Shown: positions 1 through 64,000 of the stretch, in pieces
How positions within the stretch are numbered: position 1 is the stretch's first letter
Layout of the letters: every line of letters begins with the position of its first letter
DNA from: Ancylobacter crimeensis
GTDB lineage: Bacteria > Pseudomonadota > Alphaproteobacteria > Rhizobiales > Xanthobacteraceae
NCBI RefSeq assembly: GCF_023016805.1
Contig: NZ_JALKCH010000004.1
Location: 310,001 to 374,000, forward strand
DNA: 64,000 nt
Direction: 5' to 3'
Notes under the pieces: generated by a model
Seen by the model: only the letters and a program-made list of their open reading frames with translations
The model's database searches: none
What the model was told of the DNA's origin: nothing
Position numbers and translations under genes: made by a program

Positions 1-1069
1 GCTGGAAGGTCATCTGCGGAACTATCCGGGCGCGATCCTGATCGTCACCCATGACCGCTACTTCCTCGACAACGTGACCGGCTGGATCCTCGAGCTCGAT
101 CGCGGCCGCGGCATTCCCTATGAGGGCAATTATTCCTCCTGGCTGAGCCAGAAGACCAAGCGGATGCAGCAGGAGAACCGCGAGGACGAGGCCCGCCAGC
201 GCGCGCTCGCCTCCGAGCAGGAATGGATCGCGGCCTCCCCCAAGGCCCGGCAGGCCAAGAACAAGGCGCGTATCCAGCGCTATGAAGACCTGGTGAAGAA
301 GGCCTCCGAGAAGGGCCCGACCACCGCCCAGATCGTCATTCCCGTCTCCGAGCGGCTCGGCCAGAACGTCATCGAGTTCAAGGGTCTCACCAAGTCGTTC
401 AACGACCGCCTGCTGATCGACGATTTGTCCTTCAAGCTGCCGCCGGGCGGCATCGTCGGCGTCATCGGGCCGAACGGCGCGGGCAAGACCACGCTGTTCC
501 GCATGATCAACGGGCTGGAGACGCCCGACGCCGGCACCATCACCATCGGCGACAGCGTGAAGCTCGGCTATGTCGACCAGAATCGCGACGCGCTGGACGA
601 CAAGAAGACCGTCTGGGAGGAGATTTCCGGCGGCAACGAGATCCTCTATCTCGGCAAGCGCGAGATCAATTCGCGGGCCTATTGCGGCGCTTTCAACTTC
701 AAGGGTGGCGACCAGCAGAAGAAGGTCGGCATGCTTTCGGGCGGCGAGCGCAACCGCGTCCACCTCGCCCGCATCCTGCAGCAGGGCGCCAATGTCCTGC
801 TGCTCGACGAGCCGACCAACGATCTCGACGTCGAAACCCTGCGCGCGCTTGAAGAGGCGCTGGAGGATTTCGCGGGCTGCGCGGTCATCATCTCGCATGA
901 CCGCTTCTTCCTCGACCGCATCGCCACCCACATCCTCGCCTACGAGGATGAGGGCCATGTCGAATGGTTCGAAGGCAATTTCCACGACTATGAGGAAGAC
1001 AAGAAGCGTCGCCTCGGCGTCGATGCCATCATCCCGCACCGGATGAAGCACAAGAAGCTTACCCGCTGA
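1..1069 (+). CDS. ettA: Energy-dependent translational throttle protein EttA, 3' part (ABC-F ATPase)
   Basis: The gene is cut by the left window edge. The reading frame is open from base 2 and gives about 355 residues. The first visible residues include THDRYFLD, the H-switch of the first ABC domain. Next come the inter-domain linker (to about base 350) and a full second ABC domain with Walker [10 protein letters not shown], signature [12 protein letters not shown] and Walker [13 protein letters not shown]. There are no membrane segments, as expected for ABC-F. The element after the first domain ([15 protein letters not shown]) and the short lysine-rich C-terminus are typical of EttA, which binds the ribosomal E site and gates elongation according to the ATP/ADP ratio. 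A strong terminator follows. Confidence 0.93.
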
Positions 1070-1095
1070 GGCTGCCTTTCATCGACGATCCCTGC

Positions 1096-1125
1096 AAACG
1101 GCGCGGGTCAGCCCCGCGCCGTTTT
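1096..1125 (+). terminator. Rho-independent terminator after ettA
   Basis: A perfect 12-bp stem (AAACGGCGCGGG paired with CCCGCGCCGTTT) with a 5-nt loop runs into TTTT. It lies 26 bases after the ettA stop codon. Confidence 0.88.
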
Positions 1126-1206
1126 CCGTCGCACCGCCGCAGGGGCACCCCTTGGCGGTCCAACGTGCCTCCGGCATGGTCCCCCACTCGAACGAGGAGG
1201 GACGCG

Positions 1207-1989
1207 ATGAACGCAAAGACCGGCACCGAGGACTGGAACCCCGGCCTCTACCTCACCTTCGCCGACGAACGCACGCGGCCCTCGCGCGACCTGCTCGCGC
1301 AGGTGCCGCTTACCGCGCCGCGTCGCATCGTCGATATCGGCTGCGGGCCGGGCAATTCCACCGGGCTTCTGGTGCAGCGCTGGCCGCAGGCGCAGACGCA
1401 AGGCATCGATTCCTCACCGGCCATGATCGAGGAGGCGGCCCGCACCCTGCCGGGGGTACGGTTCGAGGTTGCGGATGTCGCGACATGGCAACCCGAACCC
1501 GACACCGACCTGCTTTTCGCCAACGCGGTTTTCCAGTGGCTGCCCGAGCATCCCGCCATCCTGCAGCGGCTCCTTCAGGCCCTGCCGGAAGGGGGCGTGC
1601 TGGCGGTGCAGATGCCGGATAATCTGACCGAGCCCACCCATCGGCTGATGCGCGAAACCGCCGCGGACGGGCCGTGGGCGCAGAAGCTCCGGAGCGCCGC
1701 GCGCGCCCCGCTTCCCCCGGTCAGCAGCTATTACGACCTGCTGGCCCCGTACGCCCGGCATGTCGACATCTGGCATACCTTCTACAACCACCCGCTGGAC
1801 GGGCCCGAGGCGGTGGTCGAATGGGTGAAGGCGACAGGCCTTCGCCCCTTCCTCGCCCCACTCGATGCCGGGGAGCGCACCGCCTTCCTTTCCGCCTATA
1901 CCGCGCGGATCGCGGACGCCTATCCCCGGCGGGTCGACGGCAAGGTGCTGCTGCGCTTTCCGCGGCTGTTCATGGTGGCCGTGCGGTAG
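1207..1989 (+). CDS. tam: Trans-aconitate 2-methyltransferase
   Basis: A 260-residue cytosolic class I SAM methyltransferase. The SAM-binding loop [11 protein letters not shown] lies near residues 39-49, and the N-terminal [21 protein letters not shown] stretch is typical of Tam. Tam methyl-esterifies trans-aconitate, a spontaneous by-product that inhibits aconitase. An in-frame ATG exists 42 bases upstream, but this start has GAGGAGG six bases before it and matches the family N-terminus. The gene stands alone between the ettA terminator and a convergent gene 3 bases away. Confidence 0.88.
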
Positions 1990-1992
1990 ACG

Positions 1993-2472
1993 TCACCCCT
2001 CGAAGGCCCTCTCCAGCGCGGCGAGGTCGATCCTGCGCATGGAGCCCATCGCCTTCATCACCCGCCCCGTGGTCGCGGCGTCGGCGCCCACCAGCCTTTC
2101 GACGATGTGCATGGCGTTGACCTGCCAGACCGTGCCGTAGCGGTCCTTCAGCCAGCCGCAGGGTTGCTCCGTGCCGCCTTCGCCGAGCGTCTCCCAGTAA
2201 TGGTCGATCTCGGCCTGCGTCGCGCAGTCGATGAGGAACGAGGTCGCCTCGCTCATCTGGAAGATCGGCCCGCCATTGATCGCGCCGAAGGACTGGCCGT
2301 CGAGTTCGAGGTTGATGCCCATCACCCGGCGGGGTGACTGTCCGTCATGCTCGGCATAATGCGACATGCCGGTGATGCGGGCGTTCGGGAACACCGAGCA
2401 GTAGAACCGCACGGCCTCCTCGGCATTGCCGTCGAACCAGAGATAGGGAGTGATCGCGTTCTTCGCGCCCAT
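1993..2472 (-). CDS. VOC family protein (PhnB-like glyoxalase fold)
   Basis: A 159-residue protein of the 3-demethylubiquinone-9 3-methyltransferase / PhnB-like VOC group. It opens with AITPYLWFDGNAEEAVRFYCSVFPN and contains DRYGTVWQVN, both hallmark segments of this family. The start at 2472 is preceded by AGGAGA; longer in-frame versions have no ribosome site. Despite the family name, members are not proven methyltransferases, and the natural substrate cannot be read from sequence. Its stop lies 3 bases from the convergent tam stop. Confidence 0.85.
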   Translation of the reverse strand: MGAKNAITPYLWFDGNAEEAVRFYCSVFPNARITGMSHYAEHDGQSPRRVMGINLELDGQSFGAINGGPIFQMSEATSFLIDCATQAEIDHYWETLGEGGTEQPCGWLKDRYGTVWQVNAMHIVERLVGADAATTGRVMKAMGSMRRIDLAALERAFEG

Positions 2473-2608
2473 GGCGTTTCTCCTGCTGGTGTTGCTTTGC
2501 AAGGACGCAGCGGCCGGTCGCGATCCGACAACCCGTTCGATCATTGCCCCCGAGACTGTGAAGCCCCCGGCATTTCCGCGCCGGCTCCCGGTGCGTTAAG
2601 GATGGGGC

Positions 2609-3847
2609 ATGCGCATGCTTCATCGCCGGAATCGTTTCGCCCTTCCCGCCCTCTCCGTGCTGGCGCTGCTTTTCGGCAGTGTCGTTGCCCGCGCCGATGC
2701 CGGTTTCGACCGCTTCATCGCCGCGCAGTGGCCGGCCGCGCAGGCCATGGGCATTTCCCGCGCCACCTTCGACCGCGAGACGGCGAAGCTGGAGCCGGAT
2801 TACACGCTGCCCGATCTCGCCATCCCCGGCCAGCCGCAGAAGCCCGACCGGCAGGCGGAATTCGTCCAGACCCCGGCCGACTATGTCTCGGACGCCGGCA
2901 TTGCAAAACTGGCGAAACAGGGGCGGGCGCTCCGGGCGCAATATGCCGGGCCGCTTGCGGCCATCGAAAAGCGCTTCGGCGTGCCGGGCCCGGTGCTGCT
3001 GGCCATCTGGGCCCGCGAGACCGCCTATGGCGCCGCGAAGCTCAATTACGATGCCCTCACCGTGGTGGCGACGCAGGCCTATGTCGGCCGGCGCAAGGAG
3101 AAGTTCGCCGAGGAGTTCCTCGCCGCGCTGAAGATTCTCGACGAGGGCCACGTCACCCGCGCGCAAATGAAGAGTTCATGGGCCGGCGCGCTCGGCCTCA
3201 CCCAGTTCATGCCGACCGACTATCTGCGCTACGGCGTCGATCTCGACGGCGACGGCACCGCCAATATCTGGACCTCGGTGCCGGAGGCGCTGGCGGCGAC
3301 CGCCAGCCTGCTCGCCAGCAAGGACTGGCAGGCCGGCAAGCGCTGGGCCTATGAAGTGCGCGTGCCGGCCGGTTTCGACTGCACGCAGGCCGAGCCGGCG
3401 GTGACGCTCCCGATCGGGGACTGGCTGAAGCGCGGCGTCGCGGTGGCGGATGGCCGCAAGGTTCCGCCGTCCGCGCTCAGGGACGAGGCCTCCATCATCA
3501 TGCCCGCCGGCCCGTTCGGCCCGGCCTTCCTGACGCCGAAGAACTATTTCGTGCTGAAGAGCTACAACTTCGCCGATCTCTACGTGCTCTATGTCGGCCA
3601 TCTCGCCGACCGTATCGAGGACGACCGCCCCTTCGCGCAGGGCTGGAAGGACATCACGCTGGTGAAGACCGCCGACCTCGCCTTCATGCAGCAGGTGCTG
3701 ACGAAGAAGGGCTTCTATGACGAGAAGGTGGACGGCAAGGCCGGCATGAAGACCCGCGCCGCGCTCGGCGCCTACCAGAAGGCCAACGGCCTCAAGCTCG
3801 ACTGCTGGCCCGATGCCGACGTGCTGCGGCATATGAAAGGCGGGTAG
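2609..3847 (+). CDS. Lytic murein transglycosylase, MltB family, with C-terminal peptidoglycan-binding domain
   Basis: A 412-residue exported enzyme. Residues 1-30 form a signal peptide ending ...VVARADA. The SLT_2/MltB catalytic domain follows, with the putative catalytic Glu at about residue 137 in IWARETAYGAAK, then GALGLTQFMPTDYLRYGVDLDGDG. A PG_binding_1 domain occupies about residues 345-405. The enzyme cleaves the MurNAc-GlcNAc bond to give 1,6-anhydroMurNAc ends in the periplasm. No lipobox cysteine is present, so it is probably soluble. A second MltB-family paralogue without the binding domain lies at 39178-40005. Confidence 0.92.
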   Translation: MRMLHRRNRFALPALSVLALLFGSVVARADAGFDRFIAAQWPAAQAMGISRATFDRETAKLEPDYTLPDLAIPGQPQKPDRQAEFVQTPADYVSDAGIAKLAKQGRALRAQYAGPLAAIEKRFGVPGPVLLAIWARETAYGAAKLNYDALTVVATQAYVGRRKEKFAEEFLAALKILDEGHVTRAQMKSSWAGALGLTQFMPTDYLRYGVDLDGDGTANIWTSVPEALAATASLLASKDWQAGKRWAYEVRVPAGFDCTQAEPAVTLPIGDWLKRGVAVADGRKVPPSALRDEASIIMPAGPFGPAFLTPKNYFVLKSYNFADLYVLYVGHLADRIEDDRPFAQGWKDITLVKTADLAFMQQVLTKKGFYDEKVDGKAGMKTRAALGAYQKANGLKLDCWPDADVLRHMKGG

Positions 3848-3875
3848 GTCGATAGGCAGGCGATGCTTTGCCGGC

Positions 3876-4454
3876 TTACTGGCACGCCTGCAGCGCGCCG
3901 CTGCGGGTCGAGACCTTGCAGGCGACGGTGGTGCCCTTCACTCCGTTGAAGGTGACCACCCAGTGCTCGCTGTCGCCGCTGCCGGCGGTGGCGATCGAGG
4001 TCCAGTCCTTGCGATCGGCGATCTTGCCGTCCTTCAGCAGCAGCTCCGCGCTCTTGTCGATGGCGGTGCGCGCATCGTTGGCGCCGGGGTCGAGCACCCG
4101 CAACGCGCCGAAGACGAAGATTGCGGCGAGGGCGGCGGCGAAAAGAATGAAGGCTGTGTTCGCCCATCCCGCACAACCGCTCCACGCTTGCTTGATCGCG
4201 TCCGCGTTCGGGGGCGGGGCCGCCAGCGCGGCATAATATTGCGGGGCCTTCGCATGGCTGATGAGCGCGCAGCAGGTCGCGAGGAGCAGCAGGAGGGCGG
4301 CGATCCCGATCGCCGACAGGACCCATGGGCTGGAGTTCTGGCCGATAAGCCCGGTGAGGAAGGTCGCGGCAAGGGCGATCATGGCGCCCGACACCCCGAC
4401 GATCTGCTTGTTCATGTCGACGAGAACCGCCATGCGGTCGGGTATGTCGCTCAC
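3876..4454 (-). CDS. Hypothetical membrane protein
   Basis: A 192-residue protein whose family I do not recognise. Two hydrophobic segments lie near residues 20-65 (GAMIALAATFLTGLIG, then a Leu/Ala-rich stretch), and one lies near 97-118. The roughly 70-residue C-terminal part is polar, has two cysteines (ACKVSTRSGALQACQ) that could form a disulfide, and would be periplasmic or cytosolic depending on topology. It is convergent with the lytic transglycosylase gene and apparently monocistronic. Coding is supported by length, composition and the compact gap to its neighbour. Confidence 0.7.
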   Translation of the reverse strand: MSDIPDRMAVLVDMNKQIVGVSGAMIALAATFLTGLIGQNSSPWVLSAIGIAALLLLLATCCALISHAKAPQYYAALAAPPPNADAIKQAWSGCAGWANTAFILFAAALAAIFVFGALRVLDPGANDARTAIDKSAELLLKDGKIADRKDWTSIATAGSGDSEHWVVTFNGVKGTTVACKVSTRSGALQACQ

Positions 4455-4563
4455 GGGAGCCTCTGATCGGCAGCTTTCTGCCGCTGGAGAACAGTGTTCC
4501 TGACCAGGAGCAAAGGAACGGAAGCGCTTCCGTCACGCCGGGGCGTGTTGCCGGAGGGCGCGT

Positions 4564-4863
4564 CTATCGCTTCGCAACCGGCCAGCCTTTGCACCCTTCG
4601 ACAAGGTGATGCAGGACATCGAAATAGGTGACGATCTTCGCCGGGCGTTCTGCGACCTGTCTCGCCAGATCGGACAATTGCTCGCGCACGCGCTTCTTTA
4701 CTTCGTCATCCGAGGGTCGCGCATCTCCCCAGCCCGGATGAGGGTCGGCGCGCAGCGCCACGACGGATTGAAGGATGAGACCGCGCGCATAGTCCGTGAT
4801 GACGACATCGTATGCGTCTTCGATCGCGGCGCACGTCTTGGACAGCCAGTTGCCGGTCAGCAT
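4564..4863 (-). CDS. Hypothetical protein
   Basis: A 99-residue, mostly helical soluble protein with no family I recognise. The chosen start has GGAGG upstream; the in-frame extension to 4941 has none. The central section (PSDDEVKKRVREQLSDLARQ) is charged and amphipathic. It lies between a hypothetical membrane protein and prmB, all on the minus strand, with gaps of about 100 bases, so co-transcription is possible but not shown. Confidence 0.6.
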   Translation of the reverse strand: MLTGNWLSKTCAAIEDAYDVVITDYARGLILQSVVALRADPHPGWGDARPSDDEVKKRVREQLSDLARQVAERPAKIVTYFDVLHHLVEGCKGWPVAKR

Positions 4864-4965
4864 GGCACGCCTCCATCCGGGGTTCCGACGCGGATGGTAA
4901 TCCGAATGGCGGCGGTGTGAAGAGGCGCAGACGGCGTCCAAAGAGGGGTGCGGCGTCGCCGGTCT

Positions 4966-5868
4966 TCACCCCAGATCGGCCGCGGAGAGCCAGAACACTT
5001 CGCCTTCGCTGTCCTCGGTGTCGAGCCACAGGAAGGGCAGGCCGGGATACTCGGCCTCAAGGATCTCCTTGCCGGTGCCGATCTCGCAGATGATGCCGCC
5101 ATGGGCCGCCAGGTGCTTCGGGGCTTCGGCGAGGATGCGGCGCACGATGTCGAGGCCGTCCGGGCCACCGGCGAAGGCCATGACCGGCTCGTGGCGGTAT
5201 TCGGCGGGCAGTCCCGCCACCGCCTCCGCATCGACATAAGGCGGGTTGGTGATGATGAGGTCGTAGCGCGTCGTGCCGAGCGGGGCGAACAGGTCGCCGC
5301 GATGAAGGTGCACATGCGCCTCCATGCCGTGCTCGGCGACGTTTTCCGCCGCCAGCGCCAGCGCGTCCGGCGACAGGTCCACGGCATCCACCTCGGCCTG
5401 CGGGTAGACCATGGCGGCGAGAATAGCGAGGCAGCCGGAGCCGGTGCACAGATCGAGCACCCGCTGCACGCGGTCGGGCTGCGCGATCAGACCGATGCCC
5501 TCCTCGCCGAACAGGTCGCCGGCCAGCAATTCGCCGATGAAGGAGCGCGGCACGATGGCCCGCGCGTCGGAGCGGAAGGGAACGCCGCGAATATAGGTAC
5601 GCCCCATGAGATAGGCCGCCGGCTTGCGGGTGGTGCAGCGTTCCTCGAACAGCGCCGCGAGGCGGGTGCGCTCCTCGATCGTGAGGCGCGCGTCGAGCCA
5701 GGGGTCGAGTTCGTCGACCGGCAGATGCAGCGATTCGAGCACCATGAACGCCGCCTCGTCGAGCGCGGTGGTGGTGCCGTGGCCGAAGCTCACCCCGGCC
5801 GCGGTCAGGCGCGTCACGCCGTAGCGCACGAAGTCGCGGATCGTGTGAAGGTCGTCTGCCGCCGGCAC
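4966..5868 (-). CDS. prmB: 50S ribosomal protein L3 N5-glutamine methyltransferase
   Basis: A HemK/PrmC-type methyltransferase of 300 residues from a GTG start. The SAM motif DLCTGSGCLAILAA and the catalytic NPPYVD motif are present, and the N-terminal helical domain carries the PrmB-like stretch AAYLMGRTYIRGVPF. PrmB methylates the glutamine side chain of ribosomal protein L3 during 50S assembly. An upstream in-frame GTG at 5907 exists, but the GTG at 5868 has GGGAGAG six bases away and gives the family's usual length. PrmC is the main alternative; the PrmB-like YIRG segment and N-terminus argue against it. Confidence 0.87.
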   Translation of the reverse strand: MPAADDLHTIRDFVRYGVTRLTAAGVSFGHGTTTALDEAAFMVLESLHLPVDELDPWLDARLTIEERTRLAALFEERCTTRKPAAYLMGRTYIRGVPFRSDARAIVPRSFIGELLAGDLFGEEGIGLIAQPDRVQRVLDLCTGSGCLAILAAMVYPQAEVDAVDLSPDALALAAENVAEHGMEAHVHLHRGDLFAPLGTTRYDLIITNPPYVDAEAVAGLPAEYRHEPVMAFAGGPDGLDIVRRILAEAPKHLAAHGGIICEIGTGKEILEAEYPGLPFLWLDTEDSEGEVFWLSAADLG

Positions 5869-6017
5869 CGTGTCTCTCCCTCTCCCGTCACGCGCGAGAG
5901 GCAGCACGGGCGGCGCGGGAAAGCAAGGGGCGCGAGAAGCAAGCGTGGCGCTCGCGAGGGAGGCGCGCGGGCGGATGCGGCGTGCTACATCAGGGCGGTC
6001 GTTTCCAGGAGCGTTCC

Positions 6018-6314
6018 ATGCCGCAGAAGCCCTCCGATGAGATCACGCTCACCCTCGACCGCTCGGTGGCGCTGGTCCTGTTCGAATTCCTCTCCCGCAC
6101 GGTGGATGACGATGACGGCGAGGCCGTTCTCGAGTTCATCGAGGACGAAGCCGAGATCCCCGCTTTGTGGGTGCTGATGGCGGCGCTGGAAAGCGTGCTG
6201 AGCGAGCCGCTGGCGCCGGACTATGAGCGCAAGGTGATCGCCGCCCGGCAGGCGGTATCGAAGCGCTTCGGCGGGGCCTTTTCCGGCGATGGCGAAGACG
6301 AGGGCGGCGCGTGA
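6018..6314 (+). CDS. Small acidic hypothetical protein
   Basis: A 98-residue acidic protein (DDDDGEAVLEFIEDEAEIP). Its end overlaps the GTG start of the following O-methyltransferase by 4 bases (GTGA), so the two are very likely translationally coupled. AGGAGCG precedes the ATG. The pattern of charged and hydrophobic residues suggests a small helical cytosolic protein. I do not recognise a function. Confidence 0.7.
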   Translation: MPQKPSDEITLTLDRSVALVLFEFLSRTVDDDDGEAVLEFIEDEAEIPALWVLMAALESVLSEPLAPDYERKVIAARQAVSKRFGGAFSGDGEDEGGA

Positions 6315-6991
6315 GCGGGGACCGAACGACGTGGAGCGCGGTGGACCGTTATTTCAACGCCCACCTGTTGCCGGCCGACCCGTTGCTGGAGAGCGCGCTG
6401 GCGGCGACCGAGGCTGCCGGCATCCGCGCCATCAACGTCGCGCCGAACCAGGGCAAGCTCCTGATGCTGCTGGCTCGGATGCGCGGCGCCCGGCGCATTC
6501 TGGAGATCGGCACGCTGGGCGGCTATTCCACCATCTGGCTGGCGCGGGCACTGCCGGATGAGGGTCGGCTGGTGACGCTGGAACTCGACCCCCGCCACGC
6601 CGAGGTGGCGCGCGCCAATCTCGAAGCGGCCGGCGTCGACGGCAAGGTCGAGATCCGCGTGGGGCCGGCGCTTGAGAGCCTCGCCGCGCTGGAGGCCGAG
6701 GGGGACGAGCCGTTCGATCTCGTCTTCATCGACGCCGACAAGCCGAACAATCCGAACTACCTCGCCAGCGCGCTTCGGCTGACGCGGGCGGGCAGCGTCA
6801 TCATCGCCGACAATGTGGTGCGCGACGGGCGGGTGATCGACCCGGCCACGGGCGATGCCAATGTCGAAGGCGTGCGCGCCATGTTCGAGGCGATGGCCGC
6901 CGAGGCCCGCCTGTCCGCCACCGCGATCCAGACCGTGGGCGAGAAGGGCTATGACGGCTTCGCCCTCGCGCTCGTGACGCGCGATCCCTGA
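6311..6991 (+). CDS. Class I SAM-dependent O-methyltransferase (caffeoyl-CoA OMT-like)
   Basis: A 226-residue Methyltransf_3 family protein. ILEIGTLGGYSTIWLA forms the SAM loop (about residues 59-74), and LVFIDADKPNNPNY carries the conserved metal/catalytic Asp followed by the typical IIADNVVRDGRV segment. Members are usually Mg-dependent catechol O-methyltransferases acting on small diffusible phenolics; the actual substrate is unknown. It starts with GTG inside the stop of the upstream small acidic gene. Confidence 0.88.
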   Translation: MSGDRTTWSAVDRYFNAHLLPADPLLESALAATEAAGIRAINVAPNQGKLLMLLARMRGARRILEIGTLGGYSTIWLARALPDEGRLVTLELDPRHAEVARANLEAAGVDGKVEIRVGPALESLAALEAEGDEPFDLVFIDADKPNNPNYLASALRLTRAGSVIIADNVVRDGRVIDPATGDANVEGVRAMFEAMAAEARLSATAIQTVGEKGYDGFALALVTRDP

Positions 6992-6998
6992 GAGGGCG

Positions 6999-7020
6999 CG
7001 GGCGCCCGGACGGGCGCCCG
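6999..7020. terminator. Candidate bidirectional terminator hairpin
   Basis: Two tandem copies of the palindrome CGGGCGCCCG separated by GA lie between two convergent genes (O-methyltransferase and SGNH hydrolase). There is no T-run, so terminator function is tentative. Confidence 0.35.
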
Positions 7021-7028
7021 GTGCCGGA

Positions 7029-8030
7029 TCAGTCGGTCGCCGTGGCCGTCTTGGTCGCGTTGGTGGTTTTGGCGGTGGGCCCGGCAGTGGCCGTGGAGGC
7101 TTTGGCCGCGGAGACCGCGTCGCTGGTCGCGCTGGCGGGAATGACGGCGCTGGTGGCGGTGATGCCGAGCGGCTTTGCAGGGGTGTTGGCCGGGGCGCTG
7201 GCCGGAACGGCGGCAGGCCTCGCGTCGGCCGAGCGCTGCTGGGAATCGACATTGGCCGAGATGGCGCGGGCGAGGTCGCGGCTGAAGCAGTCATAGCCCC
7301 AGTCGTTCATGTGGAACTTGTCCTTCCAGAGGAAGGCCTCGAACGGCATGCCGTCGGCCTCGTGCCACTCCCGCATCAGCGAGAAGCGGTGGAACACCGG
7401 CACGTTCTCCTCCTCGCCGATGCTGGACATCAACGTCACCATCGGTGCGGTGTCGGCGTCGGCCACGATGCGCGGGGCGTATTGCGCGTCGACGATGAGC
7501 ATGTCGGCGCCGATCGCCCGGGTGCGGGCGATCGCTTCGCGCAGGATGCCGCCGGCGGTGGCGAGGCCATCGGCGCGGAACAGCGCGTTTACGCCGGCCT
7601 GCCAGATCACGAGGTCCGGCTTCAGCGCCGCCACGTCGGTGTCGAAGCGGGCGAGCATCTCGGGACCGTCCTGCCCGTTGATGCCGCGATTGATCACGGT
7701 GATGTCGCGGCCCGGATAACGCTGGCGCAGCAGCGCCTGCAGGCGCGCCGGATAGGTGAGAGCGGGCGCGCTCGCTCCGGCCCCGGCGGTGGAGGACGAG
7801 CCGATGGCGACGATGGTGACCGTGCCGGTGCCGGCGATGGCGGCGGCGAGCCGGGGCATCGGCTTTCCCAGTTTCACCAGCGTCGCATCTGCCGGGCAGG
7901 CGGCCGGAAGCAGCGTGGTGGCTGCGGCAGGTTGGACAGCGAAAAGAGGCCCGCCGGCCAGCGCGGCGGCGAGTGCGGCGGGCGCCAGCGCGAGACGGGC
8001 ATGGCGGGGAAGGCAGGAAAACGTCTTCAT
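7029..8030 (-). CDS. SGNH/GDSL-type hydrolase, exported, with intact catalytic residues
   Basis: A 333-residue protein with a signal peptide (residues 1-37). The SGNH blocks are visible: GSSST with nucleophile Ser79, GVN with Asn148, and the DKFH pair Asp237/His240. The last 70 residues form a low-complexity Ala/Thr/Pro tail. It is homologous to the product of the gene directly upstream (shared patterns such as RYP, LVIWQ and AQYAPR). That gene ends 2 bases before this start, and an OpgC-family acyltransferase gene precedes it. In known polysaccharide O-acylation systems, SGNH proteins work with membrane acyltransferases, so a periplasmic acyl transfer or deacylation role is inferred. The substrate is unknown. 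Confidence 0.82.
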   Translation of the reverse strand: MKTFSCLPRHARLALAPAALAAALAGGPLFAVQPAAATTLLPAACPADATLVKLGKPMPRLAAAIAGTGTVTIVAIGSSSTAGAGASAPALTYPARLQALLRQRYPGRDITVINRGINGQDGPEMLARFDTDVAALKPDLVIWQAGVNALFRADGLATAGGILREAIARTRAIGADMLIVDAQYAPRIVADADTAPMVTLMSSIGEEENVPVFHRFSLMREWHEADGMPFEAFLWKDKFHMNDWGYDCFSRDLARAISANVDSQQRSADARPAAVPASAPANTPAKPLGITATSAVIPASATSDAVSAAKASTATAGPTAKTTNATKTATATD

Positions 8031-8032
8031 CT

Positions 8033-8836
8033 TCAGTGGGATCCGACCGTCTTCAGCTCGACGCCACTATTGATCATGCGGATCAGCAGATGGCCGATGC
8101 AGTTGTGGACATTGTTGAACAAAGCGGCGCCGCTGCGCCCGCCGCTGAAGTCGAACACCGCTTCCTCGCTCCAGTAGCGCATCAGCGCCGTGCGATCGAA
8201 GAAGCCCACCCCGTTGCTCCGCGTCAGCCAGCGCATCGTCGTCACATAGGGGGTGACGTCGAAGGCGAAGTCGGTTCGCGGACTGTATTGCGGGCTCACC
8301 AGGATGATGTCGGAGCCCGCCTCCTGCGTCAGTCGGATGCCCTCCTGAAGGGCCTGCGCGAATGCCTCGATGTCCTCGCCGCGGATGGCGTCATAGGTGC
8401 CGGTCTGCCAGATCAGCAGGGCCGGCTTGTCCTTGGCGAGAATGCCCGGCAAGGCGTCGAGAACCTCCCGCGCGGTGCGGCGCGGCTGGTTGCGCACCAG
8501 CACGCTCACCCGCCCGTCGGGATAGCGCGTCCGCAGCCCTTCCTGCATGTAGTTCGGAAAGGTGCGGGGCGCCGCCTCGCGCGGTTCCTCCGTGGGAGCC
8601 GCGCCCGTCGCCGGGGTCGTCCGGGAAACGCCGTTCGCCGAGTTCAGCACGAGGATCGTGGTCTTGGTCGCATTGTCCTTGAGCCCGGCGGCGAGGCGCG
8701 GCAGCGACACGCTTTCCATCAGGCCCGCGGGCATGCTGCACGCAGAGGTCGCCGCATCCTGCGCCCGCGCAGCCGGAAAGCCGCCGGCTCCCAGCAGGAC
8801 GGTCGACAGGAAAAGTGCGAACCCGATTCGTGCCAC
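8033..8836 (-). CDS. Catalytically degenerate SGNH-fold protein (probable pseudoenzyme), exported
   Basis: A 267-residue protein with an N-terminal signal peptide ending ARAQ and a GTG start. It parallels the downstream SGNH hydrolase along its length (LRTRYP, LLIWQTG, ILVSPQYSPRT). The catalytic blocks have changed: GSSST becomes NSANG, so the nucleophile aligns with Ala67; GVN becomes GTY; and the C-terminal DxxH becomes NNVH. By eye only the His remains. It is probably a partner or glycan-binding paralogue rather than an esterase. It sits between opgC-like and the active SGNH gene with gaps of 15 and 2 bases. Confidence 0.75.
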   Translation of the reverse strand: MARIGFALFLSTVLLGAGGFPAARAQDAATSACSMPAGLMESVSLPRLAAGLKDNATKTTILVLNSANGVSRTTPATGAAPTEEPREAAPRTFPNYMQEGLRTRYPDGRVSVLVRNQPRRTAREVLDALPGILAKDKPALLIWQTGTYDAIRGEDIEAFAQALQEGIRLTQEAGSDIILVSPQYSPRTDFAFDVTPYVTTMRWLTRSNGVGFFDRTALMRYWSEEAVFDFSGGRSGAALFNNVHNCIGHLLIRMINSGVELKTVGSH

Positions 8837-8851
8837 GAGCGACCGCGCCGT

Positions 8852-10114
8852 TCATTTGCCCTTACGCGCGCCAAGCCCGCGTTCGACGCGAGCATACCAC
8901 GAGAGCATTGCGGAGAGTGCAACCATGAGTGCAATGCCGGCGACGCTGAGCACCAACTGCATCCAAACGGTGCCGACGACCTCGTTCAGCACGAAATGTG
9001 CGGCAAAAGAAAGGAAGACTCCGAAACAGAAGATCTCCAGCGAGTGCTGGCCGCACAAAATCATCGGCCGCAGCACCGGCGCCTCGAGCAGCGCCGCGTT
9101 CGGCGGTATCAGGCGGACGGTGACCACCGCGAGCGCGAGGAAGTGCAGCAGGCGCAGCGGGGCGAGGTCGGTCTTGCTGATCGGGTAGATGAAGCGGCCC
9201 ACGGCGTCCGGCACGAAGCCTTCCATCGGCGGCCACCACCAGCTCAGGACCACCAGGAGCGACAGCACGAGATAGAGGCTCGCCAGCACCAGCACGGCCC
9301 GGTTGCGCACCAGCGCGCCCAGCCGGTCGCTCCCGCCGAGCCCGCACCAGCCGCCGAACACGAACAGGAACTGCCAGGCGATCGGGTTGAAGAACCAGCC
9401 GCGGTCGTCGGGATAGGCGGTGAAGTTCCAGCCGAACCAGCCCGCGCCGAGCCAGATGAGGAAGGAGACGACGAGCGTGGTGTCCGGCAGCCGCTTCAGC
9501 AGCCACAGCACGGGCGGGAAGCTCGCCAGCAGCACGATGTAGAGCGGCAGCACGTCCATGTTGGCCGGGCGGAAGCGCAGCAGCAGTGCCTGCACGAGCG
9601 CGACGTCGGGCTCGCTCAGAAATTGCAGCGCGCCCATCTCCTCGGCGTAGAGCGGGTTCGAGAACCGGCCGATGACGTAGGAGATCTCCGCCAGATACAC
9701 CACGAACAGGAAGATGAAGGCGACATAGAGCTGCCACGCCCGCCGCAGGATGCGTGCGGAGGTGACGAAGGTGCCGCTGCTGTCCATCTGCCGCCCATAG
9801 ACCAGAGCGGCCGTGTACCCGGAGATGAAGACGAAGATTTCGGTGGCGTCGGAAAAGCCGAAATTGCGCGTGGTGAACCAGTTCAGCACGTTGTTCGGCA
9901 CATGGTTCAGGAAGATGAACCACAAGGCGAGGCCGCGGAACAGGTCGAGCCTCAGGTCGCGGCCGGTGCGGGCCGGCTTCTCGCCCGCCCGCCCGTCCTT
10001 GCCGGAGGTGTCTTCCAGGCTGGCGTCGCCGGGGGGCAGCACGCTCGATGCCCCGCGACGCAGTTCCGGGGAACGTTGCCGATCGAGCGTTGCCTGCTCG
10101 CTGCCGTGCCGCAC
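8852..10114 (-). CDS. OpgC-family membrane acyltransferase
   Basis: About 420 residues with roughly ten hydrophobic segments. The signature opening is DLRLDLFRGLALWFIFLNHV, followed by NWFTTRNFGFSDATEIFVFISGY, as in OpgC proteins that succinylate osmoregulated periplasmic glucans. Members of the wider acyltransferase_3 group carry acyl groups across the inner membrane onto glycans. A 65-residue polar cytosolic N-terminus precedes the first membrane span. Two close GTG codons (10120 and 10114) are possible starts; 10114 has the better spacing from GGAAGG. It starts 17 bases after the DUF308 gene and is followed by two SGNH genes, suggesting one glycan-modification operon. Confidence 0.85.
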   Translation of the reverse strand: MRHGSEQATLDRQRSPELRRGASSVLPPGDASLEDTSGKDGRAGEKPARTGRDLRLDLFRGLALWFIFLNHVPNNVLNWFTTRNFGFSDATEIFVFISGYTAALVYGRQMDSSGTFVTSARILRRAWQLYVAFIFLFVVYLAEISYVIGRFSNPLYAEEMGALQFLSEPDVALVQALLLRFRPANMDVLPLYIVLLASFPPVLWLLKRLPDTTLVVSFLIWLGAGWFGWNFTAYPDDRGWFFNPIAWQFLFVFGGWCGLGGSDRLGALVRNRAVLVLASLYLVLSLLVVLSWWWPPMEGFVPDAVGRFIYPISKTDLAPLRLLHFLALAVVTVRLIPPNAALLEAPVLRPMILCGQHSLEIFCFGVFLSFAAHFVLNEVVGTVWMQLVLSVAGIALMVALSAMLSWYARVERGLGARKGK

Positions 10115-10131
10115 CGCCACCGGCCTTCCGC

Positions 10132-10710
10132 TCAGCTCTTGAGTCGCAGGCCGAGCATCAGCACCGCGACGCCGTTGAAGACGAGGTCGATGCCGAGCAG
10201 CAGGCCCAGCACCCACAGCGTGTTCGCCGGCCAGCCCATCACGATCAGCGCGCCGAGCACCAGCGTGGCGATGGCGGAGACTACCAGCCAGCCCCAGCCC
10301 GGCGCCGGGCGGGCGCCGAAGCCCGCCGCAAGGCGGAAACCGCCGGCGATCAGCAGCGAGAAGCCGAGGATCAGCGTGATGATCCCGGCCGCGACGACGG
10401 GATTGATGATGGCGATGGCGCCCGCAACAAGGTGCAACAGGCCGTCGAGCAGCCAGAAGGCGAAGGAGCCCCAGCCCTTCACGCCAAAGGCGTGGATGAT
10501 CTGCGCGACGCCGCTGATGGTGAGGAACACGCCGAGCGTGACCACGGAGAGCACCGTGCCCACCACCTCATTGCCGAGGATGTAGGCGCCGGCGAGGATC
10601 ATCAGGATGCCCAGGGCGACGAACCAGCCCCATTTTGCGTGGAGCGCGGCGAGCTTGCCGGCGATCTGGCTGCCGGGCGACGGCGAGAGGGAGTCGGATG
10701 GAAAGGTCAT
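10132..10710 (-). CDS. DUF308 / HdeD-family membrane protein
   Basis: A 192-residue integral membrane protein with six hydrophobic helices in three Gly/Ala-rich pairs (for example GWFVALGILMILAGAYIL and GLLHLVAGAIAIINPVVAA). This is the layout of the HdeD family, linked to acid stress in enterobacteria; the molecular function is unproven. The ATG at 10710 has GGGGTG seven bases upstream. It is probably the first gene of the minus-strand unit running into the OpgC-like gene. Confidence 0.85.
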   Translation of the reverse strand: MTFPSDSLSPSPGSQIAGKLAALHAKWGWFVALGILMILAGAYILGNEVVGTVLSVVTLGVFLTISGVAQIIHAFGVKGWGSFAFWLLDGLLHLVAGAIAIINPVVAAGIITLILGFSLLIAGGFRLAAGFGARPAPGWGWLVVSAIATLVLGALIVMGWPANTLWVLGLLLGIDLVFNGVAVLMLGLRLKS

Positions 10711-10999
10711 TGATGCACCCCATGATACCCCGACGCGAGAACGCTCTCGCGCCTTCGGTGTTCCCGTGCCAGCTACTGATGCCTGATGCTCAGGCCGTGT
10801 GCCGGGAGCGTGCCGGCATGTTAGCTGTCCGCCGGGCACAGGGCACGCGCGGAGATGGAGAAACGTCGAAATCCGCACAGCCATCGCCATCATTCGCGGC
10901 CGCGTTGACGGTTTTTCGGAGTGCGGGCGATGGAACGGGACGCTTTCCCATCCTGGTGTGCAGCGTGCCCGGCGGGCGGTACCATGGGAGCAGGCAGGC
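10711..10999. other. Intergenic region between divergent DUF308 and MOSC genes
   Basis: 289 bases with no convincing gene. A small hairpin (CGCGAGA / TCTCGCG, 10734-10751) lies just upstream of the DUF308 start. The region must hold both divergent promoters, but I could not assign -35/-10 boxes with confidence. Confidence 0.4.
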
Positions 11000-11608
11000 A
11001 TGAGCGCGACTCAGGGCGAACTTTTCGGGGCGGCAAGCATTCCTGCGCAGCGCTTCAAGGCGCGGCTGGCCCGGCTCCTGGTGGCCGATGGCGAGGGGTT
11101 CGTCACGCGGCCGGTCGCGCGCTGCGCGCTGACGCTGGAGGGAATCGGCGGGGATCGTCACGCCGGGTTTTCCCGCGGCGCGGATGCGCGGGTGCCGTGG
11201 TTTCCGCGCGGCACGCCGATCCGCAACAGCCGGCAGATCTCCATCGTGGCGCCGGACGAACTCGCGGCCATCGCGCAGGGCCTCGCCATTCCCGTGGTCG
11301 AGGCCGAATGGCTCGGCGCCAATCTGGTGCTGGAGGGCGTCCCCGACCTGACCCTGCTCCCGCCGGGCACGCGGCTGCACATGGCAGGCGGCGCGACGCT
11401 GGCGGTGGAGGGAGAGAACGCCCCCTGCCGGCATGCCGGGCGGGCGGTCGCGGCGCATCATCCGGCGCGGAGCGGGCTTGATCTGGATTTCGTCAAGGCC
11501 GCGGTCGGATTGCGCGGCCTCGTCGCGTGGGTGGAGAGGGCCGGGGAGATCGAGGCGGGCACGCAGGTCGAGGTGCGGGTGCCCGCGCAGCGTCCGTGGC
11601 GACGCTAA
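11000..11608 (+). CDS. MOSC domain-containing protein
   Basis: A 202-residue protein with a MOSC (molybdenum cofactor sulfurase C-terminal) beta-barrel. It carries GIGGDRHAGFSR, LGANLVLEG and the conserved cysteine in VEGENAPCRHAGRAV. MOSC proteins are thought to bind sulfur or the molybdenum cofactor; the stand-alone bacterial type (YiiM-like) detoxifies N-hydroxylated compounds in some species. Nothing here shows which role applies. The start is chosen because the family N-terminus begins shortly after it. It is convergent with the L,D-transpeptidase. Confidence 0.85.
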   Translation: MSATQGELFGAASIPAQRFKARLARLLVADGEGFVTRPVARCALTLEGIGGDRHAGFSRGADARVPWFPRGTPIRNSRQISIVAPDELAAIAQGLAIPVVEAEWLGANLVLEGVPDLTLLPPGTRLHMAGGATLAVEGENAPCRHAGRAVAAHHPARSGLDLDFVKAAVGLRGLVAWVERAGEIEAGTQVEVRVPAQRPWRR

Positions 11609-11642
11609 CAGCGAGCCCACGCCGCAGGGACCCACGCCCTCA

Positions 11643-11677
11643 AACGAAAAGCGCCCGGCACGAGGCCGGGCGCTATC
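11643..11677 (-). terminator. Terminator of the L,D-transpeptidase gene
   Basis: A 10-bp perfect stem (AGCGCCCGGC / GCCGGGCGCT, 11650-11674) is followed on the minus strand by TTTTCGTTT. It lies between two convergent genes and may work in both directions. Confidence 0.8.
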
Positions 11678-11702
11678 GTTCAGGCCGAAAACCGAAGCGC
11701 GC

Positions 11703-12797
11703 TCAGCGCACCGCGGAGGAGGCGGGGGCGCTGACCGGGATCGGCTGCGCGGAGGGCGCGACCGACGCGGTTTTCTGCGGGTCGGAGGCCGGGAGCACGA
11801 CGACCCTGGTGCCGAGCTTCACGCGGTCATAAAGGTCTTCCACGTCCTCGTTCAGCATGCGGATGCAGCCGGAGGACATGAACTTGCCGATGGTCGACGG
11901 CTGGTTGGTGCCGTGGATGCGGTACACGGTGGCGCCGAGATACATGGTGCGGGCGCCGAGCGGATTGCCCGGGCCGCCGGCCATGAAGCGCGGCAGATAG
12001 GGCTGGCGCTCGATCATCTCCGCCGGCGGGCGCCAGTCGGCCCATTCCTTCTTGGCGGTGATCTTCTCGGTGCCGGCCCAGGTAAAGCCCTCGCGGCCGA
12101 CGCCGATGCCGTAGCGCATCGCCTTGCCGCCGGGCATCACCAGATAGAGGTGGGTGTTCGGCGTGTCGATGATGATGGTGCCGGGGGCTTCCTTGCCGGT
12201 GTAGTCCACGAGCTGCTTCTGCAGGTCGGGGCGCAGCGGCTCGGGCGTACCCTCTTCGGGCTGGTCTTCCGGCGGCAGCATGGCGACGCTGGAGCCGTTC
12301 GCGCCTTGGCCAGCGCTCTGGGCCGCGCTCTGGCCGACACCCGCCGGGGGAACCGCGCCGACGGGCTGCGGCGCGCCATAGGCGGCCTGCTGCTGGGCCG
12401 GATAGGCGGGAGCCTGCTGCTGGGCGGGATAGCCCTGGCTGGCGGTCGCGCCATAGGGCGAGTTCATGCCCGCCGGGGGCTGGCCGGAATAGGCGCCGGC
12501 GGGATAGCCGGCAGGAACGTTGGTCGGTGCGCTCGCATGGGCGGCGGGCTGGCCATAGGCCGGCTGGCCCTGCGGGGCCGCAGCCTGGCCGGCGCCATTG
12601 GCCGAACCATAGGGATCATAGGCCGCCGGAACCTGCGGTGCCGGCATCTGCTGCTGGGCATCAGCCGCCGGAGCCTGCTGCTGGTAGTCGCCCTGGTCGC
12701 TGGACTGGGCCGGATAATACTGTGCAGACGCGAAGCTGACGGTGGTGAGCAGCGAAATCGCGACGGCGGGAACGAGCGTGAGGCGAATGGCCATCAT
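11703..12797 (-). CDS. L,D-transpeptidase (YkuD family), exported
   Basis: 364 residues: a signal peptide (cleavage near SFASAQ), then about 150 residues rich in Ala, Gln, Pro and Tyr (repeated QQ.PAYPAQQQ-like units). The YkuD catalytic domain carries HGTNQPSTIGKFMSSGCIRM, with the catalytic Cys near residue 311. Such enzymes make 3-3 peptidoglycan cross-links or attach proteins to the wall. The disordered linker probably spans from membrane to wall. The start at 12797 (ATGATG after CAGGAT) is preferred to 12812, which has no ribosome site and would add residues before the signal peptide. Confidence 0.92.
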   Translation of the reverse strand: MMAIRLTLVPAVAISLLTTVSFASAQYYPAQSSDQGDYQQQAPAADAQQQMPAPQVPAAYDPYGSANGAGQAAAPQGQPAYGQPAAHASAPTNVPAGYPAGAYSGQPPAGMNSPYGATASQGYPAQQQAPAYPAQQQAAYGAPQPVGAVPPAGVGQSAAQSAGQGANGSSVAMLPPEDQPEEGTPEPLRPDLQKQLVDYTGKEAPGTIIIDTPNTHLYLVMPGGKAMRYGIGVGREGFTWAGTEKITAKKEWADWRPPAEMIERQPYLPRFMAGGPGNPLGARTMYLGATVYRIHGTNQPSTIGKFMSSGCIRMLNEDVEDLYDRVKLGTRVVVLPASDPQKTASVAPSAQPIPVSAPASSAVR

Positions 12798-12950
12798 TGA
12801 TCCTGCAGGCATGATGTGCGGGACGATTGAGGGTGGAGATGACGCAGGAAGAAGGCAGGTTCAAGACCAGATTGAAGCGGCGCCTGCCATGATCGTTACA
12901 CATATGCGTGCAGCGCAGGGGTGATGCGGCAACGCCACACTCGCCTGACG

Positions 12951-13538
12951 TTACGTCCTCTCCGACGGTGCCGCCCCTTTGCGGCGTTCCTCCTGTTCCT
13001 GCCTCCAGCCCACCACGGCCTCCGGGAGGGAATCGGTCGAGGTGAAATAGGGCTTGATGTCGAGCAACGGCGTGCCGTCCAGGCAGTCCAGCCCCACCAC
13101 GGAAAGCCCGTCCGCATCGAGTCCCACCACCCGCACCGCGCTGAGCGCGATCGGGTTCGGCCGGGCCGGGCTGCGCAGGGCGAAGGTGCCGCGGCCGGTG
13201 CCGTGGATGCGAGGGGTCTGTACCACGAGATTCCGCGGCGCCCGGTCCATCCAGTAGAGCAGCCACAGATGCGTGGTGCCGGCCAGATCGGCAAGTCCCG
13301 GACGGTAGAGCCGGTCGAGTTCCACCCGGCAGACCGCATCGCTCTCGCGTCCGTTCTTCGGGCATTGGCGGCGCTCGATCCAGGGCGTGCGCAGCCTGCC
13401 GATGAAATGCAGCCCGGCGTCGAACGTCTCCGGCAGGGTTATGGCGACCTCGCCCGGCCGGGCGCCGAAGCTCTCGGGGTCCTCGGCGCGCGAACCGCGT
13501 GCGAGGGGCGGGCGGGGGATGTTGCCGGGTTCACTCAT
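12951..13538 (-). CDS. trmO: tRNA (N6-threonylcarbamoyladenosine-37-N6)-methyltransferase TrmO
   Basis: A 195-residue UPF0066/TsaA-type protein. Family hallmarks are IGRLRTPWIERRQCPKN near residue 45, then LVVQTPRIHGTGRGTFALRSPARPNPIALS and LDGTPLLDIKPYF. The enzyme uses SAM to add a methyl group to t6A at position 37 of some tRNAs. It is divergent from the ArsR-methyltransferase regulator, and the 107-base gap holds that regulator's operator palindrome. The start is not certain because the ribosome site is weak. Confidence 0.88.
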   Translation of the reverse strand: MSEPGNIPRPPLARGSRAEDPESFGARPGEVAITLPETFDAGLHFIGRLRTPWIERRQCPKNGRESDAVCRVELDRLYRPGLADLAGTTHLWLLYWMDRAPRNLVVQTPRIHGTGRGTFALRSPARPNPIALSAVRVVGLDADGLSVVGLDCLDGTPLLDIKPYFTSTDSLPEAVVGWRQEQEERRKGAAPSERT

Positions 13539-13607
13539 GGAAAAACGCTCATCGGGCGGCACGGGCTGTGCGTCGCGCTCACGATCCGCTTGCATACAAG
13601 TAAGATA

Positions 13608-13631
13608 AGACATAAAGATATCTTTATATCT
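13608..13631. promoter_or_regulatory. Operator palindrome upstream of the ArsR-methyltransferase/met operon
   Basis: ATAAAGATATCTTTAT (13612-13627) is a perfect 16-bp palindrome. After one mismatched pair, three more pairs match outwards (24 bp in all). It lies 18 bases before the regulator's ATG. ArsR-family regulators bind such imperfect or perfect inverted repeats. An ArsR-type regulator called SahR is known to control methionine-cycle genes in Proteobacteria, so this is probably its autoregulatory site. The site is read directly; the regulator assignment is inferred. Confidence 0.75.
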
Positions 13632-13645
13632 AATGTGAGGTGGCG

Positions 13646-14692
13646 ATGCCCGTTCAGATGCTCAACCTGCCGGCGCTGCTCGACGGCCTGAAGGCGGCCG
13701 GCGAGGACACGCGCCTCAGGCTGCTCGCGCTGATCGGCGACGGAGAACTCACCGTCTCCGAGCTTACCGATATTCTCGGCCAGTCGCAGCCGCGTATTTC
13801 CCGCCATCTCAAGCTGCTCACCGAGGCCGGGCTGGTGGAGCGGTTCCGCGAGGGGAGCTGGGTGTTCCATCGCCACGGTACGGAAAGCTCCGCCTCCATG
13901 CTCACCGCCGCCCTGCTGGCCCTGCTGGACCGGGACGACCCGGTGCTGCTGCGCGACCGCGAGCGTCTCGTCGAGGTGCGCGCGGCGCGGGCGGAGGCGG
14001 CGCAGGCCTATTTCCGCGCCCACGCCCATGAATGGGACGCCCTGCGCAAGCTGCATGCCCCCGAGCGCGAGGTCGAGGCCGCCATCCGCCACGCTCTCGG
14101 CCGGGGCCGCATCGATTCGCTGCTCGATCTCGGCACCGGCACCGGGCGCATCCTCGAACTGTTCGCCCCGCAGATCGGGCGCGGCGTCGGCATCGACCTC
14201 TCCGCCGACATGCTCGCCGTGGCGCGCGCCAATCTGGAGCGCGCCGGGGTGCGCAACTGCACGGTGCGGCAGGGCGATATCTACGGCCTGCCGCTGCCGC
14301 GCGACCAGTTCGACGTGGTGATCGTGCACCAGGTGCTGCACTTCCTCGACGACGTGCCCCGCGCACTGAAGGAGGCCGCCCGCATGCTGAAGCCGGGGGG
14401 GCGGCTGCTGGTGATCGACTTCGCCCCGCACGGGCTGGAATTCCTGCGCGAGCAGCACGCCCACCGCCGCCTCGGCTTTTCCGCGGAGGCGATGACCGCC
14501 GCGCTGCTTCAGGCCGGCGTCGTCCCGCGCACCCACACCGAGCTCGCGCCGCACCGGAACCTGTCGGCGGGCGAGACCGCGCATGAAGCCCTCACCGTGT
14601 CGCTGTGGCTGGCGCAGGACCCCCGCCCGGGGGATGCCGTGCCGGACCGCGACGCCAACAACGAGACGGAAGACCGCAAGGAGGTCGCCTGA
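13646..14692 (+). CDS. ArsR-family regulator fused to a SAM-dependent methyltransferase domain (SahR-like)
   Basis: 348 residues. Residues 1-100 form a winged helix (LRLLALIGDGELTVSELTDILGQSQPRISRHLKLLTEAGLV) without an obvious metal-binding ELCVCDL-like motif. Residues about 140-330 form a class I methyltransferase domain (LLDLGTGTGRILELF, VIVHQVLHFLDD, LKPGGRLLVIDF). The fusion upstream of metF suggests that the methyltransferase fold senses SAM or SAH instead of, or as well as, modifying a substrate. GAGG lies five bases before the ATG. The end overlaps metF by one base (TGATG), so they are co-translated. Confidence 0.88.
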   Translation: MPVQMLNLPALLDGLKAAGEDTRLRLLALIGDGELTVSELTDILGQSQPRISRHLKLLTEAGLVERFREGSWVFHRHGTESSASMLTAALLALLDRDDPVLLRDRERLVEVRAARAEAAQAYFRAHAHEWDALRKLHAPEREVEAAIRHALGRGRIDSLLDLGTGTGRILELFAPQIGRGVGIDLSADMLAVARANLERAGVRNCTVRQGDIYGLPLPRDQFDVVIVHQVLHFLDDVPRALKEAARMLKPGGRLLVIDFAPHGLEFLREQHAHRRLGFSAEAMTAALLQAGVVPRTHTELAPHRNLSAGETAHEALTVSLWLAQDPRPGDAVPDRDANNETEDRKEVA

Positions 14693-15609
14693 TGCCCACC
14701 GAGACCGAGCGCCGCAGCCGCCGCAGCAGCGGGCGTCCCATCGCCGTGTCCTTCGAGTTCTTCCCGCCGAAGACCCCGGAGATGGAGGCGACGCTGTGGA
14801 ACTCCATCACCCGGCTGGCGCCGCTGGCACCGAAGTTCGTCTCGGTGACCTATGGCGCCGGCGGCTCCACCCGCGAGCGCACCCACGCCACGGTCGCTCG
14901 CATCGTGGAGGAGACGCGCCTTGCCCCGGCCGCCCATCTCACCTGCGTCGCCGCGGCGAAGGGGGAGGTCGACGAGGTGGTGCGCGGCTATTGGGATGCC
15001 GGGGTGCGCCACATCGTGGCCCTGCGCGGCGATCCGCCGGGCGGTGTCGGCCAGGCCTATGAACCGCATCCGCAGGGCTACTCCTCCTCGGCCGATCTGG
15101 TGGCCGGGGTGCGGCGCATCGCCAATTTCGAGGTGTCGGTCTCGGCCTATCCGGAAAAGCACCCGGAGAGCGCGTCCTTCGATGTCGATCTCGACATCCT
15201 GCAGGCCAAGGTGGAGGCCGGGGCGACCCGTGCCATCACCCAGTGCTTCTTCGATAACGACATCTATTTCCGCTATCTCGACAAGGTGCGCGCCCGCGGC
15301 ATCGACGTGCCGGTGGTGCCCGGCATCCTGCCGGTGAGCAATTTCAAGCAGGCCCGCAACTTCGCCGAGAAGACCGCGACCTACATGCCGGACTGGATCG
15401 CCTCGCGCTTCGAGGGGCTCGACAACGACCCCGAGACCCGCAAGCTGATCGCCGCGGCGGTGGCCGCCGAGCAGGTGTTCGACCTCGTGGACCGCGGGGT
15501 GACCGAGTTCCACTTCTACACGCTGAACCGGGCCGACCTCGTCTACGCGATCTGCCACCTGCTGGGCATCCGCCCCCCGGCCGCGGCGGAGGGCGCGGCG
15601 GCGGCGTAG
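14692..15609 (+). CDS. metF: Methylenetetrahydrofolate reductase
   Basis: A 305-residue FAD enzyme of the MetF family that reduces 5,10-methylene-THF to 5-methyl-THF for methionine synthesis. Recognisable segments are SFEFFPPKTPEMEATLW at the N-terminus, FVSVTYGAGGSTRERTH, ALRGDPP and ITQCFFDNDIYFRYLD. A near-perfect Shine-Dalgarno (AAGGAGGT) precedes the ATG, which sits inside the stop of the regulator gene. Its product feeds the split MetH encoded about 550 bases downstream, beyond a repeat-flanked DUF559 gene. Confidence 0.96.
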   Translation: MPTETERRSRRSSGRPIAVSFEFFPPKTPEMEATLWNSITRLAPLAPKFVSVTYGAGGSTRERTHATVARIVEETRLAPAAHLTCVAAAKGEVDEVVRGYWDAGVRHIVALRGDPPGGVGQAYEPHPQGYSSSADLVAGVRRIANFEVSVSAYPEKHPESASFDVDLDILQAKVEAGATRAITQCFFDNDIYFRYLDKVRARGIDVPVVPGILPVSNFKQARNFAEKTATYMPDWIASRFEGLDNDPETRKLIAAAVAAEQVFDLVDRGVTEFHFYTLNRADLVYAICHLLGIRPPAAAEGAAAA

Positions 15610-15617
15610 GGGCGTGA

Positions 15618-15655
15618 CCCCTCACCCCAACCCTCTCCCCGACGGGGAGAGGGAG
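15618..15655 (+). repeat. REP-like palindromic repeat, copy A
   Basis: CCCCTCACCC followed by a 10-bp stem CCCTCTCCCC-GAC-GGGGAGAGGG (15631-15653). Copies B and C (15707-15754 and 16105-16143) share the stem. Copy A begins 8 bases after the metF stop codon. Confidence 0.85.
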
Positions 15656-15680
15656 CAGTGTACGATGGCGGAGATGTCGC

Positions 15681-15696
15681 GCCCGAAAGATCGGGC
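15681..15696. repeat. Central hairpin of the A/B repeat pair
   Basis: GCCCGA-AAGA-TCGGGC, a 6-bp stem with a tetraloop, sits midway between copies A and B. The 137-bp A-hairpin-B block looks like a BIME-type composite. Confidence 0.6.
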
Positions 15697-15706
15697 ACGA
15701 CGCCTT

Positions 15707-15754
15707 GACCTCTCCCCGAGGGGGAGAGGTCGGCGCGGAGCGCCGGGTGAGGGG
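15707..15754 (-). repeat. REP-like palindromic repeat, copy B (inverted relative to A)
   Basis: An 11-bp stem GACCTCTCCCC-GAG-GGGGAGAGGTC (15707-15731), a small GGCGC/GCGCC hairpin, then GGGTGAGGGG (15745-15754), the exact reverse complement of the outer arm of copy A. A and B therefore form one large inverted repeat in front of the DUF559 gene. Confidence 0.82.
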
Positions 15755-15773
15755 GAGCGCCGAGGTGGCGTTG

Positions 15774-16145
15774 ATGAAGGACCGCATCGCACGAGCCCGA
15801 CGCCTGCACCGCGACCAGACCGAGGTCGAGCGCCTCCTCTGGTCCCGCTTGCGCGATCGCCGGCTGGCGGGGTGGAAATTCCGCCGTCAGGTGCCTGTCG
15901 GACCCTATGTCGTGGATTTCCTCTGCGCCGACGCGAAGCTCGTGATCGAGCTTGACGGCGGCCACCACACGCCGGAAGCGGATGCGGAACGAACCCGGAT
16001 GATCGAGGCCGACGGCTATCTCGTCATTCGTTTCTGGAATAACGACGTGCTTGAAAATCTTGACGGCGTGCTGCGGCGCATTCTTGAAAGCCTGCGCCCG
16101 GCACCCCCTCACCCCGACCCTCTCCCCCACGGGGAGAGGGAGTAG
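15774..16145 (+). CDS. DUF559 domain protein (Vsr-like endonuclease fold)
   Basis: A 123-residue DUF559 protein. The family core is clear: [36 protein letters not shown] then [11 protein letters not shown] and [13 protein letters not shown]. The fold is related to very short patch repair endonucleases, with the Asp of VVDF and Glu of IELDG as likely metal ligands; activity is unproven. The last dozen residues ([11 protein letters not shown]) are encoded by repeat copy C, and copies A and B precede the gene. It separates metF from metH, whose ATG follows 11 bases after its stop. A longer frame from 15705 reads through repeat B and is unlikely to be the start. Confidence 0.8.
16105..16143 (+). 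repeat. REP-like palindromic repeat, copy C
   Basis: CCCCTCACCCC followed by the stem CCCTCTCCCC-CAC-GGGGAGAGGG (16118-16140), in the same orientation as copy A and almost identical to it. It overlaps the 3' end of the DUF559 gene and abuts the metH ribosome site (AGGAGG, 16144-16149). Confidence 0.85.
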
Positions 16146-16156
16146 GAGGCCCACCC

Positions 16157-17242
16157 ATGACCGCCACCGCCACGTCTGCAACCGCGCCCGCCTCCACCTT
16201 CGCCGCCCTCAAGGACGCCGCCCGGCAGCGCATTCTCATCCTCGACGGCGCCATGGGCACCATGATCCAGCAATTGAAGCTGGACGAGGCCGGCTATCGC
16301 GGCGAACGGTTCCGCGACTGGCCGCGCGACGTGAAGGGCAATAACGACCTGCTCAACCTCACCGTGCCGGATGCGGTGCGCGACATCCACCTCGCCTATT
16401 TCATGGCCGGGGCGGACATCGTCGAGACCAACACCTTCTCGGGCACCACCATCGCCATGGCCGATTACGGCATGGAGGAGCTGGTGCGGGAGCTGAACGT
16501 GGAGGGTGCCCGGCTCGCCAAGGAGGCCGCCCTCATCGCGCAGGAGAAGGACGGCCGCCCTCGCTTCGTCGCCGGCGCCATCGGGCCGACCAACCGCACC
16601 GCCTCGATCTCGCCGGACGTGAACGACCCCGGCTTCCGCGCCACCTCCTTCGACGAGCTCGCCACCGCCTATGGCGAGCAGGCGGCCGCGTTGCTCGACG
16701 GCGGGGCCGACCTCTTGCTGATCGAGACCATCTTCGACACGCTGAACGCCAAGGCGGCGATCTTCGCCATCGAGCGGCTGTTCGAGGCGCGCGGCCTGCG
16801 CGTGCCGGTGATGATCTCCGGCACCATCACTGACTTGTCCGGCCGCACCCTCTCCGGCCAGACGCCCGAGGCGTTCTGGAACTCGGTGCGCCACGCCGCG
16901 CCCTTCTCCATCGGGCTGAACTGCGCGCTGGGGGCCAAGGAGATGCGCGCCCATATCGACGAACTGTCCCGCATCGCCGACACGCTGGTCTGCGCTTATC
17001 CCAATGCCGGCCTGCCCAACGAATTCGGGCTCTATGACGAGAGTCCGGCGGCGATGGCGAAGCTGGTGGGGGCGTTCGCGGCGTCCGGCCTCGTCAACAT
17101 CGTCGGCGGCTGCTGCGGCACCACGCCGGACCACATCCGCGCGATCGCCGAGGCGGTGGCGCCTCATCCCCCGCGCGACATCCCCACCATCGCCCCGCGC
17201 CTGCGGCTGTCGGGGCTGGAGCCGTTCGAGCTACGGGCGTGA
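16157..17242 (+). CDS. metH: Methionine synthase, homocysteine-binding subunit (N-terminal half of split MetH)
   Basis: A 361-residue protein equal to the first module of cobalamin-dependent methionine synthase. [12 protein letters not shown] opens the barrel, and the zinc ligands are the Cys of GLNCALG and the Cys pair of [10 protein letters not shown]. It ends at [10 protein letters not shown], exactly where the linker to the folate domain lies in one-chain MetH. The second polypeptide begins 55 bases later in another frame. This is a clean two-gene split as in some other Alphaproteobacteria (Caulobacter has one), not a frameshift. AGGAGG lies 7 bases upstream of the ATG. Confidence 0.93.
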
Positions 17243-17297
17243 ACGCCGTCCGCCTGCCTCGCCTTTTGTCCGCGCTTTACTGGAACGAGCCCCTGTC

Positions 17298-19976
<2,679 letters not shown>

Positions 19977-20327
19977 CCGCGCGGGAGGTCAAGGGTGAAT
20001 GTGCGGTCCGAATGGGTGCCCTCATCGGACTCACTGTTCACCTCACTGGACTCGATTCTGGTCTCATCGGTCAGGTGAAAATCGAGGTGCAACCAAGCGC
20101 GGCAAAGGCGGCTCGCCGGGTGCAACCCCGAAGCTGCGGGTTGACCGTCGAGGGCTCACGAACCGGGCGTGGCGGGCGGGGCGCGACGTCATTCAGGGCG
20201 GCGTTGCTGGACGGCCGCACGGCCATTCCTGAAGCAAAAAACAGCGCCGCCGCCGACACGGTTGTGCTTCCTTTCGATGCCGGTTGCACCATCGAAGCGG
20301 TATATCTCAACCAGTGCGCCATTCGGA
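19977..20327. other. 351-base gap between metH and the convergent amidase gene
   Basis: No gene is recognised. A GTCCGA/TCGGAC hairpin with a 13-nt loop (20006-20030) lies 30 bases after metH and may be a weak terminator. GGTGCAACC occurs at 20086-20094 and 20119-20127, and GGTTGCACC, a near reverse-complement, at 20282-20290. The meaning of these is unclear. Short open frames cross the gap on both strands but have no ribosome site or family resemblance. Confidence 0.4.
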
Positions 20328-21602
20328 TCAACCCGCGGCCAGCGCATCCTCCAGCATTGCAGCAACTGTGAGTGCAACCCGATCCCGCCCGAAGCGGCCG
20401 ACGATCTGGATTCCCAGCGGCAGCCCGGTGGCGCCGGTCAAGCCCGGCACGTTCACGCAGGGCGCGCCCATTAGCGTCCACAGCCGGTTGAAGGAGGCGA
20501 TGCCGGTGCTGTGGAGCCCTTCCGGCGCCTCGCCGGGGGCGGAAAAGGTGACGATGGCGTCGACATCGGCAAAGGCATCCGCCAACGCGTGGCGGGCGCG
20601 ACGGGCGACCCGGCGGGCTTCGTCATACTGCTCCGGTGTCACGGCGCGGGCGGCGTCTAGGAAGGTGTAGAGCGTCTCCGACAGCAGCGTGCGGTGGCGG
20701 TCCCATTCATCGGCCAGCGCCAGCGTCGCCTCATACTCCTGCATCGTGCCGTGCGCGGCGTTGCCGGCATGCACCGCCTCGGGCAGCGCCAGCGGCCGCA
20801 CATCCGCCCCGGCGCGGGCGAGGAGGCGTGCGGCATGGGCCAGCGCCTCATGGGCGGCGGGCGAAGCCTCCTCCGTCGCGATCGCGTCCACCACGGCGAT
20901 GCGCGGCGTGCCCGATGAGTCCGGCAGCGCGAAGTCCCGTCCGGTCAGCGCGCCCATGGCGAAGGCGGCATCCCGCACGCCGGCGGCGAACAGCCCGATC
21001 GTGTCGAGCGACCAGGAGAACACCTTGATTCCATTGACGGGAATGAGCTTGAAGGACGGCTTGAAGCCGGTGACGCCACAGAACGAGGCCGGCCGGATCA
21101 CCGATCCTCCGGTCTGCGTGCCCAACGCCAGCGGCAGCATTCCGGCCGCAACCGCCGCCGCCGATCCGGCCGAGGAGCCGCCGGGCGTGTGGTGCGCGCT
21201 GTGCGGGTTGCGGGTGCGGGCGGGATGCATGAAGGCGAATTCGGTGGTCTCGGTCTTGCCGGCGACGAGCCCGCCGGCCCGGCGCACCATGCGCACCGCC
21301 GTGGCATCGCTCGCCGGCTGATGGTCGGCATAGATCGGGCTGCCCCGCCGGGTGGGGAAGTCCGCCGTGTCGATGATGTCCTTGATGCCGACAGGCAGGC
21401 CGGCGAGGAGCGCGCCGGCGAGGCGCGGGCCCTCATTCGCCGCCTCGCGCCGCATCCGGTCGAGGTCGAGCGCGGCGAAGGCGCCGATCTCGGGCTCCAG
21501 CGCCGCGATCCGCTCGGCGCAACGCTCGGCCAGCGCGAGGGGTGTGAGGCGGCCTTCGCGAATCGCGGCGGCGAGGGCGGCGGCGGAGAGCAGAGTGGTC
21601 AT
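20328..21602 (-). CDS. Amidase (amidase-signature family)
   Basis: 424 residues with the Ser-cisSer-Lys triad: Lys in GIKDIIDTADFPT, the glycine/serine signature GGSSAGSAAAVAAG, and GTQTGGSVIRPASFCGVTGFKPS carrying the nucleophile. This family hydrolyses diverse amides; the GatA role is unlikely because no gatCB genes are adjacent and the C-terminus is not GatA-like. The reading frame stays open upstream through the divergent pdxY gene, but those residues are antisense artefacts. The ATG at 21602 starts the family N-terminus. Confidence 0.88.
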   Translation of the reverse strand: MTTLLSAAALAAAIREGRLTPLALAERCAERIAALEPEIGAFAALDLDRMRREAANEGPRLAGALLAGLPVGIKDIIDTADFPTRRGSPIYADHQPASDATAVRMVRRAGGLVAGKTETTEFAFMHPARTRNPHSAHHTPGGSSAGSAAAVAAGMLPLALGTQTGGSVIRPASFCGVTGFKPSFKLIPVNGIKVFSWSLDTIGLFAAGVRDAAFAMGALTGRDFALPDSSGTPRIAVVDAIATEEASPAAHEALAHAARLLARAGADVRPLALPEAVHAGNAAHGTMQEYEATLALADEWDRHRTLLSETLYTFLDAARAVTPEQYDEARRVARRARHALADAFADVDAIVTFSAPGEAPEGLHSTGIASFNRLWTLMGAPCVNVPGLTGATGLPLGIQIVGRFGRDRVALTVAAMLEDALAAG

Positions 21603-21809
21603 AAGCGGTTCCACGCGAGCGGGGCGGCACGCAGTCTTCGCCTCTCGCACGGGCAGCGCGGCTTTAGCAAGCGCGTCCTGTGCGCGGATCGGGCCGGCTG
21701 CCGCTGCGTCGGTTTCGCATCGCTTATGGATCGGTTCAACGAATTGCGCTTGGGTGCTTGCGCGGCAAGGGATAAGTGCGGAATGTTCCGATACCGCCGG
21801 GGTTCGCGT

Positions 21810-22658
21810 ATGAACATTCTCTCGATCCAGTCCTGGGTTGCCTATGGCCATGTGGGCAACGCCTCCGCCATGTTCCCCATGCAGCGGCTGGGCCATGAGG
21901 TGTGGGGCATCCACACCGTGCAGTTCTCCAACCACACCGGCTATGGCGCATGGCGCGGCCAGGTGTTCGACGCCGGGCTGATCCGCGATCTGGTGGACGG
22001 CATCGAGGAGCGAGGCGCGCTTTCCCGCTGCGACGGCGTGCTCTCCGGCTATATGGGTGCGGCCGATATCGGCGACGCCATCCTCGGCTCGGTGGCTCGG
22101 GTGAAGGCGGCCAATCCGGACGCGCATTATTGCTGCGATCCGGTGATCGGCGATGTCGGGCGCGGCGTCTTCGTGCGGCCCGGTATCCCGGAGTTCATGC
22201 GCGAGCGTGCGGTGCCGGCGGCCGACCTCATAACCCCCAACCAGTTCGAGCTCGATTTCCTCTCCGGCCAGAGCAGCGCCACGCTCAAGGGCGCGCTGGC
22301 GGCGTGCGATGCGGTCCATGCAACCGGGCCGCGGGTCATCCTCGTCACCAGCCTGCACACCGAGGACACGCCGGGCGATTCCATTGACTTGCTCGCCAGC
22401 GGGCCGGACGGCCGCTACCGCGTGCGCACGCCGAGGCTCGGTATTTCGGTGAACGGGGCGGGCGACGCGATCGCAGCGCTGTTCTTCGTGCACTGGAAGA
22501 GCACCCACAGCACCGCGGAAGCCCTGATGAAGGCGGCGTCCTCGGCCTATGGCCTGCTCGCCCGCACCGCCGCGGCGGGATCGCGCGAGATTCTCACCGT
22601 CGCCGCGCAGGACGAATTCGTCACCCCCTCGCGCCTGTTCACGCCGGAGAAGCTCTGA
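21810..22658 (+). CDS. pdxY: Pyridoxal kinase
   Basis: A 282-residue ribokinase-like PdxY/PdxK protein. The N-terminal ILSIQSWVAYGHVGNASA is nearly diagnostic. CDPVIGDVGRGVFV contacts ATP and substrate, and the catalytic loop is NGAGDAIAALF. It phosphorylates pyridoxal (B6 salvage) in the cytosol. The frame extends upstream to 21189, but that part is antisense to the amidase gene. It lies 4 bases upstream of the PhzF-family gene and is probably the first gene of a three-gene unit. Confidence 0.93.
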   Translation: MNILSIQSWVAYGHVGNASAMFPMQRLGHEVWGIHTVQFSNHTGYGAWRGQVFDAGLIRDLVDGIEERGALSRCDGVLSGYMGAADIGDAILGSVARVKAANPDAHYCCDPVIGDVGRGVFVRPGIPEFMRERAVPAADLITPNQFELDFLSGQSSATLKGALAACDAVHATGPRVILVTSLHTEDTPGDSIDLLASGPDGRYRVRTPRLGISVNGAGDAIAALFFVHWKSTHSTAEALMKAASSAYGLLARTAAAGSREILTVAAQDEFVTPSRLFTPEKL

Positions 22659-22662
22659 GCCC

Positions 22663-23559
22663 ATGCCCCGCCGCTTCGTCACCCTCGACGTGTTCACCGA
22701 CCGGGCTCTGTCCGGCAACCCGCTGGCCGTGGTGCTGGAGGCCGAGGATCTCGACGGCAACCAGATGCAGGCCATCGCCCGCGAGTTCAGCCTCTCCGAA
22801 ACCGTCTTCGTGCAAAAGCCGGCGGCGGAGGAAAACCGCGCGCGGCTGCGGATCTTCACCGTGAACCACGAGCTTCCCTTCGCCGGCCACCCCACCGTCG
22901 GCACGGCGGTGCTGTTGGCTCTGCTCGACGAGGTGGAGACCTCCGCCGACTTCACGCTGGAGGAGAGCGTCGGCCCGGTGCCCTGCCATGTGCAGGTGAA
23001 GGGTCCGCGCACCGGCAGCGCGACCTTCGCGGTGCCGCGCCTGCCGGAGATCGTCGCCGAGCGGCCGGTGCCGGCGGAGGCCTGCGCCGAAGCGCTGGGC
23101 CTCGACGTCGCGGATATCGGCTTCGACGCCTACCGGCCGGTCGTTGCTTCGGCCGGCGTGCCCTTCGTGTGCATTCCGCTCGCCTCCCGCTCGGCGCTTG
23201 CGCGCATCAGCCCGAGCACCGGCGCGATGATCGGTGCCTTCGGCGGTACGGCCAACTCGGTCTATGTGTTCTGTCGCGACGAGGACGGCGAGGGCGACCT
23301 GCGCGCCCGCATGTTCGGCGCCAATATGGGCATCGCGGAAGACCCGGCCACGGGTTCCGCCGCCGCCGCGCTGGCCGCCGTGCTCATGGCGGGAGAGGCG
23401 CCCGGCGACGGCTTTCATGCCTTCGACATCCTGCAGGGCGTGGAGATGGGACGCTCGAGCCTGGTGCGGCTCGGTCTCGAGGTCGTCGAGGGCGCGCTGG
23501 CAGGGGTGACCATCGGCGGCGACGCGGTGGTGGTGTCCGAGGGGGTCCTGCATCTGTGA
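22663..23559 (+). CDS. PhzF family isomerase/epimerase
   Basis: A 298-residue protein with the duplicated hot-dog-like PhzF fold. Conserved parts are TLDVFTDRALSGNPLAVV, EFSLSETVFV with the catalytic Glu, ELPFAGHPTVGTA and EDPATGSAAAALAA. In Pseudomonas, PhzF isomerises dihydro-hydroxyanthranilate in phenazine synthesis, but no phenazine genes are present here, so this is a generic member of unknown substrate. It sits 4 bases after pdxY, and its stop overlaps the GTG start of the next gene. Confidence 0.9.
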   Translation: MPRRFVTLDVFTDRALSGNPLAVVLEAEDLDGNQMQAIAREFSLSETVFVQKPAAEENRARLRIFTVNHELPFAGHPTVGTAVLLALLDEVETSADFTLEESVGPVPCHVQVKGPRTGSATFAVPRLPEIVAERPVPAEACAEALGLDVADIGFDAYRPVVASAGVPFVCIPLASRSALARISPSTGAMIGAFGGTANSVYVFCRDEDGEGDLRARMFGANMGIAEDPATGSAAAALAAVLMAGEAPGDGFHAFDILQGVEMGRSSLVRLGLEVVEGALAGVTIGGDAVVVSEGVLHL

Positions 23560-24278
23560 GCGGCGCGGGAAGCGTGCCGCTGGTCCGTCGTTTCGACCGG
23601 CTGGATCTGCGGCTGGTAGAGGGGCCCTGGGCTTTCGCCCAAAGCCGCCGCGCCGAGATCGACGCCCATTTCGCCGCGCTCAAGGTCGACAACCCGGCGC
23701 TGTGGAACGGCCGCATCCTCATGCTCGGCGCTCACGACATCGACGGCGCGGTGTTCAACGGGCGGTATGTCGAGGCCGATTTCGCCTCGCTGCTGTGGTG
23801 GCGGGACACGGGCTATCCCGACCCCGGCATGCGCAACGCCTTCGCCATGGGCGCCCTGCGGGGCTCCGATGGCGGCTACATCCTCGGTCGCATGGCGCCG
23901 TGGACCGCCAATGCCGGCCGCATCTACTTCGCCGCCGGTACGCCGGACCTGTCGGACGTGAAGGAGGGCGGCATCGTCGACCTGCACGCCAGCGTGCTGC
24001 GCGAGCTGGGCGAGGAGACCGGGCTTTCGCCGGACGAGGTCGAGCCGGCCCCGGTCTGGCACGCGGTCTTCTCCGGTCCGCGCATCGCCTTCATGCTTCC
24101 GCTGCTGTCGCCGGAGCCGGCCGAACGGCTTGCCGAGCGCATCCGCGCCAATCTCGCGCGGGAGGAGCGGCCGGAACTCGACGAGATCGTCGTCGCCCGC
24201 TCCCCGGCCGACCTTTCTCCCGCCATGCCGGATTTCATCGCCGCCTATCTCACCGCGATGTGGACCAATGCCGGGTGA
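23556..24278 (+). CDS. NUDIX-fold hydrolase with a partly degenerate Nudix box
   Basis: 240 residues from a GTG start that overlaps the PhzF stop (GTGA). The second half of the Nudix box, RELGEETGL, is perfect, keeping the metal-binding EE. The first half departs from the Gx5E pattern: the expected Glu aligns with Val in GGIVDLHASV. Family members hydrolyse nucleoside diphosphates linked to other groups. Catalysis is likely but weakened or altered. The upstream open frame to 23169 overlaps PhzF in another frame and is rejected. Confidence 0.82.
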   Translation: MSGAGSVPLVRRFDRLDLRLVEGPWAFAQSRRAEIDAHFAALKVDNPALWNGRILMLGAHDIDGAVFNGRYVEADFASLLWWRDTGYPDPGMRNAFAMGALRGSDGGYILGRMAPWTANAGRIYFAAGTPDLSDVKEGGIVDLHASVLRELGEETGLSPDEVEPAPVWHAVFSGPRIAFMLPLLSPEPAERLAERIRANLAREERPELDEIVVARSPADLSPAMPDFIAAYLTAMWTNAG

Positions 24279-24321
24279 GCGCAGAATCCCCTATGGTCAT
24301 TGCTGGCGATACGTAATGTGA

Positions 24322-24337
24322 TGGCACGGCGCTGGCA
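24322..24337 (+). promoter_or_regulatory. Sigma-54 (RpoN) promoter of the nucleobase transporter operon
   Basis: TGGCACGGCGCTGGCA matches the -24/-12 consensus TGGCACG-N4-TTGCA at every position except one T. GG and GC are at the required spacing. It lies 40 bases before the ATG of the substrate-binding protein. RpoN control fits nitrogen-source scavenging. No clear NtrC site was identified upstream. Confidence 0.72.
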
Positions 24338-24377
24338 TGGAGGCCGGCGTATTCCTGTGCTGTGGGAGGAGACCCGA

Positions 24378-25415
24378 ATGGACGTGAAGACGCCGCGCTC
24401 CGTGCCGCATTTTTCCTCATCCGCTCTCGATCGGCGGCAGCTTCTGGCTCTTGGCGCCGGTGCGCTCGCGCTCCCGGCCTTCGGGGGCCCGGCGCTGGCC
24501 GCAAAATCGAAGCCGATCAAGGTCGCGGCGATCTACACCGTTCCGGTGGAGCAGCAGTGGGTCTCGCGCATCCACAAGGCGCTGAAGGCCGCCGAGGCGC
24601 GCGGCGACATCACCTACACCTTTTCGGAGAACGTCGCGAACACCGACTATGAGCGGGTGATGCGGCAATATTCGCAGGAGGGTGCGGATCTCGTGGTCGG
24701 CGAGGTGTTCGCGGTCGAGCGGCCGGCCCGCAAGGTGGCGGCGGACTACCCCAAGACCGCCTATCTGATGGGCTCCTCCTTCGGCCCCACAAAGCCGAAC
24801 TTCTCGGTGTTCGACAATTTCATCCACGAGCCCTCGTTCCTCACCGGCATGGTGGCGGGCAAGGTTACCAAGTCGAACATCATCGGCCTCGTCGGCGGTT
24901 ATGCGATCCCGGAGGTCAACCGGCTGATGAACGCCTTCATGGACGGGGCCAAGTCGGTGAACCCTGACGTGAAGTTCCTCGTGAGCTTCATCAACAGCTG
25001 GTACGATCCGCCCAAGGCGAAGGAAGCCGCCTTCGCGCAGATCGACAAGGGTGCCGACATTCTCTACGCCGAGCGCTTCGGCGTGTCCGATGCCGCGAAG
25101 GAACGCGGCGTGAAGGCGATCGGCAACGTCATCGACACGTCGGGCCAGTACCCCGGAACCATCATCGCCTCCGCGCTGTGGCAGATGGAGCCGACCATCG
25201 ACAAGGCGATCAACGAGGTGTTGGCCGGCACCTTCGTCGCCGCCGACTACGGCCCGTACAGCTTCATGGCGGAAGGCGGCGCCAGCCTCGCGCCGCTCGA
25301 TCCGAAGCTCGTGCCGCAGGACGTGATCGACCTCGTTCTCGCCAAGGAGAAGGAGATCAAGGATGGACTGTTCCGGGTGAACGTGAACGACGGCGAGCCC
25401 AAATCGACGCTGTAG
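24378..25415 (+). CDS. BMP-family substrate-binding protein of a nucleoside/nucleobase ABC transporter
   Basis: 345 residues with a twin-arginine-type signal (DRRQLLALGAGALALPAFGGPALA, residues 18-41), so export via Tat is likely. The mature part is a PnrA/BMP-type periplasmic binding fold (VAAIYTVPVEQQWVSRIHKAL, GADLVVGEVF, GGYAIPEVNRLMNAFMDGAK). BMP-family binding proteins usually bind purine nucleosides or related bases. GGGAGGAG precedes the ATG. It leads an operon with an ATPase, two permeases and cytosine deaminase, so the ligand may be a pyrimidine base or nucleoside. Confidence 0.9.
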   Translation: MDVKTPRSVPHFSSSALDRRQLLALGAGALALPAFGGPALAAKSKPIKVAAIYTVPVEQQWVSRIHKALKAAEARGDITYTFSENVANTDYERVMRQYSQEGADLVVGEVFAVERPARKVAADYPKTAYLMGSSFGPTKPNFSVFDNFIHEPSFLTGMVAGKVTKSNIIGLVGGYAIPEVNRLMNAFMDGAKSVNPDVKFLVSFINSWYDPPKAKEAAFAQIDKGADILYAERFGVSDAAKERGVKAIGNVIDTSGQYPGTIIASALWQMEPTIDKAINEVLAGTFVAADYGPYSFMAEGGASLAPLDPKLVPQDVIDLVLAKEKEIKDGLFRVNVNDGEPKSTL

Positions 25416-25505
25416 CACGGGCCGACCCCGCAGACAGGAAGGCTCGGCCGGCCCGTGCGGACCGGCCCGCCGGGCCGAGAAGATGCGCGAAGCCGAGGCA
25501 CGCCG

Positions 25506-27077
25506 ATGCATTCCGACCCGTCCCGACCGGACTCCGGCTCCCCGAACTCCCGCCCGCTCGTGCTGTCGCTCGCCGGCATCACGAAGCGGTTCGGCGCGCT
25601 GACCGCGAACAACGCGATCAGCCTCGACATCCATGCCGGGGAGATCGTGGCCCTGCTTGGCGAGAACGGGGCCGGCAAGACCACGCTGATGAGCATTCTC
25701 TTCGGCCATTACGTCGCCGACGAGGGCACCATCCACATCGCGGACGCGACCGGCGCCCTGGTGCCGCTTCCCGGCGGCTCGGCCGAGGCGGCGCTCGGTG
25801 CCGGGATCGGCATGGTGCACCAGCATTTCGCGCTGGCCGAGAACCTCACCGGCTATGAGAACATCATCCTCGGCACGGTGCCGCTCTGGCGTCCCGGCTT
25901 CGGGCGGGCGGCGGCGCGGCGGAAGATCGCCGGGCTGATGCGGCAGTCGGGTCTCGCCGTGGATCTCGACATTCCGGTAGGCCGGCTTTCGGTCGGCGAG
26001 CAGCAGCGCGTCGAGATTCTGAAGGCGCTCTATCGCGACGTGCGCGTGCTCATTCTCGACGAGCCGACCGCGGTGCTGACCCCGCAGGAGGCGGACGGCC
26101 TTGCCGACACGGTGCGTCGGCTGGCGGCCTCGGGCCTCGCGGTGATCTTCATCAGCCACAAATTGCATGAGGTGCTGGCGCTGTGCGAGCGCATCGTGGT
26201 GCTGCGCGGGGGCGCCAAGGTCGCGGACCGCCCGGCCCTCGGCGCGAGCCGCGCTTTGCTGGCCGAACTCATGGTGGGGCGGCCGATCCCGACGCGCCAG
26301 CGGACCGCGGGCCACCCCGGCACGAGCGTGCTGCGCCTCGCGGAGGTCGATGTCGGCCGTCCCGGCGAGCGGGACCGGCTGACGGGTGCCAGTCTCGACC
26401 TGCGCACCGGCGAGATCGTCGGCATCGCCGGCGTTTCGGGCAACGGGCAGGGCGCCTTGGCGGCCCTCGTCGCCGGGCTTCAGCCGGCGCGGGCCGGCGT
26501 GGTCGAGATCGCCGGGCAGGCGGTGGGCAGCGGGCCGCGCCAGCGCCTTGCTGCCGGGGTCGGGCGCATTCCCGAGGATCGGCATCGGGACGGCACGGTG
26601 GGGGCGCTCAGCGTCGCCGAGAACTATGTGCTGGAGACGATCGCGGCGCCAGAGAACCAGCGGGGCGGCTTCATGAAGGGTCGTGCGATCCGCGAGCGGG
26701 CCGCCGCGGCGATCACGGCCTACGACATTCGCTGCCCGGGCCCGGATGTCGCCATCCGGTCGCTCTCGGGCGGCAATATGCAGAAGGTGGTGCTGGCGCG
26801 CGTGCTGGAGCGTGCGCCCCGCCTCATCCTCGCCCATCAGCCGACGCGCGGCCTCGACATCGGCGCGACCACCGACGTGCATCGCCGTCTTCTGGCCGCC
26901 CGCGACCGGGGGGCGGGCGTGCTGCTGATCTCCGAGGATCTGGACGAGCTGTTTGCGCTCGCCGATCGCATCGCGGTCATCCACGCCGGCCACCTGTCGG
27001 AAGCGCTGCCGGCGGAAGGGCTCGATGTGCGAACGGTGGGTCTGATGATGGCCGGCCATGCGGGGGAAGCGGCATGA
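25506..27077 (+). CDS. Nucleoside/nucleobase ABC transporter, tandem ATP-binding protein
   Basis: 523 residues with two ABC domains. Domain 1 has Walker [13 protein letters not shown], signature LSVGEQQRVE and Walker B VLILDEPTAVLTP. Domain 2 has a degenerate Walker A (GVSGNGQGAL, no Lys), signature LSGGNMQKVVLAR and AHQPTRGLDIGAT. This asymmetric layout is typical of RbsA/YufO-type importers, in which domain 2 is structural or regulatory. The ATG at 25506 has only a weak GAGG upstream. It energises the two permeases encoded next. Confidence 0.93.
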   Translation: MHSDPSRPDSGSPNSRPLVLSLAGITKRFGALTANNAISLDIHAGEIVALLGENGAGKTTLMSILFGHYVADEGTIHIADATGALVPLPGGSAEAALGAGIGMVHQHFALAENLTGYENIILGTVPLWRPGFGRAAARRKIAGLMRQSGLAVDLDIPVGRLSVGEQQRVEILKALYRDVRVLILDEPTAVLTPQEADGLADTVRRLAASGLAVIFISHKLHEVLALCERIVVLRGGAKVADRPALGASRALLAELMVGRPIPTRQRTAGHPGTSVLRLAEVDVGRPGERDRLTGASLDLRTGEIVGIAGVSGNGQGALAALVAGLQPARAGVVEIAGQAVGSGPRQRLAAGVGRIPEDRHRDGTVGALSVAENYVLETIAAPENQRGGFMKGRAIRERAAAAITAYDIRCPGPDVAIRSLSGGNMQKVVLARVLERAPRLILAHQPTRGLDIGATTDVHRRLLAARDRGAGVLLISEDLDELFALADRIAVIHAGHLSEALPAEGLDVRTVGLMMAGHAGEAA

Positions 27078-27129
27078 GGATCGTGCGGGCGCGACCTGGA
27101 AAGCCGTGGGCGAGGATGGAGACGCCCCG

Positions 27130-28197
27130 ATGATCCGTTTTATTCCCCGCGAGCGCACGCCGCTCTGGCTGTCTCTGGCGGTGCCGGTCGGCGCAGGGCT
27201 CGCCGCGCTGTTGCTGACCGCCATTCCGCTTGCGCTGGCCGGTGCGCCGGTGCTGCGGGCGTTTTCGCTGATGGCGCAGGGTGCCGCGGGCTCCGGCTTC
27301 GCACTGGCGGAGACGCTGACGCGCGCGACCCCGCTCATCTTCACCGGCCTCGCCGCGGCGGTCGCCTTCCGCGCACGGCTGTGGAACATCGGCGGGGAGG
27401 GGCAGCTCTATGCCGGCGCACTGGCAGCGGTGGCGATCGGGGCAGGGGCGATCACAGCGCCGTCCTGGATCCTGCTGCCCATGGTGCTGATCGGCGGAGC
27501 CCTCGCCGGTGCGGCGCTGCTGCTGGTGCCGGTTCTGTTCAAGACCCGCTTCGGCGCCGACGAAGTGGTGGTCACGCTGCTGATGAACTTCGTGGTGATG
27601 CTGTTCGTCCAGATGATGCTGGAAGGGCCCATGAAGGACGAGATGGCCCTTGGCTGGCCGCAATCCGCCCCGCTGGTCGACGAGGCGGTGCTACCTCGCC
27701 TGTTCGAGGGGTTGCGCCTCCATTGGGGGCTGGTGCTGGCGGTGGTTGCCGCGGGGTTGCTCCATGTCTTCATGTCCCGCACCGTCTGGGGCTTCCGCAT
27801 CCGCGCGGTGGGCGAAAACGCCCGCGCCGCCCGCTATGCCGGCGTGCCGGTCGGGGCCTCGATGGCGCTGGTCGGGGTGCTTTCCGGCGGCCTGGCAGGC
27901 CTTGCAGGGGCCAGCGAGGTGGCGGGGCTGAAGGGTTATCTCACCGCGGACCTCTCTCCCGGCTTCGGTTATGCCGGCATCGTGGTCGCAACCCTCGCCA
28001 ATCTCTCGCCCCTCGGCGTCGTTCCCTCGGCCATTTTCATCGCCGGAGTTTTCGTCGGCGCCGACAGCATGAGCCGCGCCATCGGGGTTTCGAACTACCT
28101 TGCCGATCTCGTGGTCGCGCTCGCGCTGCTCTGCGTGCTGATCGGCGGCCTCATGACCCGCTTCCGCATCGCGATTGTCCATCGGGAGATCGCATGA
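27130..28197 (+). CDS. Nucleoside/nucleobase ABC transporter permease 1
   Basis: 355 residues with about nine hydrophobic spans. BPD_transp_2 family features include ATPLIFTGLAAAVAFRARLWNIGGEGQLYAGA and GADEVVVTLLMNFV. The family has the YufP/RbsC-like fold. The frame extends upstream, but the ATG at 27130 follows GGAGACGCC and begins the usual N-terminus. Its stop overlaps the second permease start (ATGA). Confidence 0.93.
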   Translation: MIRFIPRERTPLWLSLAVPVGAGLAALLLTAIPLALAGAPVLRAFSLMAQGAAGSGFALAETLTRATPLIFTGLAAAVAFRARLWNIGGEGQLYAGALAAVAIGAGAITAPSWILLPMVLIGGALAGAALLLVPVLFKTRFGADEVVVTLLMNFVVMLFVQMMLEGPMKDEMALGWPQSAPLVDEAVLPRLFEGLRLHWGLVLAVVAAGLLHVFMSRTVWGFRIRAVGENARAARYAGVPVGASMALVGVLSGGLAGLAGASEVAGLKGYLTADLSPGFGYAGIVVATLANLSPLGVVPSAIFIAGVFVGADSMSRAIGVSNYLADLVVALALLCVLIGGLMTRFRIAIVHREIA

Positions 28198-29141
28198 TGT
28201 TGGCGGCATTGGAGATTTTGACGCAGGCGAACTTCTGGGCCGCGGCCATACGTATCGCAACGCCGCTGATTTTCGGCGTGCTGGGCGCCCTGATCTGTGA
28301 GCGGGCCGGCGTGCTGAACCTGGGTATCGAGGGCATCTTCGTCGCCGGCGCGATGAGCGGCTGGCTGGCGGTTTATTCCGGCCTTCCGCTGTGGGGTGGG
28401 GTGGCGGTGGCGGCCGGCACGGGTGCGCTGTTCGGCCTGCTGCATGGCGTCCTCACCGTGCCACTCGGCCTCTCACAGCACGTCACCGGCCTCGGCATCA
28501 CCATGCTGGCGACCTCCTCGACCTATTTCGGCTACCGCGTCGCCTTTCCCAATGTTTCGACACCGCCACGCATCGAGCCGTTCCCGCCGCTGCACATTCC
28601 GTTCCTCAGCGAACTGCCCTTCATCGGCACGGTGATCGGCCAGCAGAGCGCCTTCACCGTGCTCGCCTTCGCTTGTGTTGGCGCGGTTGCGGTCCTGCTC
28701 GCCCGCACGCCGCTCGGTCTCGCGATCCGGGCGGTAGGCGACAATCCGGAAGCCGTTGAGGCGCAAGGGCTTTCCGTCATGGGTCTGCGCATCGGGGCGG
28801 TGATGGCGGGCTCGGCGCTGATGGCGCTGGGCGGAGCCTTTCTCACCCTCTCGGCCTTCAATGCCTTCTATTTCGGGATGATCAACGGTCGCGGCTGGGT
28901 GTGCATCGCGCTCACGGTCTTCGCGTCGTGGCGTCCGGGCAAGGCGTTGATCGGGGCGCTGCTGTTCGGCGCGTTGGATGCCTACCAGCTCCGCATCCAG
29001 ACCATCGCCGGCGGCGTGGTCCCGAGCCAGGTGTTCCTGATGCTACCCTATCTGTTCTCGATTGCCGCGCTGGTCGCCGTCGCCCGACGGGCGGATTATC
29101 CCCGCGCATTGATGAAGCCTTACTTCAAGGGACAACGATGA
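28194..29141 (+). CDS. Nucleoside/nucleobase ABC transporter permease 2
   Basis: 315 residues with about eight membrane segments. The opening IRIATPLIFGVLGALICERAGVLNLGIEGIFV is the YufQ-type permease signature. It pairs with the preceding permease as a heterodimer. It starts at ATG within the previous stop (ATGA), with GGGAG upstream, and ends with an ATGA overlap into cytosine deaminase. All four genes are thus translationally linked. Confidence 0.93.
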   Translation: MMLAALEILTQANFWAAAIRIATPLIFGVLGALICERAGVLNLGIEGIFVAGAMSGWLAVYSGLPLWGGVAVAAGTGALFGLLHGVLTVPLGLSQHVTGLGITMLATSSTYFGYRVAFPNVSTPPRIEPFPPLHIPFLSELPFIGTVIGQQSAFTVLAFACVGAVAVLLARTPLGLAIRAVGDNPEAVEAQGLSVMGLRIGAVMAGSALMALGGAFLTLSAFNAFYFGMINGRGWVCIALTVFASWRPGKALIGALLFGALDAYQLRIQTIAGGVVPSQVFLMLPYLFSIAALVAVARRADYPRALMKPYFKGQR

Positions 29142-30427
29142 GCTTCGACCTGCTGCTTCGCAATGCGGTGCTACCCGATGGGCGCACCGTCGACATCGGT
29201 TGCACCGGGGGCAAGATCGCCGCGCTCGATCGCTCGATCGCCGCCGAAGCGGGGCGCGTGATCGACGCCGGCGGGCATCTGGTCACGCCGCCCTTCGTCG
29301 ATGTGCATTTCCATATGGATGCGACGCTTTCGCTCGGCCTGCCGCGCATGAACCAGTCAGGCACGCTGCTGGAAGGCATCGCATTGTGGGGCGAACTCAA
29401 GCCTTTGCTCATTCATGAAGCGGTGATCAAGCGCGCGTTGCGCTATTGCGACCTCGCGGTGAGCCAGGGCCTGCTTGCGATCCGCAGCCATGTGGACGTT
29501 TGCGACGACCGGCTGCTTGCCGTCGAGGCGCTCCTGGAGGTGAAGGAGCGCATCAAGGACTATATCGACCTGCAACTGGTGGCTTTTCCGCAGGACGGCT
29601 ACTACCGCTCCCCGACTGCCGCGGCAAACCTTCAGCGTGCGCTCGACATGGGCGTCGATGTGGTGGGGGGCATTCCTCATTTCGAGCGGACGATGGCCGA
29701 TGGAGCAGCCTCCCTGAAGGCCGTATGCGAGATCGCTGCGGCACGCGGGCTGAGGGTCGACATCCATTGCGACGAAAGCGACGACCCGATGTCGCGCCAC
29801 ATCGAGGCGCTGGCTTATGAGACGCAGCGGCTCGGTCTTGGCGGGCGTGTCGCCGGGTCGCATCTGACCTCGATGCACAGCATGGATAATTACTATGCCT
29901 CCAAGCTCATTCCGCTGATTGCGGAAGCTGGCGTCCATGCCATCGCCAACCCGCTGATCAACATCACGCTGCAGGGCCGGCACGACACGTATCCCAAGCG
30001 CCGCGGCATGACGCGGGTGCCGGAATTGCGGGCGGCCGGCGTAAATGTGGCCTTTGGCCATGACTGTGTGATGGATCCCTGGTACTCGCTCGGCTCCGGA
30101 GACATGCTGGATGTGGCGCATATGGCGCTGCATGTGGGGCAGATGACGTCCCGCGAGGCGATGCGCTGGTGTCTCGAGGCAGTGACCGTAAATCCGGCCC
30201 GCATCATGGGGCTGGAGGGCTATGGTCTTGAACCGGGCTGCAATGCAGATTTCGTCGTGCTGCAGGCTGCTGATCCCATCGAGGCCATCCGTCTGAAGGC
30301 GACCCGGCTCTACGTTGTGCGGCGGGGCAAGGTGATCGCCGAGACGCAGCCGCGACGGTCCCGGCTGGCAATCGAAGGGCGGCCTGCCGAGGTCGATCCG
30401 AGCACTTATGCGCCGCGTGACGCCTGA
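29138..30427 (+). CDS. codA: Cytosine deaminase
   Basis: A 429-residue amidohydrolase very close to CodA. Metal and catalytic motifs are VDVHFHMDATLS (HxH), IRSHVDV, VDIHCDESDD (His and Glu) and FGHDCVMDPWYSLGSGDML (Asp). It also shares NPLINITLQGRHDTYPKRRGMTRV. It converts cytosine to uracil plus ammonia, or acts on related bases such as isoguanine or creatinine in divergent members. Its coupling to the BMP-type importer suggests that imported pyrimidines are used as a nitrogen source. Confidence 0.9.
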   Translation: MSFDLLLRNAVLPDGRTVDIGCTGGKIAALDRSIAAEAGRVIDAGGHLVTPPFVDVHFHMDATLSLGLPRMNQSGTLLEGIALWGELKPLLIHEAVIKRALRYCDLAVSQGLLAIRSHVDVCDDRLLAVEALLEVKERIKDYIDLQLVAFPQDGYYRSPTAAANLQRALDMGVDVVGGIPHFERTMADGAASLKAVCEIAAARGLRVDIHCDESDDPMSRHIEALAYETQRLGLGGRVAGSHLTSMHSMDNYYASKLIPLIAEAGVHAIANPLINITLQGRHDTYPKRRGMTRVPELRAAGVNVAFGHDCVMDPWYSLGSGDMLDVAHMALHVGQMTSREAMRWCLEAVTVNPARIMGLEGYGLEPGCNADFVVLQAADPIEAIRLKATRLYVVRRGKVIAETQPRRSRLAIEGRPAEVDPSTYAPRDA

Positions 30428-30531
30428 GTACTCGCTGACGTGCACATTCGGCGACGTTGCGGAATGATGTGTTTGCTCACGACGCCTGATAAGGAGCATT
30501 CTCGTCTGGATAACCGCGATACCCTTTCACG

Positions 30532-32607
30532 ATGTCAAGCAGTTTCACCTCCGGCGGCAAGGCTGAGCTACCTGTGTTCCGTCCGGAGGGGCTCGAACTG
30601 TTGCGCCGTCCTGTCTGGGTCTTGCATCTCGGCACATTTCATAAGGTATTCGCGAACGCTGCGGCTTTGGTTCTTTGGAAAGCGGAAACGCGCGAGGAAC
30701 TCTTCGAGCGTGACTACCGGCCTCATTCGGCCGCGATTCGGAAACGCCTCGGTGACCTCAGTGTCCGGATCGCGGCAGGTGAGATCGTATCCGAACGCTG
30801 GACATTCTATCCGCAGGGCGAGGCGGTGCATGTCGATTGCGTGATGAGCGGCGTCAGACTGCCGGACGGCGCCGTGGGGATGCTCTCGGAGGCGGCAGCC
30901 AGCGAAGTCGGTCCCGATGACCTTCGCGGCGTCGAGGCGCTGCGCCATACCAGCGTGTGTGTCACGCTGTTCGACACGCAAGGGCTGCCGCTCTTCTACA
31001 ATCCCGCGGCCGGAATATCCTACGGCGACGTCGACCGGACATTCGTGGAACGGTTTGCGAACCGCGCCGAGGGCGAGATGATCTGGGCGCGTATGCTGGG
31101 CCGCATCGCTAGCGTGCAGGATCCTTTCATGACGAGCGAGGAGGCTGGCGATTTCGCCATGATCACCTCCTCTGGCCGCCGCTGGCATCGCCTCCACGCA
31201 CTGGCCACCATCGATCCGCTCATGAGCCAGCCGGCGATCCTGGTGAATGAACGCGATATCACAGAGCAGGTGGCTGCGCGCGAAAGGGTCGAGTATCTGG
31301 CGGCCCACGACGTGGTGACCGGGCTTGCAAACCGGGCGGAATACAACGAACGCCTCGGGCTGGAGGTGCGGCAGCGCCCGGGTGCCGGGGGCGCGCTGCT
31401 TCTGGTCGATCTCGATGACTTCAAGTCGATCAACGACACATTCGGCCATGGGGCGGGCGACGCCGTGCTGCGCGAAGTGGGCCTGCGGCTGTCGGCGGTC
31501 ACGCGACCGGGTGAACTTGCGGCCCGGCTTGGCGGCGATGAGTTCTCGCTCATCCTCCCCGGTGTTGCGACGAGCGATACGGTCAGCACCCGCGCGGAGG
31601 AGATCCTGCTGCGGCTGCGGTATCCGGTGTTCGTTTCAACGGCAAGCGGGCCGGGCATTCCGGTCACCGTAGGGGCCAGCATTGGTGCCGCGATCTGGCC
31701 CGATGACGGGAAGACCCCCGAAATTCTGCAACGAAATGCCGATCTCGCGCTCTACGCCGCCAAGAGCGAGGATGGGCTCGACTTCCGTTGCTTCGACCGG
31801 AACATGCGCCACGCGGCGGAGGAGCAGCGTGAACTCGTCGAACAACTGGGGCGGGCTCTCGCACGGCGGCAGTTCGAGGTGCATTTTCAGCCGCTGATCT
31901 CGCTTCACGAGCGCATCGTTGCGGGGCTGGAGGCCCTCGTGCGCTGGCGTCATCCCGTGCGCGGCCTGCTGTCACCCGCCCGTTTCATTCATCTCGCCGA
32001 GTCTGCGGGCTTTCTGCCGAGCATCGGCGCCATGGTGCTGGAGGAGGCCTGCGCCCGCCTGAGCGAATGGCGGGGATTGGGGCTCGATCCGGGGCGCGTC
32101 GCCGTCAATCTCAGCGCGAGCCAACTGCGCGACCGCAATCTGCCTCGCTTCGTGCTCGACACCACGATGAAGCATGGGCTCACACCCGATCGGATTGAGC
32201 TCGAGGTCCCGGAGACGGTGACGCTCGGACGCGCGGGCGAGAATGCGATCGGGATTCTGTCCGACCTGCGTTCGCTTGGTTTCAGCATCGCGCTTGACGA
32301 TTTCGGAACCGGCTATGCCTCGCTCACGCATCTGCGTCGCTTGCCGGTGGACAAGATCAAGATCGACCTGTCCTTCATTGCCGGCATGAGCGGGAACGCG
32401 GCCGATCTTGCGATCGTCCGCGCCATGGTCAATCTCGGCCACGACCTCGGCATGACGGTTCTTGCTGAAGGTATCGAGACCGAGGAGCAGGCCGACCTGC
32501 TGGTGAAGCTCGGTTGCGACGAGGTTCAGGGCTTCCTGTTCGGACGGCCGATGCCGGCTGAAGGGTTGCTCGCATGGTTGCGACAACGCCAGGTGACGGA
32601 ATGCTGA
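30532..32607 (+). CDS. PAS-GGDEF-EAL cyclic-di-GMP signalling protein
   Basis: A 691-residue soluble protein. Residues 1-240 contain two PAS-like sensor regions (WVLHLGTFHKVFANAAAL; VCVTLFDTQGLPLFYNPAAG). The GGDEF domain (about 260-420) has intact LGGDEFSLIL and an inhibitory-site variant, RPGE for the usual RxxD. The EAL domain (about 440-685) has EALVRWRHP, NLSASQLRD, DDFGTGYASL, KIKIDLSFI and EGIETEEQ, so both diguanylate cyclase and phosphodiesterase sites look intact. No transmembrane segment was seen, so it senses cytosolic signals. The ribosome site is weak and the start somewhat uncertain. Confidence 0.92.
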   Translation: MSSSFTSGGKAELPVFRPEGLELLRRPVWVLHLGTFHKVFANAAALVLWKAETREELFERDYRPHSAAIRKRLGDLSVRIAAGEIVSERWTFYPQGEAVHVDCVMSGVRLPDGAVGMLSEAAASEVGPDDLRGVEALRHTSVCVTLFDTQGLPLFYNPAAGISYGDVDRTFVERFANRAEGEMIWARMLGRIASVQDPFMTSEEAGDFAMITSSGRRWHRLHALATIDPLMSQPAILVNERDITEQVAARERVEYLAAHDVVTGLANRAEYNERLGLEVRQRPGAGGALLLVDLDDFKSINDTFGHGAGDAVLREVGLRLSAVTRPGELAARLGGDEFSLILPGVATSDTVSTRAEEILLRLRYPVFVSTASGPGIPVTVGASIGAAIWPDDGKTPEILQRNADLALYAAKSEDGLDFRCFDRNMRHAAEEQRELVEQLGRALARRQFEVHFQPLISLHERIVAGLEALVRWRHPVRGLLSPARFIHLAESAGFLPSIGAMVLEEACARLSEWRGLGLDPGRVAVNLSASQLRDRNLPRFVLDTTMKHGLTPDRIELEVPETVTLGRAGENAIGILSDLRSLGFSIALDDFGTGYASLTHLRRLPVDKIKIDLSFIAGMSGNAADLAIVRAMVNLGHDLGMTVLAEGIETEEQADLLVKLGCDEVQGFLFGRPMPAEGLLAWLRQRQVTEC

Positions 32608-32614
32608 TCACGCC

Positions 32615-33079
32615 TCAGCGCGCAGATGCCGGAAGACCGAAGACTCGATCGAAGCCCAGATTGAACAGGAACGTATAAACGAGAAAGAACACGACGAGCG
32701 TGAGGTCGTACATCAGTGCTTCGATCAGTGTCACGCCCAGCCACCAGGCGAAAAGCGGCACGATCAGCGCTGTCAGGCCAAGTTCGAAGCCGGCCGCGTG
32801 AGCAAGCCTTCTGGCAAGGCTACGCCCACGCACCACCTGCCGCGCCTCCCATGCCTCGAAAACGGCATTGAAGGCGAAGTTCCAAGCCACGGCGATCCCC
32901 GACGTGATCGCGGTCACGGGGCCGGTTTCCGCGACTGGCGCCCCTGACAACAGCGTGAGGCCGAGGCTCGCGAGGATGATCGCCAGAGCCTCGAACACCA
33001 CCACATAGATCAGGCGTCGGAGCCAGGGATTGAGGGGCGGGCGCTCGGGCCGCGCGCCCATATCGGCACTCTGGCTCAT
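32615..33079 (-). CDS. PACE-family efflux transporter (bacterial transmembrane pair domain)
   Basis: A 154-residue protein with four transmembrane helices in two repeats. Typical BTP-domain segments are RRLIYVVVFEALAIILASLGLTLLSG, AVAWNFAFNAVFEAWE, the matching second repeat HAAGFELGLTALIVPLFAWWLG, and YDLTLVVFFLVYTFLFNLGFDRVFG. PACE pumps such as AceI export chlorhexidine or short diamines using the proton gradient. It lies 7 bases downstream of the MBL-fold gene on the same strand. Confidence 0.9.
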   Translation of the reverse strand: MSQSADMGARPERPPLNPWLRRLIYVVVFEALAIILASLGLTLLSGAPVAETGPVTAITSGIAVAWNFAFNAVFEAWEARQVVRGRSLARRLAHAAGFELGLTALIVPLFAWWLGVTLIEALMYDLTLVVFFLVYTFLFNLGFDRVFGLPASAR

Positions 33080-33086
33080 GTCTCTT

Positions 33087-33722
33087 TCACCGGAGGAAGG
33101 GATTCGACTGCTTCTCGGCGCCGATCGTCGAGGTGGCGCCGTGGCCCGGCAGGATGCCGACCGCGTCACCCAACGTCAGCAGCTTCTTGCGGATGCCGTC
33201 GATGAGCAACTCGGGATCGCCATAGGGGAAATCGGTGCGGCCGACCGAGCGCTGGAACAGCGTGTCGCCCACGATTGCAAAATTGTTGGCGCGGTTGAAC
33301 AGCACGACATGGCCCGGCGTGTGACCTGGCACGTGCAGCACCTCGAAGGTGAAGCCTCCGATATCCACGCTGTCGCCTTCCTTGAGCCAGCGCGACGGCG
33401 TGACGACACGCCCGGGGATGCCGGTGCGGGCGCCGGCAGTCGGCAGGTCGTTAAGCAAGAAGGCATCCGCCTCGTGGGGGCCTTCGACCGGTACCTTCAG
33501 TTTCTCGGCAAGCTCGGCGGCACCCCCCGCATGGTCGATGTGGCCATGGGTGAGCACGATCTTTTCGACATTGACCTCGATCTCGTCGAGGGCAGCCAGA
33601 ATGCGATCGAGATCACCGCCCGGATCGATGACCGCGCCCCTCTTCGTCTTCTCGTCCCATACGATCGAACAGTTCTGCTGGAAGGGGGTCACGGGGACGA
33701 CGGCGATCTTCAGTTCCGGCAT
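33087..33722 (-). CDS. MBL-fold metallohydrolase (glyoxalase II-like)
   Basis: 211 residues with the metallo-beta-lactamase signature THGHIDHAGG, further metal ligands in VPGHTPGHV, GDTLF and GHGATSTIG, and YcbL/GloB-like spacing. It is a type II glyoxalase-like thioesterase. GAGGT precedes the ATG at 33722. The same frame stays open a further 1.7 kb antisense to lepA, which is a composition artefact. It is divergent from lepA. Confidence 0.9.
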   Translation of the reverse strand: MPELKIAVVPVTPFQQNCSIVWDEKTKRGAVIDPGGDLDRILAALDEIEVNVEKIVLTHGHIDHAGGAAELAEKLKVPVEGPHEADAFLLNDLPTAGARTGIPGRVVTPSRWLKEGDSVDIGGFTFEVLHVPGHTPGHVVLFNRANNFAIVGDTLFQRSVGRTDFPYGDPELLIDGIRKKLLTLGDAVGILPGHGATSTIGAEKQSNPFLR

Positions 33723-33848
33723 GATGACCTCGCTTCCTGGCGGCTCCGCTGCGGGAGGGGGACTTTTAACGATTGCCATGTCGATCGCAAGGTGCGGGAA
33801 GGGCTGCCGCGCTTGTAGCGCCGCCGGGCCGATGCTATCCCGCGCGGC

Positions 33849-35654
33849 ATGAGCACCAAGCCGATCGACAACATCCGCAACTTCTCCATCGTGGCCCACA
33901 TCGACCACGGGAAGTCGACCCTTGCCGACCGGCTGATCCAGCAGACGGGCGGGCTGTCCGAGCGGGAGATGACCGAACAGGTGCTCGACAGCATGGACAT
34001 CGAGCGTGAGCGCGGCATCACCATCAAGGCGCAGACGGTGCGGCTCTCCTACCGCGCGCATGACGGCAAGGACTATGTGCTCAACCTCATAGACACGCCC
34101 GGCCATGTCGACTTCGCCTATGAGGTGAACCGCTCGCTCGCCGCCGTGGAAGGCTCGCTCCTCGTCGTGGACGCCTCGCAGGGCGTCGAGGCGCAGACGC
34201 TGGCCAATGTCTACCAGGCCATCGACAACAATCACGAGATCGTGCCGGTCCTCAACAAGGTGGACCTGCCTGCCGCCGAACCTGACAAGGTGAAGGCCCA
34301 GATCGAGGACGTGATCGGTCTCGATGCGTCCGACGCCGTGCTCATTTCCGCCAAGACCGGCCTCGGTATTCCCGACGTGCTGGAGGCGATCGTCACCCGC
34401 CTGCCGCCGCCGAAGGGCGACCGCGACGCCCCGCTCAAGGCTCTTCTGGTCGATAGCTGGTACGACGTCTATCTGGGTGTCGTCGTGCTGGTGCGCATCG
34501 TCGACGGCGTGCTGAAGAAGGGGCAGCGCATCAAGATGATGGGCTCTGGCGCGGTCTACGACATCGATCGCGTTGGTGTGTTCACCCCGAAGATGGTGAC
34601 GTTCGAGAGCCTCGGGCCGGGCGAGATCGGCTTCCTCACCGGCTCGATCAAGGAAGTGGCCGACACCCGTGTCGGCGACACCATCACCGAAGAAAAGCGC
34701 CCGACCGCCGAGGCGTTGCCCGGCTTCAAGCCGGCGCAGCCGGTGGTGTTCTGCGGCCTGTTCCCGGTCGATGCCGCCGACTTCGAGGATCTGCGCGCGG
34801 CCATGGGCAAGCTGCGCCTGAACGACGCCAGTTTCTCCTTCGAAATGGAGACCTCTGCGGCGCTCGGCTTTGGTTTCCGCTGCGGCTTCCTCGGCCTGCT
34901 GCATCTGGAGATCATTCAGGAACGGCTGGAACGCGAGTTCAATCTCGACCTGATCGCGACCGCGCCATCGGTCATCTACGAGATCGAGATGAATGACGGC
35001 TCGGTGATCGAGCTGCACAATCCCGCCGACATGCCGGACGTGGTGAAGATCAAGGAGATCCGCGAGCCGTGGATCCGCGCGACAATCCTCACGCCGGACG
35101 ATTATCTTGGCGCAGTGCTGAAGCTCTGCCAGGACCGCCGTGGCAACCAGATCGAACTCACCTATGTCGGCTCGCGGGCTATGGTTACCTATGACTTGCC
35201 GCTGAACGAGGTGGTGTTCGACTTCTATGATCGTCTGAAGTCGATCTCGAAGGGCTATGCCTCCTTCGATTATCAGATCACCGAATATCGGCCGGGCGAT
35301 CTCGTGAAGATGTCGATCCTCGTCAATGCCGAGCCGGTCGATGCACTCTCGATGCTGGTGCATCGTACGCGCGCGGAATTCCGTGGTCGGGCGATGTGTG
35401 AAAAGCTGAAGGACCTGATTCCCCAGCATCTCTTCCAGATCCCGATCCAGGCAGCGATCGGCGCCAAGATCATCGCGCGCGAAACCATCCGGGCGCTGCG
35501 CAAGGATGTCACGGCGAAGTGCTATGGCGGTGACATTACCCGCAAGCGCAAGCTTCTGGAGAAGCAGAAGGAAGGCAAGAAGAAGATGCGGCAGTTCGGC
35601 AAGGTCGAAATCCCGCAGGAGGCCTTCATCGCCGCATTGAAGGTTGACGACTGA
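33849..35654 (+). CDS. lepA: Elongation factor 4 (back-translocating GTPase LepA)
   Basis: 601 residues, the normal LepA length. Motifs: G1 [13 protein letters not shown] (residues 16-28), G2 region [14 protein letters not shown]3 DTPGHVDF, and G4 NKVDLP. The C-terminal LepA-specific domain holds [41 protein letters not shown]. It binds stalled or mis-translocated ribosomes. The start matches the family N-terminus ([18 protein letters not shown]). Confidence 0.97.
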
Positions 35655-35739
35655 GCGGCGAGCGCCAACTTGTTACCTGCAACGGTGCCGGGGGACGGGG
35701 TTGCCCGCAACGGCTGGTAGCAGGTTCAGGAGGACACGC

Positions 35740-35934
35740 ATGTACAAATTTGAAGTCTACAAGGACAAGGCCGGCGAGTTCCGCTTCCGCTTCAAGGCGT
35801 CCAACGGTGAAACGATGTTCGTTTCCGAAGGCTACAAGGCCAAGGCGTCGGCACTGGGCGCTATCGAATCGATCAAGAAAAACGCACCCGGCGCGGGCAT
35901 CGTCGACCAGACGGTCGAGGAAGCGAAATCCTGA
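35740..35934 (+). CDS. YegP family protein (DUF1508)
   Basis: 64 residues forming a single YegP repeat: KFEVYKDKAGEFRFRFKASNGETMFVSEGYKAKASALGAIESIKKNA. The biochemical role is unknown. The ATG has AGGAGGAC upstream; the frame extending back to 35644 overlaps the lepA end and is not needed. A hairpin terminator follows within 10 bases. Confidence 0.9.
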   Translation: MYKFEVYKDKAGEFRFRFKASNGETMFVSEGYKAKASALGAIESIKKNAPGAGIVDQTVEEAKS

Positions 35935-35941
35935 ACATGAA

Positions 35942-35966
35942 AAGGCCGGGCTCGCTGCCCGGCCTT
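35942..35966. terminator. Hairpin terminator between the YegP and PRC-barrel genes
   Basis: A 9-bp stem (AAGGCCGGG / CCCGGCCTT) with a 7-nt loop lies between convergent genes. No perfect T-run follows on either side, though TTTGGGG and AAA flank it. Confidence 0.65.
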
Positions 35967-35999
35967 CGCCTTTGGGGAACTTCTTCTTTCGCCCCGCCG

Positions 36000-36380
36000 T
36001 CAGATGACGTAGGGCGGCACGTGGTAGTAGTCATTGACCTTGCGGTCCCAATCCGGGTCGTAGCCCGGCTCGTCCGTGGCATGCAGCTTTGGAGCGCCAG
36101 TCAATTGCTCCTCCGTGATGTCGACCACATAGCCGTCCAGCGCCTCGTCATATTTCAGAAGCGACCAGGGCAAAGGATAATAATCCTCGCCGAAGCCAAG
36201 GAAGCCGCCGAAGCTCATCACCGCATAGGCGGTCTGTCCTGTAAGCTTGTCGATCATCACGCGGGCGATGGAACCGATCTTTTCGCCGCTCGGGCGATAG
36301 ACCGCGGTGCCCTCCACCTTGTCGCTGCCGATGAGCGTCATGGTCTCGCGCGACTCGAGATTCTGATGCGACGTCTGCAT
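36000..36380 (-). CDS. PRC-barrel domain protein
   Basis: 126 residues. The PRC-barrel covers about residues 14-85: LIGSDKVEGTAVYRPSGEKIGSIARVMIDKLTGQTAYAVMSFGGFLG then YYPLPWSLLKYD. The Tyr/Asp-rich tail ends YYHVPPYVI. Such stand-alone proteins are common in Hyphomicrobiales and often stress-related; the partner is unknown. GGAGGATC precedes the ATG, and longer frames lack a ribosome site. Confidence 0.88.
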   Translation of the reverse strand: MQTSHQNLESRETMTLIGSDKVEGTAVYRPSGEKIGSIARVMIDKLTGQTAYAVMSFGGFLGFGEDYYPLPWSLLKYDEALDGYVVDITEEQLTGAPKLHATDEPGYDPDWDRKVNDYYHVPPYVI

Positions 36381-36568
36381 GTGTGATCCTCCAATATGGA
36401 CCTGGGGTCGTTGGCGGATGCCATGAAAACGCAACGTTTGCTTAACCCATCCGGTTCCCACTCTGGTCTGTTGCTTCGCCGCGATTCCCTGTGCGCGAGG
36501 GTGCGGCAGGACGCTTGGAGAGCGCGAACGCGGCCTTGATCCGTGCTGACCGCGAGGGAGACAGAACC

Positions 36569-37498
36569 ATGCGCGTGACCTCGTTTCTCGTGGCCGGCTT
36601 CTTGCTGGGCACCACTCTGCCGAGCGCGCAGGCGCAGGATGTCGGAACGCTCGCCCCTCCGCCGCCGGCCCCGGTGCTGATACCCTCAATGGCCGATGCG
36701 ATGCCGGCGAAGCAATTGTTCGGTGCCGTGCGCACGCCGGAACGCGGCGTGCCGCAATCGGTGGGTTTCTATTCCAAGGGCTGTCTCGCCGGTGGCGCAG
36801 CGCTGCCGCTCAACGGGCCGGGCTGGCAAGTTATGCGTGTGTCGCGCGACCGGTTCTGGGGGCATCCCAAGCTGATCGCCTTTCTCCAGCGCCTTGGCGC
36901 GACGGTGCCGCGCGTCTCGCAATGGCCGGGCATTCTCGTAGGCGACATGTCGCAGCCGCGCGGCGGACCCATGCGGACCGGCCACGCGTCCCATCAGATC
37001 GGCCTGGACGCCGACATCTGGCTGACTCCCATGCCGCGTCGCGAGCTCACGCGCGAGGAGCGTGAGACGATGTCGGCAACGATGATTGTGCGGCCCGATC
37101 GGCTCGACATCGACCCGAAGGTCTGGACGCCCTCGCATGTCGCCGTGATCCGCGCCGTCGCTCAGGATCCGGAAGTTGAGCGCGTTCTCGTCAATCCCGC
37201 GATCAAGAAGGCGTTGTGCCGGGATGCGCGTGGTGATCGGAGCTGGCTCCAGAAGGTGCGGCCAAACTGGGGACACGATTATCACATGCATGTGCGGCTC
37301 GGCTGCGCTCCCGGCAGTCCGGAATGCAAGCGGCAGGTGGCGGTGGTCGAAGGCGAGGGGTGTGGTCCCGAACTCGACTGGTGGTTCAGCGACGCCGTGC
37401 TGCACCCCAAGCCGCCTGCGGTGCCTCCGAAGCCGCCGCGGCCCATGATGGTCGCCGATCTCCCCACTGCCTGCCGCGCGGTTCTCTTCGGCCAATGA
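36569..37498 (+). CDS. mepA: Penicillin-insensitive murein endopeptidase
   Basis: 309 residues with a signal peptide (residues 1-22, ending SAQAQ). M74/LAS-type zinc ligands are in HASHQIGLDADIW and GHDYHMHVRLGC. Cysteines in the C-terminal part could form disulfides. MepA cleaves D-Ala-meso-DAP and 3-3 peptide cross-links in the periplasm. GAGGGAG lies 8 bases before the chosen ATG; the upstream frame to 36491 would mask the signal peptide. Confidence 0.93.
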   Translation: MRVTSFLVAGFLLGTTLPSAQAQDVGTLAPPPPAPVLIPSMADAMPAKQLFGAVRTPERGVPQSVGFYSKGCLAGGAALPLNGPGWQVMRVSRDRFWGHPKLIAFLQRLGATVPRVSQWPGILVGDMSQPRGGPMRTGHASHQIGLDADIWLTPMPRRELTREERETMSATMIVRPDRLDIDPKVWTPSHVAVIRAVAQDPEVERVLVNPAIKKALCRDARGDRSWLQKVRPNWGHDYHMHVRLGCAPGSPECKRQVAVVEGEGCGPELDWWFSDAVLHPKPPAVPPKPPRPMMVADLPTACRAVLFGQ

Positions 37499-37507
37499 GT
37501 GCTGCGT

Positions 37508-39130
37508 TCAACGGCGATCCTGAAGGATCATCCGCGCGGCCTTCTCGGCGATCATGATGGTGGGAGAATTGGTGTTGCCGGACACGATGGTCGGCATCAC
37601 CGAGGCGTCGGCAACGCGAAGGCCGTCCACGCCGAACACCCGCAGTCGTTCGTCGACGACCGCAAGCGGATCGGAGGGAAGTCCCATCTTCGCGGTGCCG
37701 ACAGGGTGAAAGATCGTCGTGCCGATGTCGCCCGCTGCCCGGATCAGCGAGGCGTCGTCATTGTCGGTCGTCGGGCCGGGTAGGATCTCGTCCGGCGCAT
37801 AAGGCTTCAGCGCCGGCTGGCCGGCGATACGGCGGGCCATGCGGATGGCATCGGCGGCCGTCCGCCGGTCATCCTCGGTGGACAGATAGTTCGGTGCGAT
37901 CACCGGTGCGGAGACCGGGTCGGCATCACGCAGTCCAAGATGGCCGCGGCTGGTTGGCCGCAACTGGCACACGCTCATTGTGAAGGCAGGAAAATCGTGC
38001 AGCGGTTCGCCGAATTTCGGTAGGGAAAGCGGCTGGACGTGGAATTCGAGGTCGGCTCTCTCGACGTCGCTGCGCGAGCGGGTGAAGATTCCGAGCTGCG
38101 AGGGTGCCATGGTCAACGGACCGCGGCGGCGCAGGGCAAAATCCAGCCCCATCCGCGCTCGCCCCATCCATGAGTGATACTGCTCGTTCAGGGTCGGGAC
38201 GCCGCTCACCCGGTAGATGAGCCGCAGCTGCAAATGGTCCTGCAGATTGGCGCCGACGCCGGGCCGCTCGACGCCGACGGGAATACCGTGCCGCGCGAGC
38301 TCGGCGCCAGGGCCGATCCCCGACAGCATCATCAGTTGCGGACTGCCGATCGCGCCGGCGGACAGGACGATCTCCGCACGTGCGCTCGCCCGGCGATCAG
38401 TGCCACCCTGCCGCCATTCGACGCCCCGGGCGCGACCGCGGTCGATGGCGATGCGGGTCACGAGGCAGCCGGTCTCGACCCTGAGATTGGGTCGGTTCAT
38501 GGCGGGCTTGAGGAAGCCGCGCGCCGCGCTCCAGCGCAGACCGCGCTTCTGGTTCACCTGAAAATACGCCGAACCCTCATTGTCGCCGGTGTTGTAGTCG
38601 GGGATGGGAGCAATGCCGGCCTCCGCTGCCGCGGCGCGCACCGTGTCGAGCAGCGCCCAGCGGAGGCGGGGTGCTTCCACCCGCCACTCGCCGCCAGCCC
38701 CGTGATGGGCCGAGGCGCCGAGGAAGAAGTCTTCATGGCTCTTGAAGATCGGCAACACCTCGTCCCATCCCCAGCCGGACAGGCCGAGCTGTCGCCAGTG
38801 GTCGTAATCCGCGGCCTGCCCGCGCATGTAGATCATGGCGTTGATGGCGGAGGAGCCACCCAGCGTCTTGCCGCGGGGATAGGCGAGGGAACGTCCGTTG
38901 AGGCCCGGTTCCGCCTCGGTCCGGAAGCACCAGTCGGCGCGCGGATTGCCGATGGCGAAGAGATAGCCAACGGGAATGTGGAACCAGATCCAGTTGTCCC
39001 GGCCACCAGCCTCAAGCAAGAGCACCCGGTTGCGCGGATCCGCCGAAAGCCGGTTGGCGAGCACGCACCCCGCCGAACCCGCACCGACGACGATGTAGTC
39101 GTAAGCTTCGGATGCGGCGGAATCTGGCAT
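37508..39130 (-). CDS. GMC-family FAD-dependent oxidoreductase (choline dehydrogenase-like)
   Basis: 540 residues. The Rossmann FAD loop VVGAGSAGCVLANRLS is at residue 15. GMC signature 1 (YPRGKTLGGSSAINAMIYMRG) and signature 2 (GAIGSPQLMMLSGIGP) are present. The C-terminal active-site His lies in FHPVGTAKMG. It oxidises a primary alcohol to an aldehyde; no betaine genes (betB, betI) are nearby, so choline is not supported as substrate. It lies 47 bases downstream of the lytic transglycosylase and convergent with mepA. Confidence 0.92.
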   Translation of the reverse strand: MPDSAASEAYDYIVVGAGSAGCVLANRLSADPRNRVLLLEAGGRDNWIWFHIPVGYLFAIGNPRADWCFRTEAEPGLNGRSLAYPRGKTLGGSSAINAMIYMRGQAADYDHWRQLGLSGWGWDEVLPIFKSHEDFFLGASAHHGAGGEWRVEAPRLRWALLDTVRAAAAEAGIAPIPDYNTGDNEGSAYFQVNQKRGLRWSAARGFLKPAMNRPNLRVETGCLVTRIAIDRGRARGVEWRQGGTDRRASARAEIVLSAGAIGSPQLMMLSGIGPGAELARHGIPVGVERPGVGANLQDHLQLRLIYRVSGVPTLNEQYHSWMGRARMGLDFALRRRGPLTMAPSQLGIFTRSRSDVERADLEFHVQPLSLPKFGEPLHDFPAFTMSVCQLRPTSRGHLGLRDADPVSAPVIAPNYLSTEDDRRTAADAIRMARRIAGQPALKPYAPDEILPGPTTDNDDASLIRAAGDIGTTIFHPVGTAKMGLPSDPLAVVDERLRVFGVDGLRVADASVMPTIVSGNTNSPTIMIAEKAARMILQDRR

Positions 39131-39177
39131 GAAAAGGCACTTCCGTTATGCGGGTTGTCGGTCCGGCGAAGGCGCTC

Positions 39178-40005
39178 TCAGTTCACCAGCTTGCTGGCGA
39201 AATAAGCGATGGCCTGCTGGTACACGGCAGCCTTGTTCCAGCCCGCCAACGCAGCCCGATTGGCTCCGTTTTCCCAGGACATTCCACTCCACCCATAGTT
39301 CTTGAGGTAATTGGCGGTGGAGGCTAGTACGTCCGGCGCGCTGCGGATCAGGTCGGGGCGGCCATTGCCGTCGAAATCGACCGCGAACTGGTAATAGGAT
39401 TTCGGCATGAACTGGGTTTGGCCCATCTCGCCGGCCCAGGCGCCCCGCATGTCCCCGATGGCGAGATAGCCACGGTCCGCGATGCGCAGCGCATACAACA
39501 GCTGTTCGGTGAAGAAGTCGCTGCGGCGGCAGTCATAGGCGAGCGTCGCCAGCGAGGGGAAGACCGGCTTCTTGCCCTGATTGGCGCCGTAATCGGTTTC
39601 CATGCCCCAGATCGCGACCAGAATGGGGCCGGGAACGCCGAACTGCCGCTCGATGCGCGCCAGCACGTCGGCATATTGCTTCAGCTTGGCCTTGCCCTGC
39701 GAGATGCGTCCCGCGGTCACACGCCCGGCGATGAACTGCTCGAAGCTTACCGCGAAGTGCTTCTGGTTGCGGTCGAGCCGGATCACGCTGGTATCGTACT
39801 GGGCGCCATCAAGCGCCGCTGAAATCGTACGGGGGGAGATGCCCTGCGCAGCGGCCGTGGTCTTGAAGTCGTTCAGCCAGGCCGAAAAGCCAGCGCCGTC
39901 ATCCCCGCAGGGAGCCGCAAGCGAAGGGCCGGCGAGAGAGGAGAGAACGGCAAAAGCAAGGGCGCCGCGCTTGAGCGCAGCCTGCCAGTCGATGCGCGGG
40001 AACAT
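39178..40005 (-). CDS. Lytic murein transglycosylase, MltB family, without binding domain
   Basis: 275 residues: a signal peptide (residues 1-30, ending PSLAA) and the SLT_2 catalytic domain, with the putative catalytic Glu at about residue 136 in IWGMETDYGANQG and then GEMGQTQFMPKSYYQFAVDFDGNG. It lacks the PG_binding_1 domain found in the paralogue at 2609-3847. The Cys33/Cys pair may be oxidised. It is probably a soluble periplasmic autolysin. Confidence 0.92.
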   Translation of the reverse strand: MFPRIDWQAALKRGALAFAVLSSLAGPSLAAPCGDDGAGFSAWLNDFKTTAAAQGISPRTISAALDGAQYDTSVIRLDRNQKHFAVSFEQFIAGRVTAGRISQGKAKLKQYADVLARIERQFGVPGPILVAIWGMETDYGANQGKKPVFPSLATLAYDCRRSDFFTEQLLYALRIADRGYLAIGDMRGAWAGEMGQTQFMPKSYYQFAVDFDGNGRPDLIRSAPDVLASTANYLKNYGWSGMSWENGANRAALAGWNKAAVYQQAIAYFASKLVN

Positions 40006-40127
40006 TCAGCCACCCCGTTGATGTGCTTCGCGTATCTATGCCTGCCGGCCGAGTTGACGCAAGGCGGGACCTCGTCGGATCCGGGGTTTTGGGGCGGTGG
40101 GTGAATATCGTCTTTCGTCGGCCCCGG

Positions 40128-40877
40128 CTAAAGGCCGAGACGGCCGAACCCGGGCACCTTCAGCGCGGGATGACGCAGATCAAGACCCGCGACGGCACCG
40201 AGAATGTTGACCTCTATCCCTTCCACCCAGGCAAGGGTGAGCCCGGCATAGCCGCCGAGCGTCAATCGAAGGCCTGTCCGCGACGGGGCGGGGCCTATCC
40301 ATCGGCCATCAACCGGAAAATCCTTGCCGATCGCCGTGGGAGGCAGCGTTGCGCCAGTCTCTGGAATGGCGGCCAGCACCGAGGCGATGAAGCTGTTCGA
40401 GTTCGGCCCGGGCCAGACATGATAGTCACCGGGCCGGGCGAAGGCGTAGGCCCGCACCGCTTCTCTTATGCGGGGGATCAACTTTTCGGCTTCGGCGCCG
40501 TCCGCCGCGAAGACGAGTTCCGGCTCATTGCCGTACCAGCGCCCATCAGGCGGGTAACCGTTGCGCCGGATCGGTGCGCCCCAGCCGACCTTGTCGTAGC
40601 GCTCATAGCCGCTTGGGCCGGCGTCCTTCACCACGATCCAGGAATGAGTGGCAAATATGCCGCGCCAGCGTCCGACACGAGCAGAATAGATCCGCACCAT
40701 GGCACCGGGATGATCGGTGGCCGCCGGCAGCAGGCCAGCGCTCGACCAGTCCGCCCCCCGCCACGGTCGGCTCCAGTCCTCCCGCTGCCACGTCAGGGCG
40801 TGAAGCCCGAGCGGCAGCAGGAAAACCAGAGTGAACACGATGAGGATGATTTTCACGGAACGCAGAATCAGGGGCAT
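40128..40877 (-). CDS. DUF3750 domain protein, membrane-anchored
   Basis: 249 residues. One N-terminal hydrophobic segment (residues 8-28) acts as signal or anchor. The DUF3750 core has THSWIVVKDAGPSGYERYDKVGW, then GYPPDGRWYGNEPELVF and YHVWPGPNSNSFIA. The conserved His/Trp/Asn pattern (HSWIVVK; WPGPNSNSF) suggests a hydrolase- or NlpC-like site, but no activity is established to my knowledge. It stands alone, divergent from mntH. Confidence 0.85.
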   Translation of the reverse strand: MPLILRSVKIILIVFTLVFLLPLGLHALTWQREDWSRPWRGADWSSAGLLPAATDHPGAMVRIYSARVGRWRGIFATHSWIVVKDAGPSGYERYDKVGWGAPIRRNGYPPDGRWYGNEPELVFAADGAEAEKLIPRIREAVRAYAFARPGDYHVWPGPNSNSFIASVLAAIPETGATLPPTAIGKDFPVDGRWIGPAPSRTGLRLTLGGYAGLTLAWVEGIEVNILGAVAGLDLRHPALKVPGFGRLGL

Positions 40878-41012
40878 CGAGCGGTGAAGTTAGTGACCCG
40901 CATAGCAATTTGCCCTTCCTCCCGTCGCAGGTAGCCGCGCTCTGTCGCGGTTGTGAATGCGGGCGTGTGGGATCGGGACAGAAGCGGCTGTCTCGTGGGT
41001 CGATTGCATTTC

Positions 41013-41027
41013 TGCGAGTCATTCGCA
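41013..41027. promoter_or_regulatory. Fur/Mur-like operator 1 upstream of mntH
   Basis: TGCGAGTCATTCGCA, a near-perfect inverted repeat (TGCGAR-N3-TTCGCA). It ends 6 bases before the -35 box. Confidence 0.7.
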
Positions 41028-41033
41028 TTCTCA

Positions 41034-41062
41034 TTGACAGGCACCGCGAAGCCTCCCATTTT
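41034..41062 (+). promoter_or_regulatory. mntH promoter
   Basis: -35 TTGACA (41034-41039), a 17-base spacer, then CATTTT (41057-41062) as a weak -10. Operator 1 lies just upstream and operator 2 just downstream. Confidence 0.55.
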
Positions 41063-41065
41063 TGT

Positions 41066-41080
41066 TGCGAACAATTCGCA
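41066..41080. promoter_or_regulatory. Fur/Mur-like operator 2 upstream of mntH
   Basis: TGCGAACAATTCGCA, a perfect inverted repeat with a 3-base centre. It shares the pattern of operator 1, with centres 53 bases apart. The site would cover the transcription start. Confidence 0.75.
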
Positions 41081-41112
41081 GATGCGCGCGGCGCATCCCT
41101 GAGAGCGTGTCG

Positions 41113-42471
41113 ATGAGTATGCTGGAACAGATCAACGAGGGACGGTCCGGCGGCGCGGCTGGCGGTTGGCGTCACGAACGCGGAGATCCTGCGCTCAGCG
41201 ACGTGCATGGCACGGTCGGCGTGCCCAAGCGGCGCGGTTTCGGCCGGCTGCTCGCCTTTCTCGGGCCGGGTTATCTGGTCGCGACCGGCTATATGGATCC
41301 CGGCAACTGGGCGACCTCGCTGGCTGGCGGCTCGCGCTTCGGCTATGCGCTGCTCACCGTCGCGCTGTTGTCCAACATCATCGCTATTCTGCTGCAGGCC
41401 CTCTGCTCGCGCCTCGGCGTGGCAACGGGCCGCGATCTCGCTCAGGCCTGTCGCGACAGTTTCCCCCGCCCGGTCAGTTTCGTGCTCTGGATCCTCGCGG
41501 AGGCGGCGATCTGCGCGACCGATCTTGCCGAGGTCATCGGCACCGCAATCGGCCTCAACCTGCTGTTCGGGCTGCCGCTCGAGATCGGCGTGATCGTCAC
41601 GGCGCTGGATGTCTTCCTCATCCTCTGGCTGCAAAAGCTCGGCTTTCGCTTCGTCGAGGCGTTCATCATCACGCTTCTTGGCGTCATCGCCCTGTGCTTC
41701 GGCGTCCAGATCGCGATGGCCGATCCCGATTGGGGGCAGGTGATCAGGGGCTTCGCACCGACCACGGAGATCGTGACCAATCCCGACATGCTCTATCTGG
41801 CGCTCGGCATCCTCGGCGCGACGGTGATGCCGCATAATCTCTATCTGCACTCCGCCATCGTGCAGACCCGTCGGCATGATCCGTCCGAGGTCGGGGTGAA
41901 GGAAGCAATCCGTTATGCGACGCTCGATTCCACCGTCGCCTTGATGTTCGCCCTGCTCATCAATGCCTCTATCCTGATTCTCGCCGCCGCCAGTTTCCAT
42001 CATGGCGGGGTAGGGGAGGTTGCCGATCTCGGGCGGGCTCACGAACTGCTCAATCCGCTGCTCGGCAGTGCGCTGGCGCCGACGCTGTTCGCTGTGGCAC
42101 TGATCTGCTGCGGCCTCAATTCCACGGTGACGGCGACCATTGCCGGGCAGGCGGTGATGGAGGGTTTCCTGCGGCTCAGGATTGCTCCCTGGCTGCGTCG
42201 TCTTCTTACCCGCTTCATAGCCATCGTCCCGGCCGCTGTGGTGACGGTGGCCTATGGCGAGAAGGGCGCCGGAGCTCTCCTGATCTTCAGCCAGGTGGTG
42301 CTGAGCCTGCAACTGCCCTTTGCGGTTGTTCCGCTGGTGATGTTTACCGCAGATCGGCGCAAGATGGGGGTGTTCGTCGCGCCGCGCTGGCAGAGCGTGC
42401 TGGCGGCGCTGGCGGCGTTGCTCATCATCGGGCTCAACCTGAAGCTTCTGACCGACCTCGCGATGGGGTGA
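41113..42471 (+). CDS. mntH: Nramp-family divalent metal transporter
   Basis: 452 residues with about eleven transmembrane spans. The metal-binding DPGN motif is in [13 protein letters not shown] (TM1) and the MPHN motif in [11 protein letters not shown] (TM6), both diagnostic of Nramp/MntH. It imports Mn2+ (or Fe2+) with protons. The start at 41113 has GAGAGCG upstream; the frame to 41062 passes through the operator and is rejected. Two TGCGAR-N3-TTCGCA palindromes flank the promoter, pointing to Fur/Mur-type repression by Mn or Fe. Confidence 0.94.
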
Positions 42472-42568
42472 TCGGAAGAAGCGTCTCTGCCGGTCCATGC
42501 CCCTTGCCGGACCGGTCCGCCTGCTTCCATGCTGGACCCTGCGGATCAGATGTCGTCAGGGAGCCAAC

Positions 42569-43942
42569 ATGCCTGCAAACGGCACCTTCTTCGGAGACCT
42601 GCTGACCCAGATCTCGGAGCGCGGTCGTGCGATGCTCGATCTCGGTCGGGACCGGAAACCGACCGGCGGCCAGAAGGCGGCGAGCATCGTGTCGTTGTGC
42701 GAGCGCCTCCTCTCCGGGCGTGGGGAGGCTTCGCGGGTCGCTCTGGCGCAGGAGATCCTCGCGCGCTATGGCGGGCTGAAGACGGGTGAGCGGATCGCGT
42801 TCTTCGAGGCATTGGCCCAGGCCTTCGCTGTCGATCGCGCCGCACTCGACCGCGCGATCGCGGCGCATGTGGCCGATCCGACGGAGCGCAGCATTGCCGG
42901 CCTTCATGCCGCCAGCGAGCCGCGCCGGCAGGAGCTGATCCGTCGGCTCAACCTCGCGCCGGGCGCGACAGGTGTCCTGGTGGGGATGCGCGCGGCGCTG
43001 CTTGACGTATTGTCACGTCGGCCTGATCTCTCCTCCGTGGATCGGGATTTCACCCATCTCTTCACATCCTGGTTCAATCGGGGGTTTCTCGTGCTGCGCC
43101 GGATCGACTGGTCGACCCCTGCCAACGTGCTGGAAAAGATCATCCGCTACGAGGCGGTGCATGAGATCCGGGACTGGGACGACCTGCGCGCGCGCGTCGA
43201 TAGCCCAGACCGTCGCTGCTACGCCTTCTTCCATCCCGCGCTGATCGACGAGCCGCTGATCTTCGTCGAGGTCGCATTGATGCGCGAGATGCCCGGCGCC
43301 ATAGCGCCGCTCCTCGCCGGCAAGCGCACGCCGCTCGATCCCGCCACGGCGAAGGTTGCGGTATTCTACTCCATATCCAACTGCCAAACCGGCCTCGGAG
43401 GCGTGAGCTTCGGTAATTTCCTGATCAAGCAGGTGGTCGAGGAAATCTCGCGTGAACTGCCGGGCCTCGGAAGTTTCGTGACTCTTTCGCCCGTGCCCGG
43501 CTTCCGTGCCTGGCTGGAGGGCGAGCGTGCCAGTGCGTCGTCGGTCGTCCTGACCGAGGCGGACAGACGTGCGCTGCAGGGGCTCGATTGGCAGGATCTG
43601 GCGCAGAACCCCGCTGCGCAGGAGGTGCTGACGCCGGTGCTCACGGCGTTGGCTGCGCATTATTTCCTGATCGCCCGGAGCCCCAAGGGCCGTCCGCAGG
43701 ATCCCGTCGCCAGGTTCCATCTCGGCAATGGCGCGCGGCTGGAGCGGATCAACCCCTTCGGCGATGTCTCCGAGAAGGGGTTGAGGCAGGCAGCAGGACT
43801 CATGGTGAATTATCGCTATGTCCAGGAGGACATCGAGGCCAACCACGAAGCCTTCTTCGACAAGGGGCGTATCGTCGCCAGTCCGCAGGTGCATCGCATG
43901 CTGCGGGCGGAGAGCCAGCAGGCTGCACTTGTCGCGGGTTAG
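42569..43942 (+). CDS. Malonyl-CoA decarboxylase
   Basis: 457 residues of the MCD family. The N-terminal helical domain is followed by the GNAT-like catalytic domain with FHPALIDEPLIFVEVAL, YSISNCQTGLGGVSFGNFLIKQV (catalytic Ser) and FHLGNGARLERINPFGD (catalytic His). It decarboxylates malonyl-CoA to acetyl-CoA, probably in malonate use or malonyl-CoA homeostasis. No matB (malonyl-CoA ligase) or malonate transporter is adjacent. GGGAG precedes the ATG. Confidence 0.93.
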   Translation: MPANGTFFGDLLTQISERGRAMLDLGRDRKPTGGQKAASIVSLCERLLSGRGEASRVALAQEILARYGGLKTGERIAFFEALAQAFAVDRAALDRAIAAHVADPTERSIAGLHAASEPRRQELIRRLNLAPGATGVLVGMRAALLDVLSRRPDLSSVDRDFTHLFTSWFNRGFLVLRRIDWSTPANVLEKIIRYEAVHEIRDWDDLRARVDSPDRRCYAFFHPALIDEPLIFVEVALMREMPGAIAPLLAGKRTPLDPATAKVAVFYSISNCQTGLGGVSFGNFLIKQVVEEISRELPGLGSFVTLSPVPGFRAWLEGERASASSVVLTEADRRALQGLDWQDLAQNPAAQEVLTPVLTALAAHYFLIARSPKGRPQDPVARFHLGNGARLERINPFGDVSEKGLRQAAGLMVNYRYVQEDIEANHEAFFDKGRIVASPQVHRMLRAESQQAALVAG

Positions 43943-43954
43943 ATCTCTTTCGCC

Positions 43955-44827
43955 TCAGGCAATGACGCCGCGCGCGGCCAGCACGAGCAGCAGCACGCCG
44001 AGTGCGATGCGGTAAATGACGAAGGGCCAGGTCGAAAAGCGTTCCAACACGCGCATCAAGCCCCAGATGGCGACGAGGGACGACAGCCCGCCGACCACGA
44101 TGCCGATGGCGAGCAGCATCCAGCCATGGCCGTCCAGCCCCAGCTTGTACAGTTCCCAGATTTCCTTGATGCCTGCCAGCGCGATCGCGGGTAGGCCGAG
44201 GAGGAAGGACAGGCGCGCTGCTTCGTCGCGGCGGAACCCCAGTGCCAGACCGGCGGTCAGGGTCGAGCCGGAGCGGGATACGCCGGGGATGAGCGCAGCC
44301 ACCTGCGCGAGCCCGACCAGCATGAGGTCGCGTGTCCTGAGATCGTCGAAATCGCGGCGATGGGAAGCCATGAGTTCCGTCAGTGCCAGCAGACCACCCA
44401 TGACGAGGCAGGCGAGGCCCACGGCCCAGATGCTGCGCAGAGGCGAGCCGCAGCTGTTGAGGCTGTGCGACAGAGCAAGGCCGGCAATGACGATCGGGAG
44501 GGTGCCGATGAGGATCCATACCACGAGGCGAAAATCATAATCGCCGAAATCGCGACGCCTGATCGCCGACGCGGCGCCGCCGCCGATGGTGGAGATGTCC
44601 TGCCAGAAATAGCTGACGACGCCCACGAGCGCTGCCATCTGCATCGCGGCAGAGAAGGCAGCGCCGGGATCGGGCCATCCCAGAAGCGCGGGAACCACGC
44701 GCATATGGGCGCTGGAGGAAATCGGCATCAGCTCGGTGATGCCCTGCACCACCCCAAGAATGGCAACCTTCGCCGCACTCAGATCCACGAAGCCCGTAGC
44801 CGACCCGACCGTGCACGCATCGACCAT
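43955..44827 (-). CDS. uppP: Undecaprenyl-diphosphatase
   Basis: A 290-residue membrane protein of the BacA/UppP family with eight or so helices. Catalytic segments are QGITELMPISSSAHMRV (Glu, Ser, His) and ALIPGVSRSGSTLTAGL (Arg). It recycles the lipid carrier for peptidoglycan and other envelope polymers, and its loss raises bacitracin sensitivity. GGGGG lies before the ATG. It is convergent with the malonyl-CoA decarboxylase gene. Confidence 0.95.
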   Translation of the reverse strand: MVDACTVGSATGFVDLSAAKVAILGVVQGITELMPISSSAHMRVVPALLGWPDPGAAFSAAMQMAALVGVVSYFWQDISTIGGGAASAIRRRDFGDYDFRLVVWILIGTLPIVIAGLALSHSLNSCGSPLRSIWAVGLACLVMGGLLALTELMASHRRDFDDLRTRDLMLVGLAQVAALIPGVSRSGSTLTAGLALGFRRDEAARLSFLLGLPAIALAGIKEIWELYKLGLDGHGWMLLAIGIVVGGLSSLVAIWGLMRVLERFSTWPFVIYRIALGVLLLVLAARGVIA

Positions 44828-45197
44828 CTATGCCCCCGACGCTTTCGCACAACCGCGCGTCACCGTGATGCGAGGCCGCATAGCCATGCGCCGATCTAGC
44901 TCATGCAGCGATAATGTCCAGTCATTTGTTGAGTCATCTATCAAAATATAAGTCGAAATTAAGTAATACGCCCGTTCTGTTTACGCTGCGTTTAGGGAGT
45001 TAGGAGAATGGATTTGATAAAAATCAGTTTCTATTGATTATATTTTTCCGAAATAATGACTTAAAGTAATATGAGATCATTATAAATGAAGAAGGTGCTG
45101 ATGCAGCGACTGTTGTCATCGTGAGGTCGAGGCGTCACTTGACAGTCATGTCGCTCATGGGGCCCGATGACCCGGTCATTCCCGGAGCGGTGATCCG
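44828..45197. other. AT-rich 370-base region between divergent uppP and cfa
   Basis: About 44925-45095 is strikingly AT-rich in an otherwise very GC-rich window. It holds TTGATA (45014-45019) with TATATT (45039-45044) as a loosely spaced promoter candidate, and an inverted repeat ATAATGA / TCATTAT (45053-45059, 45077-45083). Only tiny open frames occur (9 and 12 codons at 45008 and 45086), which I do not call genes. It probably holds the cfa promoter and regulator sites. Confidence 0.5.
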
Positions 45198-46418
45198 ATG
45201 CGTTTTCTTCCCCACCTCCTGAAGCGTTTCATCGAAAAGGGGCGGCTGGTCGTCATCGATGCCGGTGGCAGCTACCAGAGCTTCGGAACGGGAAGGGACG
45301 GCCCCGAAGTCACCATCCGTTTCGCCGACGCGAAGCTGGAGCGGGAGCTGTTCTTCAATCCCGAACTGGTCGCCGCCGAGGCCTATATGGATGGTCGCCT
45401 GACCTTCGAGGGTGGATCGGGCGTCTATGATTTCCTGTATCTGTTCTCGATCAACCGCAAGGGGCTTGGTTCCCACCCCGTACAGCAGGGTCTGCGGCGG
45501 GCGTGGCGAGGGCTGAGGCGCTGGCACCAGTCAAACCCGCTCGGCCGTGCGGCCAGCAATGCGCAAAGCCATTACGATCATCCGCCGGACTTCTATCGTC
45601 TCTGGCTCGATAGCCGGATGATCTATTCGTGCGCCTATTTCCCCACGCCAGATGCCTCGCTGGAGGAAGCCCAGGAAGCAAAGCTCAGGCACATCGCGGC
45701 CAAGCTCAAGCTGGAGCCGGGAATGAAGGTGGCTGAGATCGGCTCGGGCTGGGGCGCGCTCGCCATCTATCTCGCCGAACGGGGCGTGCATGTCACCGCC
45801 ATCAATGTTGCGACCGAACAACTCGCGGAATCGCGCAAGCGCGCCGAGGCCGCCGGCGTCGCTGATCGCATCACGTTCTTCGAGCGTGATTATCGGGAGC
45901 TGACGGGCAGCTTCGATCGCGTCGTCTCCGTCGGGATGATGGAGCATGTCGGCGTCAATCATTTCGACGAATATTTCGCCACCGTTAAGCGCCTGCTGGG
46001 ACCCGGCGGATTTGCGATGATCCACGCCATTGGGCGGATGTCGCCGCCCGGCACCACGGCGCCCTTCATCCGCAAGTATATCTTTCCCGGCGGTTATGTG
46101 CCCGCGATGTCCGAGGTTTTTTCCTCGCTGGAACGCGTCGGGCTCTGGGCAGCCGACTGCGAGATCCTGCGGCTGCACTATTACTGGACCATCCGGAACT
46201 GGCGGCTCAACTTCGAGGCGAAGCGGCCGGAGGTGGTCGCCATGATGGGCGAACGGTTCGCCCGCATGTGGGAGTTCTATCTGGTAGCGGTCGAGCTCGG
46301 CTTCCTGCATGGCTCGAACATGGTCTACCAGCTTCTTCTTGCCAACGAACGCGATGCGGTGCCGGTCATCCGCGACTACATCGTCGATGAAGAGCGGGCG
46401 CTGGCGAAACTGGCTTAG
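45198..46418 (+). CDS. cfa: Cyclopropane-fatty-acyl-phospholipid synthase
   Basis: 406 residues. The SAM-binding loop VAEIGSGWGALAIYLAE is near residue 180. Further family parts are ERDYRELTGSFDRVVSVGMMEHVG, FIRKYIFPGGYVPAMSEVF and HYYWTIRNWRLNFE. Cfa adds a methylene bridge to unsaturated acyl chains of membrane phospholipids, usually in stationary phase or acid stress. It starts at ATG after GGAG (10-base spacing) behind an AT-rich leader. Confidence 0.95.
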   Translation: MRFLPHLLKRFIEKGRLVVIDAGGSYQSFGTGRDGPEVTIRFADAKLERELFFNPELVAAEAYMDGRLTFEGGSGVYDFLYLFSINRKGLGSHPVQQGLRRAWRGLRRWHQSNPLGRAASNAQSHYDHPPDFYRLWLDSRMIYSCAYFPTPDASLEEAQEAKLRHIAAKLKLEPGMKVAEIGSGWGALAIYLAERGVHVTAINVATEQLAESRKRAEAAGVADRITFFERDYRELTGSFDRVVSVGMMEHVGVNHFDEYFATVKRLLGPGGFAMIHAIGRMSPPGTTAPFIRKYIFPGGYVPAMSEVFSSLERVGLWAADCEILRLHYYWTIRNWRLNFEAKRPEVVAMMGERFARMWEFYLVAVELGFLHGSNMVYQLLLANERDAVPVIRDYIVDEERALAKLA

Positions 46419-46452
46419 TCGCAGCAGGGGTTGGGCCCTGTGCCTGCCTTCA

Positions 46453-47109
46453 TCAGTCCGGCTTGTGGGGGCCATAGGCGGCGAGGAAGACGCGCACCGC
46501 ACGGTCGACGGTCTGCTGGATCTGCTCCGGCGCAGGCTGTTGCGTTTCGCCAAACAGCAGGCCCTTGGTGATGCTGCTCTGGCACATATTGAAGAACAGA
46601 TGCGCCGCCGCGATCTCGTCATCGAGCACCAGATGGCCGCGATCGGCGTGCTGGCGGAGCAGGTCGGCAAGGCGTCGCCCGCCGTTGCAGGGACCTGTGT
46701 TGTAGAACGCTTTGCCGATATTCGGGAATTTCTCCGCGACGCCGATGACCATGCGTACAAGGCGAATATGGTCCGGCTGCACCATCATGGTCATGAAGGA
46801 TACGCCGATGCGGCGCAGCTGGCTCTCCACATCCTCGTTGTCGCGGTCGATCTCGAACAGCAGCTCCGCCGAGCGTGCCCGGTCGGTGTGGACCAGCGCT
46901 TCGAACAGCTCTTCCTTGCTTGGGAAATAAACGTAGATCGTCGCCTTGGAGACACTGGCCGCGCGTGCAACCTCGTCCATGCTGGCGCCGTCGAAGCCTT
47001 TGTCGAAGAATACGCGCCGGGCGCCGTCGAGAATGTCCCGACGCTTCGAGGATTCGGTCTCATGGCGCGCCGCAGGCCGCGGAGAGGTATCGGAGTCAGT
47101 CATACTCAT
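46453..47109 (-). CDS. TetR-family transcriptional repressor of the adjacent efflux operon
   Basis: 218 residues. The N-terminal HTH (residues 22-70) is KRRDILDGARRVFFDKGFDGASMDEVARAASVSKATIYVYF, with the typical TetR YxYF end. The C-terminal ligand domain resembles AcrR-type C-domains. It is divergent from an EmrA/EmrB pump, with two TetR-type operators between them, so it probably represses the pump and possibly itself until a drug binds. GGAGGAGAG precedes the first of two close ATGs. Confidence 0.93.
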   Translation of the reverse strand: MSMTDSDTSPRPAARHETESSKRRDILDGARRVFFDKGFDGASMDEVARAASVSKATIYVYFPSKEELFEALVHTDRARSAELLFEIDRDNEDVESQLRRIGVSFMTMMVQPDHIRLVRMVIGVAEKFPNIGKAFYNTGPCNGGRRLADLLRQHADRGHLVLDDEIAAAHLFFNMCQSSITKGLLFGETQQPAPEQIQQTVDRAVRVFLAAYGPHKPD

Positions 47110-47161
47110 CTGGCGTTTCTCTCCTCCCGCATAGGTTCCATACGCAACCCTGTCAAATCAA

Positions 47162-47190
47162 TTGACTAAACCGTTCAGTTTGATATGTAA
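47162..47190 (+). promoter_or_regulatory. emrAB promoter
   Basis: -35 TTGACT (47162-47167) and -10 ATGTAA (47185-47190) with a 17-base spacer. The first operator sits exactly between the two boxes. Confidence 0.55.
47165..47179. promoter_or_regulatory. TetR operator O1
   Basis: ACTAAACCGTTCAGT, an inverted repeat with one mismatched pair (ACTGAAC/GTTCAGT type). It lies inside the promoter spacer. Confidence 0.72.
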
Positions 47191-47200
47191 AGGCCATCAA

Positions 47201-47215
47201 ACTGAACGGTTCAGT
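47201..47215. promoter_or_regulatory. TetR operator O2
   Basis: ACTGAACGGTTCAGT, a perfect 15-bp palindrome around a central G. Its centre is 36 bases from that of O1. The two operators also sit in a larger exact inverted repeat of 16 bp (47169-47184 with 47196-47211). Confidence 0.8.
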
Positions 47216-47281
47216 CGTTTAAGCGTTATGGCGAACGACTCTCCGCGCCCGGCGCGGGCATTCCAGTAAGGCGGAAAGACC

Positions 47282-48442
47282 ATGGCACAGACCGCAGAGA
47301 TCGAGCGCACGCCGGCCAATGAGCCTGTGCCGTTCACGCTCCGGAAGAAGCTCGACCCGTCCGAAGCGGACGCTTCACCGGACAGTGCTGATGTGGCTCC
47401 CCCCAAGCGTTCCCGCAAGAAGCTGATTTTCGGCGGCATTCTGCTTCTGGCCCTGGCAGCCGGTGGCTATTACGGCCAGGAGTGGTGGCGGGTCGGTCGC
47501 TTCATGATTTCGACCGACGACGCCTATGTCGCCGCTGATACCTCGGTGCTTGCTGCCAAGGTGTCCGGCTATATTGTCGGCGTCGATATCGCCGACAATC
47601 AGCCGGTCAGGAAGGGCGATGTCATCGCTCGCATCGACGATGTCGACTACAAGCTCGCGGTGAAGGCCGCGGAAGGAAAGATCGCGACCCAGCAGGCGAC
47701 GCTCGACCGCTATACCCAGCAGATCGCTGCCGCGCAAGCGAGCCTTGTCCAGGCAAAGGCGCAGGTGGTTGCCGATCAGGCGGAACTCGACCGGGCACAG
47801 GCAGATTTCCAGCGCCAGCAGGAGCTCGCAAAGGATTCCTTCGCCAGCCGTGCCACGCTCGACACCGCCCGCGCCACCCGCGACAAGGCCAAGGCCGCCG
47901 TCGATGCCGCGCAGGCGGCGGTTACGGCCGCCGACGTCAATGTATCGGTGGTCGGCGCCCAGCGCACCGAAGCCGAGCGCACGCTCGACGAATTGAAGAT
48001 CGCGCGCGATCAGGCTCAGCGCAATCTGGACTTCACCGCCATTCGGGCGCCGTTCGACGGTGTCGTCGGCAATCGGGCGGTGGAGGTTGGCCAGCTCGTG
48101 CAGGCAGGTACCCGCATCGCGGCGGTAGTGCCGCTGAGCGCGGTCTATGTCGATGCCAACTTTAAGGAGACCCAGCTCGGTCGCCTGAGGCCGGGGCAGC
48201 GGGTGCGCATCGAGGTTGACGCTTATCCGAACGAGGATTTCGAGGGCAGCGTCGCCAGCGTCTCGCCCGCCTCCGGCTCGGTGTTCAGCTTGCTGCCGCC
48301 CGAGAATGCGACCGGCAATTTCACCAAGATCGTGCAGCGCGTGCCGGTGCGGGTCGAGATCGACGAAGCCGCGCGCGCCAAGGGTGAGCTGCGTCCCGGC
48401 ATGTCGGTGACGGCGATCGTCGATACGCGCGGGCATTCCTGA
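47282..48442 (+). CDS. HlyD/EmrA-family membrane fusion protein
   Basis: 386 residues. A cytosolic N-terminus (to residue 40) leads into one transmembrane helix (KLIFGGILLLALAAGGYYG). A periplasmic beta-barrel/lipoyl half follows (STDDAYVAADTSVLAAKVSGYIV, then VGVDIADNQPVRKGDVIARID), then a coiled-coil hairpin (residues 110-225, rich in Ala/Gln) and the second half lipoyl motif AIRAPFDGVVGNRAVEVGQLV. It works with the downstream DHA2 transporter and an outer-membrane channel encoded elsewhere. The stop is 39 bases before the transporter gene. Confidence 0.94.
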   Translation: MAQTAEIERTPANEPVPFTLRKKLDPSEADASPDSADVAPPKRSRKKLIFGGILLLALAAGGYYGQEWWRVGRFMISTDDAYVAADTSVLAAKVSGYIVGVDIADNQPVRKGDVIARIDDVDYKLAVKAAEGKIATQQATLDRYTQQIAAAQASLVQAKAQVVADQAELDRAQADFQRQQELAKDSFASRATLDTARATRDKAKAAVDAAQAAVTAADVNVSVVGAQRTEAERTLDELKIARDQAQRNLDFTAIRAPFDGVVGNRAVEVGQLVQAGTRIAAVVPLSAVYVDANFKETQLGRLRPGQRVRIEVDAYPNEDFEGSVASVSPASGSVFSLLPPENATGNFTKIVQRVPVRVEIDEAARAKGELRPGMSVTAIVDTRGHS

Positions 48443-48481
48443 CGCTTCCGCGGAGCCGGCACGGCCGGAAGGACGCCAACC

Positions 48482-50071
48482 ATGTCCGACACAACAATGA
48501 CCGCCGGCCACGGCGCAGGAAAAGGCCAATCCGCCGTCTCGTCCGACGGGCGGCGGATGTTCGTCTTCCTGTGCATGGTCTTCGGCATGTTCATGGCGAT
48601 CCTGGATATCCAGATCGTCTCGGCGTCGCTCTCGGAAATCCAGGCCGGCCTGGCCGCGTCTTCGGACGAAATCTCGTGGGTGCAGACCAGCTATCTCATC
48701 GCCGAGGTGGTGATGATCCCGCTGTCGGGCTTCCTGTCCCGCGCGCTGTCCACCCGCTGGCTGTTCACTGCATCGGCGGTGGGCTTCACCGCCATGAGCT
48801 TCATGTGTGCTACGGCGACCAGCATCGAACAGATGATCGTCTATCGCGCGCTGCAGGGATTTCTCGGCGGCGGCATGATCCCGACCGTCTTCGCCTCGGC
48901 CTATTCCATCTTTCCGCGCGAGAAGCAGCCGGTCGTCACGCCGCTGATCGGCCTCGTCGCCACGCTGGCGCCGACCATCGGGCCGACCATCGGCGGCTAT
49001 CTCACCGACCTGTTCTCCTGGCACTGGCTGTTCCTGATCAACGTCGTGCCCGGGATCTTCGTCATCCTCATCTCGGCGACGATGATCGATTTCGACGAGC
49101 CCGACTTCGGGCTGCTCGAACATTTCGACTGGTGGGGGCTGCTGTTCATGGCGGGCTTCCTCGGCAGCCTCGAATATGTGCTCGAGGAGGGCCCCACCAA
49201 TGACTGGTTCGGCGACGATACGATCTTCTTCCTCACCATTCTTGGCTCGGTGTCGTCCGTCGCCTTCTTCTTCCGCGTCTTCATGGCGCGCGAGCCGGTG
49301 GTGAACCTGCGGGCCTTCAGCAATCGCAATTTTTCGGTGGGCTCGGCTTTCAGCTTCGTCGTCGGCATCGGCCTTTATGGCCTCACCTATCTCTACCCGC
49401 TCTATCTCTCGCGGGTGCGGGGCTATTCGGCGCTGCAGATCGGCGAGACGATGTTCGTCTCCGGCCTCACCATGTTCGTCTGCGCGCCCATCGCCGGGCG
49501 GCTGATCGGCAAGGTCGACCCGCGGCTGATGATCGCCTTCGGCTTCGGTGCGTTCGCCTACGGCACCTGGATGGTCACCGGACTGACGGCGGACTGGGAT
49601 TTCTGGGAGCTTCTGGTCCCGCAGATCCTGCGCGGCGTCGGCATCATGATGGCGATGATACCCATCAACAACATCTCGCTCGGCACCCTGCCGTCCTCGC
49701 AGATCAAGAATGCGTCCGGCCTGTTCAACCTCATGCGCAATCTCGGCGGCGCGGTGGGCCTCGCTCTCATCAATACCGTGCTGAACGACCGTTGGGACCT
49801 GCATCTGGCGCGTCTGCACGAAAGCGTGCAGTGGGCGAACGGTGTCGCGGTGGAGCGCCTCAACGAGATGACGCAGGCGATGTCGGCGCTCGGCTCGGAT
49901 GCGGAGCAGGCCGCACTGAAGACGATGGCGATGCAGGTGCGTACCCAGGCCGAGGTGATGGCCTTTGCCGATGTTTTCATGGTGCTGACCGTGCTGTTCG
50001 TCGGGCTTCTGTTCTTGTCGCCGCTGATGAGCCGGCCGGAACCCGGCAAGGGCGGCGGCGGGGGACATTGA
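48482..50071 (+). CDS. DHA2-family (EmrB/QacA-type) drug:proton antiporter
   Basis: 529 residues with 14 predicted membrane segments. Motifs of the 14-TM DHA2 group are LDIQIVSASLSEIQAGL (motif D1, residues 40-56), LSTRWLF and RALQGFLGGGMIPTVFAS. It forms an EmrAB-type tripartite pump with the preceding fusion protein, exporting lipophilic drugs or acids. The substrate is not deducible. It starts at ATG after GGAAGGACGCC. Confidence 0.94.
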   Translation: MSDTTMTAGHGAGKGQSAVSSDGRRMFVFLCMVFGMFMAILDIQIVSASLSEIQAGLAASSDEISWVQTSYLIAEVVMIPLSGFLSRALSTRWLFTASAVGFTAMSFMCATATSIEQMIVYRALQGFLGGGMIPTVFASAYSIFPREKQPVVTPLIGLVATLAPTIGPTIGGYLTDLFSWHWLFLINVVPGIFVILISATMIDFDEPDFGLLEHFDWWGLLFMAGFLGSLEYVLEEGPTNDWFGDDTIFFLTILGSVSSVAFFFRVFMAREPVVNLRAFSNRNFSVGSAFSFVVGIGLYGLTYLYPLYLSRVRGYSALQIGETMFVSGLTMFVCAPIAGRLIGKVDPRLMIAFGFGAFAYGTWMVTGLTADWDFWELLVPQILRGVGIMMAMIPINNISLGTLPSSQIKNASGLFNLMRNLGGAVGLALINTVLNDRWDLHLARLHESVQWANGVAVERLNEMTQAMSALGSDAEQAALKTMAMQVRTQAEVMAFADVFMVLTVLFVGLLFLSPLMSRPEPGKGGGGGH

Positions 50072-50125
50072 GCCAGGGCGGCGACCGGGATGCGGGTCCT
50101 GTACCACCCCCGTCGTCGCACCCCC

Positions 50126-50154
50126 TTGCCGTCCTGCCCGCGCTCGGCTATTCA
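50126..50154 (+). promoter_or_regulatory. Candidate leuA promoter
   Basis: TTGCCG (50126-50131) and TATTCA (50149-50154) with a 17-base spacer. Transcription would begin near 50161, 27 bases before the leader peptide start. Confidence 0.42.
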
Positions 50155-50187
50155 GCGGAGACGAGAGAGCCTTCGCGAGAGCCGATT

Positions 50188-50289
50188 GTGACGCACACGT
50201 CCAACAGCCGCACCGCGAACCCGGCCGCCACGCGGTCTCCGGGTAGCGCTCTCCTTGTGTCTGGCCTCCTTCTTCTTAGCCGCCCCTGA
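50188..50289 (+). CDS. Leucine-rich leader peptide of leuA
   Basis: A 33-codon open frame from GTG with GCGAGAG upstream. It ends ALLVSGLLLLSRP: two Leu codons, then Leu-Leu-Leu-Leu (CTC CTT CTT CTT) just before the end. This is the pattern of an attenuation leader in front of an amino-acid biosynthesis gene, and leuA follows. Its stop codon overlaps the left arm of a long hairpin (50283-50324). Ribosome stalling at the leucine codons when Leu-tRNA is low would alter folding of the RNA downstream. Confidence 0.75.
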   Translation: MTHTSNSRTANPAATRSPGSALLVSGLLLLSRP

Positions 50290-50324
50290 GAGCCGGCCGG
50301 GCTTCGTGCCTGGGCGCTCAGGGG
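50283..50324 (+). promoter_or_regulatory. Attenuator hairpin between leader peptide and leuA
   Basis: The outer stem is CCCCTGAG / CTCAGGGG (50283-50290 and 50317-50324) with an inner CGGGC-TTCGT-GCCTG stem-loop. No T-run follows on the + strand (an A-run does), so it may be a pause/antiterminator structure, or affect leuA translation, rather than being a classical terminator. Confidence 0.55.
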
Positions 50325-50414
50325 ATGACGCGCCGAAAAAAGCCAAGACAAAGAACCAAGCCGCCTGTGACGCCGCCAGACCGCGCCGGGCCGCACCCGA
50401 GAAGGAAGCCTGAC

Positions 50415-51986
50415 ATGACCGCCTCGTCCTCCGCCGATCGCATCGTTATCTTCGACACCACCCTGCGCGACGGCGAGCAGTGCCCCGGCGCCTCGATGAC
50501 GTTCGAGGAGAAGCTGGAAGTTGCCGACCTGCTCGACGCGATGGGTGTCGACGTCATCGAGGCCGGCTTCCCGATCGCCTCAAATGGCGACTTCGAATCC
50601 GTCGCCGAGATCGCCCGCCGGGTGAAGCGCTCCGTCATCGCGGGTCTCGCCCGCGCTATTCCCGCCGACATAGCCCGCGCCGGCGAGGCCGTGAAGCATG
50701 CCGCGCGCCCGCGCATCCACACCTTCGTTTCGACCTCGCCGATCCATCTGGAACACCAGATGCGCAAGAGCCAGGAACAGGTGATCGACATCATCACCGG
50801 CACGGTGGTGCAGGCGCGCAATCTGGTCGAGGATGTCGAATGGTCGGCGATGGATGCCACCCGGACGCCGATCGACTACCTGTCGCGTTGTGTCGAGACT
50901 GCGGTGAAGGCCGGTGCCACCACCATCAACCTGCCCGACACCGTGGGCTATGCCACGCCGTCGGAATATGAGGCGATGTTCCGGCAGGTGCGCGCCTATC
51001 TGATGGACCGCGTGCCGAACGCGGAAAAGATCGTGTTCTCCGCGCATTGCCATGACGATCTCGGCATGGCGGTCGCCAATTCGCTGGCCGCGCTGGCCGG
51101 CGGCGCCCGGCAGATCGAGTGCACCATCAACGGCCTCGGCGAGCGCGCCGGAAATGCCGCGCTGGAAGAGGTGGTGATGGCCATCAGGACCCGCGGCGAC
51201 GTGCTGCCCTACCGCACCGGCATCGAGAGCACCATGCTGACCCGCGCCTCCAAGCTGGTATCGGCGGTGACCTCCTTCCCGGTGCAGTACAACAAGGCCA
51301 TCGTCGGGCGGAATGCGTTCTCCCATGAGAGCGGAATCCACCAGGACGGCATGCTGAAGAACAACACCACCTACGAGATCATGACGCCGGACAGTGTCGG
51401 CGTGACCAAGACCTCGCTGGTGATGGGCAAGCATTCCGGCCGCGCGGCGTTCCGCGACAAGCTCAAGGCTCTGGGCTACGAACTGGGCGAGAACGCCTTG
51501 AACGACGCCTTCTCGCGCTTCAAGGACCTCGCCGACCGCAAGAAGGTCGTCTATGACGAGGACATCGAGGCGCTGGTGGATCACGAGATCGCCGTCGCTC
51601 ATGACCGCATGAAGCTGGTTTCGCTCACCGTCATCGCCGGCAGCCACGGTCCGCAGCGCGCGACCATGAAGATGGAGGTCGACGGCCAGGTCATCACCGC
51701 GGAATCGGCCGGAAATGGTCCCGTTGACGCGACCTTCAACTGTATCCAGGCGATCGTCCCGCATGAGGGCAAGCTGGCGCTCTACCAGGTCCATGCTGTC
51801 ACCGAGGGCACCGACGCACAGGCGGAGGTCTCGGTACGGCTGGAGGACGGCGACAAGGCGGTCACGGGGCGCGGCTCCGATCCCGATACGCTGGTGGCGT
51901 CGGCGCAGGCCTATATCATTGCGCTCAACAAGCTGCAGACCAAGCGCGACAGCGTGAACGCCCAGTCGCGGCCTGCCGCGGAGTAG
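50415..51986 (+). CDS. leuA: 2-isopropylmalate synthase
   Basis: 523 residues of the long LeuA type. The catalytic barrel (about 1-290) has [14 protein letters not shown] and the metal-binding [34 protein letters not shown] lies in the linker. The C-terminal regulatory domain (about 385-510) binds leucine for feedback inhibition. It condenses acetyl-CoA and 2-oxoisovalerate, the first step of leucine synthesis. The frame is open back to 50325 through the leader, but the ATG at 50415 with GAAGGA upstream gives the normal N-terminus. The leucine-rich leader adds attenuation control. Confidence 0.95.
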
Positions 51987-51994
51987 GACGGGCG

Positions 51995-53047
51995 ATGGCC
52001 GGCTGGGACAGACGTTTCGACGTTGCCCCGGCCGGCGGTTCCCATAGGCAGCTCTCGCGCCGGGCGGTACTGGGGCTGCTTCTGCAAGGCGGTGCCGTGG
52101 CCGGATGGGCGCGGGCCGCCTTTGCCGTCTCTCCTTGGCCGACGGACAGGCTGACGAGGCTGGGCGCGGAGGCCGAGCGCCTGCCTGTGACGGCGCTCGT
52201 CATCCTGCAAGATGATGCAATCATTGAGACTTTTGGCGATTCCGCGGCGAAGGTCGACGTGGTTTCCGTCCGAAAGAGCCTGCTCGGCGCGCTGATCGGC
52301 ATTGCCGTCGACGCGGGGCAGATTCGGCTCGATGCCACCCTTGCCGACCTCGGCATCGACGACATTCCGCCGTCCCTCACCCCGCAGGAGCGGCAGGCCA
52401 CCGTGCGCGACCTCTTGATGGCGCGCTCCGGCATCTACCACCCGGCCGCCCACGAGACGGCGCCGATGAAGCGGGACCGGCCGGCGCGCGGGAGCCATGC
52501 GCCCGGCACGTTCTGGCTCTATAATAATTGGGATTTCAATGCATTAGGGACGATCTACCGCCGCGCCACCGGCCTCGATATTTTCCAAGCCTTCGCCACG
52601 AAGATCGCTGGCCCCATCGGCATGCAGGACTTCGTGCCCGCCGATGGGCGCTATGTGCGGGAGCCTATATCCGAACATCCGGCCTATCCGTTTCGCCTGA
52701 CGGCGCGGGACGCCGCCCGGTTCGGCCGGCTCTATTTGCAGGGCGGAAGCTGGAACGGTAAACAAATCGTTCCTGCGCAATGGGTTAGAGACTCAACTTC
52801 AACCTTTTCGCAGACGGGGCGGGGGCGGCTGGGCTATGGCTATCTGTGGTGGACGCTGCCGTCTGACCGCTATGGCGCCGGCGCGGCCTTTGCTGCCGGC
52901 TATGGCGGCCAGATGATCGCCATCGTGCCGGAAAAGAAGCTCGTCGTTGCGGTTACCAACGGCTGGCGAAAGGAGGGCCGCAAGCTGCGTGGATCGCAAG
53001 TTATTGGCCTGCTTCGAAAAATTGTCGAAGCTGCGCCCGCGCCTTAG
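51995..53047 (+). CDS. Serine hydrolase, beta-lactamase class C / penicillin-binding-like fold, Tat-exported
   Basis: 350 residues. A twin-arginine signal (LSRRAVLGLLLQGGAVAGWARAAFA) covers about residues 20-44. The catalytic SxxK is SVRK (about residue 93), and YNN is the second motif in GTFWLYNNWDFNALG. The third motif is GYGGQ in place of HxG. Family members include esterases, D-aminopeptidases and carboxypeptidases; true cephalosporinase activity is not implied. It begins 8 bases after leuA and may share its transcript. Its stop overlaps the stop of the convergent pabC by three bases. Confidence 0.86.
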   Translation: MAGWDRRFDVAPAGGSHRQLSRRAVLGLLLQGGAVAGWARAAFAVSPWPTDRLTRLGAEAERLPVTALVILQDDAIIETFGDSAAKVDVVSVRKSLLGALIGIAVDAGQIRLDATLADLGIDDIPPSLTPQERQATVRDLLMARSGIYHPAAHETAPMKRDRPARGSHAPGTFWLYNNWDFNALGTIYRRATGLDIFQAFATKIAGPIGMQDFVPADGRYVREPISEHPAYPFRLTARDAARFGRLYLQGGSWNGKQIVPAQWVRDSTSTFSQTGRGRLGYGYLWWTLPSDRYGAGAAFAAGYGGQMIAIVPEKKLVVAVTNGWRKEGRKLRGSQVIGLLRKIVEAAPAP

Positions 53048-53853
53048 GGCAGCCTCACCCTGCATTCGGCTTCGGCGAGGTCGAGAAGATGGCGCAGCAG
53101 GCGATCCGTTGCTTCCGGAGCTGTTCCGGTCCGTTGCCCGTCGATTGCCGTGACGGGCCGCAGGAAGCGAACGCTGTTGGTCAGGAAGACGGCGTCGGCG
53201 GCCATCAGCTCTTCCACTGTCAGTGCCGTCTCGACAGGCTCAAAACCCAGCATTGGCGCCGTTTCCAGCAGGATCCCCCGCATCACGCCAGGCAGGCAGC
53301 CCTCGATCAGCGGCGGGGTTGCGAGCCGGCTTTGCTTCAGCGCGAAGACATTGGCAATGGTGCTGCAGGCAACACGGCCTCCGATGTTCAGCATCAGCGC
53401 GTCCTCGACCCCTGCCTTGGCGGCCTCGCGGGCGGCGAGGATGTGGTCGAGATAGTTGAGCGTCTTCAAATTCGTGATATTTGACAATGAATTACGCCGA
53501 CCCGTCGCGATCGCGAGCCGGGCCGGCTGGCCGATCAGGGACGGACTCCAGGGGGCGCTGCCCACCACAAGCGTGGGGACGACGTCTCCGTTCGGCCACA
53601 GGCCCCGGCCGGCGATGCCACGGGTGATGGTGGTGCGCAGGATCTGCGGCGCGGGGGTCATAGCTTCGTCGAGCGCAACCTCGATCTTATTTCTTTCTAT
53701 AGATATACCAATAGCTTGTGCGGAATTATGAAGGCGTTCCACATGGCGGGCGCGTGCCATGACCACGCCCCCCAGTGCCAGCGCGGTGTCGAAGACGCCG
53801 TCGCCGAGGGTGAAGCCGCGGTCCTGCGTGCTGACGGTGGAGGGTTGGCTCAC
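53044..53853 (-). CDS. pabC: Aminodeoxychorismate lyase (class IV aminotransferase fold)
   Basis: 269 residues of the PLP-dependent fold-type IV family. The likely PLP lysine is in NITNLKTLNYLDHILAAREA. FTLGDGVFDTALAL opens the protein, and TNSVRFLRPVTAIDG lies near the end. Placed after pabB and pabA, it most likely converts aminodeoxychorismate to p-aminobenzoate plus pyruvate. By sequence alone it could be a D-amino-acid or branched-chain aminotransferase. The GTG start overlaps the pabA stop (GTGA). Confidence 0.86.
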   Translation of the reverse strand: MSQPSTVSTQDRGFTLGDGVFDTALALGGVVMARARHVERLHNSAQAIGISIERNKIEVALDEAMTPAPQILRTTITRGIAGRGLWPNGDVVPTLVVGSAPWSPSLIGQPARLAIATGRRNSLSNITNLKTLNYLDHILAAREAAKAGVEDALMLNIGGRVACSTIANVFALKQSRLATPPLIEGCLPGVMRGILLETAPMLGFEPVETALTVEELMAADAVFLTNSVRFLRPVTAIDGQRTGTAPEATDRLLRHLLDLAEAECRVRLP

Positions 53854-54611
53854 CGGCCGGTTTCCTCATCCGCCCGCCGTCCGGCGGGGAGGGGAAAATG
53901 CGCGGCGGAGCCCGGTCCAGTCAGTCCAGTGTGGTGGGTAATGAGTCCGGAGGCGATGCGTGCGGCGTCCAGCATCGGGTGCGCATTCCCCTCGGTCGAT
54001 CCGGCGATGGTCCCGGCGGGGTCGATCCTCCGGCCGGCGGTTCTCACGCCGGCCAGCCGGAGGAAGTTCGCGAAGATCGCATAGCCATGTTCGGTGAGCA
54101 CCGATTCGGGGTGGAACTGCACCCCGTAGGTCGGGTGGTCGCGATGGGCGAGGCCCATGATCTCGCCGTCCTCGCTCCACGCGGTCGCGATCAGCGGCGA
54201 GCCCTCGTCGAGCTCCACCGCCAGCGAGTGATAGCGCCCGGCGGCGAAGGGGGAGGGCAGGCCGGCGAACACGTCGCTGCCGCGATGGGTGATCTGCGAG
54301 GCGCGCCCGTGCATCGGCGTCCTCGCCCGCACGACGCGCCCGCCGAAGGCCTGGCCGATGCACTGGTGGCCGAGGCAGATGCCCAGAATGGGCAGGCGGC
54401 CCGACAGGGCGGCGATGGCGGGCAACGAGATGCCGGCCTCGTCCGGGGAGCAGGGGCCGGGCGAGACGATGATCGCTTCCGCCCCCGATGCGGCGACCGC
54501 ATCCACCGACAGCGCATCGTTACGCGCGACCTCGACCTCCGCGCCCAGCTCGATGAGGTAGCGGGCGACGTTGAAGACGAAGCTGTCGTAATTGTCGATC
54601 AGGAGGATCAT
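53850..54611 (-). CDS. pabA: Aminodeoxychorismate synthase, glutaminase subunit (PabA)
   Basis: A 253-residue class I glutamine amidotransferase. Features are LLIDNYDSFVFNVARYL, the nucleophile Cys in ILGICLGHQCIGQAFGG, and catalytic His/Glu in GVQFHPESVLTEHG. It supplies ammonia to PabB. Typical PabA/TrpG proteins have about 190-200 residues; this one carries about 60 extra residues after HGYAIFANFLRLAG that are not part of the family. TrpG could look similar, but position between pabB and pabC favours PabA. Confidence 0.88.
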   Translation of the reverse strand: MILLIDNYDSFVFNVARYLIELGAEVEVARNDALSVDAVAASGAEAIIVSPGPCSPDEAGISLPAIAALSGRLPILGICLGHQCIGQAFGGRVVRARTPMHGRASQITHRGSDVFAGLPSPFAAGRYHSLAVELDEGSPLIATAWSEDGEIMGLAHRDHPTYGVQFHPESVLTEHGYAIFANFLRLAGVRTAGRRIDPAGTIAGSTEGNAHPMLDAARIASGLITHHTGLTGPGSAAHFPLPAGRRADEETGR

Positions 54612-54618
54612 GGCGCCC

Positions 54619-56028
54619 TCATTCCGTTCCGCGGAAGGCGCGGAACAGCCGCTCGGCCTTGGCGAGGCTCTCCTGGTGCTCCTGCGCCGGATCGGACAGC
54701 AGCGTGATGCCGCCGCCCACCCCGAAGCTCGCCTCGCCCTTCTGCACGTTCAGCGTGCGGATGGCGATGTTGAGGTCCACCGTGCCGTCGAAGCCGATAT
54801 AGCCGATGGAGCCGCAATAGATGCCGCGCGGCCGCCCCTCCAGCTCGCGGATGATCTCCATGGCGCGAATCTTCGGCGCGCCGGTGATGGAACCGCCGGG
54901 AAAGGAGGCCGCCAGCAGGTCCAGCGCGTCGCGGCGCTCGGCAAGCTCGCCGGTGACCACCGAGACGAGGTGATGCACGTTGGCATAGGTCTCCAGCCCG
55001 CAGAGGCGCGGCACCTGCACCGTGCCGGGGCGGCACACGCGCGAGATGTCGTTGCGCAGCAGGTCGACGATCATGACGTTCTCGGCGCGGTCCTTTTCGC
55101 TCTGGGTCAGCTCGCGCCCGCGAAAGGCGTCCAGCGTCGGCTCGACCGAGCGCAGCACCGTGCCCTTGATGGGGCGCGCCTCCACCGTGCGCCCGCCGAC
55201 GCGCACAAAGCGCTCCGGCGAGGAGGAGGCGATGAACCGGTCGCCGTTCACGATCAGCGCGGCGAAGGTGGCGGGGTTGGCGCGACGCAGCCGGTCATAG
55301 AGCAGCAGCGGATCGACCGCGCCGATGTCGGCGGCGAAGCGCTGGGTGAAGTTGGCCTGGAAGATGTCGCCGGCTCGGATGTAGTCCACCACCTTGGCGA
55401 CCGCCGCGCGATAGGCCTCGGCGGTGAAATTCGAACGCCAGTCGGGCACTGGAAGCCGGCCGGCGAGCGGCGCGGCGGGACGGGCCAGCCTCTCGCTCAT
55501 GCTCCGCAGCCGCTCCCCGGCACGGGCCTGCCGGCGGGCGGGATCGGTTTCCGGCCAGCCGGTGGAGATGAGGTGCGAGCGGCCGGAGGCGTGGTCGAAG
55601 GCCAACACCACGTCATAGAAGCCGAGGTCGATCTCCGGCCCCTCGCCGGGCTCCGGCGCGGGTGTCGGGAAGCGGTCGAACAGCCGGCCGGCTTCATAGG
55701 CGACATAGCCCGCCGCGCCCCCCTGGAAGGAGGCGCCGGTCGGCAGCGTCGGTTGGCGGAAGGCTGCGAGCCGGCGGCGCAGCGCCTCGATTGGCGCAGC
55801 GTCCTCGCGCGCGCCGTTCCAATACGCCGTGCCGGCTTCGACCCGGAAGCGGGCGAAGGGGTCCGCCATCACATAGGACCAGCGCCCCAGCGCCGGATGC
55901 ACCATCGCGCTGTCGAGGAAGACGAGACCTTCCGCCCCGCCGGCGGCGAGGCGCCGTGCCGCTTCCCAGGGGTCCAGGCGGTCGCGGGCGTCGATCTCGG
56001 CGACGAGGGGCGGGGCTTCGTGGATCAT
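54619..56028 (-). CDS. pabB: Aminodeoxychorismate synthase component I (PabB)
   Basis: 469 residues of the chorismate-binding family. ARPIKGTVLRS carries the PIKGT motif with Lys that marks PabB rather than anthranilate synthase (PIAGT). FPGGSITGAPKIRAMEIIRELEG and GYIGFDGTVDLNIAIRTL are also present. It makes aminodeoxychorismate from chorismate with ammonia from PabA, starting the PABA branch of folate synthesis. The start is ambiguous: an in-frame GTG lies at 56085, and the chosen ATG has only a weak ribosome site. pabA begins 7 bases after its stop. Confidence 0.9.
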   Translation of the reverse strand: MIHEAPPLVAEIDARDRLDPWEAARRLAAGGAEGLVFLDSAMVHPALGRWSYVMADPFARFRVEAGTAYWNGAREDAAPIEALRRRLAAFRQPTLPTGASFQGGAAGYVAYEAGRLFDRFPTPAPEPGEGPEIDLGFYDVVLAFDHASGRSHLISTGWPETDPARRQARAGERLRSMSERLARPAAPLAGRLPVPDWRSNFTAEAYRAAVAKVVDYIRAGDIFQANFTQRFAADIGAVDPLLLYDRLRRANPATFAALIVNGDRFIASSSPERFVRVGGRTVEARPIKGTVLRSVEPTLDAFRGRELTQSEKDRAENVMIVDLLRNDISRVCRPGTVQVPRLCGLETYANVHHLVSVVTGELAERRDALDLLAASFPGGSITGAPKIRAMEIIRELEGRPRGIYCGSIGYIGFDGTVDLNIAIRTLNVQKGEASFGVGGGITLLSDPAQEHQESLAKAERLFRAFRGTE

Positions 56029-56444
56029 CCGCGCAATATGGGCGTTCGCGATGCGGCTTCCTAGAGCCTCCTGCCAGCCCCCCACAATCGCCCTTCGCTG
56101 GAAAATGCCGCTGATTCAACAGGCTGCGAGGTCGGAGGACGGTTCCATTCCCGGATGCGCCAGCATGACGCCCCCGCTTTGGCGCTCCTGCTCGGCGCTC
56201 TTCGCCATGCGGCGGCACCTTCCGCGGACCCGATGCGCCGGCTTCAGGCCTTAGTCCGCGGGCGTGGCCCGGCGCCTTCCGAAGAGGAGGGGGCTCGCGC
56301 TTCCCGAACGGTTCTCAAACCATAGGCTGGCTTGACGTAGGGTTTCTGCAATGCTCGCCTAGCGTCCACAACCGGCCGCCGCTTGCCCGCATGACGGCCG
56401 GACCCAGAAACGCAAGGCATTCCCCTCCAGGGAGGAGACATCCG
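56029..56444. other. Divergent gap between pabB and tctC
   Basis: 416 bases with no gene I support. A TTGACG (56332-56337) is the only -35-like sequence toward tctC; no convincing -10 follows it. GGGAGGAG at the right edge is the tctC ribosome site. The short open frame at 56051-56254 lacks a ribosome site and any family resemblance. Confidence 0.4.
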
Positions 56445-57503
56445 ATGACCCGCTCCAGTTCCGCGGTGCGCGAGAGCCTTTGCCGCGCCGACAAGCCCTA
56501 CAGCCCTGGCCGCCGGCTCCTTGGCCGCCGGCTCGCCCTGTTCGCCGCCGGCGCGCTTGCCGCCTTCGCCTTTGCCGGCAAGCCGGCACAGGCGCAGGAG
56601 TTTCCCACGCGCGCCATCACCATGGTGGTGCCCTTCGCCGCGGGCGGGCCCACCGATACGGTGGCCCGCCTGATCGCCGAATCGATGTCGAAGAGCCTCG
56701 GCCAGCAGGTGGTGGTGGAAAATGTCGGCGGCGCCGGCGGCACCCGCGGCGCCGGGCAGGTCGCGAAGGCGACGCCGGACGGCTACACCGTGCTGGTGCA
56801 CCATATCGGGCAGGCGACCTCGGCCACGCTCTATCGCAAGCTCGCCTACAACGTGCTGACCGACTTCACCGAGATGGGCCTCATCACCGACGTGCCCATG
56901 ACGATGATCGCGAAGAAGGACTTCGCGCCGACCTCGATTCCCGAGCTCATCGCCTATGTGAAAGAGAACAAGGACAAGATCGTCTACGGGAATGCCGGCG
57001 TCGGCTCGGCCTCGCATCTGTGCGGCATGCTGTTCATGTCCGCGCTCGATACCCAGATGACCACCGTCCCCTATCAGGGTACCGGACCGGCGATGAACGA
57101 CCTCGTCGGCGGCCAGATCGACCTGATGTGCGACCAGACCACCAACACCACCGGCCAGATCAAGTCCGGCAAGGTGAAGGCCTATGGCGTGACGACGCCG
57201 GCCCGCGTGAAGTCGCTGCCCGATCTGCCGACCTTCGACGAGGCCGGGCTGAAGGGCTTTGAGGTCGCGGTGTGGCACGGCATGTATGGGCCCAAGGGCG
57301 TACCGCCGGAGGTGGTGGCCAAGCTCAACGGCGCGCTGAAGGCGGCGCTGCAGGATCCAAAGGTGATCGCCCGTTTCGCCGACCTCGGCACCGAGCCGGT
57401 GGCCCTCGATCGCGCCACCCCCGAGGTGCACAAGGCCTTCGTCGCCTCCGAGGTCGCGAAGTGGAAGCCGGTGATCGAGAAGGCCGGCGTCTTCGCCGAC
57501 TGA
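56445..57503 (+). CDS. Tripartite tricarboxylate transporter, periplasmic binding protein (TctC/Bug family)
   Basis: 352 residues. A signal peptide (residues 28-50, RLALFAAGALAAFAFAGKPAQA) follows an unusual 27-residue polar stretch. The mature Bug-family domain opens with FPTRAITMVVPFAAGGPTDTVARLIAE. The short pyrophosphate-like loop VVVENVGGAGGTRGAGQVAKA and the C-terminal PPEVVAKLNGALKAAL helix are typical. Ligands are usually di- or tricarboxylates. GGGAGGAG lies just upstream. It is the first gene of tctCBA. Confidence 0.93.
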   Translation: MTRSSSAVRESLCRADKPYSPGRRLLGRRLALFAAGALAAFAFAGKPAQAQEFPTRAITMVVPFAAGGPTDTVARLIAESMSKSLGQQVVVENVGGAGGTRGAGQVAKATPDGYTVLVHHIGQATSATLYRKLAYNVLTDFTEMGLITDVPMTMIAKKDFAPTSIPELIAYVKENKDKIVYGNAGVGSASHLCGMLFMSALDTQMTTVPYQGTGPAMNDLVGGQIDLMCDQTTNTTGQIKSGKVKAYGVTTPARVKSLPDLPTFDEAGLKGFEVAVWHGMYGPKGVPPEVVAKLNGALKAALQDPKVIARFADLGTEPVALDRATPEVHKAFVASEVAKWKPVIEKAGVFAD

Positions 57504-57612
57504 TGCCGGCCTGAACCGTCCCGCGCCGGGCGCGCCGGCGCGGGGCGAAAGCGCTCAAGGCGCTGCCAGAACCCTCGCGAATGAGGGCGTCACCGAAAAG
57601 GAGGGAAGCGGC

Positions 57613-58089
57613 ATGGAGCGCTTCGTGAGGAATCCCAAGGATGTCGGGGCCGGCATCCTGCTGATCGGCCTTGCGGCCATGTTCGGCATTCTCTCGCTCG
57701 ACCTGCCGATGGGCAGCGCGGTGCGCATGGGACCGGGCTATTTCCCGCTGGTGCTCTCGGGGATCCTCGGCGTTCTGGGGCTCATCGTCTTCATCGGCGG
57801 GCTGCGCTTCGCCGACGAGGGCGAGCCGATCCGCCTCGCCGCCCTGCCGTGGCGCGGCCTGGTGCTGGTGACGCTGGCGGTGGTGGTGTTCGGCGTCGGC
57901 ATCCGCCCGCTCGGCCTCGGGCCGGCGATGGGGCTGGCGGTGTTCATCTCCGCCATGGCGAGCCGGCGCTTCCATCTCGCCTCCGCGCTGGCGATGACCG
58001 GGCTGATGGTTCTGTTCGCCTGGGCGGTGTTCATCAAGGGGCTCGGCCTGCCGCTGCCCATGCTCGGCCCGCTGCTCGGCGGCTATTGA
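57613..58089 (+). CDS. Tripartite tricarboxylate transporter, small membrane subunit (TctB)
   Basis: A 158-residue membrane protein with four predicted helices (LLIGLAAMFGILSLDLPMG; FPLVLSGILGVLGLIVFIGGL; RGLVLVTLAVVVFGVGI; then a Leu/Met-rich helix). Length and layout fit TctB. It has GGGAAG upstream and lies 10 bases before tctA. Confidence 0.92.
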   Translation: MERFVRNPKDVGAGILLIGLAAMFGILSLDLPMGSAVRMGPGYFPLVLSGILGVLGLIVFIGGLRFADEGEPIRLAALPWRGLVLVTLAVVVFGVGIRPLGLGPAMGLAVFISAMASRRFHLASALAMTGLMVLFAWAVFIKGLGLPLPMLGPLLGGY

Positions 58090-58099
58090 GGCTCGGTTC

Positions 58100-59599
58100 A
58101 TGGACATTCTTTCCAATCTCGAGCTCGGCTTCTCCGTCGCGCTGACCCTGCAGAACATCCTCTACTGCTTCATCGGCGTGCTGCTCGGCACGCTGATCGG
58201 CGTGCTGCCGGGCCTCGGCCCGGTGGCGACCATCGCCATGCTGCTGCCGATCACCTTCGGCCTGCCGCCGGTCTCCGCGCTGATCATGCTCGCGGGCATC
58301 TATTACGGCGCGCAATATGGCGGCTCGACCACGGCGATCCTCATCAACCTGCCGGGCGAAAGCTCCTCCGTCGTCACGGCGCTGGACGGCTACCAGATGG
58401 CGCGGCAGGGAAGGGCCGGGGCGGCGCTCGCCACGGCGGCGCTCGGCTCCTTTTTCGCCGGCACGGTTGCGACGCTGCTGCTGGCGCTGTTCGCCCCGCC
58501 GCTCGCCGATCTCGCGCTGAAGTTCGGCCCGCCGGAATATTTCGCGCTGATGGTGCTCGGCCTCGTCGCCTCGGTGGCGCTGGCCTCGGGCTCGGTGATG
58601 AAGGCGCTCGCCATGGTGGTGCTGGGCATCCTGCTCGGGCTCGCCGGGCAGGACGTCTACACCGGCATCCCGCGCTTCACCTTCGACATCACCGACATCG
58701 CCGACGGCATCGAGTTCGTGGCGCTGGCCATGGGCGTGTTCGGCCTCGGCGAACTGATCCGCAACCTGGAGGACGAGCACGGCCGCACGGTCGGGGTGCA
58801 GAAGGTCACCGGGCTGATGCTGACCAAGGCCGACTTCAAGGCCATCGTGAAGCCGGTGCTGCGCGGCACGGTGCTGGGCTCGCTGCTCGGCATCCTGCCG
58901 GGAGGCGGGGCGATCCTGTCCTCCTTTGCCGCCTATTCGATCGAGAAGAAGCTTTCCAAGACCCCGCAGCGTTTCGGCCGCGGCGCCATCGAGGGGGTGG
59001 CCGCGCCGGAGAGCGCCAACAATGCCGGCGCGCAGACCTCGTTCATCCCCATGCTCACCCTCGGCATACCGTCGAACCCGGTGATGGCGCTGATGATCGG
59101 CGCGCTCATCATCCAGGGCATCGTGCCGGGGCCGAATGTCGTGAACGAGAAGCCGGACCTGTTCTGGGGCATCATCGCCTCGATGTGGATCGGCAACCTC
59201 ATGCTGGTGCTGCTGAACCTGCCGCTGATCGGCATCTGGGTGCGGCTGCTCACCGTGCCCTATCACGTGCTGTTCCCGCTGATCGTCGGCTTCTGCTGCA
59301 TCGGCGTCTACAGCGTGAACAACAACGCCTTCGACGTGTACGCCATGGCCCTGTTCGGGGTGTTCGGCTACGTGCTGGCGAAGCTGGAATGCGAGCCGGC
59401 GCCGCTGCTGCTGGGCTTCATCATCGGGCCGATGCTGGAGGAATATCTGCGCCGCGCCATGCTGATCTCGCGTGGCGATCCCATGGTGTTCGTCACCCGC
59501 CCGCTCTCGGCGACCCTGCTGGCGCTGGCGGTGCTCGCGCTCGTCGTCGTGCTGCTGCCGTCGGTGCGCAAGACCCGTGACGAGGCGTTTCGCGAATAG
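58100..59599 (+). CDS. Tripartite tricarboxylate transporter, large membrane subunit (TctA)
   Basis: 499 residues with about eleven helices. The TctA signature GVLPGLGPVATIAMLLPITFGLPP lies near residue 35 and GGSTTAILINLPGESSSVVTALDGYQMA near 72, with a repeat of the LPGGGAILSS type at about 270. Substrate binding in TTT systems is by TctC; this subunit conducts the solute with a cation. Its stop codon lies within a terminator-like hairpin. Confidence 0.95.
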   Translation: MDILSNLELGFSVALTLQNILYCFIGVLLGTLIGVLPGLGPVATIAMLLPITFGLPPVSALIMLAGIYYGAQYGGSTTAILINLPGESSSVVTALDGYQMARQGRAGAALATAALGSFFAGTVATLLLALFAPPLADLALKFGPPEYFALMVLGLVASVALASGSVMKALAMVVLGILLGLAGQDVYTGIPRFTFDITDIADGIEFVALAMGVFGLGELIRNLEDEHGRTVGVQKVTGLMLTKADFKAIVKPVLRGTVLGSLLGILPGGGAILSSFAAYSIEKKLSKTPQRFGRGAIEGVAAPESANNAGAQTSFIPMLTLGIPSNPVMALMIGALIIQGIVPGPNVVNEKPDLFWGIIASMWIGNLMLVLLNLPLIGIWVRLLTVPYHVLFPLIVGFCCIGVYSVNNNAFDVYAMALFGVFGYVLAKLECEPAPLLLGFIIGPMLEEYLRRAMLISRGDPMVFVTRPLSATLLALAVLALVVVLLPSVRKTRDEAFRE

Positions 59600-59628
59600 G
59601 GGGGCTGTGGATTATTTCGCCCCCCTAT
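59596..59628 (+). terminator. Candidate terminator of tctCBA
   Basis: A 10-bp perfect stem (ATAGGGGGGC / GCCCCCCTAT) with a 13-nt loop overlaps the tctA stop codon. There is no T-run, so it is tentative. Confidence 0.5.
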
Positions 59629-59656
59629 GGACAGGCCGGAAAGGCTTTGCTACATC
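59628..59656 (+). promoter_or_regulatory. Candidate promoter of tRNA-Lys
   Basis: TGGACAG (59628-59634) and GCTACATC (59649-59656) are 14 bases apart. GCTACATC fits the Caulobacter housekeeping -10 consensus GCTANAWC at every position. Confidence 0.55.
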
Positions 59657-59694
59657 GCCGCCACTCGCGGTGGCGACGCCACCTAGACCGGTTC

Positions 59695-59770
<76 letters not shown>

Positions 59771-59999
59771 TCGTCTCGATGGATGCCGAACCGGTCCCAG
59801 GCGGGATGCAGATATCTCCCCCATTTCTCTGATCAGCGTCGTATCTTTCTGCCGCACCGCGCTGCTTTGTCGCCGTGATCGGCGGATCATCCTGCCATTC
59901 ATCCTGCCATCGCCCCGGCCTTGCCTCGGCGGAATGAGGCCGGCCGGCATCCGGGCGCGGGCCGATGCGCCGGAGGCCTCGCCACCCTATATGTCGACA

Positions 60000-60029
60000 G
60001 GAGCCCCTCACCTGATCGCAAGGGGCTCC
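60000..60029 (+). promoter_or_regulatory. 9-bp hairpin upstream of the zinc-ribbon gene
   Basis: GGAGCCCCT pairs exactly with AGGGGCTCC across a 12-nt loop. It could be the terminator of the upstream transcript or hold a ribosome site (AGGGG) of an ATG at 60032 in closed form. No T-run follows. Confidence 0.5.
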
Positions 60030-60106
60030 GCATGCAGATAACGAAAGCGTCTTCCGCTCGCGAGCGCCCATCGCCTTCGCGGAATGTTCCGGCCGGAGAG
60101 AGATTC

Positions 60107-60316
60107 ATGCTGTGCGCCGAATGCCTGAGGTGCGGACGGCGGTCGATGCTCGGCCGGCCCTCCGCGATGCTCGCCGATCACCGTTCCGACCGTGCCGCAG
60201 AGCCGCTGCCCGAGGGCCAGAGGCTGCGCTGCGACATGTGCGGGGGACGTCGCGTCAAGCTGCGGCGGGTGGCGAGCCCGGCGGAACTCGTCGCCTTCAT
60301 CGCCGGGCGGCGCTGA
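60107..60316 (+). CDS. Small zinc-ribbon-like protein
   Basis: 69 residues with CAECLRCG near the N-terminus and CDMCGG at about residue 43, forming a likely four-cysteine zinc ribbon, and a basic C-terminal segment. I recognise no defined family. GGAGAGAG lies a few bases before this ATG, which I prefer to an ATG at 60032 (94 residues) whose ribosome site lies inside a 9-bp hairpin. The longer version cannot be excluded. Confidence 0.6.
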   Translation: MLCAECLRCGRRSMLGRPSAMLADHRSDRAAEPLPEGQRLRCDMCGGRRVKLRRVASPAELVAFIAGRR

Positions 60317-60429
60317 AAGGCGCGGGGCGCGGGCTTTCGAGTGAACGATTTCTCCCGTGGCACGTTGTCCGCGCGAAGAGGGACGCCCGTGCGGGGCGCC
60401 CCGCGCTGCTCTACACAGGAGGCAATCCC

Positions 60430-60645
60430 ATGGCGAATGTGACGGATCTCGGCCGCAAGGCGAAGCAGGACGGCGAGGATCTGATCGATTCCGCCTCGCG
60501 CGCGGCCGACCGCATGGCCGACAAGGCCGACGACGCGCTCGACGATCTTGCCGACGAGATGCAGCCCGAGCGGCGTTATTCGTTCCACGCGCTGGTGGCC
60601 GCGGGCCTTGCCGGCTATGTCGTGGGGCGGCTTTTCAGCAATTGA
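60430..60645 (+). CDS. Small amphipathic protein with C-terminal membrane helix (ElaB/YqjD-like layout)
   Basis: 71 residues. A charged helical stretch (about residues 5-45) is followed by a short hydrophobic segment HALVAAGLAGYVVGRLF. This is the layout of ElaB/YqjD/DUF883 proteins, which bind ribosomes and the inner membrane in stationary phase, but I infer this from layout only. AGGAGG lies 7 bases before the ATG. Confidence 0.72.
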   Translation: MANVTDLGRKAKQDGEDLIDSASRAADRMADKADDALDDLADEMQPERRYSFHALVAAGLAGYVVGRLFSN

Positions 60646-60765
60646 CCGGCCGCGGGCGGTTCGAGGTGCGGCGCGGCCAAGGGCCCACGCACCGGATCGT
60701 CCGCCGGCTTTTCCCGGGGGCAGAACGACACGTCTGGCCGCCGATGCGGCCGGGGGAGAGACAAG

Positions 60766-61656
60766 ATGCAGACGCTGACCGTCCGCCATGTGACGCAGTA
60801 CAATTACGCCAATCCGGTCGTGTTCCATCCGCACAAGCTGATGCTGCGGCCGCGGGACAGCCATGACCTTCGCCTCGTCGACGCCGAGCTGACGCTCTCG
60901 CCGGCCGGTTCGGTGCGCTGGCTGCACGATGTGTTCGGCAATTCGGTCGCCATCGTCGACTTCGCCGAACCGTCCAACGAGCTGCGCATCGAGAGCGTGC
61001 TGACGATCGAGCGCTATGGCACCGGCGGGCTGAATTTCGAGCTGGACGAATCCGCGCGGACCTACCCCTTCGTCTATTCGACGGACGACCGCGCCGATCT
61101 CGGCCGGATGCTGGAGTGCCATTACCCGGATCCGGCCGGCGAACTGGCGGCGTGGGCGCAGAGCTTCGTCGCCTCGCGGCCGACCGACACCATGGCGCTG
61201 CTGATGGACATCAATAACGGCATCCGCAACAGCTTCGCCTATCAGGTGCGCAACGAGCAGGGCACGCAGCCGCCGCTCGAGACCCTGCGGCTCGGCTCCG
61301 GTTCGTGCCGCGACTTCGCGCTGCTACTGATCGAGGCGGCCCGCTCGCTCGGCTTCGGCGCCCGTTTCGTGACCGGCTATCTCTACGACCCGGCGCTGGA
61401 CGGCGACGATGTGGGCATCGTGGGTGCGGGTGCGACCCACGCCTGGGCTGATATCTATCTGCCGGGCGCCGGCTGGGTGGAGTTCGACCCGACCAACGGC
61501 ATCGTCAATTGCGACAGTCTCATCCGCATCGCGGTGACGCGCGATCCGTCCCAGGCGGTGCCGGTGGGTGGCGGCTTCACAGGCATGGTCGGTGATTATC
61601 TCGGCATGACGGTGGATGTCTCGGTGCGTTCGCATCCGGTGCTGATGGCCGCGTGA
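60766..61656 (+). CDS. Transglutaminase-like family protein
   Basis: 296 residues. An N-terminal beta domain (TVRHVTQYNYANPVVFHPHKLMLRPRD) precedes a transglutaminase core with catalytic Cys in LRLGSGSCRDFALLL (about residue 181), His in GATHAWADIYLPG and Asp in WVEFDPTNG. Bacterial members act as proteases or transamidases; several sit beside PABA/glutamylation-type systems, which are absent here. No signal peptide was seen, so it is cytosolic. The role is unknown. Confidence 0.9.
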   Translation: MQTLTVRHVTQYNYANPVVFHPHKLMLRPRDSHDLRLVDAELTLSPAGSVRWLHDVFGNSVAIVDFAEPSNELRIESVLTIERYGTGGLNFELDESARTYPFVYSTDDRADLGRMLECHYPDPAGELAAWAQSFVASRPTDTMALLMDINNGIRNSFAYQVRNEQGTQPPLETLRLGSGSCRDFALLLIEAARSLGFGARFVTGYLYDPALDGDDVGIVGAGATHAWADIYLPGAGWVEFDPTNGIVNCDSLIRIAVTRDPSQAVPVGGGFTGMVGDYLGMTVDVSVRSHPVLMAA

Positions 61657-61821
61657 GGGCGCCGCACCCCGTCATCGAGCCGGAGCCGAAGGGAGGCCCG
61701 GCATCGTCTCTGATCGGGGCGACCTCCTTCACGGCAGGTGACCGCTTCCGGGGAGGGCGCTGCGCCCCCGCAGGCCAACGTCGGCTATGACAGGCCGCGG
61801 GGGACGCGCTAGGCTCCCCTC

Positions 61822-62244
61822 ATGAGCGATTCCACACTCCCGCCTGCGTTTCCGCCGCCAAGCTTCCACATGGTACCCGGCGCGCCGACGCCCGTGGCGC
61901 CCTTCAGTCATTGCGTGAAGGTCGGTCCGTGGCTCTTCGTCACCGGCCAGATGCCGACCGATCCGGCGGACGATTCCGCGCCGCTGCCCGAAGGCATCGA
62001 GGCGCAGACCCGTCGGGTGATGGACAATCTGGTTCTGGTGCTGGAAGGCGTCGGCTACGGGCTGGCCGATGTGGTGCAGGCGCGGGTCTACATCACCGAA
62101 TTCAAGCGCGATTATCCCGGCATGAACGCCGTGTACCGCTCCTATTTCGCCGAGGGCCGCCTGCCTGCGCGCACCTGCATCGGCGTGACCGGGCTGGCGC
62201 GCGATGCGCTGGTCGAGGTCGATTTCGTCGCCTACCGCCCCTGA
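61822..62244 (+). CDS. RidA family protein
   Basis: 140 residues of the YjgF/YER057c/UK114 family. Conserved pieces are PFSHCVKVGPWLFVTGQMPTDP, VLEGVGYGLADVVQARVYITEFK and ARTCIGVTGLARDALVEVDFVAYRP with the catalytic-pocket Arg. RidA proteins hydrolyse reactive enamine/imine intermediates from PLP enzymes. This variant has a longer loop with a few extra residues before MNAVYRSYF. Another subfamily (Rid2-7) is possible. Confidence 0.9.
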   Translation: MSDSTLPPAFPPPSFHMVPGAPTPVAPFSHCVKVGPWLFVTGQMPTDPADDSAPLPEGIEAQTRRVMDNLVLVLEGVGYGLADVVQARVYITEFKRDYPGMNAVYRSYFAEGRLPARTCIGVTGLARDALVEVDFVAYRP

Positions 62245-62258
62245 GGACCGCAGAAAGC

Positions 62259-62285
62259 GCCGGCTGCGGGGTTTTCGCAGCCGGC
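62259..62285. terminator. Terminator hairpin between convergent RidA and ene-reductase genes
   Basis: A 9-bp perfect stem (GCCGGCTGC / GCAGCCGGC) with a 9-nt loop GGGGTTTTC. There is no T-run outside the stem. Confidence 0.55.
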
Positions 62286-62320
62286 TGGCAGTTGTCCCGC
62301 TTGCCCGGCCCGGGCAGCCG

Positions 62321-63421
62321 TCAGGCCGCCTGTGCGTCCAGCGCGGGATAGGTGGTGTAGCCGGTCGCGCCTCCGCCATAGAGGTGGTCGCGGTCGATCT
62401 CGTTCAGCGACGCGCCGCGGCGCAGGCGCTCCACGAGGTCGGGATTGGCGATGAAGGGGCGGCCGAAGGCGACAAGGTCCGCCTCGCCCTTTGCCAGCAC
62501 TTCGTCCGCCATGGCGCGGTCGTAGCCGTTGTTCACCAGCCAGGTCCCGTGGAAGCGCGTGCGCAGGGCGTGGAAGTCGAAGCCCGGCACCACGTCGCGC
62601 GGGCCGCCGGTGGCGCCCTCGATGATGTGGACGTAGACCGGCTTCAGCGCGTCCAGAACATCGACCACATGGCCGAACAGCGCGGCGGGATCGCTGTCCG
62701 AGATACCGTTGGCCGGCGTCACCGGCGAGATGCGGATGCCGACGCGGTGCGCGCCGATCGCCGCGATCACGGCCTCCATCACCTCCTTGAGGAAGCGGGT
62801 GCGGTTCTCGATGGACCCGCCATAGGCGTCGGTGCGCTGGTTGGAGCCGTCGCGCAGGAACTGGTCGATCAGATAGCCATTGGCGGCATGAATCTCGACG
62901 CCGTCGAAGCCGGCCTCGATGGCGCAACGCGCGGCGTGGGCGAAGTCCTGCACGATGCCGGGGATTTCCTCCAGCGTCAGCGCGCGAGGCGTGTCCACGT
63001 CACGGAAGGCGTTGTCGACGAAGGTCTTGGTCTCGGCCCGGATGGCCGAGGGGGCCAGCGGCGCGCCGCCATCGGGCTGCAGCGAATGATGCGAGACGCG
63101 CCCGACATGCCAGAGCTGCAGGAAGATGCGCCCACCCTTGGCGTGGACGGCGTCGGTGACGCGGCGCCAGCCGGCGACCTGCTCCGGCGTGTAGCAGCCG
63201 GGGGTGTCCTGATAGCCCTGCGCGGTGGCGGACACCTGCGTCGCCTCGGCGACGATGAGGCCGGCGCTGGCGCGCTGCCCGTAATATTCGGCCATCAGCT
63301 CGGTGGGCACCAGCCCTTCGCCCGCGCGGTTGCGGGTGAGGGGGGCCATGACGATGCGGTTGGAAAGGGTGATGTCGCCAAGGACGTAGGAATCGAACAG
63401 GGAAGGCGCGTTTTCGCTCAT
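62321..63421 (-). CDS. Alkene reductase, old yellow enzyme family
   Basis: 366 residues of the NemA/OYE family. FMN/substrate motifs are IVMAPLTRNRAGEGLVPTELMAEYYGQRASAGLIVAEAT, the HAAN pair for carbonyl binding in GVEIHAANGYLIDQFL, and the RTDAYGGSIENRTRFLKEV FMN loop. It uses NADPH to reduce activated C=C bonds, quinones or nitro compounds. It is convergent with the RidA gene. Confidence 0.94.
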   Translation of the reverse strand: MSENAPSLFDSYVLGDITLSNRIVMAPLTRNRAGEGLVPTELMAEYYGQRASAGLIVAEATQVSATAQGYQDTPGCYTPEQVAGWRRVTDAVHAKGGRIFLQLWHVGRVSHHSLQPDGGAPLAPSAIRAETKTFVDNAFRDVDTPRALTLEEIPGIVQDFAHAARCAIEAGFDGVEIHAANGYLIDQFLRDGSNQRTDAYGGSIENRTRFLKEVMEAVIAAIGAHRVGIRISPVTPANGISDSDPAALFGHVVDVLDALKPVYVHIIEGATGGPRDVVPGFDFHALRTRFHGTWLVNNGYDRAMADEVLAKGEADLVAFGRPFIANPDLVERLRRGASLNEIDRDHLYGGGATGYTTYPALDAQAA

Positions 63422-63492
63422 GCGGGATCTCCCGTGAAGGATTTTATCGGACGCGACTTATGTGCGCCGCAGCGCATCCGCCAGACCCTGGG

Positions 63493-63546
63493 CGAAAAAG
63501 AATTGCCGGCCCTGCATATCCGCCACAGGGGCGGGGCAGGGCCGGC
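63493..63546 (-). terminator. Rho-independent terminator of the RND permease gene
   Basis: An 11-bp perfect stem (GCCGGCCCTGC / GCAGGGCCGGC, 63505-63515 and 63536-63546) with an inner CCGCC/GGCGG stem. On the minus strand it is followed by AATTCTTTTTCG. It lies 41 bases after the RND stop codon. Confidence 0.85.
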
Positions 63547-63586
63547 GACGATGCGACGATGACGGAAAGGGGACGCCCCACCTTCC

Positions 63587-64000
63587 TCAGTGGGCGGTGC
63601 CCTGCGAAGGGGCGGAGGGCGTCGAGGAAGCGGCCGGCGCCTTCTTCTTCCGACGGCCGAGCCCGGCCATCCAGCGCGTCACCACGTAGAAGGTCGGGGT
63701 GAATAGCAGGCCGAACACCGTCACGCCCAGCATGCCGAAGAACACCGCCGTGCCCAGCGCCTGCCGCAGCTCGGCGCCGGCGCCGGTGGCGATCACCAGC
63801 GGGACCACGCCGAGGATGAAGGCGAGCGAGGTCATGATGATCGGCCGCAGGCGCAGCTGCGCGGCCTCGGTCGCGGCCTGGAAGCGGTCGCGGCCCTGGT
63901 CCTCGAGCTGGCGCGCGAATTCCACGATGAGGATCGCGTTCTTCGCGGCGAGGCCGATGAGCACGATGAAGCCGACCTGGCTGAGAATGTTGTTGTCCAT
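63587..64000 (-). CDS. RND multidrug efflux permease, C-terminal fragment (HAE1/AcrB family)
   Basis: Cut by the right window edge. The 137 visible residues are the last membrane segments of an AcrB-type RND pump: QVGFIVLIGLAAKNAILIVEFARQL, then LRLRPIIMTSLAFILGVVPLVIATGAGAELRQALGTAVFFGM and the final helix GLLFTPTFYVVTRW. The extreme C-terminus is Lys/Ala/Ser-rich. The first visible Met is internal; the true start lies beyond the window. Confidence 0.93.
   Translation of the reverse strand: MDNNILSQVGFIVLIGLAAKNAILIVEFARQLEDQGRDRFQAATEAAQLRLRPIIMTSLAFILGVVPLVIATGAGAELRQALGTAVFFGMLGVTVFGLLFTPTFYVVTRWMAGLGRRKKKAPAASSTPSAPSQGTAH

Follow-up and report, generated by a model that had tools for sequence, protein, structure and literature searches.

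Organization of the opgC locus

The locus raises the question of what an OpgC-type membrane acyltransferase does with two related SGNH proteins encoded directly behind it, one of which appears to have lost its active site. In the window (the whole stretch of DNA analysed, 64,000 nucleotides of the Ancylobacter crimeensis genome), the order opgC, proximal SGNH gene, distal SGNH gene was confirmed on the minus strand, with gaps of 15 and 2 bases (Table 1). The GTG start of opgC was accepted as given, its reading frame being open up to 10216, and the proximal SGNH gene also starts with GTG.

Table 1. Genes at the opgC locus, in window coordinates
Feature	Coordinates	Strand	Evidence and remarks
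opgC-like TmAT/AT3 membrane acyltransferase gene (P0003, 420 aa)	8852..10114	-	PF10129 E 1.6e-137, PF01757 E 3e-8
Pseudo-SGNH gene, proximal (P0002, 267 aa)	8033..8836	-	PF25182 E 2e-61
Intact SGNH gene, distal (P0001, 333 aa)	7029..8030	-	PF25182 E 8e-49, Lipase_GDSL_2 E 2e-20
DUF308/HdeD-like membrane protein gene, upstream neighbour	10132..10710	-	PF03729 E 2e-19; start codon hand-picked

As judged from profile and motifs, P0003 is a member of the OpgC_C/TmAT (AT3) superfamily. Its Pfam matches at E values up to 1 were OpgC_C and Acyl_transf_3 only, hence no MBOAT match. The protein contains D57-x-x-R60-x10-H71 and F94-x4-G99, corresponding to the DxxRx10H and FxxxxG motifs as defined in the consulted part of PMC12423673, and the D, R, H, F and G of these motifs did not vary across 17 OpgC proteins. 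The presence of the AT3 motif supports the membrane acyltransferase proposed in the earlier note. A crude hydropathy scan gave eight partly overlapping segments above threshold, against a superfamily expectation of about ten transmembrane helices.

The two SGNH proteins proved to be paralogues, as had been proposed (30% identity across 233 columns, BLASTP E 1e-24), and the N terminus of each carries a hydrophobic, signal-like segment by crude hydropathy. Both exceeded the Pfam cut-off for PF25182 (NonGDSL), with scores of 166.3 and 207.5 bits against a curated cut-off of 80 bits, this single model covering intact and degenerate proteins; the Lipase_GDSL_2 cut-off was passed by the distal protein only. 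In the A. crimeensis genome, one OpgC match and two NonGDSL matches lie over the cut-off, all at this locus, and a third NonGDSL match on a different contig falls far below it.

A predicted SGNH fold without catalytic residues in the proximal protein

The residue table showed that the distal protein retains Ser79, Asn148, Asp237 and His240, as the earlier note had read, and also Gly119. Its AlphaFold2 model (pLDDT 92.9) matched carbohydrate acetyl esterases best among PDB entries, the top match being the acetylmannan esterase CEX (6hh9, E 1.9e-12). Its predicted fold, together with the succession Ser, Gly, Asn, Asp-x-x-His, places the distal protein in the SGNH superfamily. It ends in a C-terminal tail of about 70 residues rich in Ala, Pro and Thr.

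In the proximal protein, Ala67 occupies the nucleophile position and Tyr148 the position of the block-III Asn, in agreement with the first reading; the further reading of Asn in place of Asp is insecure. Ser235 and Ala238 align with Asp237 and His240 of the distal protein, in a gapped stretch, and Asp-x-x-His is absent from the aligned region. The AlphaFold2 model (pLDDT 89.7) was assigned an SGNH fold by Foldseek and VIA searches against the PDB (3rjt: VIA Z 19.1, rmsd 3.0, 183 residues). Residue tables, predicted structure and fold matches thus bear out an SGNH fold without catalytic residues, and the proximal protein is an SGNH superfamily member by fold that is predicted to be non-catalytic. 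Cys33 and Cys246 are conserved, and the residues specific to the pseudo-SGNH group, namely T121, D149, F159, Y197, D214, D229 and H244, are kept in 85-97% of 94 sequences.

Conservation of the gene triplet

Among the best 80 named OpgC loci, the triplet of opgC, pseudo-SGNH gene and active SGNH gene was complete at 75; four of the other five lie at contig ends (L121, L134, L136 and L146), and at L131 the pseudo gene is split over two frames. In the window's family (148 genomes, NonGDSL threshold E 1e-20), OpgC was present in 138 genomes, and at least two NonGDSL matches were found in 136 of these 138 compared with 0 of the 10 genomes without OpgC. Some genomes of the family contain extra OpgC copies, up to eight, alongside two to five NonGDSL matches. 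In the class survey, NonGDSL exceeded the cut-off in 31 of 289 genomes; OpgC accompanies it in 30 of the 31, and 28 genomes have a NonGDSL gene immediately 3′ of opgC and in the same orientation. The three surveys show that opgC and the two SGNH genes are conserved as a unit, and the gene-neighbourhood data argue against the possibility, raised in the earlier note as grounds for rejecting its proposal, that they rarely occur together.

Carriers of the module include many Bradyrhizobium species and Azospirillum brasilense Sp7, in which opgC, the pseudo gene and the active gene, at AMK58_RS24165/70/75, overlap by 4 bases each and the pseudo protein is annotated as 'hypothetical protein'. No NonGDSL match at E 1e-25 was obtained outside Alphaproteobacteria in a 397-genome sample of the phylum, and no OpgC–SGNH fusion ORF was found in the two sets of loci scanned.

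Many named loci are flanked by genes that we take to resemble argD, argF, hslO-like, apaG and O-succinylhomoserine sulfhydrylase-like genes, and this conserved flanking was taken as synteny. The suggested involvement of the DUF308 protein was not upheld. Its gene lies upstream only in the window and at 7 of the 80 named loci, all seven of Ancylobacter type (L103–L109), in a survey that also covered 16 other class loci; the protein was therefore rejected as part of the module and regarded as a genus-level neighbour.

The pseudoenzyme is tied to OpgC

Degeneration was confined to one position among the class SGNH proteins examined: 23 of the 35 encoded directly 3′ of opgC are degenerate, compared with none of the 30 encoded elsewhere, so that an intact Asp-x-x-His is found in 12 of 35 and 30 of 30, respectively. 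Because an intact SGNH gene occupies the slot 3′ of opgC at 12 loci (9 from the class survey and 3 further ones), the dead subunit is not general.

All 17 pseudo genes of the main degenerate clade lie directly 3′ of opgC, and the active gene comes next in 8 of the 17. Elsewhere, the active gene is on another contig (G194, G109 and G028) or divergently oriented (G072, G247 and G168). In G249, G104 and G565, which have OpgC and a dead copy, no intact NonGDSL protein over the threshold was found; weaker SGNH matches occur in G249 and G104. At L128, a duplication has doubled opgC together with the pseudo gene, alongside one active gene. The position of all 23 degenerate genes directly 3′ of opgC, the co-duplication at L128 and the three genomes without an over-threshold twin indicate that the predicted pseudoenzyme is tied to OpgC, not to the active twin.

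Evolution of the degenerate copy

In a tree from which the active-site columns were omitted, the main degenerate clade comprised 17 members from 11 families (support 100/99), and a single origin for all 19 degenerate proteins in the tree was rejected (p 1e-4). The OpgC partners of the 17 fall in one OpgC clade (SH-aLRT 98), and the two dead copies of family f2 are paired with OpgC proteins of a different clade. A quick tree placed L067_9124 on a poorly resolved branch apart from the main degenerate clade, which then had 16 rows.

The pseudo gene is under purifying selection, with a median dN/dS of 0.19 and a maximum of 0.43 over 366 non-independent pairs, values that are rough because dS is high in the pairs compared. 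In the same pairs, median identity between relatives was lower for the pseudo protein (0.71) than for the active protein (0.80). Degeneration was associated with a second copy (20/23 versus 1/12, Fisher p 9e-6, with hand-set labels); by independent contrasts, of which there were only 2–3, the association was not significant. From the tree and the counts, we infer that a single ancestral SGNH protein may have done both jobs and that, in genomes with two intact copies, the one adjacent to opgC probably shed its catalytic residues, at least twice. The degenerate copy would have retained the OpgC-bound role.

Glycan substrate

The 58 genomes that carry OpgC or NonGDSL were screened for the markers OpgG, PF10091, GH17 and BcsB, and 289 genomes for NdvC-like proteins. 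The results showed no marker among these five that is common to all genomes of the pseudo clade. The nearest to universal was the NdvC-like protein (11 of 17). The earlier note had proposed an analysis of periplasmic glucans in mutants; osmoregulated periplasmic glucans (OPGs) are not borne out as a general substrate: of the 17 pseudo-clade genomes, 13 lack both OpgG (PF04349) and PF10091, the cyclic-glucan synthase domain, and five have no NdvC-like protein either. Furthermore, the seven opgG-linked OpgC proteins form their own clade apart from the pseudo-linked ones and have no NonGDSL neighbours, and both kinds of OpgC are present in G109, G194, G158 and G232. NdvC-like proteins were found in 19 of 31 NonGDSL genomes compared with 39 of 258 others, an enrichment not corrected for phylogeny. 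The A. crimeensis genome itself contains opgGH, with opgG and opgH on another contig (C24), and an ndvB/ndvC-like pair.

Proposed mechanism and alternatives

The analysis shows the order of the genes, the loss of catalytic residues, an SGNH fold by prediction, the conservation of the unit and the joint occurrence of its genes. In many alphaproteobacteria, a predicted acyl-exporting membrane protein is followed by a conserved dead look-alike of an esterase and usually then by a working copy, an arrangement that points to a split sugar-acylating machine. The reading that we prefer, with a probability of roughly 0.5, is a split, three-polypeptide, AT3-type envelope acyltransferase in which the dead SGNH protein is a fixed subunit. 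As family and motif suggest, OpgC would take acyl-CoA on the cytoplasmic side and make its acyl group available on the periplasmic side. The pseudo-SGNH protein may be a dedicated non-catalytic subunit of OpgC, in place of the fused SGNH domain of OafB and OatA, and would either bind the acceptor glycan or dock the catalytic partner. The intact SGNH protein would be a soluble periplasmic enzyme that forms an acyl-serine intermediate and then transfers the acyl group to the glycan. More tentatively, an OpgC-type acyl carrier dependent on both a bound dead SGNH protein and a free catalytic twin may be the separate partner arrangement suspected for 'stand-alone' AT3 proteins, the dead subunit having evolved repeatedly from an active ancestor.

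A rather unlikely alternative is that OpgC carries out acyl transfer by itself, with the intact SGNH protein as a trimming or recycling esterase and the pseudo-SGNH protein as a glycan-binding protein or chaperone that brings the acceptor. The frequency of AT3-only proteins is argued, in the part of PMC9558356 consulted, to be a strong indication that AT3 proteins can work unaided; the top PDB matches of the distal protein are esterases, and the intact gene is less closely bound to opgC, as in the six genomes where it is displaced and in G249 and G104. However, the 12 intact genes in the opgC slot fit a transferase partner at least equally well, and SGNH transferases and esterases are indistinguishable by sequence here. 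It is improbable that the pseudo-SGNH protein is an allosteric regulator that forms a heterodimer with its active twin, with OpgC a mere neighbour. Such a pair would consist of paralogues of one fold, and the active gene directly follows the pseudo gene at 8 class loci and in 75 named triplets, the Desertibaculum locus probably being counted in both. Yet where the order varies it is opgC that the pseudo gene stays beside, the unit duplicated at L128 leaves a single active gene, and G249, G104 and G565 have no over-threshold twin. Since the pseudoenzyme is tied to OpgC and not to its twin, allosteric control, one of the two roles envisaged in the earlier note, is less favoured; glycan binding, the other, may still apply.

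We also consider it quite unlikely that the module carries out ordinary succinylation of OPGs or cyclic beta-glucan, in which case OpgC would do what it does in Rhodobacter or Brucella and the SGNH proteins would be accessory lipases. Membership of the OpgC family, the opgGH and ndvB/ndvC-like genes of A. crimeensis and the uncorrected NdvC-like enrichment would fit this explanation, but the lack of OpgG and PF10091 in most pseudo-clade genomes and the separate clade of opgG-linked OpgC proteins, with both kinds in four genomes, do not. Finally, the proximal protein is very unlikely to be an enzyme with a relocated active site. It is conserved under purifying selection, and Ser185 occurs in 78 and His244 in 82 of the 94 pseudo sequences; however, both vary in the wider clade, and a search for an invariant Ser or His in the 94 sequences gave none. 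Sequence conservation thus offers no invariant Ser/His pair for the intact site at other residues that would have counted against the first reading.

Comparison with known systems

According to the consulted parts of the AT3 literature, AT3 proteins that stand alone might have a separate SGNH protein as partner, and the SGNH proteins of the window are candidates for such partners. The module thus supplies candidate partners for OpgC, a so-called stand-alone AT3 protein. It also indicates that an enzyme fold became a conserved non-catalytic protein more than once beside the same membrane protein, and docking and catalysis could therefore be experimentally separable. A full-text literature search found no description of an OpgC module with SGNH or GDSL proteins in the available portions of PMC12423673, PMC9558356, PMC2824669 and PMC9833829, nothing on an SGNH pseudoenzyme with an acetyltransferase and nothing on a succinyl cyclic glucan of Azospirillum. 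In PMC13231049, the presence of opgC is linked to drying resistance, and the words SGNH and GDSL do not occur in the portion available.

The OafB and OatA fusions resemble the module in that a ten-transmembrane domain, which uses acyl-CoA and belongs to the superfamily of P0003, works with an SGNH domain in the periplasm that performs the last step (PMC9558356, PMC9833829 and PMC12423673, each in part), whereas in the window the OpgC_C protein and the two SGNH proteins, one of them dead, are separate polypeptides. AlgI/AlgJ/AlgX and PatA/PatB likewise pair a membrane acyl carrier with separate periplasmic SGNH-like proteins, of which the alginate system has two with distinct roles (PMC9487903, in part), but their membrane component is an MBOAT protein and not of the OpgC type. 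Moreover, AlgJ and AlgX show a circularly permuted H-S-G-N order and both have a Ser-His-Asp triad (same source and extent), unlike the S-G-N-H order and single intact protein found here. The OpgC/MdoC OPG succinyltransferases of Rhodobacter, Brucella, Dickeya and E. coli share the OpgC-type membrane acyltransferase; they differ in being described as stand-alone AT3 proteins (PMC9558356, in part), and the sampled opgG-linked OpgC proteins are without SGNH neighbours, whereas the OpgC of the window is accompanied by two.

The opgC-linked SGNH pair

The gene run described in the earlier note, an opgC followed by two SGNH genes and separated by 15 and 2 bases, was confirmed on the minus strand, both gaps included. 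The two SGNH proteins, which that note had called paralogous, share 30% identity, and only the distal one passes the Lipase_GDSL_2 cut-off. Neither a further NonGDSL (Pfam PF25182) match over cut-off nor a second OpgC was found in the genome. The closest named loci are Ancylobacter or Ancylobacter-like, with an OpgC identity of 78–80%. The intact protein ends in an Ala/Pro/Thr-rich C-terminal tail of about 70 residues (window 7029–7240). Elsewhere in the window, ARAGORN predicted a tRNA-Thr (cgt) at 1218–1309 on the minus strand, within an ORF (1165–1989, plus strand) that we take to be methyltransferase-like; the tRNA prediction is probably a false positive.

Genes of the run, in order of transcription
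Gene	Position in window	Strand	Domain match
DUF308/HdeD-like gene	10132–10710	-	
opgC	8852–10114	-	PF10129, E 1.6e-137
First (proximal) SGNH gene	8033–8836	-	PF25182 NonGDSL, over cut-off
Second (distal) SGNH gene	7029–8030	-	PF25182 NonGDSL and Lipase_GDSL_2, over cut-off

The proximal protein carries Ala67 and Tyr148 and has no Asp-x-x-His, whereas the active-site residues of the distal protein are intact; the Ala, the Tyr and the intact distal site agree with the earlier claim. Of 48 aligned NonGDSL domains, drawn from 31 alphaproteobacterial genomes, Asp-x-x-His was kept in 29, each also with Ser, Gly and Asn, and absent in 19. When the named loci were included, the nucleophile position in 94 pseudo proteins was Arg in 39, Gly in 25, Ala in 19 and Ser in 7, and none of the 94 has the block-III Asn or Asp-x-x-His. 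The 104 intact proteins were uniform at the catalytic sites; since 75 had been selected on all four of Ser, Asn, Asp and His, and the remaining 29 on the Asp and His, the independent result is confined to Ser and Asn of the 29.

The pseudo group has conserved positions of its own (Thr121, Asp149, Phe159, Tyr197, Asp214, Asp229 and His244; 85–97% of 94 sequences), and two cysteines are conserved in 94/94 pseudo and 100/104 intact proteins. Median dN/dS (by the simple NG86 method; 366 non-independent pairs with high dS) was 0.19 for the pseudo gene, 0.26 for the active gene and 0.13 for opgC, and the pseudo proteins are more divergent than the active ones (median amino-acid identity 0.71 versus 0.80). 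On balance we take the pseudo SGNH to be under constraint rather than in decay. The structure prediction that the earlier note had proposed gave an SGNH-type fold for the proximal protein (AlphaFold2 pLDDT 89.7, pTM 0.87), resembling SGNH esterases (Foldseek top match 1jrl, E 6.9e-7; against 3rjt (VIA), Z 19.1 and rmsd 3.0 over 183 residues). The model of the active protein (pLDDT 92.9, pTM 0.91) best matched the mannan acetyl esterase 6hh9 (E 1.9e-12).

The dead copy stays with opgC

The dead SGNH is tied to OpgC: an opgC sits immediately 5′ of each of the 17 genes in the main degenerate clade, and of two further degenerate copies. The intact partner of the 17 is directly next in eight cases, upstream on the same strand in one, divergent in three and on another contig in three; in two of these genomes none was found over cut-off. 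Among 18 further loci, the SGNH gene lay directly 3′ of opgC in seven, four of them degenerate, and the 11 placed otherwise were all intact (one, L246, repeats L096). In total, 23/35 SGNHs in this slot are degenerate, as against 0/30 different SGNHs at other positions (L075, among these 30, starts 0.7 kb from its contig start, with its 5′ neighbour beyond view). In the MAG Alphaproteobacteria bacterium AP_16 (L128:440–5153) the opgC-pseudo unit is duplicated in tandem and followed by a single active gene; in A. brasilense Sp7 the opgC, pseudo and active genes overlap by 4 bases at each of the two joints.

In a tree built without the active-site columns, the 17 formed one branch (support 100/99), and a single group of all 19 degenerate copies was rejected (p 1e-4), from which we conclude that catalysis disappeared on two or more occasions. 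Those losses that occurred within family f2 fall in two lineages in the best trees, with modest support. In f2 genus g4 (L232, L233, L235, L238, L090), Asp-x-x-His has become Arg-x-x-Arg or similar with Ser and Gly kept, and four of the five genomes hold a separate intact paralogue; the opgC-adjacent SGNH here looks like a partial, younger, second degeneration. A second intact NonGDSL copy was present in 20/23 genomes with a degenerate slot versus 1/12 with an intact slot (Fisher p 9e-6, labels assigned by hand); as this represents 2–3 independent contrasts and a non-significant sign test, the tie is suggestive.

The module OpgC and its distribution

When 65 OpgC proteins were placed in a quick tree, every OpgC partnered with one of the 17 degenerate-clade SGNHs fell in one clade (SH-aLRT 98, 23 rows), together with five OpgCs that have an intact neighbour and one that has none. 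Another clade (support 100, 19 rows) took in all seven opgG-linked OpgCs and is free of NonGDSL neighbours. The OpgCs that go with the two f2 dead copies fell in a third group. Because the clades are separate and four genomes (G109, G194, G158, G232) hold both an opgG-type-clade protein and an SGNH-linked OpgC, the module OpgC is by descent distinct from that sitting with opgG. It keeps D57-x-x-R60-x10-H71 and F94-x4-G99, the motifs D-x-x-R-x10-H and F-x4-G given for AT3/TmAT proteins in the available text of PMC12423673.

Among 289 alphaproteobacterial genomes, 31 had NonGDSL over cut-off (48 matches). OpgC was present in 30 of these 31 versus, over cut-off, 31 of the 258 others (Fisher p 1e-22, uncorrected for phylogeny). 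In 28 of the 31 the gene immediately downstream of opgC, in the same orientation, encodes a NonGDSL protein; the exceptions were G049 (genes on different contigs), G052 (OpgC absent) and G282 (2.6 kb apart). In a sample of 397 genomes of the phylum, all 34 with NonGDSL at E 1e-25 fell within the class. In the family Xanthobacteraceae (148 genomes, threshold E 1e-20), NonGDSL was found in 145 and OpgC in 138; all 138 OpgC genomes had NonGDSL, 136 with at least two matches, and adjacency to opgC was seen among the matches listed. The 10 genomes without OpgC had one NonGDSL match (seven; E 1e-47 to 1e-40) or none (three). Some family genomes (e.g. G377, G414, G384) have up to eight OpgC matches versus two to five NonGDSL matches. 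The neighbourhood survey suggested earlier found the triplet complete in 75 of 80 named loci, the best 80 of 582 relatives and hence biased towards close kin.

Substrate and proposed mechanism

In the 17 pseudo-clade genomes, OpgG occurred in three and PF10091 in two (jointly four genomes), an NdvC-like protein in 11 and BcsB in one; OpgG, PF10091 and NdvC-like proteins were all absent in five. NdvC-like proteins were enriched in NonGDSL genomes (19/31 versus 39/258 others, uncorrected for phylogeny). NdvB and NdvC function yields beta-1,3/1,6-glucan, which is our best guess where NdvB/C-like genes exist; no substrate is claimed. The A. crimeensis genome has a divergent pair (L183:3002–8191), a GT2 protein with a GH17-like part and a GH17-like protein with a further part, with weak PF00332 matches, which presumably resembles Bradyrhizobium NdvB and NdvC. 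On another contig (L184:6311–9903), opgG is followed by an opgH-like glycosyltransferase gene, the window's OpgC being the only one matched.

From the observed gene order, residue losses, predicted fold and conservation we infer, throughout, the contacts and chemistry that follow. OpgC would take an acyl group across the membrane, the dead SGNH would be its fixed subunit, binding the acceptor or docking the catalytic partner, and the transfer itself would fall to the intact SGNH; we give this reading a probability of about 0.5. The main rival, which makes the intact SGNH an esterase with an editing role, seems less likely to us. The available text of PMC9558356 and PMC9833829 does not settle if AT3 proteins that stand alone depend on a partner, the former inclining to no such need.

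No account of an opgC-SGNH-SGNH module was met in the accessible portions of the literature on OpgC with SGNH or GDSL proteins. The family itself is known, both SGNH proteins being already catalogued in PF25182 under the name NonGDSL; what is new relative to that entry, as far as the partly available literature searched extends, is the division of the family between intact proteins and dead ones, with its link to OpgC.
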